This document shows, piece after piece, positions 1-64,000 of a DNA stretch of 64,000 nt (the stretch's first letter is position 1; the number at the start of each line of letters is the position of its first letter). This stretch comes from Chryseobacterium gleum (GTDB lineage Bacteria > Bacteroidota > Bacteroidia > Flavobacteriales_D > Crocinitomicaceae): contig CAMAXI010000002.1 in the NCBI GenBank assembly GCA_945862165.1, forward strand, positions 248,001 to 312,000. Reading direction: 5' to 3'. The translations under genes were made by a program, and so were the position numbers. The notes beneath the pieces are model-generated. The model searched no databases and was not told the origin of the DNA. It was given only the letters and a program-made list of their open reading frames with translations.

Positions 1-420
1 AAGGATACTGCATCGATGATTACAGTTCATGCGAGTTTAGATGGGAATTACCTTAATTCGTATTGGGCGGATGGATTGATTGTTGGTACACCAACTGGTT
101 CTACTGCTTATAATTTAAGTTGTGGCGGACCGATTGTAACTCCTGGTTGTCAGATACACATTTTAACTCCTATTGCACCACATAATCTAAATGTGCGACC
201 GATGGTAGTTCCTGACCATTTACCAATAAAATTAAGTGTGGAGGGAAGAGAACGAAAATATTTAATCAGTTTAGACGCTAATACGAAAAGTATCCCTCAA
301 GGTTCCGAAGTTTTGGTGCAAAAAGCAGAATTTATGATTAATGTTGTTCGTTTTGATGACACTAGTTTCTTGGATACTATACGTAATAAGATGTCTTGGG
401 GCATGGATAAGCGAAATTGA
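1..420 (+). CDS. nadK: NAD kinase, C-terminal part (gene starts upstream of window)
   Basis: Frame open from base 1; GTPTGSTAYNLSCGGPIVTP and NVRPMVVPDHLPI motifs typical of NAD kinase. Confidence 0.93.
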   Translation, partial: KDTASMITVHASLDGNYLNSYWADGLIVGTPTGSTAYNLSCGGPIVTPGCQIHILTPIAPHNLNVRPMVVPDHLPIKLSVEGRERKYLISLDANTKSIPQGSEVLVQKAEFMINVVRFDDTSFLDTIRNKMSWGMDKRN

Positions 421-465
421 TCGTAAAATAAAGTTACAATACAATTATAAAACTTTCATAAATCA

Positions 466-495
466 AAAACGCCCCGCTTTTCAGCGGGGCGTTTT
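466..495. terminator. Bidirectional rho-independent terminator between convergent genes
   Basis: AAAACGCCCCGC-TTTTCA-GCGGGGCGTTTT hairpin with flanking A/T tracts. Confidence 0.88.
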
Positions 496-515
496 CTTTA
501 TACCCTAGATGGACA

Positions 516-3500
516 TTATTTTGAAATCATGCGCGTGAAGCTTGACGTTTCACTAACAATTTTTAAAATATATTGACCATTTACCAAATGACCTAAATCC
601 AAGTTAATTGCATTTGTATTCGCAAAAGAATTTGTGTATAATTGTTTACCAGACATGTCCATTACATGGATTTGGTAATCTTGCACTTTTTCTAATTTAA
701 CCGTGAATTTATCACTGAAAGGGTTCGGATAAACATTCACATTTTCAGTTACTTTTTCTACAATTGCTGTTGTACCTTCCGCTATATAATAAAAAGATTC
801 AGAAGCTTTTAAGAAATTTCCAATTGCTTTCTTTTCGTCACAGTACAACTCTAAATTAATAGCGTATACACCAGTACCAGCAGTGAATACATACATATCT
901 GTCACATAAGTAACATTTGAAGCACTATAAATCGCCCAAGTTACTAGTAATGAATCCTTAGCTATCATTTTGTATTTAACAATTTGTACAGAATCGATTG
1001 CGTTGTAATCAATAGAACATTCTTTAGTAACTGAAGTAGATACTGTATCAACTACAGTTGTATCTGAACCTACTGGCACTTCAACTTCTTCGTTAATAAT
1101 TGTATTCAATGGAGAAGAGATTAAGTAAGATAATTCAACAACTTCATTTTTAGCGTCTTTTACAATTACAGAGTATACTCCAGCACATACACCAGTTCTA
1201 CTATCCGATACTTCACCATTTGAGTGGTAGAAGTAATACGGAGCGTTACCACTAACTACTTTAACATTTACAGTTCCATCACAAGCACCAGCAGCTGTTA
1301 CATCCGTTGAAGTAACATACGCTTTAAGTTTTTGTTTTTTAGATGGTAACATACGTACTTTACCATTTAAGGTAATGTTACATTCGTTAGCGTCAACGAT
1401 AGTTAAAGAATAACCACCTTCACATAAGTTAGAAGCAAATAAAGTAGAATCACCATTAGACCAAGAATAGTTGAAAGGTGCTTTACCACCTTTTACAGTT
1501 ACTTCTAAACCTCCTAAACAAGTAGAATCATCAGCTGAATAATCTTTTACACTTGAAATATAGCCATTGAACCCTTTACATAAGTCAACGATGGAATCAG
1601 AACCAACAAATTTATCTACTTGGTTTATACAATTATTCGCATCTTTTACATATAAGAAATACTTATCTGAACAAACATCTATAATATTTGCTGTTTTAGC
1701 ACCATTCGACCATAAATAATCATAAGGAGCTTTTCCACCAAGTGTTGAAGTAAAGATAGCACCAGAACATTTGTTATCTCCGGCTTTATCATTTTTCACC
1801 TCTACTACTTTCGTAAAGAAACCATCACATACATTTTTAGTTGAATCTATGGATACTTTACCCGTTAGAACAATTGCACATTTATTTGCATCTTTTACCT
1901 CCACGGAATATTCATTAGGACATAGATCCGAAATAGAAGGTGCTTTTACACCATTAGACCATGTAAAGTCATACGGAGCCTTACCTCCTGCAACTGCAAC
2001 TTTAAGTCCGCCATTACATTTAGTAGCATTTAAACCACAATTTTCAACCGAAGCAATTTTCGCGTAGAAATTTTTACATGGATTAAAGACTGAATCAAGA
2101 CCTACATATTTTTCAATGGTTAAAGAACAATTATTAGCATCAAAAACAGAAACAGCGTATGAACCTTTACAAACATCTTTCAGATATGGTTGCTTAGAAC
2201 CATCTGACCATTTATAGTTGTATGGTGATTTCCCTCCGCCAGCATTTACTAATAAAACACCAGAACAAATAGTGTCGCCATCTTGATCATTTTTTACATT
2301 AACATTTGCAAAGAATCCTGCACATGGATTTTGAACGATAGAATCACGTCCAACATATTTATGCACTTTAATTGCACATTTTTTCGCATCCATTATAGTA
2401 ACTGAATAATTCCCTTCGCATAATCCATTAATTGCTTTTCCAGTCGCTGAAGTATTCCATACAAAAGCATATGGAGCTGTTCCTCCATTTACAGAAATTT
2501 CTAATGCACCATTACATGCGTTTGCTGAAGCGTTCGTATTTTTAACAAGCACATTTGCTGTTAACGTTGTACAATCATTGTTTACACTAGCCGTGTCTGC
2601 TTTCACTTCTTTCGTAATACTTACCAAACAACCATTTGCATCTAAAGCTTTTAACGTATAAGTTCCTGCACAAACATTGGATAAAAACAAATCTTTTGTC
2701 CCATTACTCCAATAGAAAGTATACGGTTGTTTACCGCCAGAAACATTTGTCATAATAGCTCCTGTACAGTTATTTGCTCCTTTTACCGCGTTTTTAATAC
2801 CGTTTACATTGATGATAAAACCAGCACAATTGGAAGTAGTGGTTGAATTAATAATCGAATCTGCTTTAACGAAAGCTGTTAGTTCAGATCCACAATTATT
2901 TTTATCTCTAACTAATAAGGTATATTTTCCTTCACACAATTTATCCATCACGTTTGTAGAACCGCCATTGCTCCATTTATACGTATATGGTGCTGTTCCA
3001 CCGTACGTGCGAGCTTCAATAAGTCCTGTACAAACTGTCTCTCCTTTGCGTGTATTTTGAATTTTTGCAATTTCTACTTTAAAGCCTTGACAAGGATTGG
3101 AAACAATCACCGAATCTTGGAAAATAGATTGCGTAAACGAAGCATAGCAATTATGCGCATCTTTTACATTTAATGTATACGAGCCAGCACACAATTTTTC
3201 ATTGTAAGGAGTATTCACACCATTATTCCATTTAAAGTAAAAAGGAGCTGTTCCACCAACAGTGTGTACATCAATTAAACCAGTACAAATTGAGTCGCCA
3301 TATTTATCGTTAATCGCTTTGGTCAATTCCAATTTGAATTCTTTGCAAGGATTACTACCAACAACAGAATCATTTTTGATTTCAAAAGAAGCCATTACAG
3401 AACAATTGTTTGAATCTTTCAAATGAACATCATATTTACCAGGGCATAATCCTTTCGCAAATTCGCCAGTAATGTTATTATTCCAATGGAAATGATAAGG

Positions 3501-4778
3501 AGATTTTCCTCCTGTCGCTTTCACCTGAATTAAACCAATACAATTAGTACTTCCTTGTTTATTATTTTCGATTTTAACTAATGCAACTTTTAGGGTGCTA
3601 TTTTTACAATCTGTTTTTGGTTCATCAAAATATGGAAATGACATGGTATCTATTTGTCTATCTTCACAGCCTATAGAAGTAGTAATTGCATATTCAAATG
3701 TATGTTTTCCAGGAGTCATTTTAGCAATAAATGTCGAATCTTTAGAAACTACTTTTCCATCGATTTTTAATTCGTAAGATTTTACAGTTCCATTATTATC
3801 TACTCTTGTTTGTAATGTTAAATAGAAATTTAAACCTGTTGAATCTGTGGATTTTCCTTTTAATTCAACCTGACATGGTTTTCCATTTGATCCACCACCG
3901 TTATTTCCTCCACCGTTATTAAACGATGTATCTTTTATTGCAACATTGAATTGTGCGGTACAACCCATCGAATCTTTTACATAACCTCCATAGTTACCTC
4001 CACATAATCCTTCCGCACTATTTGTTTGGTTTGGGGCATTTGTTGTCCATGTAAACATAAATGGTTTATGACCACCTGCTACGGAAAGTTCGATACGTCC
4101 AGTACATTTTCCAGATGAATCTTTAACGTTTGGTCGAACATAACTAGGAAACACTTTGAAGCCATCACATGTGTTTGTTCCACCTCCAGTGCCTCCACCG
4201 TTATTAAACGATGTATCTTTTATTGCAACATTGAATTGTGCGGTACAACCCATCGAATCTTTTACATAACCTCCATAGTTACCTCCACATAATCCTTCTG
4301 CACTATTTGTTTGGTTTGAGGCATTTGTTGCCCATGTAAACATAAATGGTTTATGACCACCTGCTACGGAAAGTTCGATACGTCCAGTACATTTTCCAGA
4401 TGAATCTTTTACATTTGGTCGAACAAAACTTGGGAAAACTTTGAAGCCATCACATGCGTTCGTTCCACCTCCAGATGATTTTGTGTTAACAAAAAACGAA
4501 TCGATATGCGTTTTGTTCTGTTTGTCTACATATTGAATTATGTATTTACCACCACAAAGATTTACTAAATCTTTACCATCTTTTTGAATAATGGTTGTGT
4601 CTTTTTTCCAAACCCAGGATGTAAGATTTGGAAGTGCAAGGGATGAAATGATAGCAGTACCATCACATTTTCCTTTTGAAGTTTCATCACTTGTGGTTAC
4701 AATACTTTGTGCATTCACGAAAGAAAGCATAAAAACATAGATAAACACAAGCAGAAATTGTGTAAATTGTTTCTTCAT
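516..4778 (-). CDS. Large secreted SprB-repeat protein with T9SS type A C-terminal sorting domain
   Basis: Signal peptide at MKKQFTQFLLVFIYVFMLSFVNAQ (ATG at 4778, downstream of the listed ORF start); about 12 GGxxPYxYxWSNG repeats; C-terminal VYPNPFSDKFTVKL...GQYILKI. Confidence 0.88.
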   Translation of the reverse strand: MKKQFTQFLLVFIYVFMLSFVNAQSIVTTSDETSKGKCDGTAIISSLALPNLTSWVWKKDTTIIQKDGKDLVNLCGGKYIIQYVDKQNKTHIDSFFVNTKSSGGGTNACDGFKVFPSFVRPNVKDSSGKCTGRIELSVAGGHKPFMFTWATNASNQTNSAEGLCGGNYGGYVKDSMGCTAQFNVAIKDTSFNNGGGTGGGTNTCDGFKVFPSYVRPNVKDSSGKCTGRIELSVAGGHKPFMFTWTTNAPNQTNSAEGLCGGNYGGYVKDSMGCTAQFNVAIKDTSFNNGGGNNGGGSNGKPCQVELKGKSTDSTGLNFYLTLQTRVDNNGTVKSYELKIDGKVVSKDSTFIAKMTPGKHTFEYAITTSIGCEDRQIDTMSFPYFDEPKTDCKNSTLKVALVKIENNKQGSTNCIGLIQVKATGGKSPYHFHWNNNITGEFAKGLCPGKYDVHLKDSNNCSVMASFEIKNDSVVGSNPCKEFKLELTKAINDKYGDSICTGLIDVHTVGGTAPFYFKWNNGVNTPYNEKLCAGSYTLNVKDAHNCYASFTQSIFQDSVIVSNPCQGFKVEIAKIQNTRKGETVCTGLIEARTYGGTAPYTYKWSNGGSTNVMDKLCEGKYTLLVRDKNNCGSELTAFVKADSIINSTTTSNCAGFIINVNGIKNAVKGANNCTGAIMTNVSGGKQPYTFYWSNGTKDLFLSNVCAGTYTLKALDANGCLVSITKEVKADTASVNNDCTTLTANVLVKNTNASANACNGALEISVNGGTAPYAFVWNTSATGKAINGLCEGNYSVTIMDAKKCAIKVHKYVGRDSIVQNPCAGFFANVNVKNDQDGDTICSGVLLVNAGGGKSPYNYKWSDGSKQPYLKDVCKGSYAVSVFDANNCSLTIEKYVGLDSVFNPCKNFYAKIASVENCGLNATKCNGGLKVAVAGGKAPYDFTWSNGVKAPSISDLCPNEYSVEVKDANKCAIVLTGKVSIDSTKNVCDGFFTKVVEVKNDKAGDNKCSGAIFTSTLGGKAPYDYLWSNGAKTANIIDVCSDKYFLYVKDANNCINQVDKFVGSDSIVDLCKGFNGYISSVKDYSADDSTCLGGLEVTVKGGKAPFNYSWSNGDSTLFASNLCEGGYSLTIVDANECNITLNGKVRMLPSKKQKLKAYVTSTDVTAAGACDGTVNVKVVSGNAPYYFYHSNGEVSDSRTGVCAGVYSVIVKDAKNEVVELSYLISSPLNTIINEEVEVPVGSDTTVVDTVSTSVTKECSIDYNAIDSVQIVKYKMIAKDSLLVTWAIYSASNVTYVTDMYVFTAGTGVYAINLELYCDEKKAIGNFLKASESFYYIAEGTTAIVEKVTENVNVYPNPFSDKFTVKLEKVQDYQIHVMDMSGKQLYTNSFANTNAINLDLGHLVNGQYILKIVSETSSFTRMISK
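3911..4475. repeat. Near-identical 285-bp tandem duplication (2 copies) inside the SprB-repeat gene
   Basis: CACCGTTATTAAACGATGTATC... recurs at offset 285 bp (3911 and 4196); about a dozen mismatches by eye per copy. Confidence 0.9.
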
Positions 4779-4880
4779 AAAAATTATTTTTTTAGTTATT
4801 ACACGACAAATGTACAAAAAATATCGACCAATTTATATTTTATTAACTAATTTAATAATTAACAGCGATTTAATATATAA

Positions 4881-7439
4881 TCATTTTGCAACGACTATCG
4901 GAAGTTTAAAATGGGATATTTTGGCTTTGGTAAAATCAAAAATTTGCACCCAAAACACATAAATACCTACTGGTAGTTTTTGCTTGTTCAAATCTAAGCC
5001 ATCCCAAATAAAAAGCGAATTTTGTGCGATTAATGTATTTTTTACGAGTGGTCGAACTTCTACACCATTCATCGAAAAAACACTAATTGTCGCACTTACA
5101 TTTGGATCTGCATTCGCCAATTTAATTTCCACAAAATCTTCGAATCCATCATTGTCTGGAGAAATTGTTGGAGAAGAAATACTGATTTTTACAGGGATTT
5201 CTGACGATAACCCATGGGAATTTACTTCTCCAGGTGTTGCAAAACCAACAGATTCAGCAGCAGTGAACCAATTATCATAATCCATGGTGGGTAAAAATGT
5301 ACTTAAGCGTTCTAACGATTTACCTTCTTTATCATATATTAAAGAAAAATGCGAAGATTCCTCATACGTCGCTTTATCTATGACTTGCTTATTATACATT
5401 AGAATAACCGTCCCAGAATCATTATTCATGGTTGGAATGGACATTTGTATTCCATGTAATTTATTCGTGTTTGGATATATTTTTTCTTGAGAAGCAATGT
5501 AAGGTGTGAGAAAAACATACTCATGGGGTTTTAGAATTCTATTTTGCTCGATTACTTTAGGACTTGATAGTAAGCCTTTTTCAAGTGAAAATAATGTAAG
5601 GCCTTTTAGGTTAATCCATTTTTCCGAAGTATTGTATAACTCGATAAAATCTGCACCATCGGGATATGGATTAAATAGTAACTCATTGATTACGATTTCA
5701 TTGGTGTCCATTTTTTCTGTATTTGCAAAAGTTGTAGCTAAGGAATACGAATGCACCCAACAATCCTGTATTCCGTTTAGTTGAAGTACAAATTCTTTCG
5801 ATTTTTCAAGGGCGGAAGGTAAAATGATTTGCATGCTGTTCTCCTTAAAAAACCTAGATTTCCAATTTAATTCTGGCACAAATTGAATCGCCACATTATC
5901 AGCTGAAACAGTATCTATTTGTTTGGAAAAAACAACTTCTAATACCGAATCAGAAAGCACATTACTGGAAGTAACCTCCATCGTTGTGTTATCTGGAAGC
6001 GTATCATAGACCGAATTTTGTTCATTTGGTGTTCCACCATCTGGATGAGTTGCTCCTTTCCAGTTTGAAGCATCCGAACAAGGATGATAAGGATTCATTC
6101 GTTCAAGGCTAATTCCTCCAGTTGATATACCATCGAATTTATACCACGAAAGTGCATATTCCACCTCATCCAACTGATTTCCTAAAGTATCCAACAAGGT
6201 GATTTTATCTCCAGAATTATTTAGACTTGGAAACGAGGTTACCCCTACCGCTGGATTCAAAAATGGGAGTCCACTTGTATTGCATAACACTTTGTATTCA
6301 TGTGGTCCTAACCAAGCGGTTGCAATTTTCCCTTTGCTCGTTCCGTCCGTTACTATCCAATTTTCGAGGTTAAAATACTTGTTGCTTTTGTTGTAGATTT
6401 CGATGTATTCGATTTCTGGTAATCCGACTACAGGACTAGGATTGCTCATGATTTCATTGATAATCACCTCTCCTTTTTCTGGTTTTTCAGCGATGATGTA
6501 ATATATGTTTTTAGTTTCTGGAAGCATCACATTTCCAGACAAATCGGCAATTTGACTAATGTTAATCGTATAATTCGTCGCGTTTTGAAGTGGAGTATCG
6601 AGTTCAAGCATAACACAAGCAGTAGCATTTTGTATCCGGGAGGCACTTAAGATGGTATTGCTTGAATTTATAAATGCATAATTTTCAGGGATATTCGCGC
6701 TGGTAGAATCGATCGTTTCCGAAAAGGTTAACTTCAGGTGTTTGTTGTCGAGCACTTGAATTTGTTGGCAGGTCGGTGGAATTTTATCGACAACTTTGGG
6801 GCCAAAATAAAAATTATCGTAATAAAATTTGGTCGCATAGGTCTTCGTAAATTGACAATACACGCCCGAATATTTACCAGACACTTGCGCATTATCTAAT
6901 GCCGAAGCTTCGAGTGTGTAATTTTCACCACCATTAAAATCCGAGTAGATTTTCCATTCCCCAGATGGCTCACGAACGACTTTGATTGAAGTGATAAAAT
7001 TGGTCGAAATAGCCCCAATTGTGCCAGCGCAAATTTGCGTAGAAATACTATTTTTTCGCTTAAAAAGTCGAATTGCGTCGTTGGTACCCGTTTCTCCGAA
7101 CTGCAGGTAATACCCATCCGGATTTGACTTTAAATCTAACACATTGGTAATCAGATAAAAACGCGAAAAATTATTGCTCGATGGCGAAAATGAATGCTTC
7201 ATCCAGAAGTGCCATTCGACCGAATTTTGAAAATCGATCTTGTTTTCAAGTGCTAAAAAAATAGAATCCGAAGTAGTGCTTTTTGAGTGTAATTGAAAGG
7301 AATTATTGACCTCAAATTTAGTATCTGAACCTACCCAATTCGGATTCAAGGTAAAATTTCCGTCTGTAAACCCATCTGTAATTTGTGCATAATCAATAAA
7401 ATACAAAAAAGAACAGAAAAATAATAGAAAGTAACGCAT
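4881..7439 (-). CDS. Lamin-tail-domain (LTD) protein, exported, with FlgD/CHU_C-like C-terminal Ig domain
   Basis: N-terminal signal peptide; EVIINEIMSNPSP..EYIEIYN and EIVINELLFNPYPDGADFIELYN (two LTD starts); SPDNDGFEDFVEI...GIYVFWVQIFD. Confidence 0.78.
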   Translation of the reverse strand: MRYFLLFFCSFLYFIDYAQITDGFTDGNFTLNPNWVGSDTKFEVNNSFQLHSKSTTSDSIFLALENKIDFQNSVEWHFWMKHSFSPSSNNFSRFYLITNVLDLKSNPDGYYLQFGETGTNDAIRLFKRKNSISTQICAGTIGAISTNFITSIKVVREPSGEWKIYSDFNGGENYTLEASALDNAQVSGKYSGVYCQFTKTYATKFYYDNFYFGPKVVDKIPPTCQQIQVLDNKHLKLTFSETIDSTSANIPENYAFINSSNTILSASRIQNATACVMLELDTPLQNATNYTINISQIADLSGNVMLPETKNIYYIIAEKPEKGEVIINEIMSNPSPVVGLPEIEYIEIYNKSNKYFNLENWIVTDGTSKGKIATAWLGPHEYKVLCNTSGLPFLNPAVGVTSFPSLNNSGDKITLLDTLGNQLDEVEYALSWYKFDGISTGGISLERMNPYHPCSDASNWKGATHPDGGTPNEQNSVYDTLPDNTTMEVTSSNVLSDSVLEVVFSKQIDTVSADNVAIQFVPELNWKSRFFKENSMQIILPSALEKSKEFVLQLNGIQDCWVHSYSLATTFANTEKMDTNEIVINELLFNPYPDGADFIELYNTSEKWINLKGLTLFSLEKGLLSSPKVIEQNRILKPHEYVFLTPYIASQEKIYPNTNKLHGIQMSIPTMNNDSGTVILMYNKQVIDKATYEESSHFSLIYDKEGKSLERLSTFLPTMDYDNWFTAAESVGFATPGEVNSHGLSSEIPVKISISSPTISPDNDGFEDFVEIKLANADPNVSATISVFSMNGVEVRPLVKNTLIAQNSLFIWDGLDLNKQKLPVGIYVFWVQIFDFTKAKISHFKLPIVVAK

Positions 7440-7501
7440 AAACTAAATCAATGGTATTAAAAAATAGTAATTTTGAATCACATCTATTAAAGTTAAGAAA
7501 A

Positions 7502-8488
7502 ATGAGAGTAGCAGTAGTCGGCGCAACAGGTATGGTGGGTAATGTGATGCTTCAAGTATTACGTGAACAAAGTTTTCCAATCACCGAATTAATTCCAGTA
7601 GCATCTGAAAAATCAGTGGGTCAAAAAATTGATTTTGGGGGTATGGAATGTACCGTTGTTGGTTTGGCTACCGCAGTATCGATGAAACCAGATTTGGCTA
7701 TTTTTTCCGCTGGAGGTGATACCTCGTTGGAATGGGCTCCAAAATTTGCAGAAGTTGGAACGTTTGTGATTGACAATAGTTCTGCTTGGCGTATGGATCC
7801 TACAAAATGCTTGATCGTTCCAGAAATTAATGGAGATATACTTACCTCCGAAGATAAAATCATTGCGAATCCAAATTGTAGCACGATACAAATGGTATTG
7901 GCATTGGCTCCTTTACACCGTAAATACAAAATCAAACGTGTGATTGTTTCTACGTATCAATCCATTACAGGAACAGGTGTAAAAGCGGTTACCCAAATGG
8001 AAAATGAGCGTGCAGGAATTTCAGGCGAAATGGCGTATGCATATCCAATCGACAAAAACTGTATCCCACATTGTGATTCATTTACCGAAAATGGGTATAC
8101 AAAAGAAGAATTGAAGTTGATGAATGAGCCTAAGAAAATCTTAGATCCAAGTATTCAAGTTACTGCTACTGCGGTGCGTGTACCAGTAGTTGGAGGACAT
8201 TCCGAGGCGGTGAACGTTGAATTTGAAAACGATTTCGAATTAGCAGACGTGCGTAAACTCTTACACGAAACTTCTGGCATTACCTTGAAAGATGATCCAA
8301 CGACCAACAGTTACCCGATGCCGAAATATGCGGAAGGTAAGGACGACGTATTTGTTGGAAGAATTCGTAGGGATGAATCGCAAGCAAATACCTTGAATAT
8401 GTGGATTGTAGCGGATAACTTACGTAAAGGCGCTGCGACGAATGCGGTACAGATTGCGCAATTGTTGATTAAGAAAGGAATATTGTAG
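7502..8488 (+). CDS. asd: Aspartate-semialdehyde dehydrogenase
   Basis: MRVAVVGATGMVGNVMLQVL, NPNCSTIQMVLAL, RVPVVGGHSEAVNVE; internal ATG at 7502 is the likely start. Confidence 0.93.
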   Translation: MRVAVVGATGMVGNVMLQVLREQSFPITELIPVASEKSVGQKIDFGGMECTVVGLATAVSMKPDLAIFSAGGDTSLEWAPKFAEVGTFVIDNSSAWRMDPTKCLIVPEINGDILTSEDKIIANPNCSTIQMVLALAPLHRKYKIKRVIVSTYQSITGTGVKAVTQMENERAGISGEMAYAYPIDKNCIPHCDSFTENGYTKEELKLMNEPKKILDPSIQVTATAVRVPVVGGHSEAVNVEFENDFELADVRKLLHETSGITLKDDPTTNSYPMPKYAEGKDDVFVGRIRRDESQANTLNMWIVADNLRKGAATNAVQIAQLLIKKGIL

Positions 8489-8575
8489 AGACGGCCCTTC
8501 CTTTCGACAGGATCAAGGTTGGGAGTGACGGAAGCGACGGCCCTTCGAGAGCCTCAGGGACCGATGAGATTGGCG
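8486..8575. repeat. Degenerate intergenic repeat with duplicated GACGGCCCTTC
   Basis: GACGGCCCTTC at 8490-8500 and 8536-8546, with TTCGACAGGATCAAGG / TTCGAGAGCCTCAGGG. Confidence 0.5.
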
Positions 8576-8619
8576 ATTTGCTTTGCTCATGGGGGGAACC
8601 ATATAAGGCATATAAGTTC

Positions 8620-10350
8620 CTACTCACTCATCCGAATATCCTTCAAATTCAACTGTATCGTTGTTTTTTCCTTCCAGGTGTTGGATTCAATGGTATAGAG
8701 AATATCGCAGGGTTTACCGGATTGTAGGAGGTCAAATAATTCAGTCATACGGAAACCGATTGCAGGAATTTTTCGTTGTTGAGTGCCTTCTGTGAAAACT
8801 GCTTTGATGTGTTCGCCTTTTAAAAGTGTAGCTTCGCATACTTCCACTCTTTTAGTACGAAAGATTGGTTTCCTGTTTCCTGGTCCGTAAGGTTCCATTT
8901 GATTGAGCAAACGGGAAAATTTAGGAAGTTGGAAATTTGCTTCATTGACTTCAAAAAGTTCATCAAATGAAAGGTCGGAATCAATTATGATCTCCTCTGT
9001 TTTTTCTTCTTGAAGTAGGAGTTGATCTACTACTGTTTCAAATTTTTCTCTGAATAACTCGTAATTATCTGGATGGAGTGTCATCCCAGCAGCAAAGGTG
9101 TGACCACCAAATTGTTCCAATATATCTTCACAATGTGTTAGGGCTTCATGAATATCAAGGCCTATTATACTTCGTGCAGAGCCTGTCAATTTACCATTCG
9201 ACTCGGTCAATACAATCGTTGGTTTATAATGTGTTTCTATCAATCTGGATGCTACAATACCAATCACTCCTTTGTGCCATTTTTTACTAAATACTACAGT
9301 AGTTTTACGCTGACTAAATGAAATATCTTCTTCAATTTGTTGTAATGCTTCGAAGGTAATTTGGGCGTCTAATTCGCGACGTTCTTGATTGTCTAACTCA
9401 ATACTCGTTGCGATTTCTTGAATTACGGTATTATTCGTAGAAATCATTAATTCCACCGCTTTTCTACCCGATTGAATTCGTCCTGCAGCATTGATGCGTG
9501 GCGCAAGGACAAATACCACATCTTCTAATTTGAGAGGCAATTGTTTGTTTGCTATTTGTAATAAGGCCACGACACCTTTGCGCGGCGATGTATTGAGTTT
9601 TTGTAACCCATGGTAACAAAGTATGCGGTTTTCCTCCGTAATAGGAACAATATCTGCTCCGATACTAATAGCTAAAAGGTCTAGTTGATCCAATAATAAT
9701 TGTTCATCCCAATTATTGGTTTGTTGGAGTGCTTGAAGTAATTTAAATCCTACTCCACAACCCGACAAGCCTTTGTATGGATAACTACACTCTTTTTGCA
9801 TTGGATCTAGAATGATGGCTTCCGGTAACTCTTCTCCAGGATGGTGGTGGTCGCAGACAATGAAATCAATTCCTAAGGAATTCGCATAGGCGATTTTATC
9901 CACCGCGCGAATACCACAATCTAAAGAAATAATTAGTGAAACACTGTTAGCTTTAGCAGTATCAATTCCTTGTGTGCTTATTCCATATCCTTCTGCATAA
10001 CGATCCGGGATGTAAGATTCCAAATTTTTGTAATAGGAATGAAGGACATTCCACATTACTGCAACTGCGGTGGTGCCGTCCACATCGTAATCTCCGAACA
10101 ACATAATTCGTTCTTTGTTGATGAAAGCCTGATTGATGCGTTTGACAGCACGATCCATATTCAGCATCAAAAACGGGTCGTTGATTAAGGACCAATCTGG
10201 ACGAAAAAAAGCACGTGCTTGCTCGAAATTTTGGATGTCGCGTTGGACTAGAATTTTTGCAAATGTGGTTGGAATGTTTAGTTCAGTTTGTAGATTTTGA
10301 ATTTGCTGTAAGGTTGGTGTTTCTTTTACTTTCCAAATTTTGTTACTCAT
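8620..10350 (-). CDS. recJ: Single-stranded-DNA-specific exonuclease RecJ
   Basis: FGDYDVDGTTAVAVMW, DHHHPGEELPEA, GRIQSGRKAVELM, GGHTFAAGMTL motifs. Confidence 0.95.
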   Translation of the reverse strand: MSNKIWKVKETPTLQQIQNLQTELNIPTTFAKILVQRDIQNFEQARAFFRPDWSLINDPFLMLNMDRAVKRINQAFINKERIMLFGDYDVDGTTAVAVMWNVLHSYYKNLESYIPDRYAEGYGISTQGIDTAKANSVSLIISLDCGIRAVDKIAYANSLGIDFIVCDHHHPGEELPEAIILDPMQKECSYPYKGLSGCGVGFKLLQALQQTNNWDEQLLLDQLDLLAISIGADIVPITEENRILCYHGLQKLNTSPRKGVVALLQIANKQLPLKLEDVVFVLAPRINAAGRIQSGRKAVELMISTNNTVIQEIATSIELDNQERRELDAQITFEALQQIEEDISFSQRKTTVVFSKKWHKGVIGIVASRLIETHYKPTIVLTESNGKLTGSARSIIGLDIHEALTHCEDILEQFGGHTFAAGMTLHPDNYELFREKFETVVDQLLLQEEKTEEIIIDSDLSFDELFEVNEANFQLPKFSRLLNQMEPYGPGNRKPIFRTKRVEVCEATLLKGEHIKAVFTEGTQQRKIPAIGFRMTELFDLLQSGKPCDILYTIESNTWKEKTTIQLNLKDIRMSE

Positions 10351-10469
10351 GTAGTGTTTTTGTTAATTTTTACTTTAAGTTAGTGAATAATATCATTTGG
10401 CTGTTTATTTATTCAAGAAAAAAACCACTGGAATACATTTCTAGCGGAACTTACTATTAAATTTACACC

Positions 10470-11447
10470 ATGAAGATTTTGGTTGTACGTTTTAGTTCTA
10501 TTGGTGACATTGTGTTGACTACACCTGTTGTTCGTTGTCTAAAACAGCAACTTCCTGGGGTTGAAATCCATTTTTTAACCAAAAAAAAGTTTGCGGGAAT
10601 TCTTTCTTCGAATCCATATATTGACAAACTTCATACCATTGATCGTTCCATTAACGAAGTACTCTCTACCTTAAAAACGGAGAAATTTGACTTTGTGGTT
10701 GACTTACATACCAATTTACGCACAAAAAGTTTGCTTTGGAAATTACGTGTTCCTTCCGCTAGTTTTCCAAAATTGAATTTCAAAAAGTGGTTGTATGTAC
10801 GTTTTAAATTCAACAAGTTACCCGACACACACATCGTAGAACGTTATTTTGAAACCGTTAAAAGTCTAGGCGTTAAGAATGATCAGCAAGCTTGTGATTA
10901 TTTCATTGCTTCCGAAGATCATGTGGATACAACTACCATAGGTTTGGAACCTAATTCCTATATTGCATTTGCAATTGGCGCACAATTCGCAACCAAACGT
11001 ATGCCGACCAATAAACTTATCGAAGTCTGTAACGCCATCGGAAAACCTGTCGTTTTACTTGGAGGACCAGAGGATGCTGAAATTGCTAACTCCATTATTT
11101 CACAGTCTACAGGGAACATACAATCACAATGTGGAACGTTACGCTTGGGGCAATCTGCAAGCGTGGTTCAACAAGCGCAACTATTAGTTACCCACGACAC
11201 CGGATTGATGCATATTGCTTCTGCGTTTAACAAACGAATCGTTAGCATTTGGGGGAATACTACTCCAGCATTGGGAATGTATCCATATATGCCGCAAAAC
11301 AGCAAAAATTACAGCATACATCAAGTAGAGGGATTAGAATGTAGACCATGTTCTAAAATTGGATTTCAAGCGTGTCCCAAAAAGCATTTTTCGTGTATGC
11401 ATTTACAAGATGTAGGAAAAATTGTAGCGGAGATAAACCGTTTATAA
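10470..11447 (+). CDS. Glycosyltransferase family 9 (ADP-heptose:LPS heptosyltransferase-like)
   Basis: MKILVVRFSSIGDIVLTTPVVRCLK, THDTGLMHIASAFNKRIVSIWG. Confidence 0.88.
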   Translation: MKILVVRFSSIGDIVLTTPVVRCLKQQLPGVEIHFLTKKKFAGILSSNPYIDKLHTIDRSINEVLSTLKTEKFDFVVDLHTNLRTKSLLWKLRVPSASFPKLNFKKWLYVRFKFNKLPDTHIVERYFETVKSLGVKNDQQACDYFIASEDHVDTTTIGLEPNSYIAFAIGAQFATKRMPTNKLIEVCNAIGKPVVLLGGPEDAEIANSIISQSTGNIQSQCGTLRLGQSASVVQQAQLLVTHDTGLMHIASAFNKRIVSIWGNTTPALGMYPYMPQNSKNYSIHQVEGLECRPCSKIGFQACPKKHFSCMHLQDVGKIVAEINRL

Positions 11448-11448
11448 T

Positions 11449-11856
11449 ATGAATGATCAAAAACAAAGAACTTATACATATCCATTATTTACCTGGATAC
11501 TAACCATATTAATTGCACCTCTTTTTCTGGTTATAATTAGTATTATTAAATATGGATTTAGAAACAATCGATTTTTCGAAATTTTCGAAGTGTTATCCGT
11601 TTTTTTTATTCTCGGTGGGCTTTATTCATTACCAACTCTTTTAGTTTTTCTAATTAACTACTATTTTTTGACACAAAGAAATGTATCGAATTTACTAATA
11701 AGAAGTATATCTATGTTTATAGTTTATCTTTGTATCTATCTCACATTTTTATTTATTGGAGGATCTGAATCTATGAAATTAACCCTCGTTTATGGTATTA
11801 CAATGACTATTTTAGTTTGGATTGTTAAAATTAAACAACACAATAAAACACTATAG
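11449..11856 (+). CDS. Hypothetical multi-pass membrane protein
   Basis: 135-aa ORF with several hydrophobic segments, immediately downstream of the GT9 gene. Confidence 0.55.
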   Translation: MNDQKQRTYTYPLFTWILTILIAPLFLVIISIIKYGFRNNRFFEIFEVLSVFFILGGLYSLPTLLVFLINYYFLTQRNVSNLLIRSISMFIVYLCIYLTFLFIGGSESMKLTLVYGITMTILVWIVKIKQHNKTL

Positions 11857-12687
11857 ATTTCCACACGCCTCTTCTCCCAACACGCCAAGAGAACGAAGAA
11901 TTTGATACATGACTTCCCCATTGAGTGCTTCAAAAGTAGAAGCCTTTAATTTCTTTGAATTTTCAAGCGACTGAACAAACAAATAGGTATTGTTTAGAAA
12001 TTCTACATAGCCGATATACCACGCGTGTTGTTTGCCGTTTTGTAAACCTGTTACTTTGAAGGTATACACGTTTTTATTTACCAATTTAGTTAGGCGAAAC
12101 GTCGACTTTACCAATCGAATATTCTCAAAGGAGAATGGTAAGTTATAGTAGTACAACTTTTTCAGTAAATCGAATTGTTGTTTGGTGGAAATCTTTAGGC
12201 TATTGTTGTTCCAAAATACAGTTGTTCCTCCAGAAATATCTCTGTTACCATAATTTAGAAGATTTAACCAATTTTGTATCTTTTCCTGTTTTAATCTACG
12301 TGCATTCACCGAGAAAAAAACTGGATTATCCGACTTCAATGCTTTGATTAGATTGTCATTCGTTAAGGTGTCATCTCCATTTGGAGTCTCATAATTTTTG
12401 ATAACACCACTTTCTAAACCGATTAATCCTGCATATAAATGAAAAGAATTATTTGGAGTTTGTAAGGTTTGTATTTTTATGGTATCGCTGTAATAATAGC
12501 TATTCTTACTTTGATTAAAAACCACACATGCACCAGTTACTCCAAATTTTTTATAAATGGAATCTAGTTTTAGGTGTTGTTCGTGATAGGATTTTTGAGC
12601 GAACAAATTTTGAGAAGTAAAGGATATAGAACCCCAAACAAAAATTAAAAAAAACAAGAAATTTGAAAATCTAATCGAATAATTCAA
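11851..12687 (-). CDS. Secreted class D beta-lactamase (OXA)-like protein lacking active-site residues (predicted pseudoenzyme)
   Basis: FGVTGACVVFNQ, LIGLESGVI, ARRLKQEKIQNWLNLLNYGNRDISGG, FWNNNSLKIS, AWYIGYVEF align with OXA enzymes; the SxxK position reads NSFH. Confidence 0.75.
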   Translation of the reverse strand: MNYSIRFSNFLFFLIFVWGSISFTSQNLFAQKSYHEQHLKLDSIYKKFGVTGACVVFNQSKNSYYYSDTIKIQTLQTPNNSFHLYAGLIGLESGVIKNYETPNGDDTLTNDNLIKALKSDNPVFFSVNARRLKQEKIQNWLNLLNYGNRDISGGTTVFWNNNSLKISTKQQFDLLKKLYYYNLPFSFENIRLVKSTFRLTKLVNKNVYTFKVTGLQNGKQHAWYIGYVEFLNNTYLFVQSLENSKKLKASTFEALNGEVMYQILRSLGVLGEEACGNL

Positions 12688-12740
12688 AATAAACTACATA
12701 AATTAACCATTTCAAAAATAACTAAAAATAACTTACACCA

Positions 12741-13613
12741 ATGATAGACTATAATCCGCGAAATTGGCTTACACTAATTTTCGCACTTCATAAAAGCGAC
12801 ACATTACGAATGCTTTGGAAAGAGTTAATATACATGGGTATATTTACCTTGCTTATCGCTTTTTTAAAAATTCATTTTTTCCCAAAAGTCGATTATTTAG
12901 ACAAATTAATTGCCGTTTACTCCCTTATAGGATTTGTGATTTCATTGCTTTTAGTGTTCAGAACAAATACAGCCTATGATCGTTGGTGGGAAGGAAGAAG
13001 AAAGTGGGGAGAATTAGTAAATGATACCCGAAATTTTTCTGTAAAATTAAATGCTATGGTTTCAAATACAGATGAAAAGAAAGAATTTGCACGTCTCATT
13101 CATTTATTTGTTTTTTCCATGAAAGAACACTTACGAAAAGGTGTTTTAATAGATGAATTGCCTTTTACAGAAAATGAAAAACTACAATTGAATACATCTA
13201 AACACATACCAACAACTGTTGTGGGTTGGATATATGCTAAAATTCATATTTTAGTAAAAGAAGGTAAATTATACAAAGAGGATTTAATAGTATTGGATAA
13301 AAATTTAAATGGTTTCTTAGAAGCATGTGGCGCATGTGAGCGTATAAAAAACACGCCTATTCCATTTTCTTACTCTTTGTTTATAAAGAAATTTATATTC
13401 ATCTATGTATTGACTTTACCGCTTGCCTTTGTCTCTGTATTTGGATATTTATCGGCCTTAATAGCAACATTTGTTTTTTATGTATTGGTAAGTATGGAAG
13501 TATTGGCAGAAGAAATTGAAGATCCATTTGGCGATGATGATAACGACTTACCAACGGACCAATTATCCCAAAAAATGAAAGAAATATCTGAAAGTATATT
13601 GATCCAAAAATAA
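12741..13613 (+). CDS. Bestrophin family (UPF0187) ion channel
   Basis: LIGFVISLLLVFRTNTAYDRWWEGRRKWGELVNDTRNF is characteristic. Confidence 0.9.
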   Translation: MIDYNPRNWLTLIFALHKSDTLRMLWKELIYMGIFTLLIAFLKIHFFPKVDYLDKLIAVYSLIGFVISLLLVFRTNTAYDRWWEGRRKWGELVNDTRNFSVKLNAMVSNTDEKKEFARLIHLFVFSMKEHLRKGVLIDELPFTENEKLQLNTSKHIPTTVVGWIYAKIHILVKEGKLYKEDLIVLDKNLNGFLEACGACERIKNTPIPFSYSLFIKKFIFIYVLTLPLAFVSVFGYLSALIATFVFYVLVSMEVLAEEIEDPFGDDDNDLPTDQLSQKMKEISESILIQK

Positions 13614-13627
13614 AATTAAAGGAAACT

Positions 13628-13657
13628 AAAAAGGCGACTCTCACGAATCGCCTTTTT
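13628..13657. terminator. Rho-independent terminator, convergent bestrophin and hppD
   Basis: AAAAAGGCGA-CTCTCACGAA-TCGCCTTTTT perfect 10-bp stem. Confidence 0.85.
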
Positions 13658-13660
13658 AGT

Positions 13661-13725
13661 TATGGATTATGGATTATGAATGGATAGATTAAAATTTATA
13701 ATTCATCATCCATCCTTTATAATCC
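13661..13725. repeat. Imperfect AT-rich inverted repeat (TTATGGATTATGAAT type)
   Basis: TATGGATTATGGATTATGAATGGAT ... ATTCATCATCCATCCTTTATAATCC. Confidence 0.55.
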
Positions 13726-14886
13726 CTAAAGAGTTCCTCTTTTTGCTTGTTCTCTTTCGATAGATTCAAACAAGGCTTTAAAGTTACCTGCTCCGAATCC
13801 TTTAGCGCCCATACGTTGGATTATTTCAAAGAATAAGGTTGGTCTATCTTCTACTGGTTTTGTAAAGATTTGTAACAAATATCCTTCTTCATCCGCATCC
13901 ACAAGGATAGATAATCTTTGAAGTTCCTTGATATCTTCTTTCATTATATCCATATGTACTCCTAAACGTCCTGGAATCTCATCGTAATATGCTTGAGGTG
14001 GTGGTGGTAAAAATTCAATTCCACGTGCTCTTAATTCACGTACAGTTGCAATAACATCATCTGTAGCTACAGCGATGTGTTGAACTCCTGGACCTTCATA
14101 GAAATCTAAATATTCTTCAATTTGAGAACGTTTGTTTCCTTTAGCTGGTTCGTTGATTGGGAATTTAATACGACCGTTACCGTTCGACATTACTTTACTC
14201 ATTAACGCAGAATATTCTGTGTGAATTTGTTTGTCATCAAACGAAAGGAAGTTAACAAATCCCATTACATCTTCGTACCATTTTACCCAAGTATTCATTT
14301 CACCCCAACCAACATTTCCAACCATGTGGTCGATGAATTTTAAACCTACTGGTGCTGGGTTATAATCGGATTTCCATTCTACGAAACCAGGTAAGAAAGA
14401 ACCAGTATAGTTTTTGCGTTCTACGAACATGTGAACCGTTTCTCCGTAAGTATAAATACCTGCACGAACCGTTTCTCCATTTTCGTCTTTTTCTACCGTT
14501 GGTTCTTGGTACGATCTAGCACCACGTTTGATAGTTTCTTTGTATGCTTGACGTGCGTCGTCTACCCACAGAGCAACAACTTTTACACCGTCACCATGTT
14601 TTTTCACGTGCTCACCAATAGGAGAATCACTTGTTAACGCAGTAGTTAAAACTAAACGAATTTTATCTTGTTTCAATACATAAGAAACACGATCCGTAAG
14701 ACCAGTTTCTAAACCAGCATATGCATAGGATTGAAATCCAAAAGCTGTCTTGTAAAAGTGAGCCGCTTGTTTTGCATTCCCAACATAAAACTCTACGTAA
14801 TCTGTTCCTAATAATGGAAGGAAATCTTGTGCACCTTCGAAGATTTTCTCTAAACCGTATTCTACGTTTTTGATTTCTTTACTCAT
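13726..14886 (-). CDS. hppD: 4-hydroxyphenylpyruvate dioxygenase
   Basis: FYVGNAKQAAHFYKTAFGFQ, DHMVGNVGWGEMNTWVKWYEDVMGF, GVQHIAVATDDVIATV, FFEIIQRMGAKGFGAGNFKALFE. Confidence 0.95.
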   Translation of the reverse strand: MSKEIKNVEYGLEKIFEGAQDFLPLLGTDYVEFYVGNAKQAAHFYKTAFGFQSYAYAGLETGLTDRVSYVLKQDKIRLVLTTALTSDSPIGEHVKKHGDGVKVVALWVDDARQAYKETIKRGARSYQEPTVEKDENGETVRAGIYTYGETVHMFVERKNYTGSFLPGFVEWKSDYNPAPVGLKFIDHMVGNVGWGEMNTWVKWYEDVMGFVNFLSFDDKQIHTEYSALMSKVMSNGNGRIKFPINEPAKGNKRSQIEEYLDFYEGPGVQHIAVATDDVIATVRELRARGIEFLPPPPQAYYDEIPGRLGVHMDIMKEDIKELQRLSILVDADEEGYLLQIFTKPVEDRPTLFFEIIQRMGAKGFGAGNFKALFESIEREQAKRGTL

Positions 14887-14910
14887 TGTTTGTAGTGTTA
14901 AATAATTAAA

Positions 14911-16071
14911 TTAATCTTCTAACCAACTAGTTAGGTAATCTTTATCTGCTATATCCACTGCAGCTTGTGTTATTTTTAATGGTCTAAACGTATCTACCAT
15001 CACTGCTAATTCTGCAGTTTCTTTTTGGCCAATACTACGTTCCATTGCACCCGGGTGAGGTCCATGAGGAATTCCACCTGGATGAAGCGAGATATATCCT
15101 TTTTCTACATGATTTCTAGACATAAAGTCTCCATCTACGTAGTACAATACTTCATCTGAATCGATATTACTGTGGTTATAAGGCGCAGGAATCGATTTTG
15201 GATGATAATCATACAAGCGTGGAACAAAGGAACAAATCACATAGTTATGCGCTTCAAACGTTTGGTGTACTGGGGGTGGTTGGTGCACACGACCAGTTAT
15301 AGGTTCAAAATTATGAATCGAGAAAGCATATGGGAAATTGAAACCATCCCATCCTACAACATCAAAAGGATGCGTTGCATACACTAATTCGTGTAGTACA
15401 TTCTCTTTTTTGATTTTAATTAAGAAATCCCCTTTTTCATCAAATGTTTCTAATTCAGTTGGCATTTTTAAATCACGCTCACAAAAAGGAGAATGTTCTA
15501 ATAATTGACCGAAATCATTTCTATATCTTTTAGGCGTAACTACAGGACTAAAAGATTCTACGATAAACAAACGATTGTCTTCCGTATCAAAATCAATTTG
15601 ATAGATAATCCCACGAGGAATTACCAGATAATCGCCATATACAAAATCGATATTTCCTAAAAAAGTTCGCAGCTTACCAGAACCTTTATGAATAAAGATT
15701 ACTTCGTCCGCATCCGCATTTTTATAAAAATAGCTTCGTAAAGATTTTTTCGGTGCAGCTAAAGCAATGTTTAAGTCATTATTAAACAATACAATTGTAC
15801 GACTCTCTAGAAAATCTTCTTTTGGAGCAATTTCAAAACCTCGCAACATTTGGGAGGAAATGTTTTTATCAATTGCTGCAACAGGCGTTAAATCAACCGG
15901 TTTTGAAACCGATCGTACTTGTGTTGGTCTGTGTACATGGTATAACAAGGATGCAAATCCATGAAACCCTTCCGTACCAAACAACTGTTCATAGTAATAT
16001 CCACCTTCCGGCTTTTCAAACGTAGTGTGACGTTTAGCAGGGAACTTACCAAGTTTCGCGTAAAAAGGCAT
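14911..16071 (-). CDS. hmgA: Homogentisate 1,2-dioxygenase
   Basis: VYGDYLVIPRGIIYQI, PPPVHQTFEAHNYVICSFVPRLYDYHP, LHPGGIPHGPHPG. Confidence 0.93.
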   Translation of the reverse strand: MPFYAKLGKFPAKRHTTFEKPEGGYYYEQLFGTEGFHGFASLLYHVHRPTQVRSVSKPVDLTPVAAIDKNISSQMLRGFEIAPKEDFLESRTIVLFNNDLNIALAAPKKSLRSYFYKNADADEVIFIHKGSGKLRTFLGNIDFVYGDYLVIPRGIIYQIDFDTEDNRLFIVESFSPVVTPKRYRNDFGQLLEHSPFCERDLKMPTELETFDEKGDFLIKIKKENVLHELVYATHPFDVVGWDGFNFPYAFSIHNFEPITGRVHQPPPVHQTFEAHNYVICSFVPRLYDYHPKSIPAPYNHSNIDSDEVLYYVDGDFMSRNHVEKGYISLHPGGIPHGPHPGAMERSIGQKETAELAVMVDTFRPLKITQAAVDIADKDYLTSWLED

Positions 16072-16303
16072 AAAACTTTTGTCTTTTTAAATAATTAATA
16101 AACAACTTCTCACTATGAATTTAATAAATAAATAAAGAAGTAGAACAAATTTAGGATTTGATTTGCAATTCTGCAACAAAATGAAAGCAACGTGTTTAAA
16201 CAAATAAGATATAAACGTTTGAAAGTGTTAAATTTTTAAAAATTACAAATCAAATAGAATATAAAAGTACTTAATTTCGTTACCACATTTAAAATCTAAA
16301 AAA

Positions 16304-19168
16304 ATGGAAGTTGTTGGAAAAAAAAACATTGGTAAGAAAATAGCAAAATGGACTGGAATTTCATTAGGAATTCTATTACTATTAGCGATTATCGTTCCTT
16401 ATATCTTTAAAGATGAGATAAAGGAAATGGTGCAAAAAGAAATGAAACAACAGTTACTTGCCGATATCGAACTTAAAGATTTCGACCTTACATTTTTAAG
16501 TACATTCCCTCATATATCTGCAAGATTAGAAGGATTAAAAGTTACTGGAACAGATAAAAACTTCAAAGGAGTTGTATTGGCTGAAATGGAAAGTTTTGAG
16601 GCAAACCTAAATTTTTGGAGTGTTGTTGGTAGCGACAAAATGGAAATTGAAGGAATCGTTTTAAACAAACCAAAATTTGATGTACGTGTTTTGAAAGATG
16701 GAACTGCAAATTATAACATCGTTAAACCAGATTCAATCAAGACACCGGAAGAGAAATCGGAACCATCAAACTTTAAATTGAGCATGCAAAAATATGAGAT
16801 TAACGAAGCAAGTATTCGTTACGATGATCAAAGCATGGATTTGTTCGCAGACATACAAAATTTAACCCATGTTGGTAAAGGAGATTTAACTTCGGATATC
16901 ATTGATTTTGAAACAACAACTACCATGGATGCTTTCACCTACGAAATGGATGGGATGTCTTATTTACAAAAAGTTAAAACAAATTTCGTTGTTAATTTAT
17001 TGATGGAATTCACCGAAAAGACATCAAAATTTACCTTAAAAGAAAACACATTTGAATTAAATGCGTTAAAATTTTCTTTGAATGGATTTTATGAAATGTT
17101 GGAACATAAAGACAATATGGACCTTACATTAGCAGCAAAAGAAGCAACATTCAAAGACTTCTTATCCTTAATTCCATCCTTCTATCAATCCGGTTACGAA
17201 GACATGTTAACACAAGGAACCTTAGCCATGCATGCAAAGGTAAAAGGGGTAATGGATGAAAAAAATATGCCAGGTTGGGACGCGGGAATTCAAGTGAAAA
17301 ATGCTTCCATTCAATATGCTGGGTTACCACAATCCATTAAAAACATAGCAATTGATGCTAATTCAAGTTTTGCAGGAGGTTCCAATTTAGACCAAATGAA
17401 GTTAGATGTTTCTAAATTTCATGCAGACTTTGCTGGAAATGTATTAGACATGACTATGCGCCTACGCAATCCAATGACAGATCCAGCAATTGCAGCTAAA
17501 ATTAAGGCTAAAATTAACTTAGCAACATTAGGAAAAGTTATGCCAATGGCTGAGGGTGAGTCCTACCAAGGAAAACTACTTGCAGATATTGCATTGAATG
17601 GTAAGATGAGCACGATAGAACAAGAGCGCTATGAAGATTTTGATGCGAAAGGTATGGTAGAACTGAAAGACATTCTTTACACATCAAAAGATTTGCCAGC
17701 AGCTGTTAAAGTAGCAGGAATGAAATTACTATTTACACCACAAAATTTACGTTTGGAAAATTTACAAGCGAAAATGGGGACTAGTGATTTTGCAATGAAT
17801 GGTACAATAGATAATTATTTAGCCTATGTATTTAGAAATGAATTGTTAAAAGGAAATTTCAATTTTTCGAGTACTACGTTAGATTTGGATGCATTGATGG
17901 GCACAAGCGCTACACCAGCAACTACTGAAACCGAAACAACGGACAAAGCTCCAGAAACAGCCTCAACCGAACCATTCTTAATTCCAGACAATTTAGACGT
18001 ACTACTTACGATGGATGTAAAAAAAATGATATATAATGGTATTACTATTCAAAATACCAAAGGTTCAGTTGGGATGAAAGAAGAAATTGCTTCATTGAAT
18101 CAGTTAACGATGAATGTATTAGGCGGTAAAGTAGGTTTAGACGGTATATATAATACACAAAATCATTCTAAACCAAGTGTTAATTTCAGCTATGATATCC
18201 AACAAATAGGTGTAGCCGATTTAGCAAAAAACTTTGTTACCATTGAAAAATTAGCACCAATAGCAAAATATGTAAAAGGTAAAATATCCACTTCATTTAC
18301 GATGAAAACGATTCTACAAGCATCGATGGAACCTGTTTACAGCACGTTAACTGGTAAAGGGGATATCTCGTCAAATGAAATTAATATTTCTGGATATGAA
18401 CCATTGACGAAACTAGCGGGTGAATTGAACATGCCCAAATTAGCCTCACAAACAATGCGTGACTTTAAAGCAAAATTCAAATTTGAAAATGGTAAAATTA
18501 CACTAACTCCATTTACAATTAAATTAGGAAAAATTAATACGGATGTTTCTGGATCTACTTCTTTCGAACAAGATTTAGATTACAAATTAGTCTTAAAAAT
18601 TCCACGTGAAGAAATACCTGCTGATGCCCTTAAACTAATTGAAAATGGACTAGCAAAATTAAATAATTTACCAATTAAATTAAAAGTTCAAGAATTACCA
18701 TCTATCATACCTGTAAATGCGATAATTACAGGAAAAACAACTAAACCTATAGTTTCCGTTGATTTAAAAGAAACAATTGGTAAATTAACAGGTAACCTAA
18801 AAAATTCGTTAAAGGATGCTGTAAAACAAGCAAAAGATTCTGTTACTACTATTGTAAAACAAAAAGTAGCGGAGAAAGTCAACGAAGTAAAAGAAGACTT
18901 AACTAAAAAGAAACAACAATTAATTGCAGATGCGCAAAAACAAGTAGACAATATTAAAGCAGAGGCAAAACGTGCAGCAGATGCAGTTCGTGCAGAAGGG
19001 AACAAACAAGCAGATGCATTGATTACAGAAGCAGGAGGAAATCCAATTAAAAAGAAAGTAGCGGAAGTTGCTGCGACAAAAATTCGCAAAACAGCCACTG
19101 AGAAAGCACTTCGTATTGAGCAAGAAGCGAATCAAAAAGCGGATGAAATTATGAATAAAGTAAAGTAG
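16304..19168 (+). CDS. AsmA family outer-membrane-biogenesis-like protein with charged coiled-coil C-terminal tail
   Basis: N-terminal TM segment; DIELKDFDLTFLSTFPHISARLEGLKV AsmA start; repeat-rich beta region; Lys/Ala/Glu-rich tail. Confidence 0.85.
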   Translation: MEVVGKKNIGKKIAKWTGISLGILLLLAIIVPYIFKDEIKEMVQKEMKQQLLADIELKDFDLTFLSTFPHISARLEGLKVTGTDKNFKGVVLAEMESFEANLNFWSVVGSDKMEIEGIVLNKPKFDVRVLKDGTANYNIVKPDSIKTPEEKSEPSNFKLSMQKYEINEASIRYDDQSMDLFADIQNLTHVGKGDLTSDIIDFETTTTMDAFTYEMDGMSYLQKVKTNFVVNLLMEFTEKTSKFTLKENTFELNALKFSLNGFYEMLEHKDNMDLTLAAKEATFKDFLSLIPSFYQSGYEDMLTQGTLAMHAKVKGVMDEKNMPGWDAGIQVKNASIQYAGLPQSIKNIAIDANSSFAGGSNLDQMKLDVSKFHADFAGNVLDMTMRLRNPMTDPAIAAKIKAKINLATLGKVMPMAEGESYQGKLLADIALNGKMSTIEQERYEDFDAKGMVELKDILYTSKDLPAAVKVAGMKLLFTPQNLRLENLQAKMGTSDFAMNGTIDNYLAYVFRNELLKGNFNFSSTTLDLDALMGTSATPATTETETTDKAPETASTEPFLIPDNLDVLLTMDVKKMIYNGITIQNTKGSVGMKEEIASLNQLTMNVLGGKVGLDGIYNTQNHSKPSVNFSYDIQQIGVADLAKNFVTIEKLAPIAKYVKGKISTSFTMKTILQASMEPVYSTLTGKGDISSNEINISGYEPLTKLAGELNMPKLASQTMRDFKAKFKFENGKITLTPFTIKLGKINTDVSGSTSFEQDLDYKLVLKIPREEIPADALKLIENGLAKLNNLPIKLKVQELPSIIPVNAIITGKTTKPIVSVDLKETIGKLTGNLKNSLKDAVKQAKDSVTTIVKQKVAEKVNEVKEDLTKKKQQLIADAQKQVDNIKAEAKRAADAVRAEGNKQADALITEAGGNPIKKKVAEVAATKIRKTATEKALRIEQEANQKADEIMNKVK

Positions 19169-19223
19169 ATTAGGAATAGGGCATGCTATTTATACTACTA
19201 CATCATGAAAAAATATTCAAAAT

Positions 19224-19592
19224 ATGATAAAATCGATTTTTTTTGTAGGATTCGGGGGAGCTGTTGGGAGTGTAATGCGTTATCTTTTGGGTGTTTTAGG
19301 TGCACACTATTTAAAAGGAATATTTCCAATAGCGACATTTATAACTAATTTTTTAGGATGTTTAATTATTGGATTATTAATTGGTTATTTTGGGAAAAGT
19401 AATGAAATAAATCCTCAATTAAAATTGTTGTTGATCACCGGGTTTTGTGGGGGATTTACAACTTTTTCTACGTTTGCTGCAGAGAATGTGCAGTTGTTGG
19501 AAAATGGAAATTATTGGTTGTTGCTAGGGAATGTAGTAGGTAGTGTAATATTGGGGATTGGAGGTGTGATTTTAGGGATGAAAATGATATAA
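19224..19592 (+). CDS. crcB: Fluoride channel CrcB/FluC
   Basis: GFGGAVGSVMRYLLG, TFITNFLGCLIIGLL, GFCGGFTTFSTFAAE. Confidence 0.94.
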   Translation: MIKSIFFVGFGGAVGSVMRYLLGVLGAHYLKGIFPIATFITNFLGCLIIGLLIGYFGKSNEINPQLKLLLITGFCGGFTTFSTFAAENVQLLENGNYWLLLGNVVGSVILGIGGVILGMKMI

Positions 19593-19628
19593 ATAAACAT
19601 TTTTTGGAATTTTATTCCAAAAAAATGG

Positions 19629-19648
19629 GGTCGCGATGCGTCGCGACC
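19629..19648. repeat. GC-rich perfect palindromic hairpin
   Basis: GGTCGCGA-TGCG-TCGCGACC in AT-rich intergenic DNA between convergent genes. Confidence 0.75.
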
Positions 19649-19672
19649 GTTCGGGAAAATGGATTGATATTA

Positions 19673-21010
19673 TTAAATAATAGAATGTTTTTCTGTGAAA
19701 GTGATTCCATAATTTTCTAATTCCGATAAAATAGGATCATACACCTCTTTCATAACCGGTATTTGCACCCCTTTTAAGGTTAATTTTCCGTTTAGAATCA
19801 TTTTTCCACAAATTGCAACTGGCAATCCTACGGTGTTGCTCATTGCTGTAAACACTTGATTTTCTCCAATATTAACCATCGAAGAAATGATTTTATGTCG
19901 AGTGCCGCTGATCGAGTACTCGAAATCATGGTACATCACTAACATATCTTTATCGTTTTCTTCCAACACCCATTTTTCGACCAAAATTTTCTCTAATAAT
20001 TGTGCTGGCGAAGCATTTTTCAATCCGATAGGCGCATCATTCTCGAAAATTCCTAACCATTTAAATTTGTGGAACAACTCATCATCACCCTTGGTAAACA
20101 AACGTTTAAACTTATCTTCTACAGACTCACCTACTTGAAATGGTAAAAAAGCATTAATAAAATTACGTGGGGTTAAGTGTTCAGAGTTCTCCAATTTGTA
20201 ACTGTCCTCCGTCATTCCTAGTTCGACAAAAATATTCCATGCATAAGAAAATCCTGGTCTACGCAATGTACCACGATAAATAGTTGGAATATTATCTAAT
20301 TGATAAATTGGTCTATACGAAAGTGAATTACGATTTGCATACCCTTCAAACTTTCCATATCCTTCAATTTCAACCACTTCTAAACGTTGAAATAAACGAT
20401 TGTATGGAATGTATTTATATTCTTTCTCTTCGATAAAAGCAGCTGCTGGACCTTGTCCTGCAATCACCACATTTCTCGGATTCCACGTAAACTTATAATT
20501 CCACGGATTGGTATCGTTGCTTGGTGCGATCAAACCACCACAAAATGACTTAAAACTATGAATTACTGCATCTTGAGTACTTATTTCATCTAAAATTTTA
20601 GAAGCAGACATGTGATCTATCCCTGGATCCACACCGATTTCATTCATAATGATGATACCTGCCGCTTTTGCTTCTGCGTCCAATGCATTCATATCTTCCG
20701 AAACATAAGATGGAGTTATCAAATTGGTTTTAAGTGCAATACAATCTTTCGCTACTTCCAGGTGAAAACGTGCTGGTAGCATACTAATTACTAAATCAGC
20801 CTTTTCAATTTCAGGTTTTCTTTCTTCTGGATCAAGGGCATTAAAAGATAATGCAACTCCTCGACGATGTCCATTTAACTTATGTTGAACCAATGCTAAA
20901 TCTTGGTCGCAGACACGTAATTGCCAGTCAAATTTTTCAGAATGATCTAAAAAATAGCGTATTAAAGAAGAGCTAGAAAGTCCAGCACCCAAAAGAAGTA
21001 TAGTTTTCAT
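19673..21010 (-). CDS. Saccharopine dehydrogenase family protein
   Basis: ILLLGAGLSSSSLIRYFL Rossmann start; EIGVDPGIDHMSASKILDE; SFCGGLIAPSNDTNPWNYKFTWNPRNVV. Confidence 0.88.
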   Translation of the reverse strand: MKTILLLGAGLSSSSLIRYFLDHSEKFDWQLRVCDQDLALVQHKLNGHRRGVALSFNALDPEERKPEIEKADLVISMLPARFHLEVAKDCIALKTNLITPSYVSEDMNALDAEAKAAGIIIMNEIGVDPGIDHMSASKILDEISTQDAVIHSFKSFCGGLIAPSNDTNPWNYKFTWNPRNVVIAGQGPAAAFIEEKEYKYIPYNRLFQRLEVVEIEGYGKFEGYANRNSLSYRPIYQLDNIPTIYRGTLRRPGFSYAWNIFVELGMTEDSYKLENSEHLTPRNFINAFLPFQVGESVEDKFKRLFTKGDDELFHKFKWLGIFENDAPIGLKNASPAQLLEKILVEKWVLEENDKDMLVMYHDFEYSISGTRHKIISSMVNIGENQVFTAMSNTVGLPVAICGKMILNGKLTLKGVQIPVMKEVYDPILSELENYGITFTEKHSII

Positions 21011-21081
21011 CAGTTAATAGATTAACGATGCTAATTTAGAAATAAAAAGAGAGTATAGAATGATGAATGCTGATTTATGAA

Positions 21082-21435
21082 TTATTTTACAAACATCTCC
21101 ACTGCTTTCGCAACTTGGTCTTTGGTGTTTCCAATCGTTACGTTTTCTCCATTAATACAAAATGGACGTTTCAAAAACGTATATTCTTCTAACAATAATG
21201 AACGATAATCTGCTTCTGTCAATTGTTTTTCATGCAGACCTTGAAGACGAAATTTTTGTGCTTTCTTAGAAAATAAGGCTTCATACGAACCTACTTTTGA
21301 TTGGATCCAATCTAGTGTGGGAGCATCGATATTATTAACTTTTATATCCACTAATTCTATCGTTGAATCTGGATTAATTTCATTTAAAATGCGTTTACAT
21401 GTAGAACATGTAGAAAGGTGATAAATGCGTTTCAT
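21082..21435 (-). CDS. ArsC/Spx-like thioredoxin-fold protein (arsenate reductase family)
   Basis: YHLSTCSTCKRIL, 117 aa, C-terminal FLKRPFCINGENVTIG. Confidence 0.8.
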   Translation of the reverse strand: MKRIYHLSTCSTCKRILNEINPDSTIELVDIKVNNIDAPTLDWIQSKVGSYEALFSKKAQKFRLQGLHEKQLTEADYRSLLLEEYTFLKRPFCINGENVTIGNTKDQVAKAVEMFVK

Positions 21436-22782
21436 TTAAGCGTACATTAACATTCCAATACTAAAATAGATAAATAAGCCTAGTACATCATTCAAAGTTG
21501 TTATAAATGGACCGGTAGCAAGTGCGGGATCTATGTCGTATTTATCTAAAATCAATGGTATTAGAGTCCCCATAACTGCAGCAAAAACTATAACTACAAA
21601 CAAGGAAGCACTAACTACTATCCCTAAATCTATCGTTCCAAAAATACTTGCTATTCCAAAAATAAGTGAGGAACAAATAAGACCATTAAAAAGTCCTACC
21701 AATACCTCTTTTCCTAACTTAGCGAAAATACTTTTAAACTGGTTTCCCTTTGCCAAAGATTGCACCACGATTGCGGACGATTGTACCCCAACATTTCCAC
21801 CCATAGCTGTTATCATTGGAATAAAGAAAGCCAATGCAGGCACATGACTAATACTACCCTCAAACGAAGAAATTACTTTAGCGCCAAGGGTTCCTCCCAA
21901 CATACCGATAATTAACCATGGTAAACGTGCCTTGGTAATACGGAATATACTTGCATTGTCTTCTACTTTTTCCGAAATACCCGTTGCTAATTGGAAGTCA
22001 CGATCTGCTTCTTCGCGGATAATATCTACAACATCATCAATGGTAATTCTACCAACCAGCTTATTTTGATAATCTAATACTGGAATGGATACCAACCCAT
22101 ATTTATCAAACAAACGCATTACCTCATCTTGATCATCGGTCACCTTCACCGATATAATATTTTTAGCTTGGTATAAATCTCTAATTTTAAATCCTGGTTC
22201 TGAAAAAAATAAGGCTTTTAAAGATAAAACTCCCACTAACTTATTCAGATTATCCACCACATATATGGTATATACCTTATCTACTTCTTTTGCTTGCTCT
22301 CTAATTTCAGCCAAACATTGTTCAACCGTCCAATCAATTTCTGCATGAAGAAACTCTTTTTGCATGAGTCCCCCTGCCGTATCTTCATCGTAATTTAGTA
22401 GGTCAACGATATCGTCTGCGGCATCATCATCCTCCATATGGGAGATTACTTCCTGAATCTCGGTATCATCATACTCGTATAAAATATCCGCCGCATCATC
22501 GGAATCCAAGTTTTCTAATTGTTCTGCGATTTCCTTCTTAGAAAGTGATTTTAAGAAACGGTCGCGGACCTCTTCTTCCAACTCCATCAATACATCCGCC
22601 TGGGTTTCTTCATCCATTCGGAAGTAGATGGCTTTCGCATCTACGTTAGGAAGTTCATCCAGAATTTCAGCAATATCTACGAAGTGTAATTCCAGGACAT
22701 TTTTATCAATCCATTCAAAATCATTACTTTGAATTGCGATGTGGACTTGTTCTAAAAATTCTTTCGTAAGGTTGAACCGCAT
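21436..22782 (-). CDS. mgtE: Magnesium transporter MgtE
   Basis: MgtE N-domain, tandem CBS, TAMGGNVGVQSSAIVVQ, LATGPFITTLNDVLGL; likely start is ATG at 22782 (MRFNLTKEF), not the longer ORF. Confidence 0.94.
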   Translation of the reverse strand: MRFNLTKEFLEQVHIAIQSNDFEWIDKNVLELHFVDIAEILDELPNVDAKAIYFRMDEETQADVLMELEEEVRDRFLKSLSKKEIAEQLENLDSDDAADILYEYDDTEIQEVISHMEDDDAADDIVDLLNYDEDTAGGLMQKEFLHAEIDWTVEQCLAEIREQAKEVDKVYTIYVVDNLNKLVGVLSLKALFFSEPGFKIRDLYQAKNIISVKVTDDQDEVMRLFDKYGLVSIPVLDYQNKLVGRITIDDVVDIIREEADRDFQLATGISEKVEDNASIFRITKARLPWLIIGMLGGTLGAKVISSFEGSISHVPALAFFIPMITAMGGNVGVQSSAIVVQSLAKGNQFKSIFAKLGKEVLVGLFNGLICSSLIFGIASIFGTIDLGIVVSASLFVVIVFAAVMGTLIPLILDKYDIDPALATGPFITTLNDVLGLFIYFSIGMLMYA

Positions 22783-22843
22783 GGTGATAGGTATTAGAGG
22801 TGCAAAGGTACTTAAATTTGTTACTTTTTGGAGAATTTGCGAT

Positions 22844-23055
22844 TTAGTAACACAGAGGTCACAATGACGCAAAGAAGCACAAAGATTTTCGCCGAGAATC
22901 TGGAGATAGTTGAAGTATTTGACGGAATTATTGATGGCGCAGAGTTTTCTACTTTTAGTAGAAAATCAAGTGTATTTATTTTTGACTTTGTCAAAAATCT
23001 CTGCGTTCTCAAAAACGTGTTATCGTCAAAAAACTCAATAAACTCTGCGCAAAAA
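22844..23055. repeat. Degenerate intergenic CACAGAGG/CTCTGCG-type element with two hairpins
   Basis: AACACAGAGGTCACAATGACGCAAAGAAGCACAAAG ... CTCTGCGTT ... CTCTGCGC; TTTTCTAC-n5-GTAGAAAA and TTTTTGAC-TTT-GTCAAAAA stems. Confidence 0.5.
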
Positions 23056-23059
23056 AACT

Positions 23060-23323
23060 CTACTTATCACACGCTTCTTTCAATTCAAGCATTTTAGCGC
23101 CGTCCATCGTTTGGAAATCCACACATTTTTTTTCTTGATCCGCCTTTAGTTTTTTCATTTTTTTAAGGTCTTTCGCTGTTGCTTCGCGTTGCAATAATTC
23201 CGCAGAGAAAATTTCTAATTTTTTTCCGGATTCAAGACACGAACAAATTTCGGTATTCGAAGAACAAGCTGTCAAGCTTAACGTAAAGATATACGCAGTA
23301 ACACCAAGTATAAAAGATTTCAT
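23060..23323 (-). CDS. Small putative lipoprotein
   Basis: MKSFILGVTAYIFTLSLTAC lipobox, 87 aa, Cys-containing charged mature region. Confidence 0.65.
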   Translation of the reverse strand: MKSFILGVTAYIFTLSLTACSSNTEICSCLESGKKLEIFSAELLQREATAKDLKKMKKLKADQEKKCVDFQTMDGAKMLELKEACDK

Positions 23324-23445
23324 AGTAATGGAATTTTAAATTTTTCCCAAAATTAACAGAATGTTTAGCAAGGTTAATTATTTGGTAATAAAAATTGTAA
23401 TGTATTATATTTACGATTGATATAATTTTAACACGAATTTCATTT

Positions 23446-24576
23446 ATGCAATCAAAATTACCACATATCGGAACGACCATTTTTACTACGATGTCGAAAA
23501 TGGCCAATGATTATCAAGCGATTAACTTAGCACAAGGATTCCCGAATTTTCCGGTGGATGAACGTCTTGTACAATTATTACAAGAGACAAGTATTGAAAA
23601 TGCACATCAATATGCCCCAATGGCTGGTCACCCCTTGTTATTACAAGAGATTGCTTTATTAACAGAGAAAAGTTATGGTCGTACAGTAAATTCAAATACC
23701 GAAGTATTAGTAACTGCTGGAGCAACACAAGCGATTTTCACGATTCTACAAGCATTGGTGCATGCTAACGACGAAGTGGTTATTTTAGACCCTGCATATG
23801 ATTGTTATGCGCCATCTGTATTATTGGCTGGTGGCAAACCTATACACGTATCCTTGAAAGCTGATTTTATGCCTGACTGGGATAAAATTGAACAGGCTTG
23901 TAATGAGCGTACTAAAATTTTATTTGTAAACAACCCACACAATCCATCTGGTCGTATATTTCAAGAAGCAGACATCCAAGCGATTGAAGGTATTTTAGCA
24001 AAATATCCTAACATCATTTTGTTATCAGACGAAGTGTATGAATACATTACATTTGAGCAAAAACACATTTCTGCTAATACACGCAATTCATTGTTGGACC
24101 GAGCAGTAATTGTTTCTTCCTTTGGAAAGACCTTTCATATTACCGGCTGGAAAATGGGATATTTAATTGCACCAGAAGCTATTATGGTAGAAATTAAAAA
24201 AGTACATCAATTTTTAGTTTTTTGTGTGAATAGTGTAGCACAAATTACTTTGGCTAAATATTTACGTGAAAAAGATGTACAAACGCTTGGAGCTTATTAC
24301 CAGGAAAAGCGTGACTTCTTTCGAAAATTACTAGAAAAAAGTCGATTTACCCTATTACCTTCGGAAGGCTCCTATTTCCAAACCGTTCGCTACGATGCTA
24401 TCTCAACAGAAGGAGATGTAGCATTTTGTGAACGTTTGGTAAAAGAATATGGCGTTGCAGCAATTCCGCTTTCCGTATTTTACAAAGATCAAACAGATAC
24501 ACATACCATTCGTTTTTGCTTTGCCAAAGACGATCAAACCTTAATAAACGCAGCAGAAAAATTATGCAAGATTTAA
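23446..24576 (+). CDS. PLP-dependent methionine-type aminotransferase (class I/II, YbdL-like)
   Basis: INLAQGFPNFPVDERL, NNPHNPSGRIF, SSFGKTFHITGWKMGY. Confidence 0.88.
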   Translation: MQSKLPHIGTTIFTTMSKMANDYQAINLAQGFPNFPVDERLVQLLQETSIENAHQYAPMAGHPLLLQEIALLTEKSYGRTVNSNTEVLVTAGATQAIFTILQALVHANDEVVILDPAYDCYAPSVLLAGGKPIHVSLKADFMPDWDKIEQACNERTKILFVNNPHNPSGRIFQEADIQAIEGILAKYPNIILLSDEVYEYITFEQKHISANTRNSLLDRAVIVSSFGKTFHITGWKMGYLIAPEAIMVEIKKVHQFLVFCVNSVAQITLAKYLREKDVQTLGAYYQEKRDFFRKLLEKSRFTLLPSEGSYFQTVRYDAISTEGDVAFCERLVKEYGVAAIPLSVFYKDQTDTHTIRFCFAKDDQTLINAAEKLCKI

Positions 24577-25340
24577 AAGTTACCCTAGTACAAGCCAACC
24601 AAGTTTGGGAAGACAAAAAAGAAAATATGCGTCACTTCGAAGACCTATTAGCAGAAGTGGAAGAAACGGATATCATCGTTCTACCTGAAATGTTTCATAC
24701 AGGGTTTACCATGCATGCAAAGAAATTTGCAGAGGAAATGAAAAAATCGTCTGCAATTAGTTGGTTACAATCCATGGCTGCTAAAAAAAATGCAGCAATT
24801 TACACTTCTTTTATTGCGAAAGAAGACGATTATTACTTTAATCGCGGTGTATTTGTGGAACCATCTGGAAAATATACCCATTACGACAAACGCAAATTAT
24901 TCACCTTAGCGGGAGAAGAAAAAGTATTCAAAGCAGGTCATGTAAAAACTCGAGTGAACTACATGGGTTGGAAAATACAATTACAAATTTGTTACGATTT
25001 ACGTTTCCCGGAAATTACCAGAAATGGCTTACAAGACCATAAATCAGCTAAGTTTGATGCGTTATTATACATTGCAAATTGGCCTGAAAAACGCAATACA
25101 CATTGGAAGGCTTTATTAACAGCTAGAGCGGTTGAAAATCAATGTTATGTTGTTGGTGTAAATCGCGTAGGGGAAGATGGTAAAGGGTTGACATATAGCG
25201 GAGATTCAGCTGCAATAAATGCGTATGGGGAATCTATTGCAAAATTAAAGGCGCATAAAGAAAGAGTAAAAACGGTGGTTTTATCTGCGGATCATTTGAC
25301 GGAGGTGCGAACGCAATTGCAATTTTTGAAAGATATATAA
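24564..25340 (+). CDS. Nitrilase-family omega-amidase (YafV-like)
   Basis: DIIVLPEMFHTGFTM, YDKRKLFTLAGEE, LQICYDLRFPE, WPEKRNTHWKALLTARAVENQCYVVGVNR; ATG at 24564 overlaps the upstream stop. Confidence 0.9.
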   Translation: MQDLKVTLVQANQVWEDKKENMRHFEDLLAEVEETDIIVLPEMFHTGFTMHAKKFAEEMKKSSAISWLQSMAAKKNAAIYTSFIAKEDDYYFNRGVFVEPSGKYTHYDKRKLFTLAGEEKVFKAGHVKTRVNYMGWKIQLQICYDLRFPEITRNGLQDHKSAKFDALLYIANWPEKRNTHWKALLTARAVENQCYVVGVNRVGEDGKGLTYSGDSAAINAYGESIAKLKAHKERVKTVVLSADHLTEVRTQLQFLKDI

Positions 25341-25347
25341 AACAAAA

Positions 25348-25377
25348 AAGTCCTGATAGAAATTCTACCAGGACTTT
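25348..25377. terminator. Rho-independent terminator
   Basis: AAAGTCCTGATAGA-AATT-CTACCAGGACTTT hairpin between convergent genes. Confidence 0.8.
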
Positions 25378-25397
25378 ATACTTTTTACTAAGTACTC

Positions 25398-26114
25398 TTA
25401 ATCTCTGTTTCCTAACAAACGTAATAAGGATAGGAATAAGTTGATGAAAAGGATGTACAACATCAAACCACCAATTAAGGCTAATTTATTGCGTTGTACG
25501 CCTTCTAACGTTGGATCATTGCTAATGTGTTTCAATTGTTGCATTTGATACGCTGTTAAGCCAGTAAAAACAAACACACCTAAAACTGAAACAACAAAGT
25601 CCATTGTATCACTTTTCATAAAGATGTTTACGATTGTTGCTATGAACATCCCGATAAAGACCATGTACAACAAACTTCCAAATTTAGTTAAGTCTGTTTT
25701 AGTAGTATATCCTAAAATTGCCATCCCCGCAAAAGCACCTGCAGTAACTAAAAAAGTAGTATAAATAGATGCGATATCATATACCAAAAATATGGTACTC
25801 AAACTCAATCCCATTAATGCAGAATAAACTCCAAAAAGAAGCAATAATACAGGTAAAGACAAGCGATTATAAGCCATTTGAATTAACAATCCCAATCCAA
25901 CAGGGGCAAATACTACGAGGTAAAATAACCCTGATATACCACCGTTTGTAATAAAATACTTCATCACAAACTCAGGTGTACCACACAAATATGCTATTGC
26001 TCCAGAAATACCTAAAGCAGCAAACATATAGGAATACACATTTCTAAAAAACTCCGACGACATCGTCTTTGCATTTGCATCGTACTCTTGACGATTTAGT
26101 AAATTTTCAAACAT
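25398..26114 (-). CDS. Bax inhibitor-1/YccA family membrane protein
   Basis: Seven hydrophobic segments, FFRNVYSYMFAALGISGAIAYL, LGVFVFTGLTAYQMQQLK. Confidence 0.9.
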   Translation of the reverse strand: MFENLLNRQEYDANAKTMSSEFFRNVYSYMFAALGISGAIAYLCGTPEFVMKYFITNGGISGLFYLVVFAPVGLGLLIQMAYNRLSLPVLLLLFGVYSALMGLSLSTIFLVYDIASIYTTFLVTAGAFAGMAILGYTTKTDLTKFGSLLYMVFIGMFIATIVNIFMKSDTMDFVVSVLGVFVFTGLTAYQMQQLKHISNDPTLEGVQRNKLALIGGLMLYILFINLFLSLLRLLGNRD

Positions 26115-26131
26115 AGTTTAACGTTTTTAAA

Positions 26132-26719
26132 TTAATGTAATTTGGCTTGCACCAAGCTAATAAACTCCTTACGTGTAGCATCATTTTGTAAAAACAAACC
26201 AGTAAACGCACTGGATGTCGTTACCGAATTTTGTTTTTGTACGCCACGCATTTGCATACACATATGACAACATTCTATTACGACAGCAACGCCTTTAGGT
26301 TTCAACGTTTCTTGAATACAGTCACGAATTTCGATGGTCAATCGTTCTTGCACCTGTAATCTTCGTGCAAAAGCATCTACTACACGCGGTATTTTACTTA
26401 AGCCAACAATCGTGCCATTAGGAATATAAGCCACGTGTGCTTTACCGAAAAATGGCAACATATGATGTTCACACATAGAATATACTTCAATGTCCTTAAC
26501 CAATACCATTTCGGAGTATTCTTCTTGAAATAGAGCAGATTTCAGTATATCCGCAGGATTTAAATCATACCCATGCGTTAAAAATTGTAAGGCTTTCGCT
26601 ACACGCTCTGGTGTTTTCAATAAACCTTCACGTTGTGCATTTTCTCCTAAATCGGACAAAATTTCAGTATAAACCGTTGAAATTTTGTCTGTTATTTCTT
26701 GTTTGTAATATTTTTCCAT
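26132..26719 (-). CDS. folE: GTP cyclohydrolase I
   Basis: [56 protein letters not shown]. Confidence 0.96.
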
Positions 26720-26770
26720 CGTATAAAAAGTTAAATTAGATTAATTCTAAATAATAAAAGACTAAAATAA

Positions 26771-27205
26771 TTAATACGGTTCATTTCCACCGAAATATTC
26801 GACGAAATTGTTTTCTGTTTCTTCCAATCTAATTTTTGCAAGGATACCACCTGCCTTTAAAATAGGTTGTTCTAAAATTTCCCAGATTTTAATAACTATG
26901 TTTTCAGTAGAAGGAAGAATATCTTTCATGCAAGCAACGTCGAGATTCAAATTTTTATGATCGAAAACATCTACCACTTCTGTTTTGATAATTTTACTCA
27001 AGTCTTTTAAGTTAATTACAAACCCAGTTACTGGATTTGGAGTGCCTTTTACTGTGACAATTAAATTAAAATTATGTCCATGCCAGTTTTTGTTGGCACA
27101 TTTTCCAAAAATTTCTTCGTTTTTTTCGTCCGACCAGTCATTACGTGACAATTTATGTGCAGCGTTGAAATGTTCTTTTCGAATGATATAGACAGTTTTA
27201 CTCAC
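26771..27205 (-). CDS. 6-pyruvoyl-tetrahydropterin synthase-like protein (QueD/COG0720 superfamily, CX5HGH type)
   Basis: FNAAHKL, GKCANKNWHGHNFNLIVTVKG, GFVINLKDL, VFDHKNLN; GTG start. Confidence 0.88.
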   Translation of the reverse strand: MSKTVYIIRKEHFNAAHKLSRNDWSDEKNEEIFGKCANKNWHGHNFNLIVTVKGTPNPVTGFVINLKDLSKIIKTEVVDVFDHKNLNLDVACMKDILPSTENIVIKIWEILEQPILKAGGILAKIRLEETENNFVEYFGGNEPY

Positions 27206-27370
27206 GTTATTTTTATTAACTATAGTATTAAATAATACTCAAGATGCAATCAATACTAAAATTACTATTTATTTTATTTCCACCTTTTATTAACTTCGTT
27301 GCTGCCTCGCGGTCATTGCCAAAAAAAGGTGGAGCCAAAAAAGTCTAGGCCATATATGGCTTCAAAAATT

Positions 27371-27820
27371 CTACCCAAATACTTCTTCTACGATTTTGAA
27401 TCGGTAGGCGAAAATTTCTTCTAATTTGGGTTTCACTAAAAATGGTTCAACTAATTTTCCAAGAAATCCAAGTGGTATAATGTACGAGACAATATCCGTC
27501 ATTTCTACTCCTCCTTCCACTGCTTTAAAATGGTGTTCGTGGTGCCACATGGTATATGGACCTTTACGTTGCTCATCTACGAAAAACGATTTGTCTTTCA
27601 CGTGGGTAATTTCTGTCACCCACTCTACCGGAATTCCTAATAAAGGTTTTACCGTATACGCAATAATTAAACCTTCATACATTTTTGTAGGAACTTCTGT
27701 TTTCACATCAAATCCCATGTACGACGGTGTAATGCGTTTCAAATTTGCTGGTGAGGAGAAAAAATCCCAACACGTTTGCAAATCCGTTTTGACAAATTGT
27801 TTTCGAATAAATTGGTGCAT
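27371..27820 (-). CDS. SRPBCC (START-like) ligand-binding domain protein
   Basis: QTCWDFFSSPANLKRITPSYMGF, MWHHEHHFKAVEGGVEMTDIVSY. Confidence 0.82.
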   Translation of the reverse strand: MHQFIRKQFVKTDLQTCWDFFSSPANLKRITPSYMGFDVKTEVPTKMYEGLIIAYTVKPLLGIPVEWVTEITHVKDKSFFVDEQRKGPYTMWHHEHHFKAVEGGVEMTDIVSYIIPLGFLGKLVEPFLVKPKLEEIFAYRFKIVEEVFG

Positions 27821-27821
27821 A

Positions 27822-28787
27822 TTAATAGTATTTATGCTCGGTTAAGTAATTTTCAACGTAATCCTTTACGCCTTCTTCTAAAGTGTGAAATGGTATTTTG
27901 TATCCTGAAGAAACTAACTTATTCATGTTTGCCTCCGTGAAATATTGGTATTTATCGCGTATATCAATTGGTGTATCAATGAATTCAATGTTTGGTTTTA
28001 AGTGCAATGCTTGGAAAGTATTTGTCGCTAAATCTAAGAAAGTACGCGCTTTTCCAGAACCTAAATTGTAAATCCCGGAAGTTGGTTTTTCGTTCATCAA
28101 ATACATACACACTTCCACTACATCTTTTACATACACGAAATCACGTAATTGTCCGCCATCCGTAAAATCAGGATTGTGCGAACGGAACAATTTCATGCCA
28201 CCATTTGCTTTAATTTGATTAAACGCATGGAAGATTACTGAAGCCATTCTTCCTTTGTGGTATTCGTTTGGACCATACACGTTAAAGAATTTTAAACCAG
28301 CCCAAAATGGTGGTTGTTTTTCTTGTTGTAAAGCCCAAATATCAAAGTCATTTTTAGAATCACCGTATGGATTCAATGGCTTCAATTTGGTAATTACATC
28401 ATGATTATCTTCGTATCCAAACTCCCCTAAACCATAAGTCGCAGCAGAACTAGCATATACCAACGGGATCGAATGAGCTGCACAGAAATTCCATAGCATT
28501 TGTGTGTATTCCACATTCAACGCATCAAAAATTGCCTTATCAAACTCTGTAGTATCTGTACGTGCGCCAATGTGAAAAATGATGTCGATTTGTTTTTGGT
28601 TTGTCGCTAACCAATCTGCCAATACTCCACGTTCTACTTTTGCTTCGAAGATTTTCCCTTCTAAGTTCTTATCTTTTTCGTGTTTCGTGAAATCATCTAC
28701 AACTACTACATTGTTAAAACCTGCTTGGTTTAGTTTGCTTACTAAACAGCTACCTATGAATCCTGCTGCTCCTGTTACTATAATCAT
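27822..28787 (-). CDS. hldD: ADP-L-glycero-D-manno-heptose 6-epimerase
   Basis: MIIVTGAAGFIGSCLV, NVEYTQMLW, YASSAATYG, NPYGDSKNDFDIW, FFNVYGPNEYHKGRMASV. Confidence 0.88.
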   Translation of the reverse strand: MIIVTGAAGFIGSCLVSKLNQAGFNNVVVVDDFTKHEKDKNLEGKIFEAKVERGVLADWLATNQKQIDIIFHIGARTDTTEFDKAIFDALNVEYTQMLWNFCAAHSIPLVYASSAATYGLGEFGYEDNHDVITKLKPLNPYGDSKNDFDIWALQQEKQPPFWAGLKFFNVYGPNEYHKGRMASVIFHAFNQIKANGGMKLFRSHNPDFTDGGQLRDFVYVKDVVEVCMYLMNEKPTSGIYNLGSGKARTFLDLATNTFQALHLKPNIEFIDTPIDIRDKYQYFTEANMNKLVSSGYKIPFHTLEEGVKDYVENYLTEHKYY

Positions 28788-28937
28788 CTTTTTTATCTTT
28801 TGTGACATATATAAATTGCTTTTTCTTCGTTCAACATCAAAATTAAACTCCTCATATACTAAGGTATACTGCGGATTTAATTTCTTGTTTGCCTCAAAAA
28901 ATCTAATTTATAAAAGCCACTATGTTCAATTAATACT

Positions 28938-30689
28938 TTATTTTTCCCTTTTTAAAAATTGAATTTCATATAACTTCTTATAAAATCCATCGATTTGCAA
29001 TAATTCATGGTGGGATCCTTGTTCTACCAATTCTCCTTTATCTACTACAACTATTTTATCCGCTTTTTGGATGGTGGAAAGTCGGTGTGCAATGACAATC
29101 GACGTTCTTCCTTCTGTTAATTTTTCTGTTGCACGTTGTATCATTTCTTCCGATTCGTTGTCTACGCTAGACGTTGCTTCGTCTAATATCAAAATGGAAG
29201 GATTGTAGACATACGCACGAATAAATGAAAGCAATTGACGCTGACCCACAGACAAGACGCCTCCTCTTTCGCCAACGTGGTAATCATAACCATTTGGTAA
29301 TTTCATTATAAAATCGTGTGCACCCACCGCTTTTGAGGCATCCATGACTTGCTCCAAACTAATCGAAGGGTCACGCAAGGTAATGTTGTGGTAAATCGAA
29401 TCGGAAAACAAAAATACATCTTGTAATACGATTGCAATGTTTTTTCGCAGAACATCCAATTGAATGTCTTGTAAATTAGTAGTTCCAATGAAAATATCGC
29501 CTTTTTGGTATTCGTAAAAACGTCCCAATAAATTCACAATAGTAGATTTTCCTGCACCCGTAGCACCAACAAAAGCAACTGTTTTTCCTTTTTCGATGTT
29601 TAGGTTAATATTTTTTAATACCCAATCTTCGTATTTATAAGCAAAATGAAGGTTTTGGAAATGAATATCCAGATGAAAATCTAGTTGTGTAATTGTTCCA
29701 TCTTTTTGGGTATGTTCGTTCAAATCTAAAACTTCAAAAACGCGTTCTGCGCGCACAATTCCACGTTGTAGGATATTAAATTTATCCGCTAATTGACGAA
29801 TCGGCCGGAACAGCATATTTACCCACAAGGTGAAGGAAATAATTTCCCCATACATTTGTTCTGGATTCGGAGGAACATCCCCCATAAATTGAAATGCGCC
29901 CCACACCAATAAAAACGCAATGGAAAGCGAACTTAAAATTTCTACTACCGGAAAGAAAATCGAGAAAGCCCATACCGCATTAATGTGTGCTTTTTTATGG
30001 TCTTGATTGATTTCATCAAACAATTTTTCTTCTTGTTTTTCTCGAGAGAAAAGTTGCACAATTGCCATTCCTGAGATGTGTTCTTGCACAAACGAACTTA
30101 AACGAGTGACTTGCAAACGTTCTTGTTGAAAGGATTTTTTCATCGCATTAGCAAAAATACGGGTAGCTATAAGTAATAGTGGAATTGGAATTAAGGTCAA
30201 TAAAGTCAATTGCCAATTACTAAAAAACATGATGAAAATTACGAAAAACAACATTAGGAAATCGCCTACAATTTCAATCATTCCTGAAGAAAACACTTCT
30301 GCAATCGCTTCAATGTCAGAAATTAATCGTGTCACCAACGAACCAATAGGTGTTTGGTCGAAATACTTCATACGAAAGGAAAGCATGTGCTTAAATAACT
30401 TTTGACGGATGTCGCGAATGATGGATTGTGCCAATAAATTACTCACCAAAGCATTAAAGAATTGAAACACTCCTTCTAAAACCAACAAGCCTAAAATCAA
30501 TAAAGACCAATGTAATAATGCATCCGGATTTTTGGTAGAAATAATGTATTTATCTACCATCTGTCCGATTAATTTTGGTCGCATAGGACCTACTATCGAA
30601 AGGGTTATCGTACAAATAAATGAATAAATCATCAAACGTTTGTAGTTCTTTACAAACTTCAACAGACGTTTAAAAACATTAAAATCCAT
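28938..30689 (-). CDS. ABC transporter, fused permease/ATPase (MsbA-like exporter)
   Basis: VAFVGATGAGKSTIVNLLGRFYE (Walker A), LSVGQRQLLSFIRA (signature), ILILDEATSSVD (Walker B); ATG at 30689 or 30707. Confidence 0.92.
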   Translation of the reverse strand: MDFNVFKRLLKFVKNYKRLMIYSFICTITLSIVGPMRPKLIGQMVDKYIISTKNPDALLHWSLLILGLLVLEGVFQFFNALVSNLLAQSIIRDIRQKLFKHMLSFRMKYFDQTPIGSLVTRLISDIEAIAEVFSSGMIEIVGDFLMLFFVIFIMFFSNWQLTLLTLIPIPLLLIATRIFANAMKKSFQQERLQVTRLSSFVQEHISGMAIVQLFSREKQEEKLFDEINQDHKKAHINAVWAFSIFFPVVEILSSLSIAFLLVWGAFQFMGDVPPNPEQMYGEIISFTLWVNMLFRPIRQLADKFNILQRGIVRAERVFEVLDLNEHTQKDGTITQLDFHLDIHFQNLHFAYKYEDWVLKNINLNIEKGKTVAFVGATGAGKSTIVNLLGRFYEYQKGDIFIGTTNLQDIQLDVLRKNIAIVLQDVFLFSDSIYHNITLRDPSISLEQVMDASKAVGAHDFIMKLPNGYDYHVGERGGVLSVGQRQLLSFIRAYVYNPSILILDEATSSVDNESEEMIQRATEKLTEGRTSIVIAHRLSTIQKADKIVVVDKGELVEQGSHHELLQIDGFYKKLYEIQFLKREK

Positions 30690-30806
30690 TTTCGATTCCT
30701 TACGCATTGTACAAATTTAATAGAAAAGATTGGTTGATTTTCTAATAATGTAGGTTCAAGAATAAATTGTTGTCTTTTTTATTTTAACTTTACAAAAAGC
30801 ACAGTT

Positions 30807-31454
30807 ATGATTATCAATTTTAGCGAAAACAAATCCATCGTTGGTCCTATTTTAGCGGAATTACGCGATGTACAGATTCAGAAAGATTCCATGCGTTTCA
30901 GAAAAAATCTAGAGCGTTTAGGAGAAATTTTGGCGTATGAAGTTTCTAAAAAATTAGATTACACAACACAAGTTGTTACAACTCCCCTTGGTCAATCCAA
31001 TGAATATCAATTGGTTGAACAACCTATTTTAGCTACGATTTTACGTGCAGGTTTACCTATGCACCAAGGATTTTTAAATGTCTTTGATAAAGCAGATTCT
31101 GCATTTGTTTCTGCATACCGCAAACATGTTCACAACGATGAATTTGAAATTCATGTGGAATATGTTGCCGCTCCAACGTTTGAAGGAAAAGCATTAATTA
31201 TCGTTGACCCAATGTTAGCAACTGGTAGCTCGATGGTGAGTGTATACAAAGCACTGTTAAAGCAAGGAAATCCGGGAAAATTATTTATCGTTTCAGCGAT
31301 TGCTTCGCCAGAAGCATTAGAATACTTAAAAAACTATTTACCAGAATCTACACAATATTTTGTTGGGGCAATTGACCAAGAATTGACTGCGCAAGCATAC
31401 ATTGTACCAGGTATGGGCGATGCAGGAGATTTGGCATTTGGTATTAAATGTTAG
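30807..31454 (+). CDS. upp: Uracil phosphoribosyltransferase
   Basis: ATILRAGLPMHQGFLNVFDKADSAFVSAYR, IIVDPMLATGSSMV, GDAGDLAFGIK. Confidence 0.92.
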   Translation: MIINFSENKSIVGPILAELRDVQIQKDSMRFRKNLERLGEILAYEVSKKLDYTTQVVTTPLGQSNEYQLVEQPILATILRAGLPMHQGFLNVFDKADSAFVSAYRKHVHNDEFEIHVEYVAAPTFEGKALIIVDPMLATGSSMVSVYKALLKQGNPGKLFIVSAIASPEALEYLKNYLPESTQYFVGAIDQELTAQAYIVPGMGDAGDLAFGIKC

Positions 31455-31465
31455 TTCATTAAACA

Positions 31466-31936
31466 ATGAATTTCGCAACCTACAGCACCTTCTTTTTACT
31501 ATCCATGGTAAAATTTTTGTTCACACCTTTCGGTGGACCAGCTGCAGGATTGACATTTTTCGAAACGTATTTTTCCTGTTTAGCAGGAGGAATTTTTAGT
31601 GGAACTATCTTCTATTTTTTAGGAGAATTTTTATTAAAAAAAGCGCGCGCTAAAAAACTTGCAGCTTACCAAGCGTCTATAAAAAATGGTGTTCCCATCA
31701 AACAAAAAAAGACATTTACTCCTCTTAATAAAGGGGTGGTCAAAATGAAACGTAAACTTGGAATTGTAGGAATTTCGTTTTTTGCTCCCTTATTTATGTC
31801 TGTACCTGTTGGAACCATTGTAAGTGCTAAATTTTTCGGAAAAAATAAATTCACCTACCCACTAATCGTACTCGGAATGGTATGTAATGGACTGTTAACC
31901 ACAGGTATTGCGTTTGCAATTGCTTCTTTCTTCTAA
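31466..31936 (+). CDS. Hypothetical membrane protein
   Basis: 156-aa ORF with about 4 hydrophobic segments; stop overlaps next start (TAATG). Confidence 0.6.
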   Translation: MNFATYSTFFLLSMVKFLFTPFGGPAAGLTFFETYFSCLAGGIFSGTIFYFLGEFLLKKARAKKLAAYQASIKNGVPIKQKKTFTPLNKGVVKMKRKLGIVGISFFAPLFMSVPVGTIVSAKFFGKNKFTYPLIVLGMVCNGLLTTGIAFAIASFF

Positions 31937-32637
31937 TGATTTTTCTCAAACACGTATTTTTTGATTTAGACAGAACATTATGGGATTTCGAACAAAATTC
32001 TCGAAATGCCTTGCAGAAAATTTACGACCAACACGAGTTATCAAAACATTTCGATCATTTTTTACATTTTCATAAAGTCTACCACAACATCAATAATGAC
32101 TTATGGAAGAAATATGGGAAAGGAAAAATTACCAAAGATGATTTGCGGATTGTTCGTTTTCAAAAAACATTGGAGCGTGTGGAAGTCTATAATTTAGCCT
32201 TTGCGGACAAACTAAACATTGACTACGTAGCAACAGCACCTAAAGAAACCATCTTATTTCCAAATGCAACAGAAACATTAATTGAACTCAAAAAACGCTA
32301 TCAATTACACATCATCACAAATGGTTTTGAAGAAGCACAATTTGTAAAACTAAAAGCATCCAACCTGTTTGATTTTTTTGATGTTATTGTTTGTTCTGAA
32401 ATGGTGGGTAAAACGAAACCACATCGCGACATTTTTCAGTATGCGTTAACACAAGCCAAAGCAACTCCTCAAGAAAGTGTGATGATTGGTGACGACCATA
32501 CCACAGATATACTTGGAGCAATTCAAGTGGGTATGCAAGCCATTTTATTTGATCCAAACGAAAAACACCGAAAATCAGCAGGACAACATAAAATTAAAAA
32601 CCTAGGAGAATTACCCTATTTACTGACAACGCTATAA
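31936..32637 (+). CDS. YjjG-family HAD noncanonical pyrimidine nucleotidase
   Basis: HVFFDLDRTLWDFEQNSRNAL, HIITNGFEEAQ, VMIGDDHTTDILGAIQVGMQAI. Confidence 0.87.
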   Translation: MIFLKHVFFDLDRTLWDFEQNSRNALQKIYDQHELSKHFDHFLHFHKVYHNINNDLWKKYGKGKITKDDLRIVRFQKTLERVEVYNLAFADKLNIDYVATAPKETILFPNATETLIELKKRYQLHIITNGFEEAQFVKLKASNLFDFFDVIVCSEMVGKTKPHRDIFQYALTQAKATPQESVMIGDDHTTDILGAIQVGMQAILFDPNEKHRKSAGQHKIKNLGELPYLLTTL

Positions 32638-32657
32638 AAATTAAGTGATTAGTTAAG

Positions 32658-33800
32658 ATGGCCTCTAAATGCAAACATATCTATATTTCTGTTAGTAACG
32701 ACTTGGTAACCGACCAACGTGTACATAAGGTATGTGAAACGATTTGTTCTAATTTCCCAGAATATAAAATCACCTTAATAGGACGCTTAAAAAAAGATAG
32801 TAAACCTGTAAATCAGCGTGCTTACAACGTACATCGTATGTCGTTACGTTTTGAAAAAGGATTTACATTTTATGCAGAATACAATTTGCGGTTGTTTTTA
32901 TACTTATTATTCAAACCTCGAGGTGTTTACTTTTCCAATGATTTAGACACTTTGCTGCCAAACTTTTTACTTTCAAAAATCAAAGGGAGTGCGTTAATTT
33001 ACGATAGTCATGAATACTTCACGGAAGTCCCAGAGTTAATTGGTCGTGATAGAGTGCGTGCCATTTGGTTGCGGATTGAATCATACATTTTGCCCAAACT
33101 TAAAACGATGTTTACCGTCAACGAAACATTAGCAAAAATATATTCCGAAAAATACCATATTCCAGTGCATGCTGTTCGAAACGTCCCGAAAATTAGTGGA
33201 TATGTAAAAAGTTCAGAGGATAATCATGTTCGCGAAAAATATGGCATTTCTTCAATAGATCATTTGATTATTTACCAAGGTGCTGTAAACAAAGACCGTG
33301 GTTTGGAAGAATTGATAGAGGCGTTTGCGCTTTTACCTTCCACCTTTCACCTATTGATTATTGGAACTGGAGACGTGCACCAAGCGTTAGTGGAAAAAAT
33401 CAAAATATTGAAATTAAAACAGGTGCATTTCTTAGGACAAATTCCATTTAGTGAACTTGCAGCCTATACAATTCAAGCGGATTTAGGTGTTTCTTTGGAA
33501 AAATCTACCAACTTAAATTACCGGTATGCCTTGCCCAATAAAGTGTTTGATTACCTCGTATCTGGGGTTCCAATTTTGGTAAGTCCATTAACAGAATTGT
33601 GCGCTATTTTAGAAAAACACGATGTTGGAAAACTTCTACCTTCCCACGAACCAAAAGAAATTGCCGTTACCATTGAAACTATCTTTGCTAACCAAAATCA
33701 ATTAGCAATTTGGAAAGAAAACACCCAAAAAGCAAGCGAAGAATATTGTTGGGAAAATGAAGAGAAAAAGTTGGTCGATCGACTTTTGGAGATTTTATAA
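32658..33800 (+). CDS. Glycosyltransferase (GT4-like)
   Basis: SNDLVTDQRVHKVCETI, DSHEYFTEVPEL, YQGAVNKDRGLEELIEAFALL, PNKVFDYLVSGVPILVS. Confidence 0.87.
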   Translation: MASKCKHIYISVSNDLVTDQRVHKVCETICSNFPEYKITLIGRLKKDSKPVNQRAYNVHRMSLRFEKGFTFYAEYNLRLFLYLLFKPRGVYFSNDLDTLLPNFLLSKIKGSALIYDSHEYFTEVPELIGRDRVRAIWLRIESYILPKLKTMFTVNETLAKIYSEKYHIPVHAVRNVPKISGYVKSSEDNHVREKYGISSIDHLIIYQGAVNKDRGLEELIEAFALLPSTFHLLIIGTGDVHQALVEKIKILKLKQVHFLGQIPFSELAAYTIQADLGVSLEKSTNLNYRYALPNKVFDYLVSGVPILVSPLTELCAILEKHDVGKLLPSHEPKEIAVTIETIFANQNQLAIWKENTQKASEEYCWENEEKKLVDRLLEIL

Positions 33801-33852
33801 AATTCCCCTCAAATTTCTTATCTTTGTTACTTGTCACCAAATTTTTGATTGA

Positions 33853-36800
33853 ATGAGCACAAAATACAACGAATACAAAGGGTTGAATCTACCAGAAGTC
33901 GCTAAAAACGTACTAGAAAAATGGGAAAATCAACAAGTGTTTGAGAAATCCATGTCAACACGCGAAGGACACAAACCATTCGTGTTTTTTGAAGGACCAC
34001 CTTCCGCAAATGGACTTCCAGGTATTCACCACGTAATGGCACGTTCAATCAAAGATATTTTTTGTCGTTACAAAACCTTAAAAGGGTTTCAAGTAAAACG
34101 TAAGGCTGGTTGGGATACACATGGTTTACCAATCGAATTAGGCGTTGAAAAAGAATTAGGAATTACCAAAGAAGATATCGGCAGCAAAATTTCGGTGGAA
34201 GATTATAACAAAGCCTGCAAGGAAACTGTAATGCGTTATACCGATATTTGGAACAACCTTACCCAACAAATGGGATATTGGGTGGACATGAATGATCCTT
34301 ATATTACCTACGATTCCAAATACATGGAATCTGTTTGGTGGTTGTTAGGGCAACTATACGAGAAAAACTTAATTTACAAAGGATACACCATTCAACCGTA
34401 TTCCCCTAAAGCGGGCACTGGATTATCATCCCATGAAATCAATCAACCAGGGTGTTATCAAGATGTGAAAGATACAACAGTGGTGGCACAGTTTAAGGTG
34501 GTAAATCCTTTGGATACACCATTTGGGAATGCCGTAGAGCCACAATGCCTTGTGGCTCTACTGGCATGGACGACAACCCCTTGGACACTTCCATCCAATA
34601 CTGCATTGTGTGTTGGACCAAAAATTGAATACGTATTGGTGAAATCCTTCAACCAATATACCTTCGAACCAATCAATGTTATCTTAGCGAAAAACTTGGT
34701 AGGTTACCAATTCGGAAAAGGATTTACCGCAGTAACTTCTATTGAAGAATTGGCGTCTTACAAACAAGGTGATAAAACCATTCCTTTCTTCGTTGCAGGA
34801 GAATGTCTGGGTACAGATTTAGTTGGCATCAAATACGAACAATTATTGCCTTTCGTGCTTCCGGATGAAACACCAGAAGAAGCGTTTAGAGTAATCAGTG
34901 GTGATTTCGTAACTACTTCCGATGGTACGGGTATCGTTCACATTGCTCCGACTTTTGGTGCGGACGATGCGCGCGTAGCTGCCGACGCAGGTGTACCAGG
35001 TATGTTAGTAAAAGACGAACATGGAAATTTAGTTCCATTGGTAGATTTACAAGGTAAATTCCGTCCAGAAGTTGGTCCTTTTGCTGGAATGTACGTGAAA
35101 AACGAATATTACAACGACGGAGAAGCACCAGAACGTTCGGCAGATGTTCAGATTGCCATCTTATTGAAAGAAGAAAATAAAGCATTTGCGGTAGCGAAAT
35201 ACGAACACAGCTACCCACACTGTTGGAGAACAGACAAACCAGTATTGTATTACCCATTAGATTCTTGGTTCATCAAAGCGACTGCTGCGAAAGAACGCAT
35301 GATGGAATTAAACAAAACAATCAACTGGAAACCAGAATCTACTGGAACAGGACGTTTTGGAAAATGGTTGGAAAATCTTAACGATTGGAACCTTTCTAGA
35401 TCGCGTTATTGGGGTATCCCAATTCCAATTTGGTCGACAAAAGAAGGCGATGAACGAATCATCATTTCTTCGGTAGAGCAATTGAAAAACGAATGCGATA
35501 AAGCAGTACAAGCGGGTGTAATGGCAACAAACCCATTGGCTGACTTTGTTATAGGTGATATGTCAAACGAAAACTATGCAAAAATCGATTTACATAAAAA
35601 CTATGTAGATACAATTACCTTAGTTTCTGCGACTGGTAAACCTATGCAACGCGAAGCTGACTTAATCGACGTTTGGTTTGATTCTGGTTCGATGCCGTAT
35701 GCACAATGGCACTATCCATTTGAAAATAAAGAATACATCGACAATCACGCGAGTTTCCCAGCAGACTTTATCGCAGAAGGTGTAGACCAAACACGTGGAT
35801 GGTTCTATACCCTTCACGCCATTGCGACGATGGTATTCGACAAAGTAGCCTACAAAAACGTTATTTCTAATGGATTAGTGTTAGACAAAAACGGACAAAA
35901 AATGTCGAAACGTTTAGGAAATGCTGTGGACCCATTTACGACTTTAGATAAATTTGGTCCAGATGCGACTCGTTGGTACATGATTACCAATGCACAACCA
36001 TGGGATAACTTAAAATTTGACTTAGACGGAATTACAGAGGTGCAACGTAAATTCTTCGGAACGTTATACAACACCTACTCGTTCTTTACATTGTATGCGA
36101 ATATCGATGGGTTTGATTATGCTGCAGCAGATTTAGACATCAACGAGCGACCAGAAATTGATCGTTGGATTATCTCACAACTTCATTCCTTGATTCAAAA
36201 TGTGGATGAAGCGTATGAGACATTCGAGCCAACAAAAGCAGGCCGTTTGATTCAAGATTTCGTAACGGATCAATTATCGAATTGGTATGTGCGTTTGTGT
36301 CGTAGAAGATTCTGGAAAAGCGATGATTCGAAAGATAAATTGTCGGCTTACCAAACATTGTATACCTGTTTGGAAACTGTCTCCATTTTAGGAGCGCCAA
36401 TCGCACCATTCTTTATGGATCAACTATTCAGCGATTTAAATGCTGTTACGAAACGTCACGATGTGATTTCTGTACATTTAGCAGACTTCCCGAAAGTAAA
36501 TACAGCATTGATTGATAAAGCATTAGAAACACAAATGGACATCGCACAACGTGTTTCTTCTTTGGTATTAGGTATTCGTAAGAAAGAACGTATTCGAGTA
36601 CGTCAACCGCTACAAACGATTATGGTTCCTACCTTAAATCAAACATTCTCAGACAACATTACGCATGTGAAAGAGTTGATTTTATCGGAAGTAAACGTGA
36701 AAGAATTACGTTTATTAGAAGAAGGAAGTGGGGTGTTGGTAAAAAGCATCAAACCCAACTTTAAAACGATTGGTCCGAAATACGGTAAACAAATGAAGTC

Positions 36801-37263
36801 TATCGCTGCGTTAGTTGGCAAAATGACCGCAGAAGACATTGCTATTGTTGAGAAAAACCAAGGTTGGTCGGGCGACATCGATGGAGAAAACATCGTGTTA
36901 GACATCAACGACTTTGAAATCTTAGCACAAGACATCCCAGGATGGTTGGTAAGTACCGAAGGCGGATTAACGGTTGCCTTAGACATTACAATTTCTGAAG
37001 AATTAAAATCGGAAGGTATTGCGCGTGAGTTAGTAAACCGCGTACAAAATTTACGTAAAGATTCTGGTTTGGAAGTGACAGATAAAATTCGTTTGACCGT
37101 AGAATGTGCGAGTGAAATTCAAGCTGCCATTGCGCAAAATGAAGAGTATGTTTGCAATGAGGTGTTAGCTACAGAAATTTCATTTGGTTCATTTGACGGT
37201 GAAGCGTTAATCGTGGATTTAGTGGAAGAAGGAGATGCGAAGATTGGGTTGGTGAAGAATTAA
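33853..37263 (+). CDS. ileS: Isoleucyl-tRNA synthetase (IleS2-like architecture, GIHH signature)
   Basis: FVFFEGPPSANGLPGIHHVMARSIKD, LLAWTTTPWTLPSNTAL, NGQKMSKRLGNAVDP; 1136 aa. Confidence 0.95.
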   Translation: MSTKYNEYKGLNLPEVAKNVLEKWENQQVFEKSMSTREGHKPFVFFEGPPSANGLPGIHHVMARSIKDIFCRYKTLKGFQVKRKAGWDTHGLPIELGVEKELGITKEDIGSKISVEDYNKACKETVMRYTDIWNNLTQQMGYWVDMNDPYITYDSKYMESVWWLLGQLYEKNLIYKGYTIQPYSPKAGTGLSSHEINQPGCYQDVKDTTVVAQFKVVNPLDTPFGNAVEPQCLVALLAWTTTPWTLPSNTALCVGPKIEYVLVKSFNQYTFEPINVILAKNLVGYQFGKGFTAVTSIEELASYKQGDKTIPFFVAGECLGTDLVGIKYEQLLPFVLPDETPEEAFRVISGDFVTTSDGTGIVHIAPTFGADDARVAADAGVPGMLVKDEHGNLVPLVDLQGKFRPEVGPFAGMYVKNEYYNDGEAPERSADVQIAILLKEENKAFAVAKYEHSYPHCWRTDKPVLYYPLDSWFIKATAAKERMMELNKTINWKPESTGTGRFGKWLENLNDWNLSRSRYWGIPIPIWSTKEGDERIIISSVEQLKNECDKAVQAGVMATNPLADFVIGDMSNENYAKIDLHKNYVDTITLVSATGKPMQREADLIDVWFDSGSMPYAQWHYPFENKEYIDNHASFPADFIAEGVDQTRGWFYTLHAIATMVFDKVAYKNVISNGLVLDKNGQKMSKRLGNAVDPFTTLDKFGPDATRWYMITNAQPWDNLKFDLDGITEVQRKFFGTLYNTYSFFTLYANIDGFDYAAADLDINERPEIDRWIISQLHSLIQNVDEAYETFEPTKAGRLIQDFVTDQLSNWYVRLCRRRFWKSDDSKDKLSAYQTLYTCLETVSILGAPIAPFFMDQLFSDLNAVTKRHDVISVHLADFPKVNTALIDKALETQMDIAQRVSSLVLGIRKKERIRVRQPLQTIMVPTLNQTFSDNITHVKELILSEVNVKELRLLEEGSGVLVKSIKPNFKTIGPKYGKQMKSIAALVGKMTAEDIAIVEKNQGWSGDIDGENIVLDINDFEILAQDIPGWLVSTEGGLTVALDITISEELKSEGIARELVNRVQNLRKDSGLEVTDKIRLTVECASEIQAAIAQNEEYVCNEVLATEISFGSFDGEALIVDLVEEGDAKIGLVKN
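34529..34567. repeat. Near-perfect palindromic element embedded in frame in ileS
   Basis: ATGCC GTAGAGCCACAA TGCC TTGTGGCTCTAC T GGCAT: 12-bp perfect stem plus 5-bp outer stem with one bulged T. Confidence 0.85.
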
Positions 37264-37286
37264 GATTGATTGAGATAAATGATAGG

Positions 37287-37314
37287 ATGGTCGCAAATTT
37301 TGCGGCCATTTTTT
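37287..37314 (+). terminator. Rho-independent terminator after ileS
   Basis: ATGGTCGCAA-ATT-TTGCGGCCAT followed by TTTTTTG. Confidence 0.75.
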
Positions 37315-37419
37315 GTTTTATAATTCACCTCCATCCACTTTATTTCCCCCTTCATCGATTTTATTGCCACTCCTCTTTTTCCTTTTCTTATCTTTAATCA
37401 TTCTTAATAATGCTTACCT

Positions 37420-38661
37420 ATGATTTTTCGCTTTTTAATTTTTATTGCCATTTGGTTATTGGTTGATTTATACGTTTTTCAAGCAATGAAAACGGTTTTT
37501 ACAGGACCCAAAGCAGTCTATGTAAACTATGCCTATTGGTTATTTGACATCGTATTAATGGTGATTATCATCTACGTAGGTGCATCCGGTAAAATGGCGG
37601 GTGGACCTCCAAAAGGTGGAAGTTACATCATGGGTTTAGCTGTTCTTTCCTTAGCTCCAAAAATCATCGTGACTCCATTTTTATTGATTGAAGACATTGT
37701 TCGGTTGATTCAAGGAGGATATGTAGGCATTCAAAAAATGCGTCATGTTATTGGTTCGGAAGACTTACACATGTGGGGACGACGAAAATTTGTAAGTCAA
37801 GTTGCATTGGGAGTAGCAGCTATTCCATTTATCGGAACTGCTTGGGGAATGATCAAAGGAAAATACGATTATCGCGTGCACAATGTAAAAATTGCATTCA
37901 AAGATTTACCGGATGCTTTTCATGGATTTAAAATCACGCAACTTTCGGATATACATTCTGGTTCGTTGGACGATGTGGCAGCAGTTCGAAGAGGAATTGA
38001 ACTAGCAAATGCACAAAAAAGTAACGTCGTTGTTTTTACGGGTGACTTAGTAAATAATGTAGCAACCGAAATGGATCCTTGGATAGAGCATTTTTCGCAA
38101 TTAGATGCGCCACACGGGAAGTTTTCAATCTTGGGTAATCATGACTATGGTGATTACGTACAATGGCCGTCAGAAGAAGCAAAAGCGAAAAACTTGCAAG
38201 ATTTAAAAGAGGTGCATGGTAAAATTGGTTTCCGTTTGTTACTGAATGAAAGTTTGCATTTGGAGAAAGACGGAGAAAAAATCGCGTTGATTGGCGTAGA
38301 GAACTGGGGGAAACGCGGATTTGTGAAACATGGAGATTTGGATAAAGCCATTGCTCCGATTGAAGACTCAACGTTTAAAGTATTATTATCCCACGACCCA
38401 TCCCATTGGGAAGCAGTGACGGTACCTCACGAGAAAAAAGTGCACTTAACCTTAGCAGGTCATACCCATGGAATGCAATTTGGTATCGAAATTCCCGGAA
38501 TCAAATGGAGCCCAGTGAAATACATCTACCCACAATGGGCGGGATTATATCCAAAAGAAGGGCAATACATCTATGTAAACCGTGGATTTGGCTTTTTAGG
38601 ATTCCCAGGAAGGGTTGGGATATTACCGGAAATTACGGTAATTGAGTTGGTGAAAGGGTGA
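37420..38661 (+). CDS. Membrane-anchored metallophosphoesterase
   Basis: ITQLSDIHSG, VFTGDLVNN, ILGNHDYGDY, LAGHTHGMQFG. Confidence 0.92.
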   Translation: MIFRFLIFIAIWLLVDLYVFQAMKTVFTGPKAVYVNYAYWLFDIVLMVIIIYVGASGKMAGGPPKGGSYIMGLAVLSLAPKIIVTPFLLIEDIVRLIQGGYVGIQKMRHVIGSEDLHMWGRRKFVSQVALGVAAIPFIGTAWGMIKGKYDYRVHNVKIAFKDLPDAFHGFKITQLSDIHSGSLDDVAAVRRGIELANAQKSNVVVFTGDLVNNVATEMDPWIEHFSQLDAPHGKFSILGNHDYGDYVQWPSEEAKAKNLQDLKEVHGKIGFRLLLNESLHLEKDGEKIALIGVENWGKRGFVKHGDLDKAIAPIEDSTFKVLLSHDPSHWEAVTVPHEKKVHLTLAGHTHGMQFGIEIPGIKWSPVKYIYPQWAGLYPKEGQYIYVNRGFGFLGFPGRVGILPEITVIELVKG

Positions 38662-38664
38662 TTC

Positions 38665-39753
38665 TCACAAACCAAACCGCTTCCCTGGTAAGGCTTTAAC
38701 CACCCCTTTTAATTCTAATCCCAACAAAATTCCGCTCATCAAGCGCACTGGAATTTCCGTTTTAATTGCCAACACATCTAAACTGACTTCCTGACTTTCT
38801 TTTAATAAGCCTACAATTTTTTGTTCTTGCTCATCAAGCTCTGCAAAGAGTTGTAATTGCTTATTTTCTGTTTTAGGAGTATCCTTCCAATCCATCATTT
38901 CAAAAAAATCATCCGAAGACGTAATGAGATGCGCTTTATTTATTTGGATGAGATAATTACAACCTTTGGAGTATTCTCGCGTTATATCGCCTGGAAAAGC
39001 AAATACATCACGCGCATAATCATTAGCTAACTCTGCTGTTATTAAAGAACCACCGCGTTCGCCACTTTCAATTACGATGGTTGCATCACACATACCAGCC
39101 ACAATACGATTACGCATGGGAAAATTTTCACGATCAGGTTTACTTCCTGGAAGAAATTCTGTCAGTAGGCCACCATTTTCGAGCATTTTTTGCGCGATTG
39201 GTGTATGTGCTTGTGGATAAATGCGGTCCAAACCGTGTCCAAGCACGCCAATCGTTTGTATTCCTAATTCCGTGCATAATTTGTGTGCGTAGATATCTAT
39301 TCCGTAGGCTAATCCACTTACCACAACAATATCCTTGCCTACAAAGGAATGTATTAGTTCTTCACATATTTTACGACCATAGCTGCTTGCATTTCGTGTT
39401 CCTACAATGGACACTAGCCGTGTCGCATTACACGTCATTTTACCCATCTTATACATCAAAACAGGAGCGTCGTCACATTGATTCAGACGATAGGGAAAAG
39501 CATCGTCTTTATAAAATAAGGTTTCGATCCGATGTTGGTCAAAATACTTCGTGTATTTTTCAGCTTCGCGAAGGGCCGTATTTCGGTCTAATTGCTGTAA
39601 GAATTTCTCCCCGATTCCTGGAATTGTTTTTAAACGATGTTTGCTTGCTTTAAAAAAATCTGCGCTATCTTCAAAATGTGCTAAAATTTTTCGGATTTTC
39701 TTCTTTCCTCCGCCAGTAAGTAAGGTTAATGCTATCTGATGTTGTAGACTCAT
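38665..39753 (-). CDS. dprA: DNA processing protein DprA
   Basis: VGTRNASSYGRKICEELI, VVSGLAYGIDIYAHKLCTELGIQTIGVLGHGLDRIYP, ITAELANDYARDVFAFPGDI; listed start is TTG, ATG at 39753 more likely. Confidence 0.94.
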   Translation of the reverse strand: MSLQHQIALTLLTGGGKKKIRKILAHFEDSADFFKASKHRLKTIPGIGEKFLQQLDRNTALREAEKYTKYFDQHRIETLFYKDDAFPYRLNQCDDAPVLMYKMGKMTCNATRLVSIVGTRNASSYGRKICEELIHSFVGKDIVVVSGLAYGIDIYAHKLCTELGIQTIGVLGHGLDRIYPQAHTPIAQKMLENGGLLTEFLPGSKPDRENFPMRNRIVAGMCDATIVIESGERGGSLITAELANDYARDVFAFPGDITREYSKGCNYLIQINKAHLITSSDDFFEMMDWKDTPKTENKQLQLFAELDEQEQKIVGLLKESQEVSLDVLAIKTEIPVRLMSGILLGLELKGVVKALPGKRFGL

Positions 39754-39854
39754 GCTAATTTTCAAGTTTGTTACTTAAAATTAAGCACAACAAAGAAGAT
39801 GTAGACTCTTGCTAAAAAAGTAATTTTTTCGTATTTTAATTTATGAGCACAAAA

Positions 39855-39881
39855 AAAGCCACCTCAAAATGAGATAGCTTT
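39855..39881 (-). terminator. Rho-independent terminator of the acidic-tail gene
   Basis: AAAGCCACCTC-AAAAT-GAGATAGCTTT (with G-U pairs), A-tract on + strand = T-tract on - strand. Confidence 0.65.
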
Positions 39882-39900
39882 ACTATATGCTTTAGTGAGA

Positions 39901-40260
39901 TTATTCTTCGTCAGAATCCTCTTCTTCGTCTGCTGGTTCGTCGAAATCATCCTCCTCATCATCTGCAACATCCTCTGCTTCTTCTACTTTTACTTCTTCC
40001 TCTTCAATATCATCGATATCGTCCTCTTCTTCCTCATCCTCCTCTTGTGGAATAACTACCGGTTTTTTATTTACTTTATTTAATTTAATCAAGTAAATAA
40101 TTTCATCTGTTTCCCATAAAAGCGCATCTAATGTTTCTCCTGTAGGCGTTTTGATTTGCGTCATACCACCACCAAATCCGTCTGGAAATGCATCTTCTAA
40201 TCGGTCTTTCATGTCTTCTGAAAGCTTGTCATAACTAACTATCGCACGTTTTTTCGACAT
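39901..40260 (-). CDS. Hypothetical protein with extremely acidic C-terminal tail
   Basis: 119 aa; last ~48 residues mostly D/E; preceded by an ordered-looking N-terminal domain. Confidence 0.75.
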   Translation of the reverse strand: MSKKRAIVSYDKLSEDMKDRLEDAFPDGFGGGMTQIKTPTGETLDALLWETDEIIYLIKLNKVNKKPVVIPQEEDEEEEDDIDDIEEEEVKVEEAEDVADDEEDDFDEPADEEEDSDEE

Positions 40261-40466
40261 AATCTAAAAATTTCCTATTATTTATTGTTGAATGCTTAAT
40301 CTTTGGCAAAAATATATTAATTGCTGAATTTACAAGGTAAAATAAAAAACTTTTTATTTTTTTTTCTAAAAAGATGTGTTGTTCGTCGCGAAAGTATAGA
40401 AATATTCGCGGATAGAACATTTCCTAAAAGTGAATTCAAGCCAAGAAATTCTTGTATTTTTGTCGC

Positions 40467-41669
40467 GTGAAAGCACTATTTATATTTATTTTTCTTTGTT
40501 TTCTTTCGCTGATTTCGTTTGGACAACAAATTCGTATCGGCGTATACCGTGATAATGATATTCAAAGGATTGTATTTGCACATGACGGAACAAATTACAG
40601 TGTTTTCGCGGACACATCTTATGTAGGAGAACTCATAAACGAGGGATATATTGAAATTCAACAAACTACGGATAAACGCTTAGAATTATTTATCGGAATT
40701 ATTTCACAAGGAATTTTTGATAAAATATCACTAATCGCCAACGAAGAAAATGCAAGTATCGAACTTACACCGACGATACCAACTGTTAAAACACGAAAAT
40801 ATCAAGATGATTTTGAAATTATACCCGGATTAAAAGGACTGACATTAGTCAATGTGGCAAATTTCAATAATTATTTAGCTGGGGTTGTTGAATCGGAAGG
40901 AGGTACTGGAAAAGAAATTGAGTATTACAAAGTACAAGCGTTAATGAGTCGTACGTATGCGTTAAAATATCTCTCTAAACATGTGAAAGAAGGATTCAAT
41001 TTATGTGACCGTGTACATTGTCAAGCATACCATTACAAACTGCGTTTTACACCGGATATTGAAAAAGCAGTGAGAGCAACCGAAAATGAGATGATGGAAG
41101 ATGAACGCGGTAATTTAGTGGATGCATATTTTCATGCGAATTGTGGCGGACAAACCAGTGAAGCAGACTACATTTGGAACAATCGAGTAGAGTATCTAAA
41201 CACATTTAAAGACACATTTTGTATCTATACAAAACAGGCAACTTGGGAAAAGCGTATTCCAAAACAACAATGGGCTGATTTTTTAATAAAACGGTATAAT
41301 TATCCAATAGATGATTCGATTTTAGGTCCATTAGTTTTTAACTTCACACAAACAGAACGTTTAGCTTTTTACCACCATCCAATTTTAGGAATTCCACTAC
41401 GCGATATCCGTCAAGAATTTAAATTAAAATCCACCTACTTCAGCAATTACTTGGACGGGAAAGAGGTGTTAATTCGAGGAAGAGGATACGGACACGGCGT
41501 AGGTTTGTGTCAAGAAGGTGCTATGCAGATGGCAAAATATAAATATAATTACCTCCAAATTGCCATGTATTATTTTCCAGGGATACAGATTCATAATGTA
41601 GCGGAAGACGCTTTTTATGCACAACGGGGTAATTTATTTTTATGTTCGCCGTATCGAACAGAAGATTAA
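40467..41669 (+). CDS. SpoIID/LytB-domain protein (amidase enhancer-like), exported
   Basis: NYLAGVVESEGGTGKEIEYYKVQALMSRTYAL, ANCGGQTSEADYIW, IRGRGYGHGVGLCQEGAMQMA; GTG at 40467 likely start. Confidence 0.85.
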   Translation: MKALFIFIFLCFLSLISFGQQIRIGVYRDNDIQRIVFAHDGTNYSVFADTSYVGELINEGYIEIQQTTDKRLELFIGIISQGIFDKISLIANEENASIELTPTIPTVKTRKYQDDFEIIPGLKGLTLVNVANFNNYLAGVVESEGGTGKEIEYYKVQALMSRTYALKYLSKHVKEGFNLCDRVHCQAYHYKLRFTPDIEKAVRATENEMMEDERGNLVDAYFHANCGGQTSEADYIWNNRVEYLNTFKDTFCIYTKQATWEKRIPKQQWADFLIKRYNYPIDDSILGPLVFNFTQTERLAFYHHPILGIPLRDIRQEFKLKSTYFSNYLDGKEVLIRGRGYGHGVGLCQEGAMQMAKYKYNYLQIAMYYFPGIQIHNVAEDAFYAQRGNLFLCSPYRTED

Positions 41670-41993
41670 TTACTTATAGGTAATTATAAAAATATCTTCG
41701 TCATCTTTTTTGAAAAGCTTATTTTCACGAGCATAAGCCTCTAATTCGGAAGTGTAACGCAATTTATCTAGGGTGTTTTTAGTCTTCGCTAATTTTGCTT
41801 CCACTAACGCTTTTTCTTCTTTCATATTACTTAATTTAATGTTTTGCGAAATGATGGTAAAAATATCTACATCATCCAAAAACATTCCGTAAAATGAAAA
41901 AATGAAAAGTGTTACTACATATTTATTTTTGTAATATTTCGATTTACTTTGTATCCAAATTCCAAATTTGCTCGAGGCGATTGCACTTTTCAT
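41670..41993 (-). CDS. Septum formation initiator (FtsB/DivIC-like) small membrane coiled-coil protein
   Basis: One TM segment followed by a coiled coil and YTSELEAYARENKLFKKDDEDIFII. Confidence 0.78.
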   Translation of the reverse strand: MKSAIASSKFGIWIQSKSKYYKNKYVVTLFIFSFYGMFLDDVDIFTIISQNIKLSNMKEEKALVEAKLAKTKNTLDKLRYTSELEAYARENKLFKKDDEDIFIITYK

Positions 41994-42072
41994 AATTCAA
42001 AGATACAAGCAAATCTAAAAAATAATTTGTGTAAGAATGGATATTTTCAAGATTGAAATGTTTGTAAAACAA

Positions 42073-42103
42073 AAAAGGTGTTCGAAAAATCGAAACACCT
42101 TTT
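42073..42103 (-). terminator. Rho-independent terminator
   Basis: AAAAGGTGTTCGA-AAAA-TCGAAACACCTTTT. Confidence 0.78.
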
Positions 42104-42125
42104 AAAATTTGAAGATGTTTTAGAA

Positions 42126-42317
42126 TTAGCTTCCACAATAAAGACAACCATCCTCGTCCTCTTCCGCTGTTGGGTTGAATTCAATTGCTGGATATAAGTG
42201 TTTTTTCAATTCATAGATAGCTTGCATTGTTTCACCATCTTCGAATAAATTTCCTGTTAATTTTGTTTTTAATTCCGTAATCTCTTGTTTGATTGCATCT
42301 TCCGTCATTGTAACCAT
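42126..42317 (-). CDS. Small conserved-looking protein ending in CLYCGS
   Basis: 63 aa, followed by a terminator, C-terminal CxxC. Confidence 0.6.
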   Translation of the reverse strand: MVTMTEDAIKQEITELKTKLTGNLFEDGETMQAIYELKKHLYPAIEFNPTAEEDEDGCLYCGS

Positions 42318-42474
42318 AATACCTGTTTTTGATGCTACGAAGATATTTCAAAATCATGGATGTTTCCTAAAAATGAATGGATAAAGTTTTGAGTAGTAGG
42401 TGTTAATAAATTCTTATTTTGAACATGAAAAAAATTTAGATATAACTTATTATTTAATTATTTACATTTGATTC

Positions 42475-43578
42475 ATGAGAAAATTACAAATACTACTACC
42501 ATTCCTTATTATAACACAATGCTTGTTTAGTCAAGTAACTAATACCGGCTTAATGGATACTCTTGGCGGTGAAAAAATTAAAAATGTGACGATTGGTGGT
42601 TACCTAGACACCTATTATTCTTTTGGTTTTAACCAACCAAAAGATGGAACTATCCCATATTTAGTTTCAGCTGATAATCACAATGATTTTTCCATAAATC
42701 TCGCTTATTTAGACTTACGTTATACCGATTCACATGTTAGAGCGCGCTTTGTACCGGGCTTTGGCACTTATATGAATGCTAATTATTCCAACGAAAAAGG
42801 ATTATTTAAAAATTTAGTAGAAGCATCTGTTGGGATTTGTTTATCTAAAAAAAGAAATATTTGGCTGGAATCCGGAATCCTAGGTTCTCCATTTACCAAT
42901 GAAAGTGCTATCTCCAAAGATCACTTTATGTATACACGCAGTTTATCTGCAGAAAATGTACCCTATTACTTAACGGGGCTAAAAGTAAGTATTCCTTTAA
43001 CTTCAAAATGGAATCTATATACCTATATTTTAAATGGTTGGCAACAAATCACGGATCAAAATTCCGGAAAATCATTTGCTACACAACTAGAATTTCGACC
43101 AAATGAATCGCACTTAATTAATTGGAATACCTATGTTGGAGATGAACGTAGCGCAATAAATCCATCTTTTCGAATGCGCTATTTTTCGGATTTGTACTGG
43201 ATTTCCTCGCCAACTAAAAAATTAAATTTTATTACTTGTATGTATGCGGGGGTGCAAGAATTTTCAAACCGAAAACACGCATTTTGGTGGCAAGCGAATC
43301 TTTCAGCAAAATGGAAATTTTCAGAAAAACAAAACCTAGCAGGACGTATCGAATACTTTAACGATCCGCAAAATTGTATGATTATTAATCAACTAAAAAA
43401 TGAAAAAATAGGAATATTAAGTACAGGACTTTGTTATAATATTACTATTCAAGAGCATGCACTTTTTCGCATCGATGCACGACAATTTTATACTCAATAC
43501 CCAATGTTTACAAACCAACAATCCACCAATAAAAATAACGCATTTGTTTTAACTGGAAATATTACAGTTTGGTTTTAA
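42475..43578 (+). CDS. Outer-membrane beta-barrel porin (OmpL-like porin-2 type)
   Basis: Signal peptide, GGYLDTYYSFGFNQP, alternating amphipathic strands, C-terminal aromatic NITVWF. Confidence 0.78.
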   Translation: MRKLQILLPFLIITQCLFSQVTNTGLMDTLGGEKIKNVTIGGYLDTYYSFGFNQPKDGTIPYLVSADNHNDFSINLAYLDLRYTDSHVRARFVPGFGTYMNANYSNEKGLFKNLVEASVGICLSKKRNIWLESGILGSPFTNESAISKDHFMYTRSLSAENVPYYLTGLKVSIPLTSKWNLYTYILNGWQQITDQNSGKSFATQLEFRPNESHLINWNTYVGDERSAINPSFRMRYFSDLYWISSPTKKLNFITCMYAGVQEFSNRKHAFWWQANLSAKWKFSEKQNLAGRIEYFNDPQNCMIINQLKNEKIGILSTGLCYNITIQEHALFRIDARQFYTQYPMFTNQQSTNKNNAFVLTGNITVWF

Positions 43579-45473
43579 CGTTTCCTACGTTTCGCTAACC
43601 ATTCTGGAACCTCTTTCTTCGGTTGTTTGTGATTTTCGGATCCCAATAACTTTTCAGCTAAATCTGGACGGTTTGCTTTTTGTAAACAATTTTTGATCCA
43701 ATCCCTATTTTCACGTTTGTACCAAAAGAAGAAACGATTTTGATTCAATTTTTCCTCCTTGGTTTTAACGGTTTTAATCGGTTTTAAGGTATATGGATGT
43801 ACCCCTGAATAATAAATTACTTCAGCAACCGTCATTGGGGTTGGAGTAAAGTCTTGTACCTGCTCCAATTGAAAGCCCATATCTTTCGTTTCTGCTGCCA
43901 AATTCGCCATATCTTCTTCCTCACACCCTGGATGTGAAGATATGAAATACGGTATCAATGGTTGATTTAAATTGTGTTTCGCAGAAATCGCATCGTATTT
44001 TTCCTTGAATTTATGGAAATACGAAAACGAAGGTTTACGCATCACCCGCAAAGTAGCATCTGAAGTATGTTCTGGCGCAACTTTTAACCGTCCAGATATA
44101 TGGTGTTTTACAACTTGTTCGATGTATTCGTCGTGGTTTCCGTCTTCGTTATTTTTATTGAAATCATCCACCAATAAATCGTAACGTATCCCTGAACCAA
44201 TAAATGCTTTTTTCACTTTCGGATGTTGGTCTACTTTTTTGTAGAGTTCCGTCATCGGTTTGTGGGAAGTGTCCAAATTCGAGCAAATTACGGGATGTAT
44301 ACAACTAGGACTCGAACAACGATTACAAATCGCTTCATCTTTACCTTTCATTTTGTACATGTTCGCCGAAGGTCCACCTAAATCAGAGATGTATCCTCTA
44401 AATTCTGGGTGACTGGTAACTTGTTCTAATTCTTTTAAAATTGATTTCTCGCTACGCGACGCAATAAATTTCCCTTGGTGTGCAGAAATCGTACAGAAAC
44501 TACAGCCACCAAAGCATCCACGGTGCATGTTGATCGAAAACTTAATCATGTCATACGCAGGAATAGCGCCACGCTTTTTGTATTTTGGATGCGGCATACG
44601 CGTATACGGTAAGTCAAAGGATTTATCAATTTCCTTTTCTTCCATGGTTTTGTATGGAGGATTAATTACCAAGGTTTCATTTCCAACGTGTTGAATAATA
44701 CGGTTCGCTTCCCATTTATTAGACTCAACCTCTACTATTTTGAAGTTCGCCGCATACTTAATTTTATCCTCTAAACAAACTTCATGACTTGCCAATTCAA
44801 CCGTTTCCCATTGTTTATTTTTCGGTAATTCTTCTTCTTTCGGTTGTAAAAATGCAATTTGTTTTAATGTCTTCAAAGAAGAAAATGGAACGCCTTTTTT
44901 CAATAAACGCAACATTTCGCGCAAGGGTTGTTCGCCCATTCCATATACCAACATGTCGGCTTTGGAATCCACCAAAACAGAAGGCATCAATTGGTCTTTC
45001 CAATAATCGTAGTGAGTAACACGACGCAAAGAAGCTTCGATGCCACCAATTAAAATTGGAACATCTGGATATAATTCTTTTAATATATTTGAATAAACGA
45101 TTGTAGCATAATCTGGTCGATAGCCCGCTTCTCCTCCAGGTGAATAAGCATCCGTGGAACGTAAACGTTTATTCGCTGTGTAATGGTTCACCATCGAGTC
45201 CATACAACCAGCGGTAACCCCAAAGAAATACTTTGGTTTACCAAACTTTTTGAAGTCGCGCAAATCATCTTTCCAGTTCGGTTGCGCAACGATCGCAATA
45301 CGAAAACCTTCGTCTTCGATGATACGGCCAATAACAGCCGTTCCAAATGCAGGATGATCTACATAGGCATCACCGGAGATTAAAACGACATCTACATCGT
45401 CCCATCCACGTTTTTCAACTTCCTGTTTGGTGATCGGTAACCAGTCGGTAATTGGTCTTAATTGTTGTTCCAT
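43575..45473 (-). CDS. YgiQ-family radical SAM protein
   Basis: NMHRGCFGGCSFCTISAHQGKFIASRSEKSIL, LGGPSANMYKMKG, SSHPGCEEEDM, DFTPTPMTVAEVIYYSG. Confidence 0.94.
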   Translation of the reverse strand: MEQQLRPITDWLPITKQEVEKRGWDDVDVVLISGDAYVDHPAFGTAVIGRIIEDEGFRIAIVAQPNWKDDLRDFKKFGKPKYFFGVTAGCMDSMVNHYTANKRLRSTDAYSPGGEAGYRPDYATIVYSNILKELYPDVPILIGGIEASLRRVTHYDYWKDQLMPSVLVDSKADMLVYGMGEQPLREMLRLLKKGVPFSSLKTLKQIAFLQPKEEELPKNKQWETVELASHEVCLEDKIKYAANFKIVEVESNKWEANRIIQHVGNETLVINPPYKTMEEKEIDKSFDLPYTRMPHPKYKKRGAIPAYDMIKFSINMHRGCFGGCSFCTISAHQGKFIASRSEKSILKELEQVTSHPEFRGYISDLGGPSANMYKMKGKDEAICNRCSSPSCIHPVICSNLDTSHKPMTELYKKVDQHPKVKKAFIGSGIRYDLLVDDFNKNNEDGNHDEYIEQVVKHHISGRLKVAPEHTSDATLRVMRKPSFSYFHKFKEKYDAISAKHNLNQPLIPYFISSHPGCEEEDMANLAAETKDMGFQLEQVQDFTPTPMTVAEVIYYSGVHPYTLKPIKTVKTKEEKLNQNRFFFWYKRENRDWIKNCLQKANRPDLAEKLLGSENHKQPKKEVPEWLAKRRKR

Positions 45474-45535
45474 ACCTTACAAAGGTAAGGGATAAAGAAT
45501 GAAGAGGGAAATTTTTAAGGGGTATTTTATCCCAA

Positions 45536-45820
45536 TTAGATTTTTGTCGAATGATAATAAGCAAATTCCGGGCTAATGTCGTAAGCACAAGCAATTATAG
45601 TCCCATCATAATCCTTCATTTCGCCTACGTTTTCCCAGTAAATTTCTCCAAAAGAACCAATTTTTGCAGCTTTGTAGGTGTTGTTATCCATTAATTTTTG
45701 GACAAACTTATTTTTTATATCTAACGATTTTGATACATCTAACAGTTTCGTTTCTCCAGTGTTAAAAGTACACTGAATTTGAAATGCGTCTAATATGAAT
45801 ATGTTGGTTACTTTATACAT
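45536..45820 (-). CDS. DUF2442-like protein
   Basis: 94 aa; ETKLLDVSKSL, GSFGEIYWENVGEM pattern typical of DUF2442. Confidence 0.72.
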   Translation of the reverse strand: MYKVTNIFILDAFQIQCTFNTGETKLLDVSKSLDIKNKFVQKLMDNNTYKAAKIGSFGEIYWENVGEMKDYDGTIIACAYDISPEFAYYHSTKI

Positions 45821-45822
45821 TT

Positions 45823-46071
45823 TTATCTTAATGGTTCGATTTTATGAAAATCTTTTGAATTCCACATTTCTAATAACTCTTCTTTGTGAATTTCAGCCCA
45901 AGCAGAAACAAGTTTAAGTTTACTAATAGGAAAATCTCCATTCAAAATGGAACCATTCTCAATTAAAATATTTGCTTCAAATTCTGAATATTTTACCTTA
46001 AAATGAGGAGGGTTATGATCATTGAAGAACATATAAATTATTATTCCGTAAAATCTACTTATTTCAGGCAT
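45823..46071 (-). CDS. DUF4160-like protein
   Basis: MPEISRFYGIIIYMFFNDHNPPHFKVKYSEFEANI. Confidence 0.88.
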   Translation of the reverse strand: MPEISRFYGIIIYMFFNDHNPPHFKVKYSEFEANILIENGSILNGDFPISKLKLVSAWAEIHKEELLEMWNSKDFHKIEPLR

Positions 46072-46172
46072 TCAACAAATGTATTAAAAATATATAAACT
46101 CTGCAATAATCTTGTTGCCAGACAACAAAAACGAGCAAATATTTGTATCAACTAGGAAATTAACGCCATTTA

Positions 46173-46273
46173 TTTTTAGGGTTATAACCCTATATTCTTA
46201 TCCATTTTTAAAGCTTTTTATGGGTATAACCCTAAAAACTTTAAATTTATTTTAACTAATTAGGGATATAACT
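46173..46273. promoter_or_regulatory. Cluster of operator-like palindromic sites upstream of DUF4160/DUF2442
   Basis: Perfect palindrome AGGGTTATAACCCT (46178-46191); inverted repeat TTTTTAGGGTTATA (46173-46186)/TATAACCCTAAAAA (46225-46238); degenerate third site TTAGGGATATAACT (46260-46273). Confidence 0.65.
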
Positions 46274-46343
46274 TATTTATTACGATTAGATTTTATTTGA
46301 GTGGTTCTGTTCTCTTTTGTTTATCACCGCCCTCGGTCCCTCC

Positions 46344-46592
46344 TCACTTCGGAAAAGAAATTCCCTCAAAAAATTCTGCCAAGGTAATTTTAAATAATTC
46401 GCAAATTCGAATGAGTGTTTTTAATTCAAAGTTGGCACCAGACTCCAAACGCCAATAGGCAGAACGCGACATATTCAATTCAAAAGCAATGTGCTCGTAA
46501 TTTTTATATCCTTTTGCTTTACGTAACTCTTTCAAGCGCAAAGCAATTGCTTTATAGGATTCTGAATAATCAACTTTTTGGTCCATGCTCAA
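46344..46592 (-). CDS. XRE-family helix-turn-helix regulator
   Basis: LRKAKGYKNYEHIAFELNMSRSAYWRLESGANFELKTLIRICELF. Confidence 0.88.
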   Translation of the reverse strand: MSMDQKVDYSESYKAIALRLKELRKAKGYKNYEHIAFELNMSRSAYWRLESGANFELKTLIRICELFKITLAEFFEGISFPK

Positions 46593-46825
46593 AATTGAAA
46601 ATTCTAAGATTCAAAAAGTACTCTATTAAAAAATACACCTTATAATAGAATTAATTATATTTGTGCAGAAAACAATGTAAACAGAAAATTATCTATATAT
46701 TTAGAAATTAAATAAATAAGAATTTTTTAAACTGAACTTATATTTCAGTGGTTTAGGTTTATTTTGTAAGATAGCGGTATCTGAAAAGCTAAAAAAAATA
46801 GAGTAGAAATTAAAAACAAATAAAT

Positions 46826-49099
46826 ATGAAAAAACAATTACTTTTTGTAACAGTACTTTTTTTAAGTATATCATCAATTTTCGCGCAAAATGTGCCGAAT
46901 TATGTACCTACAAATGGCTTAGTTGGTTGGTGGCCATTTAATGGGAATGCGAATGATGAGTCAGGGAATGGAAATCATGGCACTGTGAATGGTGCGGCTT
47001 TGACAGCTGATAGAATTGGAAAAGCCAATAATGCCTATAAATTTAATGGAGCTGAAAAAATTGTAATTCAAAACACCATTTTAACAAATGATTTTACAGA
47101 TCAAAGTACGTCTGTATGGATTAATACTAAAGTTGGAGCTACAACAATTATGTCTGATCGAGGAAAAAATGGAGGATATCCAGGTTATTTTTGGTACAAA
47201 AACAGTTTATTTGTTGATAGCATTGGAGATTGGAGGTCAGTTTCTCATAATAATAATTGTGTTAATGAATCATACAGCAAATCTAATTCGAGTGTAATAG
47301 ATGGAAACTGGCATCATTTGTTGATTGTATGGGATTCAAAAAACAATTTAATAAAACTTTATACTGACGGTGTTCTAACAAAAACCAATACAAGTATAAA
47401 TAAAAATTGTTATGGTAATGTTGGTCAACCTTTAACAATTGGTTGTTTTCCAGGCTATCCAGGTATTTCAGATTTAAGCTTCTATAATGGTTTAATAGAC
47501 GACATAGCCATCTATAACCGCGCACTAAGCGAACAAGAAATCACTAACTTATACAACGGTGGTTCGCAATCTACAATAGCATCCACCAAAGTCTTCGTAG
47601 ATGCTCCAGCAAGCGTAAAACAAAATGACACCTTACAATTATCCATCAGCACTGAAACGTTGAATACGAGTGATAATGTAATTGCTTATCAAACAGATTT
47701 TTCCTACGACACAACACGTTATACCTATTTGAGTAATAATTTGGTTGGAACATTAAACACCAATGGAAGTGTGGTAGTAAATAGTACTAAAAACGGAAAA
47801 CTATCTATTAGCTACATGTCTCAAACAGCATTAAATGGTGCAGGAAGTTTGATGAAATTGAAATTTAAATCCAACAATACATTAGGACAAGGAATTTTTG
47901 GTTTGTCTAATTTCTTGTATAACACCACAACCATTACAAGTTTAAAAAGTGACACGGTAGTTACGATTGATGGTATCCCTCCAACGGCAAAAATCACATA
48001 TTCCGTGAATCCAGCGCGTAAAGGAGATTCCCTTTTAATTACGGTAAAATTCAATGAAAAAATGGCGGTTTCACCAGTTCCTCAATTGAATTTAACAGGT
48101 CAAAATACCTTAGCTAATTCTAATTTAACCAAAGTGAATGATACAACTTATACCTACTGGTGGGTAGTTGAGAAAGGAAACGGAGCAGTAAATGTAAATT
48201 TAGCTACAGGTAAAGATTTAGGTGGAAATGGTATTGTTGCAACACCTACACAAAATCCAAGTTTTACAGTATTACCAACGTTATTTGGAGATATTGATAC
48301 AAACAAATCAGTACAAGCGTATGATGCAGCTTTGGCATTGCAATACTCTGTAGGTTTAAACCCATTACCAACAATGGATCCTTTACCTTGGTCCAATTGG
48401 AGATTAGCAGTAGCAAACGTAGATACGGTTGGAAATGTGACTGCAAATGATGCTTCTTTGATTTTACAATATTCAGCAAAATTGATTTCTACTTTCCCAG
48501 CAGATGCGAAGAAACGTGGTGGTGATGCACCAACAGCAGATGTGACAGTTAGCAAAGAAGGAAACCAATTAGTATTTAGAACAACTGGTACATTGTATGG
48601 TTTTAATGTCTATTTCAAGGAAAATTTCAATGCTTTTGGTCAACCAGAAGTTAGCGATAAAAATGTAATTTTGGCGACGAATATAAATGCAACAACTTAC
48701 AACCTTGGTTTAGCATCTACTAAACCAATTACCGTAAATGAACCATTTTTAATTATTCCAATCCTAACAAACACAGACGTTAAAGGAACAATGGATATCG
48801 TAGCAAATACGCAAGAAAAATCCTTAGCATATGGTGCAGCTTTAAGTATTTTAGAAATTAATAAAGAAATGCTAATTGTATATCCTAACCCAACGAAAGA
48901 TATAGTGACGATTAAAAATGCACAAGGAAACACACTTCGTATCCTAAATGTAGAAGGAAAAGAAGTGTATAATCAAAAGATGACTGGAAACACAATGGAT
49001 GTCTCTTTAAAAACAGTAGGTGCTAAAGGAATGTATATACTACATATCCAAGATGCAAATAATGAAAGCATTCAAAGTAAACAAATTATTTTAGAATAA
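46826..49099 (+). CDS. Secreted LamG / cohesin-like / Ig-like / dockerin-like protein with T9SS type A sorting tail
   Basis: NGLVGWWPFNGNANDESGNGNHGTVNGA; VDAPASVKQNDTLQLSI...; GDIDTNKSVQAYDAALALQYSVG and ANVDTVGNVTANDASLILQYSAK; VYPNPTKDIVTI. Confidence 0.85.
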   Translation: MKKQLLFVTVLFLSISSIFAQNVPNYVPTNGLVGWWPFNGNANDESGNGNHGTVNGAALTADRIGKANNAYKFNGAEKIVIQNTILTNDFTDQSTSVWINTKVGATTIMSDRGKNGGYPGYFWYKNSLFVDSIGDWRSVSHNNNCVNESYSKSNSSVIDGNWHHLLIVWDSKNNLIKLYTDGVLTKTNTSINKNCYGNVGQPLTIGCFPGYPGISDLSFYNGLIDDIAIYNRALSEQEITNLYNGGSQSTIASTKVFVDAPASVKQNDTLQLSISTETLNTSDNVIAYQTDFSYDTTRYTYLSNNLVGTLNTNGSVVVNSTKNGKLSISYMSQTALNGAGSLMKLKFKSNNTLGQGIFGLSNFLYNTTTITSLKSDTVVTIDGIPPTAKITYSVNPARKGDSLLITVKFNEKMAVSPVPQLNLTGQNTLANSNLTKVNDTTYTYWWVVEKGNGAVNVNLATGKDLGGNGIVATPTQNPSFTVLPTLFGDIDTNKSVQAYDAALALQYSVGLNPLPTMDPLPWSNWRLAVANVDTVGNVTANDASLILQYSAKLISTFPADAKKRGGDAPTADVTVSKEGNQLVFRTTGTLYGFNVYFKENFNAFGQPEVSDKNVILATNINATTYNLGLASTKPITVNEPFLIIPILTNTDVKGTMDIVANTQEKSLAYGAALSILEINKEMLIVYPNPTKDIVTIKNAQGNTLRILNVEGKEVYNQKMTGNTMDVSLKTVGAKGMYILHIQDANNESIQSKQIILE

Positions 49100-49120
49100 T
49101 TTATCTAAAACATAAAATGT

Positions 49121-49150
49121 AACCCTGTTCAGCAATGGACAGGGTTTTTT
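49121..49150 (+). terminator. Rho-independent terminator
   Basis: AACCCTGTTC-AGCAAT-GGACAGGGTTTTTT. Confidence 0.85.
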
Positions 49151-49239
49151 ATTTTATAACACTTCAATTTAACTGACCTACATCACATTTTAATACTCCA
49201 CTCTTTCCTAACTTTGTACTATATAAATTGTATACTACG

Positions 49240-49734
49240 ATGAGATCACAAGTTGCTATATACGATAACCATGAAAAAGCGGTAGAAGCTTTAGGAAAAT
49301 TAAAAGAAGCTAATTTCAACATGGAACATACTTCCTTGATTGGTCAAGCTGAAATTATCGATGACCATGTGCACGTAAAATCTGTAACAGATATGCGTAT
49401 CAAAACAACTGCAATTGGGGTTGTTGCTACGTCCACCTTAGGCTTACTTTCAGGCATTGGTGTATTCGCTATTCCAGGTTTAGGATTCCTTTTTGGAGCT
49501 GGGGCTTTAGTTGGTGCAATCGCAGGACTAGAAATTGGCGTTGTTGGAACAGGTATTTTTAGTGTATTAACCGCTGCTGGATTTAAAAATGATAATATCG
49601 TGAAATACGAAGAGCATATCAAAGAAGGGCGTTTCTTAGTAATAGTAAAAGGTCCTTTAGAAGAAATCGAAAAAGCAGAACATATTTTACATACGGAAGG
49701 CACCCATTTGGGATTGGAATTATTGGATAAATAA
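49240..49734 (+). CDS. General stress protein-like (YflT/GSP17M-type) glycine-zipper membrane protein
   Basis: QVAIYDNHEKAVEALGKLKEANF, Gly/Ala-rich hydrophobic centre; ATG at 49240 likely start. Confidence 0.7.
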   Translation: MRSQVAIYDNHEKAVEALGKLKEANFNMEHTSLIGQAEIIDDHVHVKSVTDMRIKTTAIGVVATSTLGLLSGIGVFAIPGLGFLFGAGALVGAIAGLEIGVVGTGIFSVLTAAGFKNDNIVKYEEHIKEGRFLVIVKGPLEEIEKAEHILHTEGTHLGLELLDK

Positions 49735-49771
49735 TTTTTTGTTTTTATTATATATTCGAATTATATATGGA

Positions 49772-49809
49772 TGTATGTAGGGATAGGGCATGCCCTATCC
49801 CTACATACA
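49772..49809. repeat. 38-bp perfect palindrome
   Basis: TGTATGTAGGGATAGGGCATGCCCTATCCCTACATACA. Confidence 0.95.
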
Positions 49810-49920
49810 ATAAAAACATCCCTACATACAATAAAAAACATCCCTACATACAATAAAAAAAATATCCCTACTGCAATAAAAATATCCCTACCTATAATAA
49901 AAATATATCCCTATAAAATA
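49797..49920. repeat. Degenerate tandem array of ATCCCTACATACAATAAAAAAC units (about 6 units)
   Basis: Unit ATCCCTAC(ATA)CAATAAAAA(A)C repeated with increasing divergence away from the palindrome. Confidence 0.92.
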
Positions 49921-49921
49921 A

Positions 49922-52231
49922 TCACGATTCCACGTACACCCGATGTACACGTGACGAAACAGACGTCAACACTTCATAGGGTATCGTATTCATTTTTTTA
50001 GCATAGGCGGATAAAGATTGATGTTCGCCTATGATTTCAACGGCATCTCCCTCCAAAACTTCCACATTAGAGACGTCGATCATCGTCATATCCATACACA
50101 CATTACCAACTACCGGACAAAATACACCATGGATAACCATTCCACCTGCCCCATTGCCTAAAGTTCTTCTAAAACCATCTGCATAACCAATAGGTATTAC
50201 GGCAATTTTCATTGTTTTTTGGGCAACAAAAGTACACCCATAACCTACAGATTCTCCTGTCTGAATGGTTTTTACCTGCGTAACCACACTTTTCCATGCA
50301 ACAGCCGATTGTAGGGACGCTTGTACTTGCGCATTCGAACTATAGCCATACATACCAATCCCCAAGCGTACCATATCTAAATGGGCAGAAGGATAATTTG
50401 CAATTGCTTCAGAATTAGCAATATGCTTAATATATGGATAGGAAATAGTTGCATCTAAATAACGAATAATTTCGTTGAACTTTTCAATTTGACCATGTGT
50501 AAAAGTGAAATTTTGAGCATTATCTGCATCTGCTAAATGACTATATACACTTTGTAATTTTATTTCTGGTTGTGTTTGTAAAATCGCAATAAGTTCATCT
50601 AAATCAGCCTGTTCAAATCCCAAACGTCGCATACCTGTATCAAACTTTACATGCACCGGATAATTTTCAAGGCCTTCTCGAATTAATACCTTAATAAAAT
50701 CATCTAACATCTTAAAAGAATAGATTGCTGGTTCTAATTGATACTGAATAATATCATCAAAACCATCTTCTTCCGCATTCATGACTAAAATTGGGACAGT
50801 TATCCCATGTTTGCGCAATTCTACTCCCTCATCTGCATAGGCTACGCCTAAATAATTAACGCCGTTTTTTTGGAGGTATTGTGCAATTTTTATGGCTCCT
50901 GAACCATACGAAGAGGCTTTCACCATCGCTAAAATTTTACACGTATTTGGTAAATATGTGCGATAAACCTCTATATTATGCTTAACAGCAGATAAATCTA
51001 TTTCTAAAGTTGTTTTATGCTTTTTCAATTGAAATAATCGGACTAATTTTTGAAGTTGCGCGGAACGTGTTCCTTTAATAAGTACGGTTGCGTTAGATAT
51101 TTCTGTAACCGGAATTTCTGTGCCTTCCTCCAAATAATACACAGCATTCAGTTTAAAACCAGCAACTACCTCTTTCACTTCCTGAATTTGCTCCTGCGAA
51201 AAACCGGTAGTAGCTATAATTGCAACGCGCTGCTTGTGTTCCGAAATACTTAATTGATATTCCAACGATTGCACCAAGGCGTCTAAATCCAAGTTGTACG
51301 AATCATTAATAATGGTAGTTTGATTAATCCCTTCGAAAGTTTCCATACGCAAAGCCAAACGCGGCAAAGTCTTGATACGTTCTTTAAGTATTTCACTATT
51401 TTTTTCAAAGTAAAGAGCGATAGCAACAACCAATTCTAAATTACGCTTACTAACCGCATCGTTAAATGGATTTAAATCTACTAATTCTTTCGTTGAATCA
51501 TTAAGTTGTACCACACCTCTAATTGAATTTAACTGATTACTATTCAATAAAATATCTTCTGAAAACCAAGTCATTTCACAGGTTTCAAATGCTTTTAATT
51601 TTTCAGCTAAATGTTGCTCTTTCGTTTCAAAGTTGTATGAATGTGCACGACCAAATGCGGTGAAAATTCCATACGTAGATTGAATCATTTCTACCAAGCT
51701 TTGCATCTCATTTGGTGCAGAAATACCAGCTTCTATCAATGCCATTTCGTGTGTTTCGTTGATTTCCAACAAAGAAAGGGCAACACCCAATTGAGAATTA
51801 AAACTTTTTGGACTTCTAACTATTTTTTTAGTAGATGAAAGCAAGTGATATAGCCATTCTTTAACTATTGTTTTTCCTACACTTCCTGTGATAATAAAAA
51901 CAGGAAGTAAGAATTGATTGCGATGAAAAGTTGCTAATTTTTGAAGTGCTTTCAACGGTGAATCTACCACTAAAAAACACGCATCCGAAAATGTTTCTAT
52001 ACCAAAACTTGCGTCTACCACAAAAACACGCACTCCTTTTTGATAGGCATCTGCAATAAAACTTAGACCATCTCTAAATTTTCCAGGTAAAGCAAAAAAA
52101 ACAGTGTTTTGTGTATCCGACAATTTACGGGTGTCATAAGCAACACGATGTAATATATCGGTATAAGATCCTATAACTTGATTTGCCTGAATGGCAGATG
52201 TAAATTGCGCTATGGTTAAATTTAATTTCAA
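49922..52231 (-). CDS. murF-alr: Bifunctional MurF (UDP-MurNAc-tripeptide D-alanyl-D-alanine ligase) / alanine racemase
   Basis: MurF half (VFFALPGKFRDGLSFI, TGSVGKTIVKEWLYHLL) fused to Alr half (LEIDLSAVKHNIEVYR, AMVKASSYGSGA, DTGMRRLGF). Confidence 0.93.
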   Translation of the reverse strand: MKLNLTIAQFTSAIQANQVIGSYTDILHRVAYDTRKLSDTQNTVFFALPGKFRDGLSFIADAYQKGVRVFVVDASFGIETFSDACFLVVDSPLKALQKLATFHRNQFLLPVFIITGSVGKTIVKEWLYHLLSSTKKIVRSPKSFNSQLGVALSLLEINETHEMALIEAGISAPNEMQSLVEMIQSTYGIFTAFGRAHSYNFETKEQHLAEKLKAFETCEMTWFSEDILLNSNQLNSIRGVVQLNDSTKELVDLNPFNDAVSKRNLELVVAIALYFEKNSEILKERIKTLPRLALRMETFEGINQTTIINDSYNLDLDALVQSLEYQLSISEHKQRVAIIATTGFSQEQIQEVKEVVAGFKLNAVYYLEEGTEIPVTEISNATVLIKGTRSAQLQKLVRLFQLKKHKTTLEIDLSAVKHNIEVYRTYLPNTCKILAMVKASSYGSGAIKIAQYLQKNGVNYLGVAYADEGVELRKHGITVPILVMNAEEDGFDDIIQYQLEPAIYSFKMLDDFIKVLIREGLENYPVHVKFDTGMRRLGFEQADLDELIAILQTQPEIKLQSVYSHLADADNAQNFTFTHGQIEKFNEIIRYLDATISYPYIKHIANSEAIANYPSAHLDMVRLGIGMYGYSSNAQVQASLQSAVAWKSVVTQVKTIQTGESVGYGCTFVAQKTMKIAVIPIGYADGFRRTLGNGAGGMVIHGVFCPVVGNVCMDMTMIDVSNVEVLEGDAVEIIGEHQSLSAYAKKMNTIPYEVLTSVSSRVHRVYVES

Positions 52232-52318
52232 ATATAAAAGCGATAGATAAAAGTCACCATAAATGTAAGAAAATATCCTATTTATACGTTTAATATTCTT
52301 AATCGCTCTACTAACTAA

Positions 52319-54643
52319 ATGAAAAAGTATATTTTCGCTAAAAAATTACACACGTTGAAATTTCTTTCTCTATTTATACTGTTTCTAGTTCATGCTGCTT
52401 TCACACAAGCCCAGGTGACAACACCCGAGCGTGAAAAAGAAATGGAAGAAGTGCATATTATACTTAAATCCAAAAAACAACGCGGGAAAGAAGTCATGAA
52501 AAAAGTGATTGAAAAACGCGAATTCTATGCAGATCAACTAAAAAATTATTCGGTAGAAACCTACTGTTTTACTACATTGGATAAAGAAGTAGATGACACC
52601 ATTCAGAAAGATGTAAAAGAAACAAAGCGCATTGATCAACTAGAATGGAATGCTACGAGTTACTATAAAACGAATGGTAACTATAAAGATGTATTCCATG
52701 GCTATTTGAATTACGCAGAAGACATACTTTTTGTAATGGGTTCCGATGGTGGAAAATCGAGACCTAACATGATGGGAGATGAATCCATTATGCCAAATTT
52801 TTCCATAAGTGTAAACCCATTTGTATTTATTAAAGGATATAAAGAATCCGATATAAATCTTTACACGAACTTAATTTACGCTCCAAGTATTTGTGAACGT
52901 CCAATCATTTCTCCTTTAAATGCAAACGCATTTCTTTATTACGCGTTTTACCTAGAAAATGTCACTATCAATACTTTGAATCAGACGGTATACGAAATTC
53001 GCATAGACCCTATTTTTGATAACGAAGCATTATTTCAAGGACGTTTATGGATTATAGACAACACATTTACACTAGAATCCTACGATTTAATTGTAAATAC
53101 TAGTGCTTTACCATTCTTCAAGTCTATGGAAATCAAAGGGAAATATGAACTAAAAGATTCGTTTTTATTTCCGACGCAACGCGAATTCAATTATATAACA
53201 AATGAAGGGAAAAGTCTTGTTTTTGGGAATTCAAGAATCAACTATTCCAACTTCACAAAACAGATGGATGAAAAACCAACTAAATTTTGGTTAGAGCCTG
53301 TTACCTATGAGGATAAAGCATTAGTTCAAAAAAAAACGTATTGGGATTCTATTCGTCCAATACAACTTACTACCAGGGATAGTGTGTTTTTTGCTAAACA
53401 AGATAGTATATTTCAAGTACAACATTCGGATACGTTTTTACTCCGAAAAGACAGTGTTTATAATGCAGTATCCTTTATGGATATACTTTGGTATGGGGTA
53501 GGATTTAAAAACACATACAAAGGAAACAGCTTGTGGATTAGTTCATTGGCTACGCAAATTGTTCCACTTGGTGTTGGTGGTTACAGACATCGCTTTTTTG
53601 TAAAATATAATAAGAAGTTCAAAAACGGGAAAGGTTTTAACATTGAACCATTGATAGATTATGGATTTTCGAATCACGATGTAAAAGGGGAACTAACACT
53701 GGCCTATCTCTATAATCCAAATCGCGCATCACGCATCCAAATCAAAGGAGGAGATATGTACGATTTCATTAATAGTTACCAAAGTATTGTAGGAACTTGG
53801 GGTCCAGGTAATCGCGTTCGAAATCAAAAATTGGAACTGACCCACCGTATGGAAATTTTAAACGGACTTTACCTGGAAAATTCCTTTTTATATTCTAATA
53901 GAAGTTCTATCGAAGGCATCAAATATCCTGCTTGGGTGGATGGCTTTGGAACATTCGCTAAACCTACCCCATTTGAAGGCTATAAAATAAGTTTATTAAC
54001 TGCCGATTTTGAATACCACCACCAACAAAAATACCTCATCAAAAATAATCGGAAAGTAGTTATTGGTTCCAAATGGCCAACCGTTGCAGCAAAATTTAAC
54101 GTCGGAATTCCTTCCCTTTTTGGAGGACAATCCAATTTTGGCTTTTTAGAATTTCGCGTAACAGATGAACGAAAATTGAGAACCTTCGGAGATTTCTTTT
54201 TCAAACTTACGTTTGGTCAATTTCTATATAAAAACGATTTACGTGTAATCGAACATAAATATTTTAGAACGTCGGATAATTTCTTCTTTTCAAACCCTAC
54301 CAACTCCATGCAGTCCCTAGACACCAATATGAATACTTCCGCGGGTTACTTGCAAGGCAATGCGATACATCATTTCAACGGGTTCTTTTTAAATAAAATC
54401 TGGGGAATTAATAAATTAAAATTAGAAGAGTCTGTTGGTTGCGGAATACTGACAATTCCAAACACGCAATTTTTACAAACAGAAATATATGTAGGTGTGG
54501 AACGAAAATTCAGAATTCGGAGAGACCTATTAAAATTTGGCGTGTATTTAATCAGTGCAAATTCTACCCATGCACCACATTCGTTTCGATTCAAAATAGG
54601 TATCAATGGCTACGATACCTTCCGATCTAAATGGTTGTATTGA
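52319..54643 (+). CDS. DUF5686-like outer-membrane protein
   Basis: Signal peptide, long beta-barrel-like C-terminal half, FKSMEIKGKYELKDSFLFPTQREFNY. Confidence 0.65.
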   Translation: MKKYIFAKKLHTLKFLSLFILFLVHAAFTQAQVTTPEREKEMEEVHIILKSKKQRGKEVMKKVIEKREFYADQLKNYSVETYCFTTLDKEVDDTIQKDVKETKRIDQLEWNATSYYKTNGNYKDVFHGYLNYAEDILFVMGSDGGKSRPNMMGDESIMPNFSISVNPFVFIKGYKESDINLYTNLIYAPSICERPIISPLNANAFLYYAFYLENVTINTLNQTVYEIRIDPIFDNEALFQGRLWIIDNTFTLESYDLIVNTSALPFFKSMEIKGKYELKDSFLFPTQREFNYITNEGKSLVFGNSRINYSNFTKQMDEKPTKFWLEPVTYEDKALVQKKTYWDSIRPIQLTTRDSVFFAKQDSIFQVQHSDTFLLRKDSVYNAVSFMDILWYGVGFKNTYKGNSLWISSLATQIVPLGVGGYRHRFFVKYNKKFKNGKGFNIEPLIDYGFSNHDVKGELTLAYLYNPNRASRIQIKGGDMYDFINSYQSIVGTWGPGNRVRNQKLELTHRMEILNGLYLENSFLYSNRSSIEGIKYPAWVDGFGTFAKPTPFEGYKISLLTADFEYHHQQKYLIKNNRKVVIGSKWPTVAAKFNVGIPSLFGGQSNFGFLEFRVTDERKLRTFGDFFFKLTFGQFLYKNDLRVIEHKYFRTSDNFFFSNPTNSMQSLDTNMNTSAGYLQGNAIHHFNGFFLNKIWGINKLKLEESVGCGILTIPNTQFLQTEIYVGVERKFRIRRDLLKFGVYLISANSTHAPHSFRFKIGINGYDTFRSKWLY

Positions 54644-54652
54644 TATTATACT

Positions 54653-55042
54653 TTAAAAACTCAAGTCAACTACCAACTTGCGTGTATGTATCTTCCAAAC
54701 ACCACCTTCTTGTACAAATGTATCATGATATACACCTGTCATGATTGTCTTCGTAGACTCAATTGCATCAACAACCAACAAATAACTTTGTGCATAAGCT
54801 CCACCTTCGTGCAAATCGACCAAGGTATTCGTTATGAAGTGTCGTTTTCCGCGAGTAAACTCAACTATTTTAGATAATAACGCCTCAATTTCTTCTTTTC
54901 CTTTTGCTTTTCCAATGCGTAATTCCAATTTCCCATCTTCGATAAACAAATCGCGGCATACATCGATGCGTTCAATATCTAAATGAATGGTATAGGAATT
55001 TATAAGCTCTGTGATCTGAAATTTATCAAATATGTCTTGCAT
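54653..55042 (-). CDS. SnoaL-like / NTF2-fold protein
   Basis: ITELINSYTIHLDIERIDVCRDLFIEDGKLEL, HFITNTLVDLHEGGAYAQSYLLVVD. Confidence 0.82.
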   Translation of the reverse strand: MQDIFDKFQITELINSYTIHLDIERIDVCRDLFIEDGKLELRIGKAKGKEEIEALLSKIVEFTRGKRHFITNTLVDLHEGGAYAQSYLLVVDAIESTKTIMTGVYHDTFVQEGGVWKIHTRKLVVDLSF

Positions 55043-55073
55043 TGGAAAATGTTTAAATGGAATGTTCTAAGTC

Positions 55074-55095
55074 AGTCTGAGCGTAGTCGAAGACT
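55074..55095. repeat. GAGCGTAGTCGAAG-type extragenic palindrome at the 3' end of the OmpA gene
   Basis: AGTCTGAGCGTAGTCGAAGACT; AGTCT/AGACT ends. Confidence 0.5.
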
Positions 55096-56059
55096 ACTTA
55101 CTAATCAACTCATACAACGGATTCAAATTCGGAGAAATAATAATATCAATACGACGATTTTTTGCTTTGTCTAATTCGTCTACTGGATGGAATTCACCGC
55201 GTCCTGCAGCCATTAAAATAGTTGGACTAATCGCAGTATTTCCAGTCATGATTTCAACCACTGAAGTTGCACGCAAAACAGACAATTCCCAGTTGTTTTT
55301 AGGATGACCAGCACGTGTCATTTTATCACTATCGGTATGACCTTCCACGATGATCTCTAATTCTTTTTCATTTTCTAACACTTTAGCCAAATCAATCAAA
55401 GCTGTTTTTCCTTCTGGTTCTACATCCGTACTTCCAGTCTTAAACAATAATTTAGCCTCCAAACTCACATAAATTTTACCATTTTTGTTAACTACCGTTA
55501 ACCCACGATTTTTATACGCCAATAAAGCATCAGCAACCTTTTTTTGTAACATCTTAATGGCATCGTCTTTGCGTTGCATCATCTCTTCCAATTCATTAAC
55601 GCGCTTCTCACGATCTGCTAATAAACGTTGTTTTTCTCTCAATTCCTCTTCTAATTCTTTAAGCACGTCTTGTTTACGTTGCAATTCGATGCTCTTCGCA
55701 TCCATTTCTGCTTGCATACTTCCAGCACTTTTCGAAATCGTTGCACGATCATTTTCAATGCGTTTTTCGTAAGCTTTATTTTGCTCTTCTAGTTTTCCAA
55801 ATTTTGTTCGTAGATCACGCAATAATTCGCCTAAATTAGTAGTGTCTAATTTCAATTGCGTAGCTTCTTTCTGTAAAACATTTAATGTTGCCCCTAATTC
55901 ATTCGATTTTGTTTCAAAATTGATTGCTTTATCCTTCAATGCATTCAATTCTTCTTCACACAAACGTGCTTTATCTTTTACATCATTGTATTTTTTCATT
56001 GGGACACAGCCTACTAAAAGCAGACAAGCGGTAAAAAAGACGATACAGGTGTTTTTCAT
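55094..56059 (-). CDS. OmpA-family lipoprotein with long coiled coil
   Basis: MKNTCIVFFTACLLLVGC lipobox; heptad-rich region; KTALIDLAKVLENEKELEIIVEGHTDSDKM and NWELSVLRATSVVEIM OmpA-C. Confidence 0.9.
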   Translation of the reverse strand: MKNTCIVFFTACLLLVGCVPMKKYNDVKDKARLCEEELNALKDKAINFETKSNELGATLNVLQKEATQLKLDTTNLGELLRDLRTKFGKLEEQNKAYEKRIENDRATISKSAGSMQAEMDAKSIELQRKQDVLKELEEELREKQRLLADREKRVNELEEMMQRKDDAIKMLQKKVADALLAYKNRGLTVVNKNGKIYVSLEAKLLFKTGSTDVEPEGKTALIDLAKVLENEKELEIIVEGHTDSDKMTRAGHPKNNWELSVLRATSVVEIMTGNTAISPTILMAAGRGEFHPVDELDKAKNRRIDIIISPNLNPLYELISK

Positions 56060-56175
56060 ACTAGTTAGTTTGTGGTTTACGTGACTAACAAATATCGTAA
56101 TTAGAAGCACGTTTTTCCTTGCACTACGTAATAGTTTTAAACACTAAATTTTTAGAAACTCAACAAGCACGTACC

Positions 56176-57102
56176 CTAAAATAAAGGACAAGATAGTTTA
56201 TCGGTTGGTCTCGTTTCACAGGAAGAATAATGAAAGGATAATTCGTGGGTTAATAATGCCACCGTATTTATTTTGGAACTTATAAAATCTACCGAATACC
56301 CAAATGCAAATTGGTCTTTAAATCGCACTTGCATCATACCAATAAAAGACTCGTTATTTCGGATACCAAGTCCAATTTTAAAAGCATCTTTAAAATCTAA
56401 AAAGGCATTCAAATCAATAGACATAGGAGAATTTACGGTTTTTTTAACTAATAAATTAGGAACAATTGTGTATTTCTCATTAATTGCATAGCGAAACCCA
56501 CTCGATAAATTATAATGCAAACGATAATAAGATTCTACACCCATACCTGTCCATTTAGAAGCGCTTAATTGATCCAAACTTAATCCTACAAAATAATTTT
56601 TTCCATCCCACCAAGTCCCAAAACACGCGATTGGGGTGTAAAAAGTACTACTCTTTTGGGTAGCTGGGTCTGCTTGAAATGTCGTGATATTTCTATTAGA
56701 AAATGTCATCTGCCTTGCACCTACATTCACCCCAAAGGAAATACGTGTTGCTTGTGTAAAATTAAAATGTATCGCATAGGTAAAAGACAAACCATTACTT
56801 GTAAACGGACCAATGACATCGCGCTCAAATTTAACACCAAAACCTTGACGAGGACTAAACATTTGGGTACGTTTTGTTTTTATGGGTGTAGTAAAAGTGA
56901 TCATATTACTAACAGGCGCACCCTCAAAACCTACCCATTGCAAACGACTCATTGTCTTAACTTTCGAGCAATTTTGTATCCCAGCAATAGCAGGATTATA
57001 CGCAACATGATTCCACATCCATTGCGAATATTGTGTTTCCTGCTGTGCATTTACCAGCAAAACCGTAACCAGAAAAAAGATATTCGTCCAGAACTTTTTC
57101 AT
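56176..57102 (-). CDS. PorP/SprF-family type IX secretion membrane protein
   Basis: QQETQYSQWMWNHVAYNPAIAGI, RLQWVGFEGAPVSNMITFTTPI. Confidence 0.93.
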   Translation of the reverse strand: MKKFWTNIFFLVTVLLVNAQQETQYSQWMWNHVAYNPAIAGIQNCSKVKTMSRLQWVGFEGAPVSNMITFTTPIKTKRTQMFSPRQGFGVKFERDVIGPFTSNGLSFTYAIHFNFTQATRISFGVNVGARQMTFSNRNITTFQADPATQKSSTFYTPIACFGTWWDGKNYFVGLSLDQLSASKWTGMGVESYYRLHYNLSSGFRYAINEKYTIVPNLLVKKTVNSPMSIDLNAFLDFKDAFKIGLGIRNNESFIGMMQVRFKDQFAFGYSVDFISSKINTVALLTHELSFHYSSCETRPTDKLSCPLF

Positions 57103-58388
57103 CGGATAACGGTTACTGTGCCCTGCATTGGAGCATTATTAAACGAATCTCTCAAATGAATAATGTAAAAATAAACACCTTCATCCACCACATTTCCATT
57201 GTAAGTTCCATCCCACGATTTTTTATAGGAATAACCAGTAGTTTCAAACACTGGTTGACCCCAACGTGTATAAATTTTAACTTCACAATTAGGATAATCT
57301 TCTAAATATGGAACTAACCAAGTATCATTAATACCATCTCCATTCGGACTAAAACTAGTTACAGCATCCAAGGCATGTTTTAGTACTTTAACTTGAACGG
57401 CATCCGATAAGGTACATCCTTGATACGTTGAAACAAGTGTATAAGTGGTTGTGATATTAGGTTTAACGATTGGTTTTAGTGTAGTTGAGTTACCAAATGT
57501 AGGACTCCAAATAAAACTATCTCCATTCGTAAAACTTTGTAATTGAACAGATTCTCCTTCGTAGATTGTGGTATCTTTCCCTGCATCTACCACAAAATCT
57601 ACCACAGAAAACGCTTGTGTTTTAGCTTTGACTTCGATTCTACATTTAGTAAAACACGCATTGGAAACACTTACCACATCCCCTTCTTTCAAGCGATTTG
57701 TCTCAAAATAGGAGGAATCTGTTTTCGCAACTAAAGTATCATTAATGAACCAATTGTAGATCGAGGAATCTTTGCAATGTAATAATTGACTACCTATACG
57801 GATCGTTTCTTTTTTACACACCTTTTGTTTAGACGAAAAAACGGAAATAGCCGGTATTGGTCGTGCAACCGCAGTGCCTAGCATGTGTACCCGCATTTGT
57901 GCTTCCGCAGGTATCGAAGCTCCTAAAGTTACCCCACCAGAAATTAGCACATAGTAGGTAGTATTTGCAGGTAAATTCACATCCGAAATGGTCAAACTTG
58001 TTGTACCGTTAGCCACACAATTACCAAGTAATTTATAGGTTGTTGGGTCACATGGTAATAAAGCATTTACTAAGGCCACATTCAATGCATTTGCCTGATT
58101 TGGATTTATTTTATAAATAATATTGTCAATGATAAACTGTATATCACCACCTGTATCATTGGTTGTAAAAGTCAACCAAATCGTATTTTTAGCAGGAAAA
58201 CATACTACTTTCGAAAAATCATCTTCACAATTGATACATTTTGTACTTGTAGAATTATAGTTCGTAACGAATACCGTATCGTTTGGACAAATCGTTAAAG
58301 CGGATGCACAATTATCATAACCCTCTTGTGAAAACACAAAAGAAGACATCCAAGAAAAAAGAAGAAGTACTATGCTACAATTGCGCAT
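57099..58388 (-). CDS. Secreted protein with gliding-motility-associated C-terminal (CHU_C, T9SS type B) domain
   Basis: DAVTSFSPNGDGINDTWLVPYLEDYPNCEVKIYTRWGQPVFETTGYSYKKSWDGTYNGNVVDEGVYFYII. Confidence 0.93.
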   Translation of the reverse strand: MRNCSIVLLLFSWMSSFVFSQEGYDNCASALTICPNDTVFVTNYNSTSTKCINCEDDFSKVVCFPAKNTIWLTFTTNDTGGDIQFIIDNIIYKINPNQANALNVALVNALLPCDPTTYKLLGNCVANGTTSLTISDVNLPANTTYYVLISGGVTLGASIPAEAQMRVHMLGTAVARPIPAISVFSSKQKVCKKETIRIGSQLLHCKDSSIYNWFINDTLVAKTDSSYFETNRLKEGDVVSVSNACFTKCRIEVKAKTQAFSVVDFVVDAGKDTTIYEGESVQLQSFTNGDSFIWSPTFGNSTTLKPIVKPNITTTYTLVSTYQGCTLSDAVQVKVLKHALDAVTSFSPNGDGINDTWLVPYLEDYPNCEVKIYTRWGQPVFETTGYSYKKSWDGTYNGNVVDEGVYFYIIHLRDSFNNAPMQGTVTVIR

Positions 58389-58527
58389 ACCAAAGCTTTA
58401 GTTATAATTCTATACGTAAGAATTGAAAAAATGTTGTGTTTTATAGCGTTTAAATTATTGATCAAGTATTTATAGATTAAATGAATTCCCATTAAAATTC
58501 GTAATATTGCCTCATAAAAAATATACA

Positions 58528-61407
58528 ATGAAAAAAATTATTTTATCTATTTCCATCCTTTTTATACTTGTACTTCAAGTAAAAGGACAACAAAATGCAT
58601 TCAACATACAAAAATTTGTATTAGATAATGGACTGACCGTTATTCTAAATCCGGATCCACACGCTGTAGGAGTTTATGGTGCAGTTGCGATAAAAGCAGG
58701 TAGTAAAAATGATCCTGCAGATGCAACAGGAATGGCACATTATTTAGAACATTTACTATTTAAAGGTACTACTGAATTAGGTACTACAGATTACGCAAAA
58801 GAAAAACCATTTTTGGATTCCATCGTTTATTACTACGATTTATTAGGAAAAACAAGCGATGTAGATCAACGCAAAAAAATTCAGAAATTAATCAATCACC
58901 AAAGTGTGCAGTCGGCTAAATACGCAAACCCAACAGAATTTGACAAATTAATCAAAAGCATAGGGGGAACCGAATTAAATGCATTTACAGCAAATGATAT
59001 GACGGTTTATCACAATGCATTTCCAGCTACACAAATCGATAAATGGTTAGAGCTATATGCGCACCGTTTTCAAAACCCTGTATTCCGTTCGTTTCAATCG
59101 GAATTAGAAGTAGTGTATGAAGAAAAAAATCGAGGAATGGATAATCCATTCAGTAGTCTAATTGAAGATTTACATACCAAAGTATTTGCTACGCATCCAT
59201 ATGGAACACAATCTACCATTGGAACAGTTGAGCACTTAAAAAATCCTTCGCTTACTAAAATGTATAAATATTTCAACGATTACTACGTTGCAAATAACAT
59301 GGCCTTAGTTATTTCCGGAAATTTTGATGTCGCTACTACTACCGCTAGTATCCAAGAAAAATTCTCCAAACTGCGTTCGGGTGTTGTGCCTACATTTCCA
59401 AATTACCCACAAAGTAAATTTGAAAAACCAGAGATTATGGAGGTAAAACGTACACCTATCAAATTTGGTGTATTAGCATATAAAACCTTTGGCTCACGTC
59501 ATAAAGACCAAATTCCGATGGAAATTTGTTTGCGTTTATTAAACAATGCTTCCGAAACAGGAAGTTTAAATAAAATACAATTAGATGGTAATTTACTGTT
59601 TTCAGCGGTAACTAATTTAACCTACAACGACGATGGTGCTGCAGCTATACTATTCGGTCCAAAAATTCTTGGACAAAGTTTTGAGGAAGCAGAAAAACTA
59701 ATTTATACGGAAATTGACAAGTTAAAAAAAGGGGAGTTTTCGGATACCAATATTCGCATCATTCAACAAGAAATTGAACGGGAACGCAAAGAACAATTGG
59801 AAAATGAGCAAAGTAAATGTATGACGCTTGTTTCCCTTTTTAGTGAAGGATCATCGTGGGAAGAATATATCGCACAAATCAACCAAATTAACCAAATCAC
59901 AAAAGAAGATATTATCCGTGTTGCCAATACCTACTTCATCGAGAATCATTTTACTCTGCGTTCTTCCATGGGTTTCCCAAATAAAACTACCTTAGAAAAA
60001 CCAAGCTTTGAAGCTGTAGTTGCAGAACAAAAAATTGAATCCGCTTTTTGTAAAAACTTCTTAGCAAATATGAAAGAATCCGGCACCCCAAAAATGTTAG
60101 ATTATGAAAAAGATGCAAAATTGACACAATTATTTGGTACAAGTAACTTTTACTTGACGCCAAATCCTTACAACGACATCTTTACCTTAAAATTAGTGCG
60201 TTCAGTGGGGAGTGATTCGATTATCAATTTAGACGCAGCAGCGTATTTATTTAATAATTTTTACACCAAAGATTTAACGAGAGATAAACTAAAACAAGCT
60301 TTTGCAATGCATGGAATTTCTTACAGAGCATACACCTCTGAAAATCGTTTTACAATCGAGTTTTCTGGTTTAGAAGGGAATTTAACTAAAGCTTTACCAT
60401 TAATAAAAACATTAGTTTACGAACCATTATTAGATGAAAATGCTATAAAAACAATGTTGGATGGTGAAAAATCAAACCGTGATGCGGAAGCGAAAAACCC
60501 TGATGGAATGGGTAGAATTCTATTAGATTATGCGCGTTATGGAAAACAATCGGAATACCTTTCTCGTATTCCTTTAAAAGAATTAAAGAAAATAACCGCA
60601 AATGATATTCTAGGAATTTATCATAAAACAGAAAATTATAAAACAACTTGGCATTTTGTAGGTAACATACCAGAAGCAAACATTAAAACTCAAATTGAAA
60701 CAGTATTCCCTGCTGACAAAGGAGTGAAAAATATTCCTTATTTAGACAAATTGACTTTACCAATCCTAAAAAACAAAGTGTATTTGGTAAATGATAAAAA
60801 AGCAGTTCAAGGTCAAGTATATTTCTTTTTAAATGGTGCAAACTATTCTGGTCTTACTAATGAATTAGTAAATGCACAGGCATTTAATTCCTACATGAGT
60901 GATGGTTTCTCTGGACTTTTAATGCAAGAAATACGTGAATATCGTTCCTTAGCATATACTACTGACGGAATGTTAGCTACACCTAACGTGAAAAACAATC
61001 CAAACTGGTTCTACTCATATGTTGGTTGTCAAATGGATAAAACAAATGATGCTACTGCAGTAATGGATAGTATTTTACGTTTTATGCCAAAAAAACCAGA
61101 ACGTATTGATATGGTTAAAGCGGGACTGATCAACTCTATGTCCTCTAATTATCCAAACTTTAGATCCATTTCTTCTTCGATAGCAACGGGACGAGAATTT
61201 GGATATACGCATTCACCTGCATTAGATCGTTATCCGCTTTACAAATCGCTTACATTCGATAATATCCTTGATTTCTACAACACTAATTTGGTGAATCGTC
61301 CTCGTATCATTACCGTTTACGGAAACCTAAAACTAGTAGACAAAAAGAAATTAGCACAATTCGGTGAAATCGAAATTTTGAAACCAAATCAGATTAGAAT
61401 AGATTAA
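58528..61407 (+). CDS. Secreted M16 family (pitrilysin/insulinase) two-domain metallopeptidase
   Basis: GMAHYLEHLLFKGT (HXXEH), second M16 half without the motif; signal peptide at ATG 58528. Confidence 0.93.
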   Translation: MKKIILSISILFILVLQVKGQQNAFNIQKFVLDNGLTVILNPDPHAVGVYGAVAIKAGSKNDPADATGMAHYLEHLLFKGTTELGTTDYAKEKPFLDSIVYYYDLLGKTSDVDQRKKIQKLINHQSVQSAKYANPTEFDKLIKSIGGTELNAFTANDMTVYHNAFPATQIDKWLELYAHRFQNPVFRSFQSELEVVYEEKNRGMDNPFSSLIEDLHTKVFATHPYGTQSTIGTVEHLKNPSLTKMYKYFNDYYVANNMALVISGNFDVATTTASIQEKFSKLRSGVVPTFPNYPQSKFEKPEIMEVKRTPIKFGVLAYKTFGSRHKDQIPMEICLRLLNNASETGSLNKIQLDGNLLFSAVTNLTYNDDGAAAILFGPKILGQSFEEAEKLIYTEIDKLKKGEFSDTNIRIIQQEIERERKEQLENEQSKCMTLVSLFSEGSSWEEYIAQINQINQITKEDIIRVANTYFIENHFTLRSSMGFPNKTTLEKPSFEAVVAEQKIESAFCKNFLANMKESGTPKMLDYEKDAKLTQLFGTSNFYLTPNPYNDIFTLKLVRSVGSDSIINLDAAAYLFNNFYTKDLTRDKLKQAFAMHGISYRAYTSENRFTIEFSGLEGNLTKALPLIKTLVYEPLLDENAIKTMLDGEKSNRDAEAKNPDGMGRILLDYARYGKQSEYLSRIPLKELKKITANDILGIYHKTENYKTTWHFVGNIPEANIKTQIETVFPADKGVKNIPYLDKLTLPILKNKVYLVNDKKAVQGQVYFFLNGANYSGLTNELVNAQAFNSYMSDGFSGLLMQEIREYRSLAYTTDGMLATPNVKNNPNWFYSYVGCQMDKTNDATAVMDSILRFMPKKPERIDMVKAGLINSMSSNYPNFRSISSSIATGREFGYTHSPALDRYPLYKSLTFDNILDFYNTNLVNRPRIITVYGNLKLVDKKKLAQFGEIEILKPNQIRID

Positions 61408-61410
61408 TAC

Positions 61411-61453
61411 ATTATGAGTTATGGATTATGATTTATAATCCATAACTCATAAT
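61411..61453. repeat. Perfect 19-bp AT-rich inverted repeat (extragenic palindrome / bidirectional terminator)
   Basis: ATTATGAGTTATGGATTAT-GATTT-ATAATCCATAACTCATAAT between convergent genes. Confidence 0.88.
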
Positions 61454-61457
61454 TATT

Positions 61458-62174
61458 TCACACCAATTCCTTCAAATACAATTGAACCGTATTCTCCAAA
61501 CCGAAATACAAGGCATCTGAAATCAAGGCATGTCCAATCGAAACCTCTGCTAAAAAGGGAATGTGTTTTTTGAAAAAAGCCAAGTTTTCTAGGCTCAAAT
61601 CATGTCCTGCATTGACTTCCATGCCTAGTTCTCTAGCCAATTCTGCCGCTTTAACATAAGGAGCAATTGCTTCTTCTTTATTGATTGGAAAATGTTCTGC
61701 GTAAGGACCAGTATATAATTCGATGCGATCTACCCCTGTTTTTGCAGCAAATTCAATGTTTTTCAACTCCGTATCCACAAAAATCGAAGTTCGCACACCA
61801 TGCCTTTTAATTTCAGCAATAATATTACTTAATTCCTCCAAATGTTTCTCGGTGTCCCAACCAGCGTTAGAAGTCAACACATGCGGTGGATCAGGAACCA
61901 ATGTTGCTTGCGCAGGTTTAATTTCAGCAACTATGGCCATAAAGCGTTGGTCTGGATATCCTTCAATATTCAACTCTGTTTGTACCACATTTGCTAAGTC
62001 ATAGGTATCCTTCGTCGTTATATGTCGTTCATCTGGACGCGGGTGAATAGTAATGCCATGTGCACCAAAACGTTCACAATCAATCGCTGCTTGAACAACA
62101 TTCGGAGTATTCCCACCACGCGCATTACGTATTGTAGCGATTTTATTGATGTTAACGCTTAGTTTTGTTTGCAT
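61458..62174 (-). CDS. pdxJ: Pyridoxine 5'-phosphate synthase
   Basis: LSVNINKIATIRNARGGNTPNVVQAAIDCERFGAHGITIHPRPDERHI, ELYTGPYAE, VNAGHDLSLENL. Confidence 0.95.
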   Translation of the reverse strand: MQTKLSVNINKIATIRNARGGNTPNVVQAAIDCERFGAHGITIHPRPDERHITTKDTYDLANVVQTELNIEGYPDQRFMAIVAEIKPAQATLVPDPPHVLTSNAGWDTEKHLEELSNIIAEIKRHGVRTSIFVDTELKNIEFAAKTGVDRIELYTGPYAEHFPINKEEAIAPYVKAAELARELGMEVNAGHDLSLENLAFFKKHIPFLAEVSIGHALISDALYFGLENTVQLYLKELV

Positions 62175-62200
62175 GTCAAAATATTTTTACAAAGATAAAA

Positions 62201-62818
62201 TTAAAACAAACTACAGATACGCTCCCCTTTTCCTAAATGATACGTTTGAATCCCTAGTTTCTGTGCCCCCAAAATATGTTGTTCTGTATCATCAATAAAC
62301 AAGGTTCTTGTTGGATCCAATCGTTGTTCTTTCAAAACAAATTCAAAAATTTCAGCATCCGGTTTACGCATACCAATGTCGCTCGAAAAATAAACCTTTT
62401 CAAAATACGGATGTAAGGTTTTTTCCTCCGAAACTTGTTGCAAATGATGGTGCACTTTTTGAATGTGAATTTCATTTGTATTACTCAACAAAAACGTGCG
62501 TTTCTCGGTCTGCAAACGCTTTAATAATTCTAAATTCTCCACCGGAAAATCTAAAATCATCGCATTCCAAGCCTCTACCACCTGATTCGCTTGTGTTCCT
62601 GTAGGTAAATAATCTAATACCTTATTAATAAAATACTGCACCGAACACGCGCCTTTTTCAAAGGCATCAAACAAACCGCTTTGTGCAGCTTGCGAATAAA
62701 GATCATTGAAATTGGTCAAGCCCAAAGCCTCAAAAGCCATCGTTGTCCGTTCATACTCTAAGTTGATTACTACACCTCCCAAATCAAAAATAATCGTGTC
62801 AAAATCTGCTAATTTCAT
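62201..62818 (-). CDS. HAD-family phosphatase
   Basis: TIIFDLGGVVINLEYERT, FLLSNTNEIHI, GMRKPDAEIFEFVL, LFIDDTEQHILGAQKLGIQ. Confidence 0.9.
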   Translation of the reverse strand: MKLADFDTIIFDLGGVVINLEYERTTMAFEALGLTNFNDLYSQAAQSGLFDAFEKGACSVQYFINKVLDYLPTGTQANQVVEAWNAMILDFPVENLELLKRLQTEKRTFLLSNTNEIHIQKVHHHLQQVSEEKTLHPYFEKVYFSSDIGMRKPDAEIFEFVLKEQRLDPTRTLFIDDTEQHILGAQKLGIQTYHLGKGERICSLF

Positions 62819-63076
62819 TCTATTCTAATTTTTATCAAACCCCTTATTAAGAATCAAAAAATGAACATCGTGAACTCAATGTTCTCCCATTCCTCCTTCT
62901 CCAAAAACGTCCTAAATTTCTGAACGTCTTAATGGTGAAAAAAAAATAAATGTACACATTCTTCACCTATTCACTTCACATTTCTCCTCCAGAATTTCTC
63001 TATTATTTTTTGTTAATATTTGTTTATCGCACTAACTTCGTTTTTTCTTACATTAAAATTTCCTAACTTCGCGACA

Positions 63077-63967
63077 ATGAGTGAATCTGCAGAAAAATAC
63101 AGCCGCAAAGGACTACGTACCAGTTACGTTTCTACTGTTATCGGTATTTCCTTGGTGCTATTTATGATTGGTTTGGTGTTAGGTGGTATGTTAGGACTAA
63201 AATCCATTCAAACCCAAGCGAAAGAAAACCTACAAGGGGATTTGTTTTTTAAACCGGAACAAACAAATGCTGATATCAAACAAATTGAACTAGAAATAAA
63301 TACGTGGCCTGAATTTAAAGAAGTAACCTTTATTTCTCCGGATCGTGCCATGAGCGAATTCAGTGGATCTACCAATAACACGAAAGAAATACTTTCCATT
63401 TTTGAGAAATCAAATCCGCTGCCTCCAACAATAAGTTACCGACCAAAAGAGAAGTACGCGAATAAAAAAGGCATGTTATTTATCAAACATAAATTATTAA
63501 GAGCATATAAAAAGCAAATCGACGAGGTGAATTACGACGAAGCAAGCGTGGAACAAGTAAACCTTGGTTTCAGACAATTCGTTTTCTTATTCTTAATTGT
63601 TGCAGCTTTATTAATTGTTGTCGCAGTAGCTATGATAAATAATACCATCCGTTTAGCATTATACTCCAAACGTTTTACCATCAAAACTATGCAATTAGTA
63701 GGTGCAACCTCCGGATTTATTCGTAAACCTTTTTTAACACAAGCGATACTACAAGGTATTGTTTCTGCATTAATTGGTATGGCTTTATTGGTATCACTAT
63801 TTTATACAATTAATAATTTAATCGATTCTGTTGAAATCGCATTTAACCTACAAACACTATTAATACTATTTATTTCTATCGTATTAATTGGAATAATTAT
63901 TACACTCGTTTCTACTTGGTTTGCATTAAACAAGTATTTACGCATGAAATTAGACGACTTATATTAA
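63077..63967 (+). CDS. ftsX: Cell division protein FtsX
   Basis: N-terminal TM, extracellular domain, three C-terminal TMs with MINNTIRLALYSKRFTIKTMQLVGATSGFIRKPFL. Confidence 0.93.
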   Translation: MSESAEKYSRKGLRTSYVSTVIGISLVLFMIGLVLGGMLGLKSIQTQAKENLQGDLFFKPEQTNADIKQIELEINTWPEFKEVTFISPDRAMSEFSGSTNNTKEILSIFEKSNPLPPTISYRPKEKYANKKGMLFIKHKLLRAYKKQIDEVNYDEASVEQVNLGFRQFVFLFLIVAALLIVVAVAMINNTIRLALYSKRFTIKTMQLVGATSGFIRKPFLTQAILQGIVSALIGMALLVSLFYTINNLIDSVEIAFNLQTLLILFISIVLIGIIITLVSTWFALNKYLRMKLDDLY

Positions 63968-64000
63968 TTAAACTAGATAACCATGGACAAAGCAAATCAC

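Follow-up and report, generated by a model that had tools for sequence, protein, structure and literature searches.

A gene for a class D beta-lactamase-like pseudoenzyme lies at 11851..12687 on the minus strand of the window, the 64,000-nucleotide stretch of DNA analyzed here. Its uninterrupted frame encodes 278 amino acids, as a sequence-only reading of the same DNA had placed it, and begins with TTG, which is the first in-frame ATG, GTG or TTG codon when the frame is read from 12687 to 11851. In L003 and L004, two close relatives whose upstream sequence reads similarly, this TTG is likewise the sole start candidate ahead of the mature domain, so initiation at TTG looks real. Residues 1-30 (12598..12687, minus strand) form a probable secretory signal peptide with an expected cleavage between LFA and QK. 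This Sec leader, also recognized in the sequence-only reading, was assigned by eye from the hydrophobic stretch and the A-Q junction rather than by a dedicated predictor; the orthologues carry a comparable hydrophobic leader. The pseudoenzyme is thus probably exported to the periplasm.

The convergent neighbor is a glycosyltransferase family 9 gene (GT9; heptosyltransferase family, PF01075) at 10470..11447 on the plus strand. The two genes are convergent in 10 of 12 genomes, with their ends either adjoining or separated by inserts. In G004 some 6 kb of a single contig separates them, and in G012 they are on separate contigs. Because the pseudoenzyme gene has its own direction of transcription, we use GT9 as an orthology landmark and not as evidence of a shared pathway. 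In the window, a gene for a 135-aa membrane protein (11449-11856) sits between the two and shares 6 bases with the end of the pseudoenzyme gene. Its product has no significant Pfam match, and the insert is found only in the window genome and with L018 (60% identity).

Two other contexts were considered and rejected. A locus shared with the intact homologues of the family is contradicted by their flanking genes, which differ in all cases compared. A link to a bla regulatory operon fails on location: the sole BlaI/MecI-like repressor of the window genome is encoded on another contig (G000:C12:32803-33105), unlinked to the class D homologue. A BlaI-like repressor domain is present in 12 of the 13 genomes of the genus. 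The three remaining PF00905 matches of the window genome belong to much longer open frames elsewhere.

Class D homology and predicted fold

Judged by sequence matches and a predicted structure, the pseudoenzyme is a clear member of the class D superfamily and fold, with a framework similarity far beyond chance. The NCBIfam class D model NF012161 matches it at E 3e-31, with 108 bits against a curated cut-off of 250 (the intact homologue L012 scores 271). The NCBIfam BlaR1 model, the top curated model by score, matches at E 3e-34, also far under its curated cut-off. Pfam PF00905 (transpeptidase) matches at E 3e-10, and sequence matches to BlaR1 and OXA structures in the PDB range from about E 1e-17 to 1e-24, with the B. 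licheniformis BlaR1 sensor first. A comparison with the intact homologues in hhalign returns 100% probability at E 3.5e-54. The OXA framework noticed in the sequence-only reading is borne out by these matches.

Structure prediction, which that reading had put forward as a check, also yields a class D fold. The AF2 model, built from a 44-sequence alignment, has a pLDDT of 89.9 and a pTM of 0.89. Foldseek aligns it with class D and BlaR/MecR structures at E 5e-22 and TM 0.80-0.89, the values for solved class D enzymes reaching 0.89. The same fold is predicted for the orthologue that has diverged most, at about 24% identity (pLDDT 86, TM about 0.73-0.80). The pLDDT values carry no information on function.

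Loss of the catalytic motifs

The catalytic positions of class D enzymes are replaced in the pseudoenzyme (all coordinates in this section are on the minus strand). PNNSFH (residues 78-83, 12439..12456) stands in place of PASTFK, so that the nucleophilic Ser is Asn80 and the carbamylated Lys is His83, exactly the two exchanges read from the sequence at the outset. The SxV position (residues 120-122, 12322..12330) holds Asp-Asn-Pro; its Ser is gone, as had been claimed, but the Ser column contains Asp120 rather than Asn, and the Val column contains Pro122. The KTG motif is altered too, although three alignment methods read its position (residues 210-212, 12052..12060) as Phe-Lys-Val and not, as first proposed, as KVTG. 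The same gap-free register, with Phe210 over the Lys, was obtained from MAFFT, profile HMMER and hhalign alike, which counters a KTG kept as K-V-T-G. A pairwise phmmer alignment to BlaR1 shifts this register by one residue, so the placement of Phe over the KTG Lys is probable, with a slip of one residue slightly open. The substrate-carboxylate Arg (OXA Arg250) is Asn256 (11920..11922), an additional catalytic change that had escaped the sequence-only reading. The YGN motif (residues 146-148, 12244..12252) is kept, as is the omega-loop Trp159 (12211..12213; OXA-10 Trp154), although the lysine for it to stabilize has been lost.

Catalytic loss extends throughout the genus. We compared the catalytic positions of the window protein and its orthologues (12) with those of 32 homologues that have intact motifs. 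The nucleophilic Ser and the carbamylated Lys are present in 32/32 intact homologues, whereas the orthologues have Asn, Gly, Glu or Pro in the Ser column (Ser once, in L009) and His, Asp, Tyr or Phe in the Lys column; both residues together occur in no orthologue of the genus. Conservation of the NSFH motif in relatives, another of the proposed checks, is seen only in part: SxxK is absent from every orthologue, but the residues that replace it vary. The SxV Ser column contains Gln, Asp, Pro, Asn or Arg (Ser once, in L004), and the Val column is mostly Pro. At KTG, the Lys column is Phe or Tyr in 12/12 orthologues and the Gly column is Val or Thr. The Arg equivalent to Arg250, found in 31/32 intact homologues, is replaced by Asn, Gln or His in all orthologues but one, which has Arg. 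The framework is retained: Glu92, Gly94, Ala116, Gly147, Ile166, Gln171, Trp223 and Gly226 are present in all 12 orthologues, and Trp159 in 11.

On these replacements, the pseudoenzyme is almost certainly not a beta-lactamase, nor a sensor that can be acylated, and is likely to have no enzymatic activity. Its overall class D homology would fit a beta-lactamase or penicillin-binding protein that is still active by means of an atypical active site. However, the class mechanism requires an acylated Ser and a carbamylated Lys; Ser80, Lys83, SxV, the KTG lysine and Arg256 are all absent, and the NF012161 score is 108 against 250. We regard an active enzyme of this kind as extremely improbable.

Selection on the pseudoenzyme gene

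The pseudoenzyme is under purifying selection. Pairwise dN/dS among seven close orthologues (NG86, 274 codons) is 0.09-0.22, compared with 0.10-0.18 for GT9, 0.09-0.15 for bestrophin and 0.04-0.10 for RecJ among the neighboring genes. The dN/dS of a decaying gene would approach 1. We found neither of the pseudogene signs sought, a broken frame or relaxed selection, in the orthologues, all of which are free of in-frame stops. With motif loss throughout the genus and the predicted fold intact, these values agree with the original proposal of a class D-fold pseudoenzyme maintained by selection.

A decaying beta-lactamase gene that has yet to acquire stops would also have lost its catalytic residues, and it could account for the inserts between neighbors at the locus in some genomes and for a synonymous divergence above that of the neighbors. 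Against this stand the dN/dS values, a frame that is open in 12/13 genomes, a fold kept at 22-31% identity, and the new conserved block and tail described below. Decay is thus very improbable, and recent decay is ruled out by the conservation across the genus together with dN/dS.

The synonymous divergence itself is 0.3-1.6 for the pseudoenzyme and 0.1-0.6 for its neighbors, and it is uneven along the gene (residues 31-150 versus 181-270; window 11877-12597; L001-L007). In the half that contains the former active site, synonymous divergence of the NNSFH group from the NNTFD group has reached saturation; L003 and L004 are near-identical in the last third. This suggests that allelic exchange or mosaic genes lie behind the uneven divergence.

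Distribution and phylogeny

The host belongs to a freshwater bacterial lineage in which the pseudoenzyme is retained nearly genus-wide. We surveyed 59 related genomes, 13 of them from the same genus, for which the dataset consists mostly of MAGs. Exactly one pseudoenzyme gene is carried by 12 of these 13 (11/12 besides the window genome). The sole exception, G007, is 80% complete and also lacks the GT9 orthologue; a missing contig and a joint loss of both genes are each possible. Since identity within the genus drops to 22%, the pseudoenzyme clade is old.

In a wider sample, with 399 genomes from the order and 396 from the phylum, we extracted 150 homologues from outside the genus, and 145 of these have the Ser/Lys pair. 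The genus orthologues form a single clade in all trees (SH-aLRT 97-100), also when either long-branch member is removed. Descent from one nearest intact clade was considered and rejected, as the clade sits on a long branch for which the tree gives no placement. Intact SxxK motifs in sister taxa had been named as a sign of recent decay. The sister genera are indeed intact, but recent decay does not follow from this, because the loss of SxxK is old and genus-wide.

Five other Bacteroidota homologues (L170, L176, L194, L177 and L031, the last of which keeps the Ser) also lack a full SxxK. They branch with intact relatives in other parts of the tree, which speaks against a common origin with the pseudoenzyme; L170 adjoins an intact paralogue from the same genome (L181). 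From this scattering it follows that catalysis has been lost several times, and the losses in these five are apparently independent. In this sample, only the genus of the window shows catalytic loss in nearly every species.

A shift of constraint to residues 175-206 and the C-terminal tail

The pattern of conservation indicates that selection has shifted: the former catalytic positions are drifting, and strong conservation is found instead in residues 175-206 and in a Cys-containing tail. Residues 175-206 (LKKLYYYNLPFSFENIRLVKSTFRLTKLVNKN; 12070..12165, minus strand) form a block that has come under new constraint and lies over the class D dimerization face. We measured block identity in 16-residue steps for six divergent orthologues and for the intact homologues. 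It is 0.67 in the orthologues versus 0.31 in the intact homologues for residues 175-190 (LKKLYYYNLPFSFENI), and 0.39 versus 0.25 for residues 191-206, whereas the SxxK block (0.61 versus 0.79) and the KTG block (0.29 versus 0.48) show the reverse.

In a gap-free alignment, residues 175-206 of the pseudoenzyme fall over OXA-10 170-201, the span that holds the OXA-10 dimer contacts named below. The register was set with an OXA-10 segment whose residue names agree with PMC7459404 and PMC10755735. The dimer contacts of OXA-10 and OXA-655 are K182, E183, K189, E190 and E199 (PMC7459404), and the dimer face of OXA-48 includes E185, R186 and R206 (PMC10755735). The position of the block suggests an interaction through the old dimer face. 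The block is also rich in hydrophobic residues, and packing rather than an interface may explain part of its conservation.

The C-terminal tail, GEEACGNL (11854..11877, minus strand), is lineage-specific. The column of Cys275 is Cys in 12/12 orthologues, and this residue is missing from most intact homologues. Each orthologue (L001-L014) has at least one further Cys in its mature part. The site of this Cys varies, being position 54 in seven orthologues and near 240 in L008-L010, a pattern that resembles a switch of partner in a tail disulfide.

Conserved residues of this kind could point to a different enzyme, with new cleft chemistry based on His83, Asp83 or Tyr83, on Lys211 or on Cys275. Residue 83 is His in 6/12 orthologues, residue 211 is Lys or Arg in 10/12, and Cys275 is general. 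However, residue 83 switches between His, Asp, Tyr and Phe within one genus, the cleft is without any invariant polar set, and Cys275 lies in the terminal tail. We therefore consider new chemistry improbable.

Proposed role

We propose that the pseudoenzyme is a periplasmic protein of class D fold whose capacity for hydrolysis and acylation disappeared in the genus ancestor, and that it has been kept as a non-catalytic binding or scaffold protein (probability roughly 0.6). The catalytic center is entirely gone, and the scaffold has therefore most likely been put to new use in binding. After the ancestral class D (OXA) fold protein had lost both activities, the former pocket would have been vacated and then occupied in part by an aromatic side chain, the Phe or Tyr at the KTG Lys. 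The conserved face 175-206 would mediate pairing, either between copies of the pseudoenzyme or with a protein of the envelope, and the Cys tail might aid this pairing. That such a protein-protein interface is the working part of the pseudoenzyme has, in our estimate, slightly less than an even chance.

Binding could instead take place in the cleft. As a non-covalent ligand receptor, the protein would hold a cell-wall fragment or a beta-lactam-like molecule, unreacted, in the emptied class D cleft and report it. The fold and the framework near the cleft (YGN, Trp159, W223xxG226) are kept, the BlaR1 sensor is the nearest curated model by score, and nearly all genomes of the genus have a BlaI-like repressor domain. 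However, the cleft-lining positions are conserved for no single chemistry, a transmembrane signaling part is absent, and the BlaI-like gene is unlinked, on contig C12. Beta-lactams are held non-covalently by the carboxylate-binding Arg and the KTG lysine; with both of these gone, class D-type non-covalent recognition of beta-lactams is unlikely. We judge a cleft receptor to be unlikely overall. The sequence-only reading offered ligand sensing or binding as the function. Such a role in the old pocket finds no support: pocket positions vary freely among orthologues (Asn, Gly, Ser, Glu or Pro at the Ser; His, Asp, Tyr or Phe at the Lys), a Phe or Tyr stands at the KTG Lys, and the new constraint falls on residues 175-206. 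Covalent sensing of beta-lactams is also unlikely. The available text of PMC9834060 describes BlaR1 as sensing beta-lactams via acylation of its sensor domain, and the pseudoenzyme is unable to sense in this way because the serine is absent.

A more far-reaching version of the binding or scaffold role is tentative, and we lean against it: the genus might have turned the one class D beta-lactamase it had into a protein for interactions in the periplasm, with the dimer face as its functional site and the pocket abandoned, and similar independent conversions might have occurred elsewhere in Bacteroidota (L170; L176 with L194; L177; partly L031). If the binding role is true, a resistance enzyme fold has taken on a structural or regulatory role, for which residues 175-206 are the candidate surface, and there are several comparable, independent parallels. 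The family is also a natural experiment on an OXA dimer face freed from catalytic constraint. Furthermore, resistome surveys count OXA-like genes by homology and could miscount this lineage as resistance.

Comparison with known systems

Class D homologues without the catalytic serine were already reported as sequence clusters in 2022, as an uncharacterized kind, and the genus family is a lineage-wide variant of these with a proposed function. A literature search for class D pseudoenzymes, by this and related names, returned nothing relevant except PMC9045261. In its available text, this paper defines "pseudo-DBL", a term reserved there for characterized proteins, and lists clusters of class D homologues that lack the catalytic serine, including cluster 12; cluster 14 carries SxxH. 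The pseudo-DBL and motif-poor DBL clusters resemble the pseudoenzyme in being class D homologues with motifs incompatible with activity, and its sequence shows motif loss of this kind. The comparison is by description, and in that text the clusters are listed only, without orthology, selection or shifted constraint. The same text presents YbxI/BAC-1 and CDD-type proteins as low-activity pseudo-DBLs with little or no role in resistance. These are class D homologues like the pseudoenzyme, but YbxI/BAC-1 (cluster 19) retain the catalytic motifs that it lacks. What appears to be new is an orthologous family that spans the lineage, shows evidence of selection and a conserved surface that has shifted, and has independent parallels.

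The sensor domains of BlaR1 and MecR1 (1nrf, 2iwd) share the fold and give the best single sequence match (E 2e-24). However, the pseudoenzyme consists of a leader and one domain only, within its 278 aa. It has Asn80 instead of an acylatable Ser, and lacks an M56 protease or membrane part and a linked BlaI/MecI gene.

With class D (OXA) enzymes (OXA-10, OXA-48, Chitinophaga pinensis 7k3m and Sebaldella termitidis 6n1n), the pseudoenzyme has in common the fold (TM 0.83-0.89), probable export, YGN, the omega-loop Trp and WxxG. It differs from them in being without SxxK, SxV, KTG and Arg250, and in adding the conserved 175-206 block and the Cys tail.
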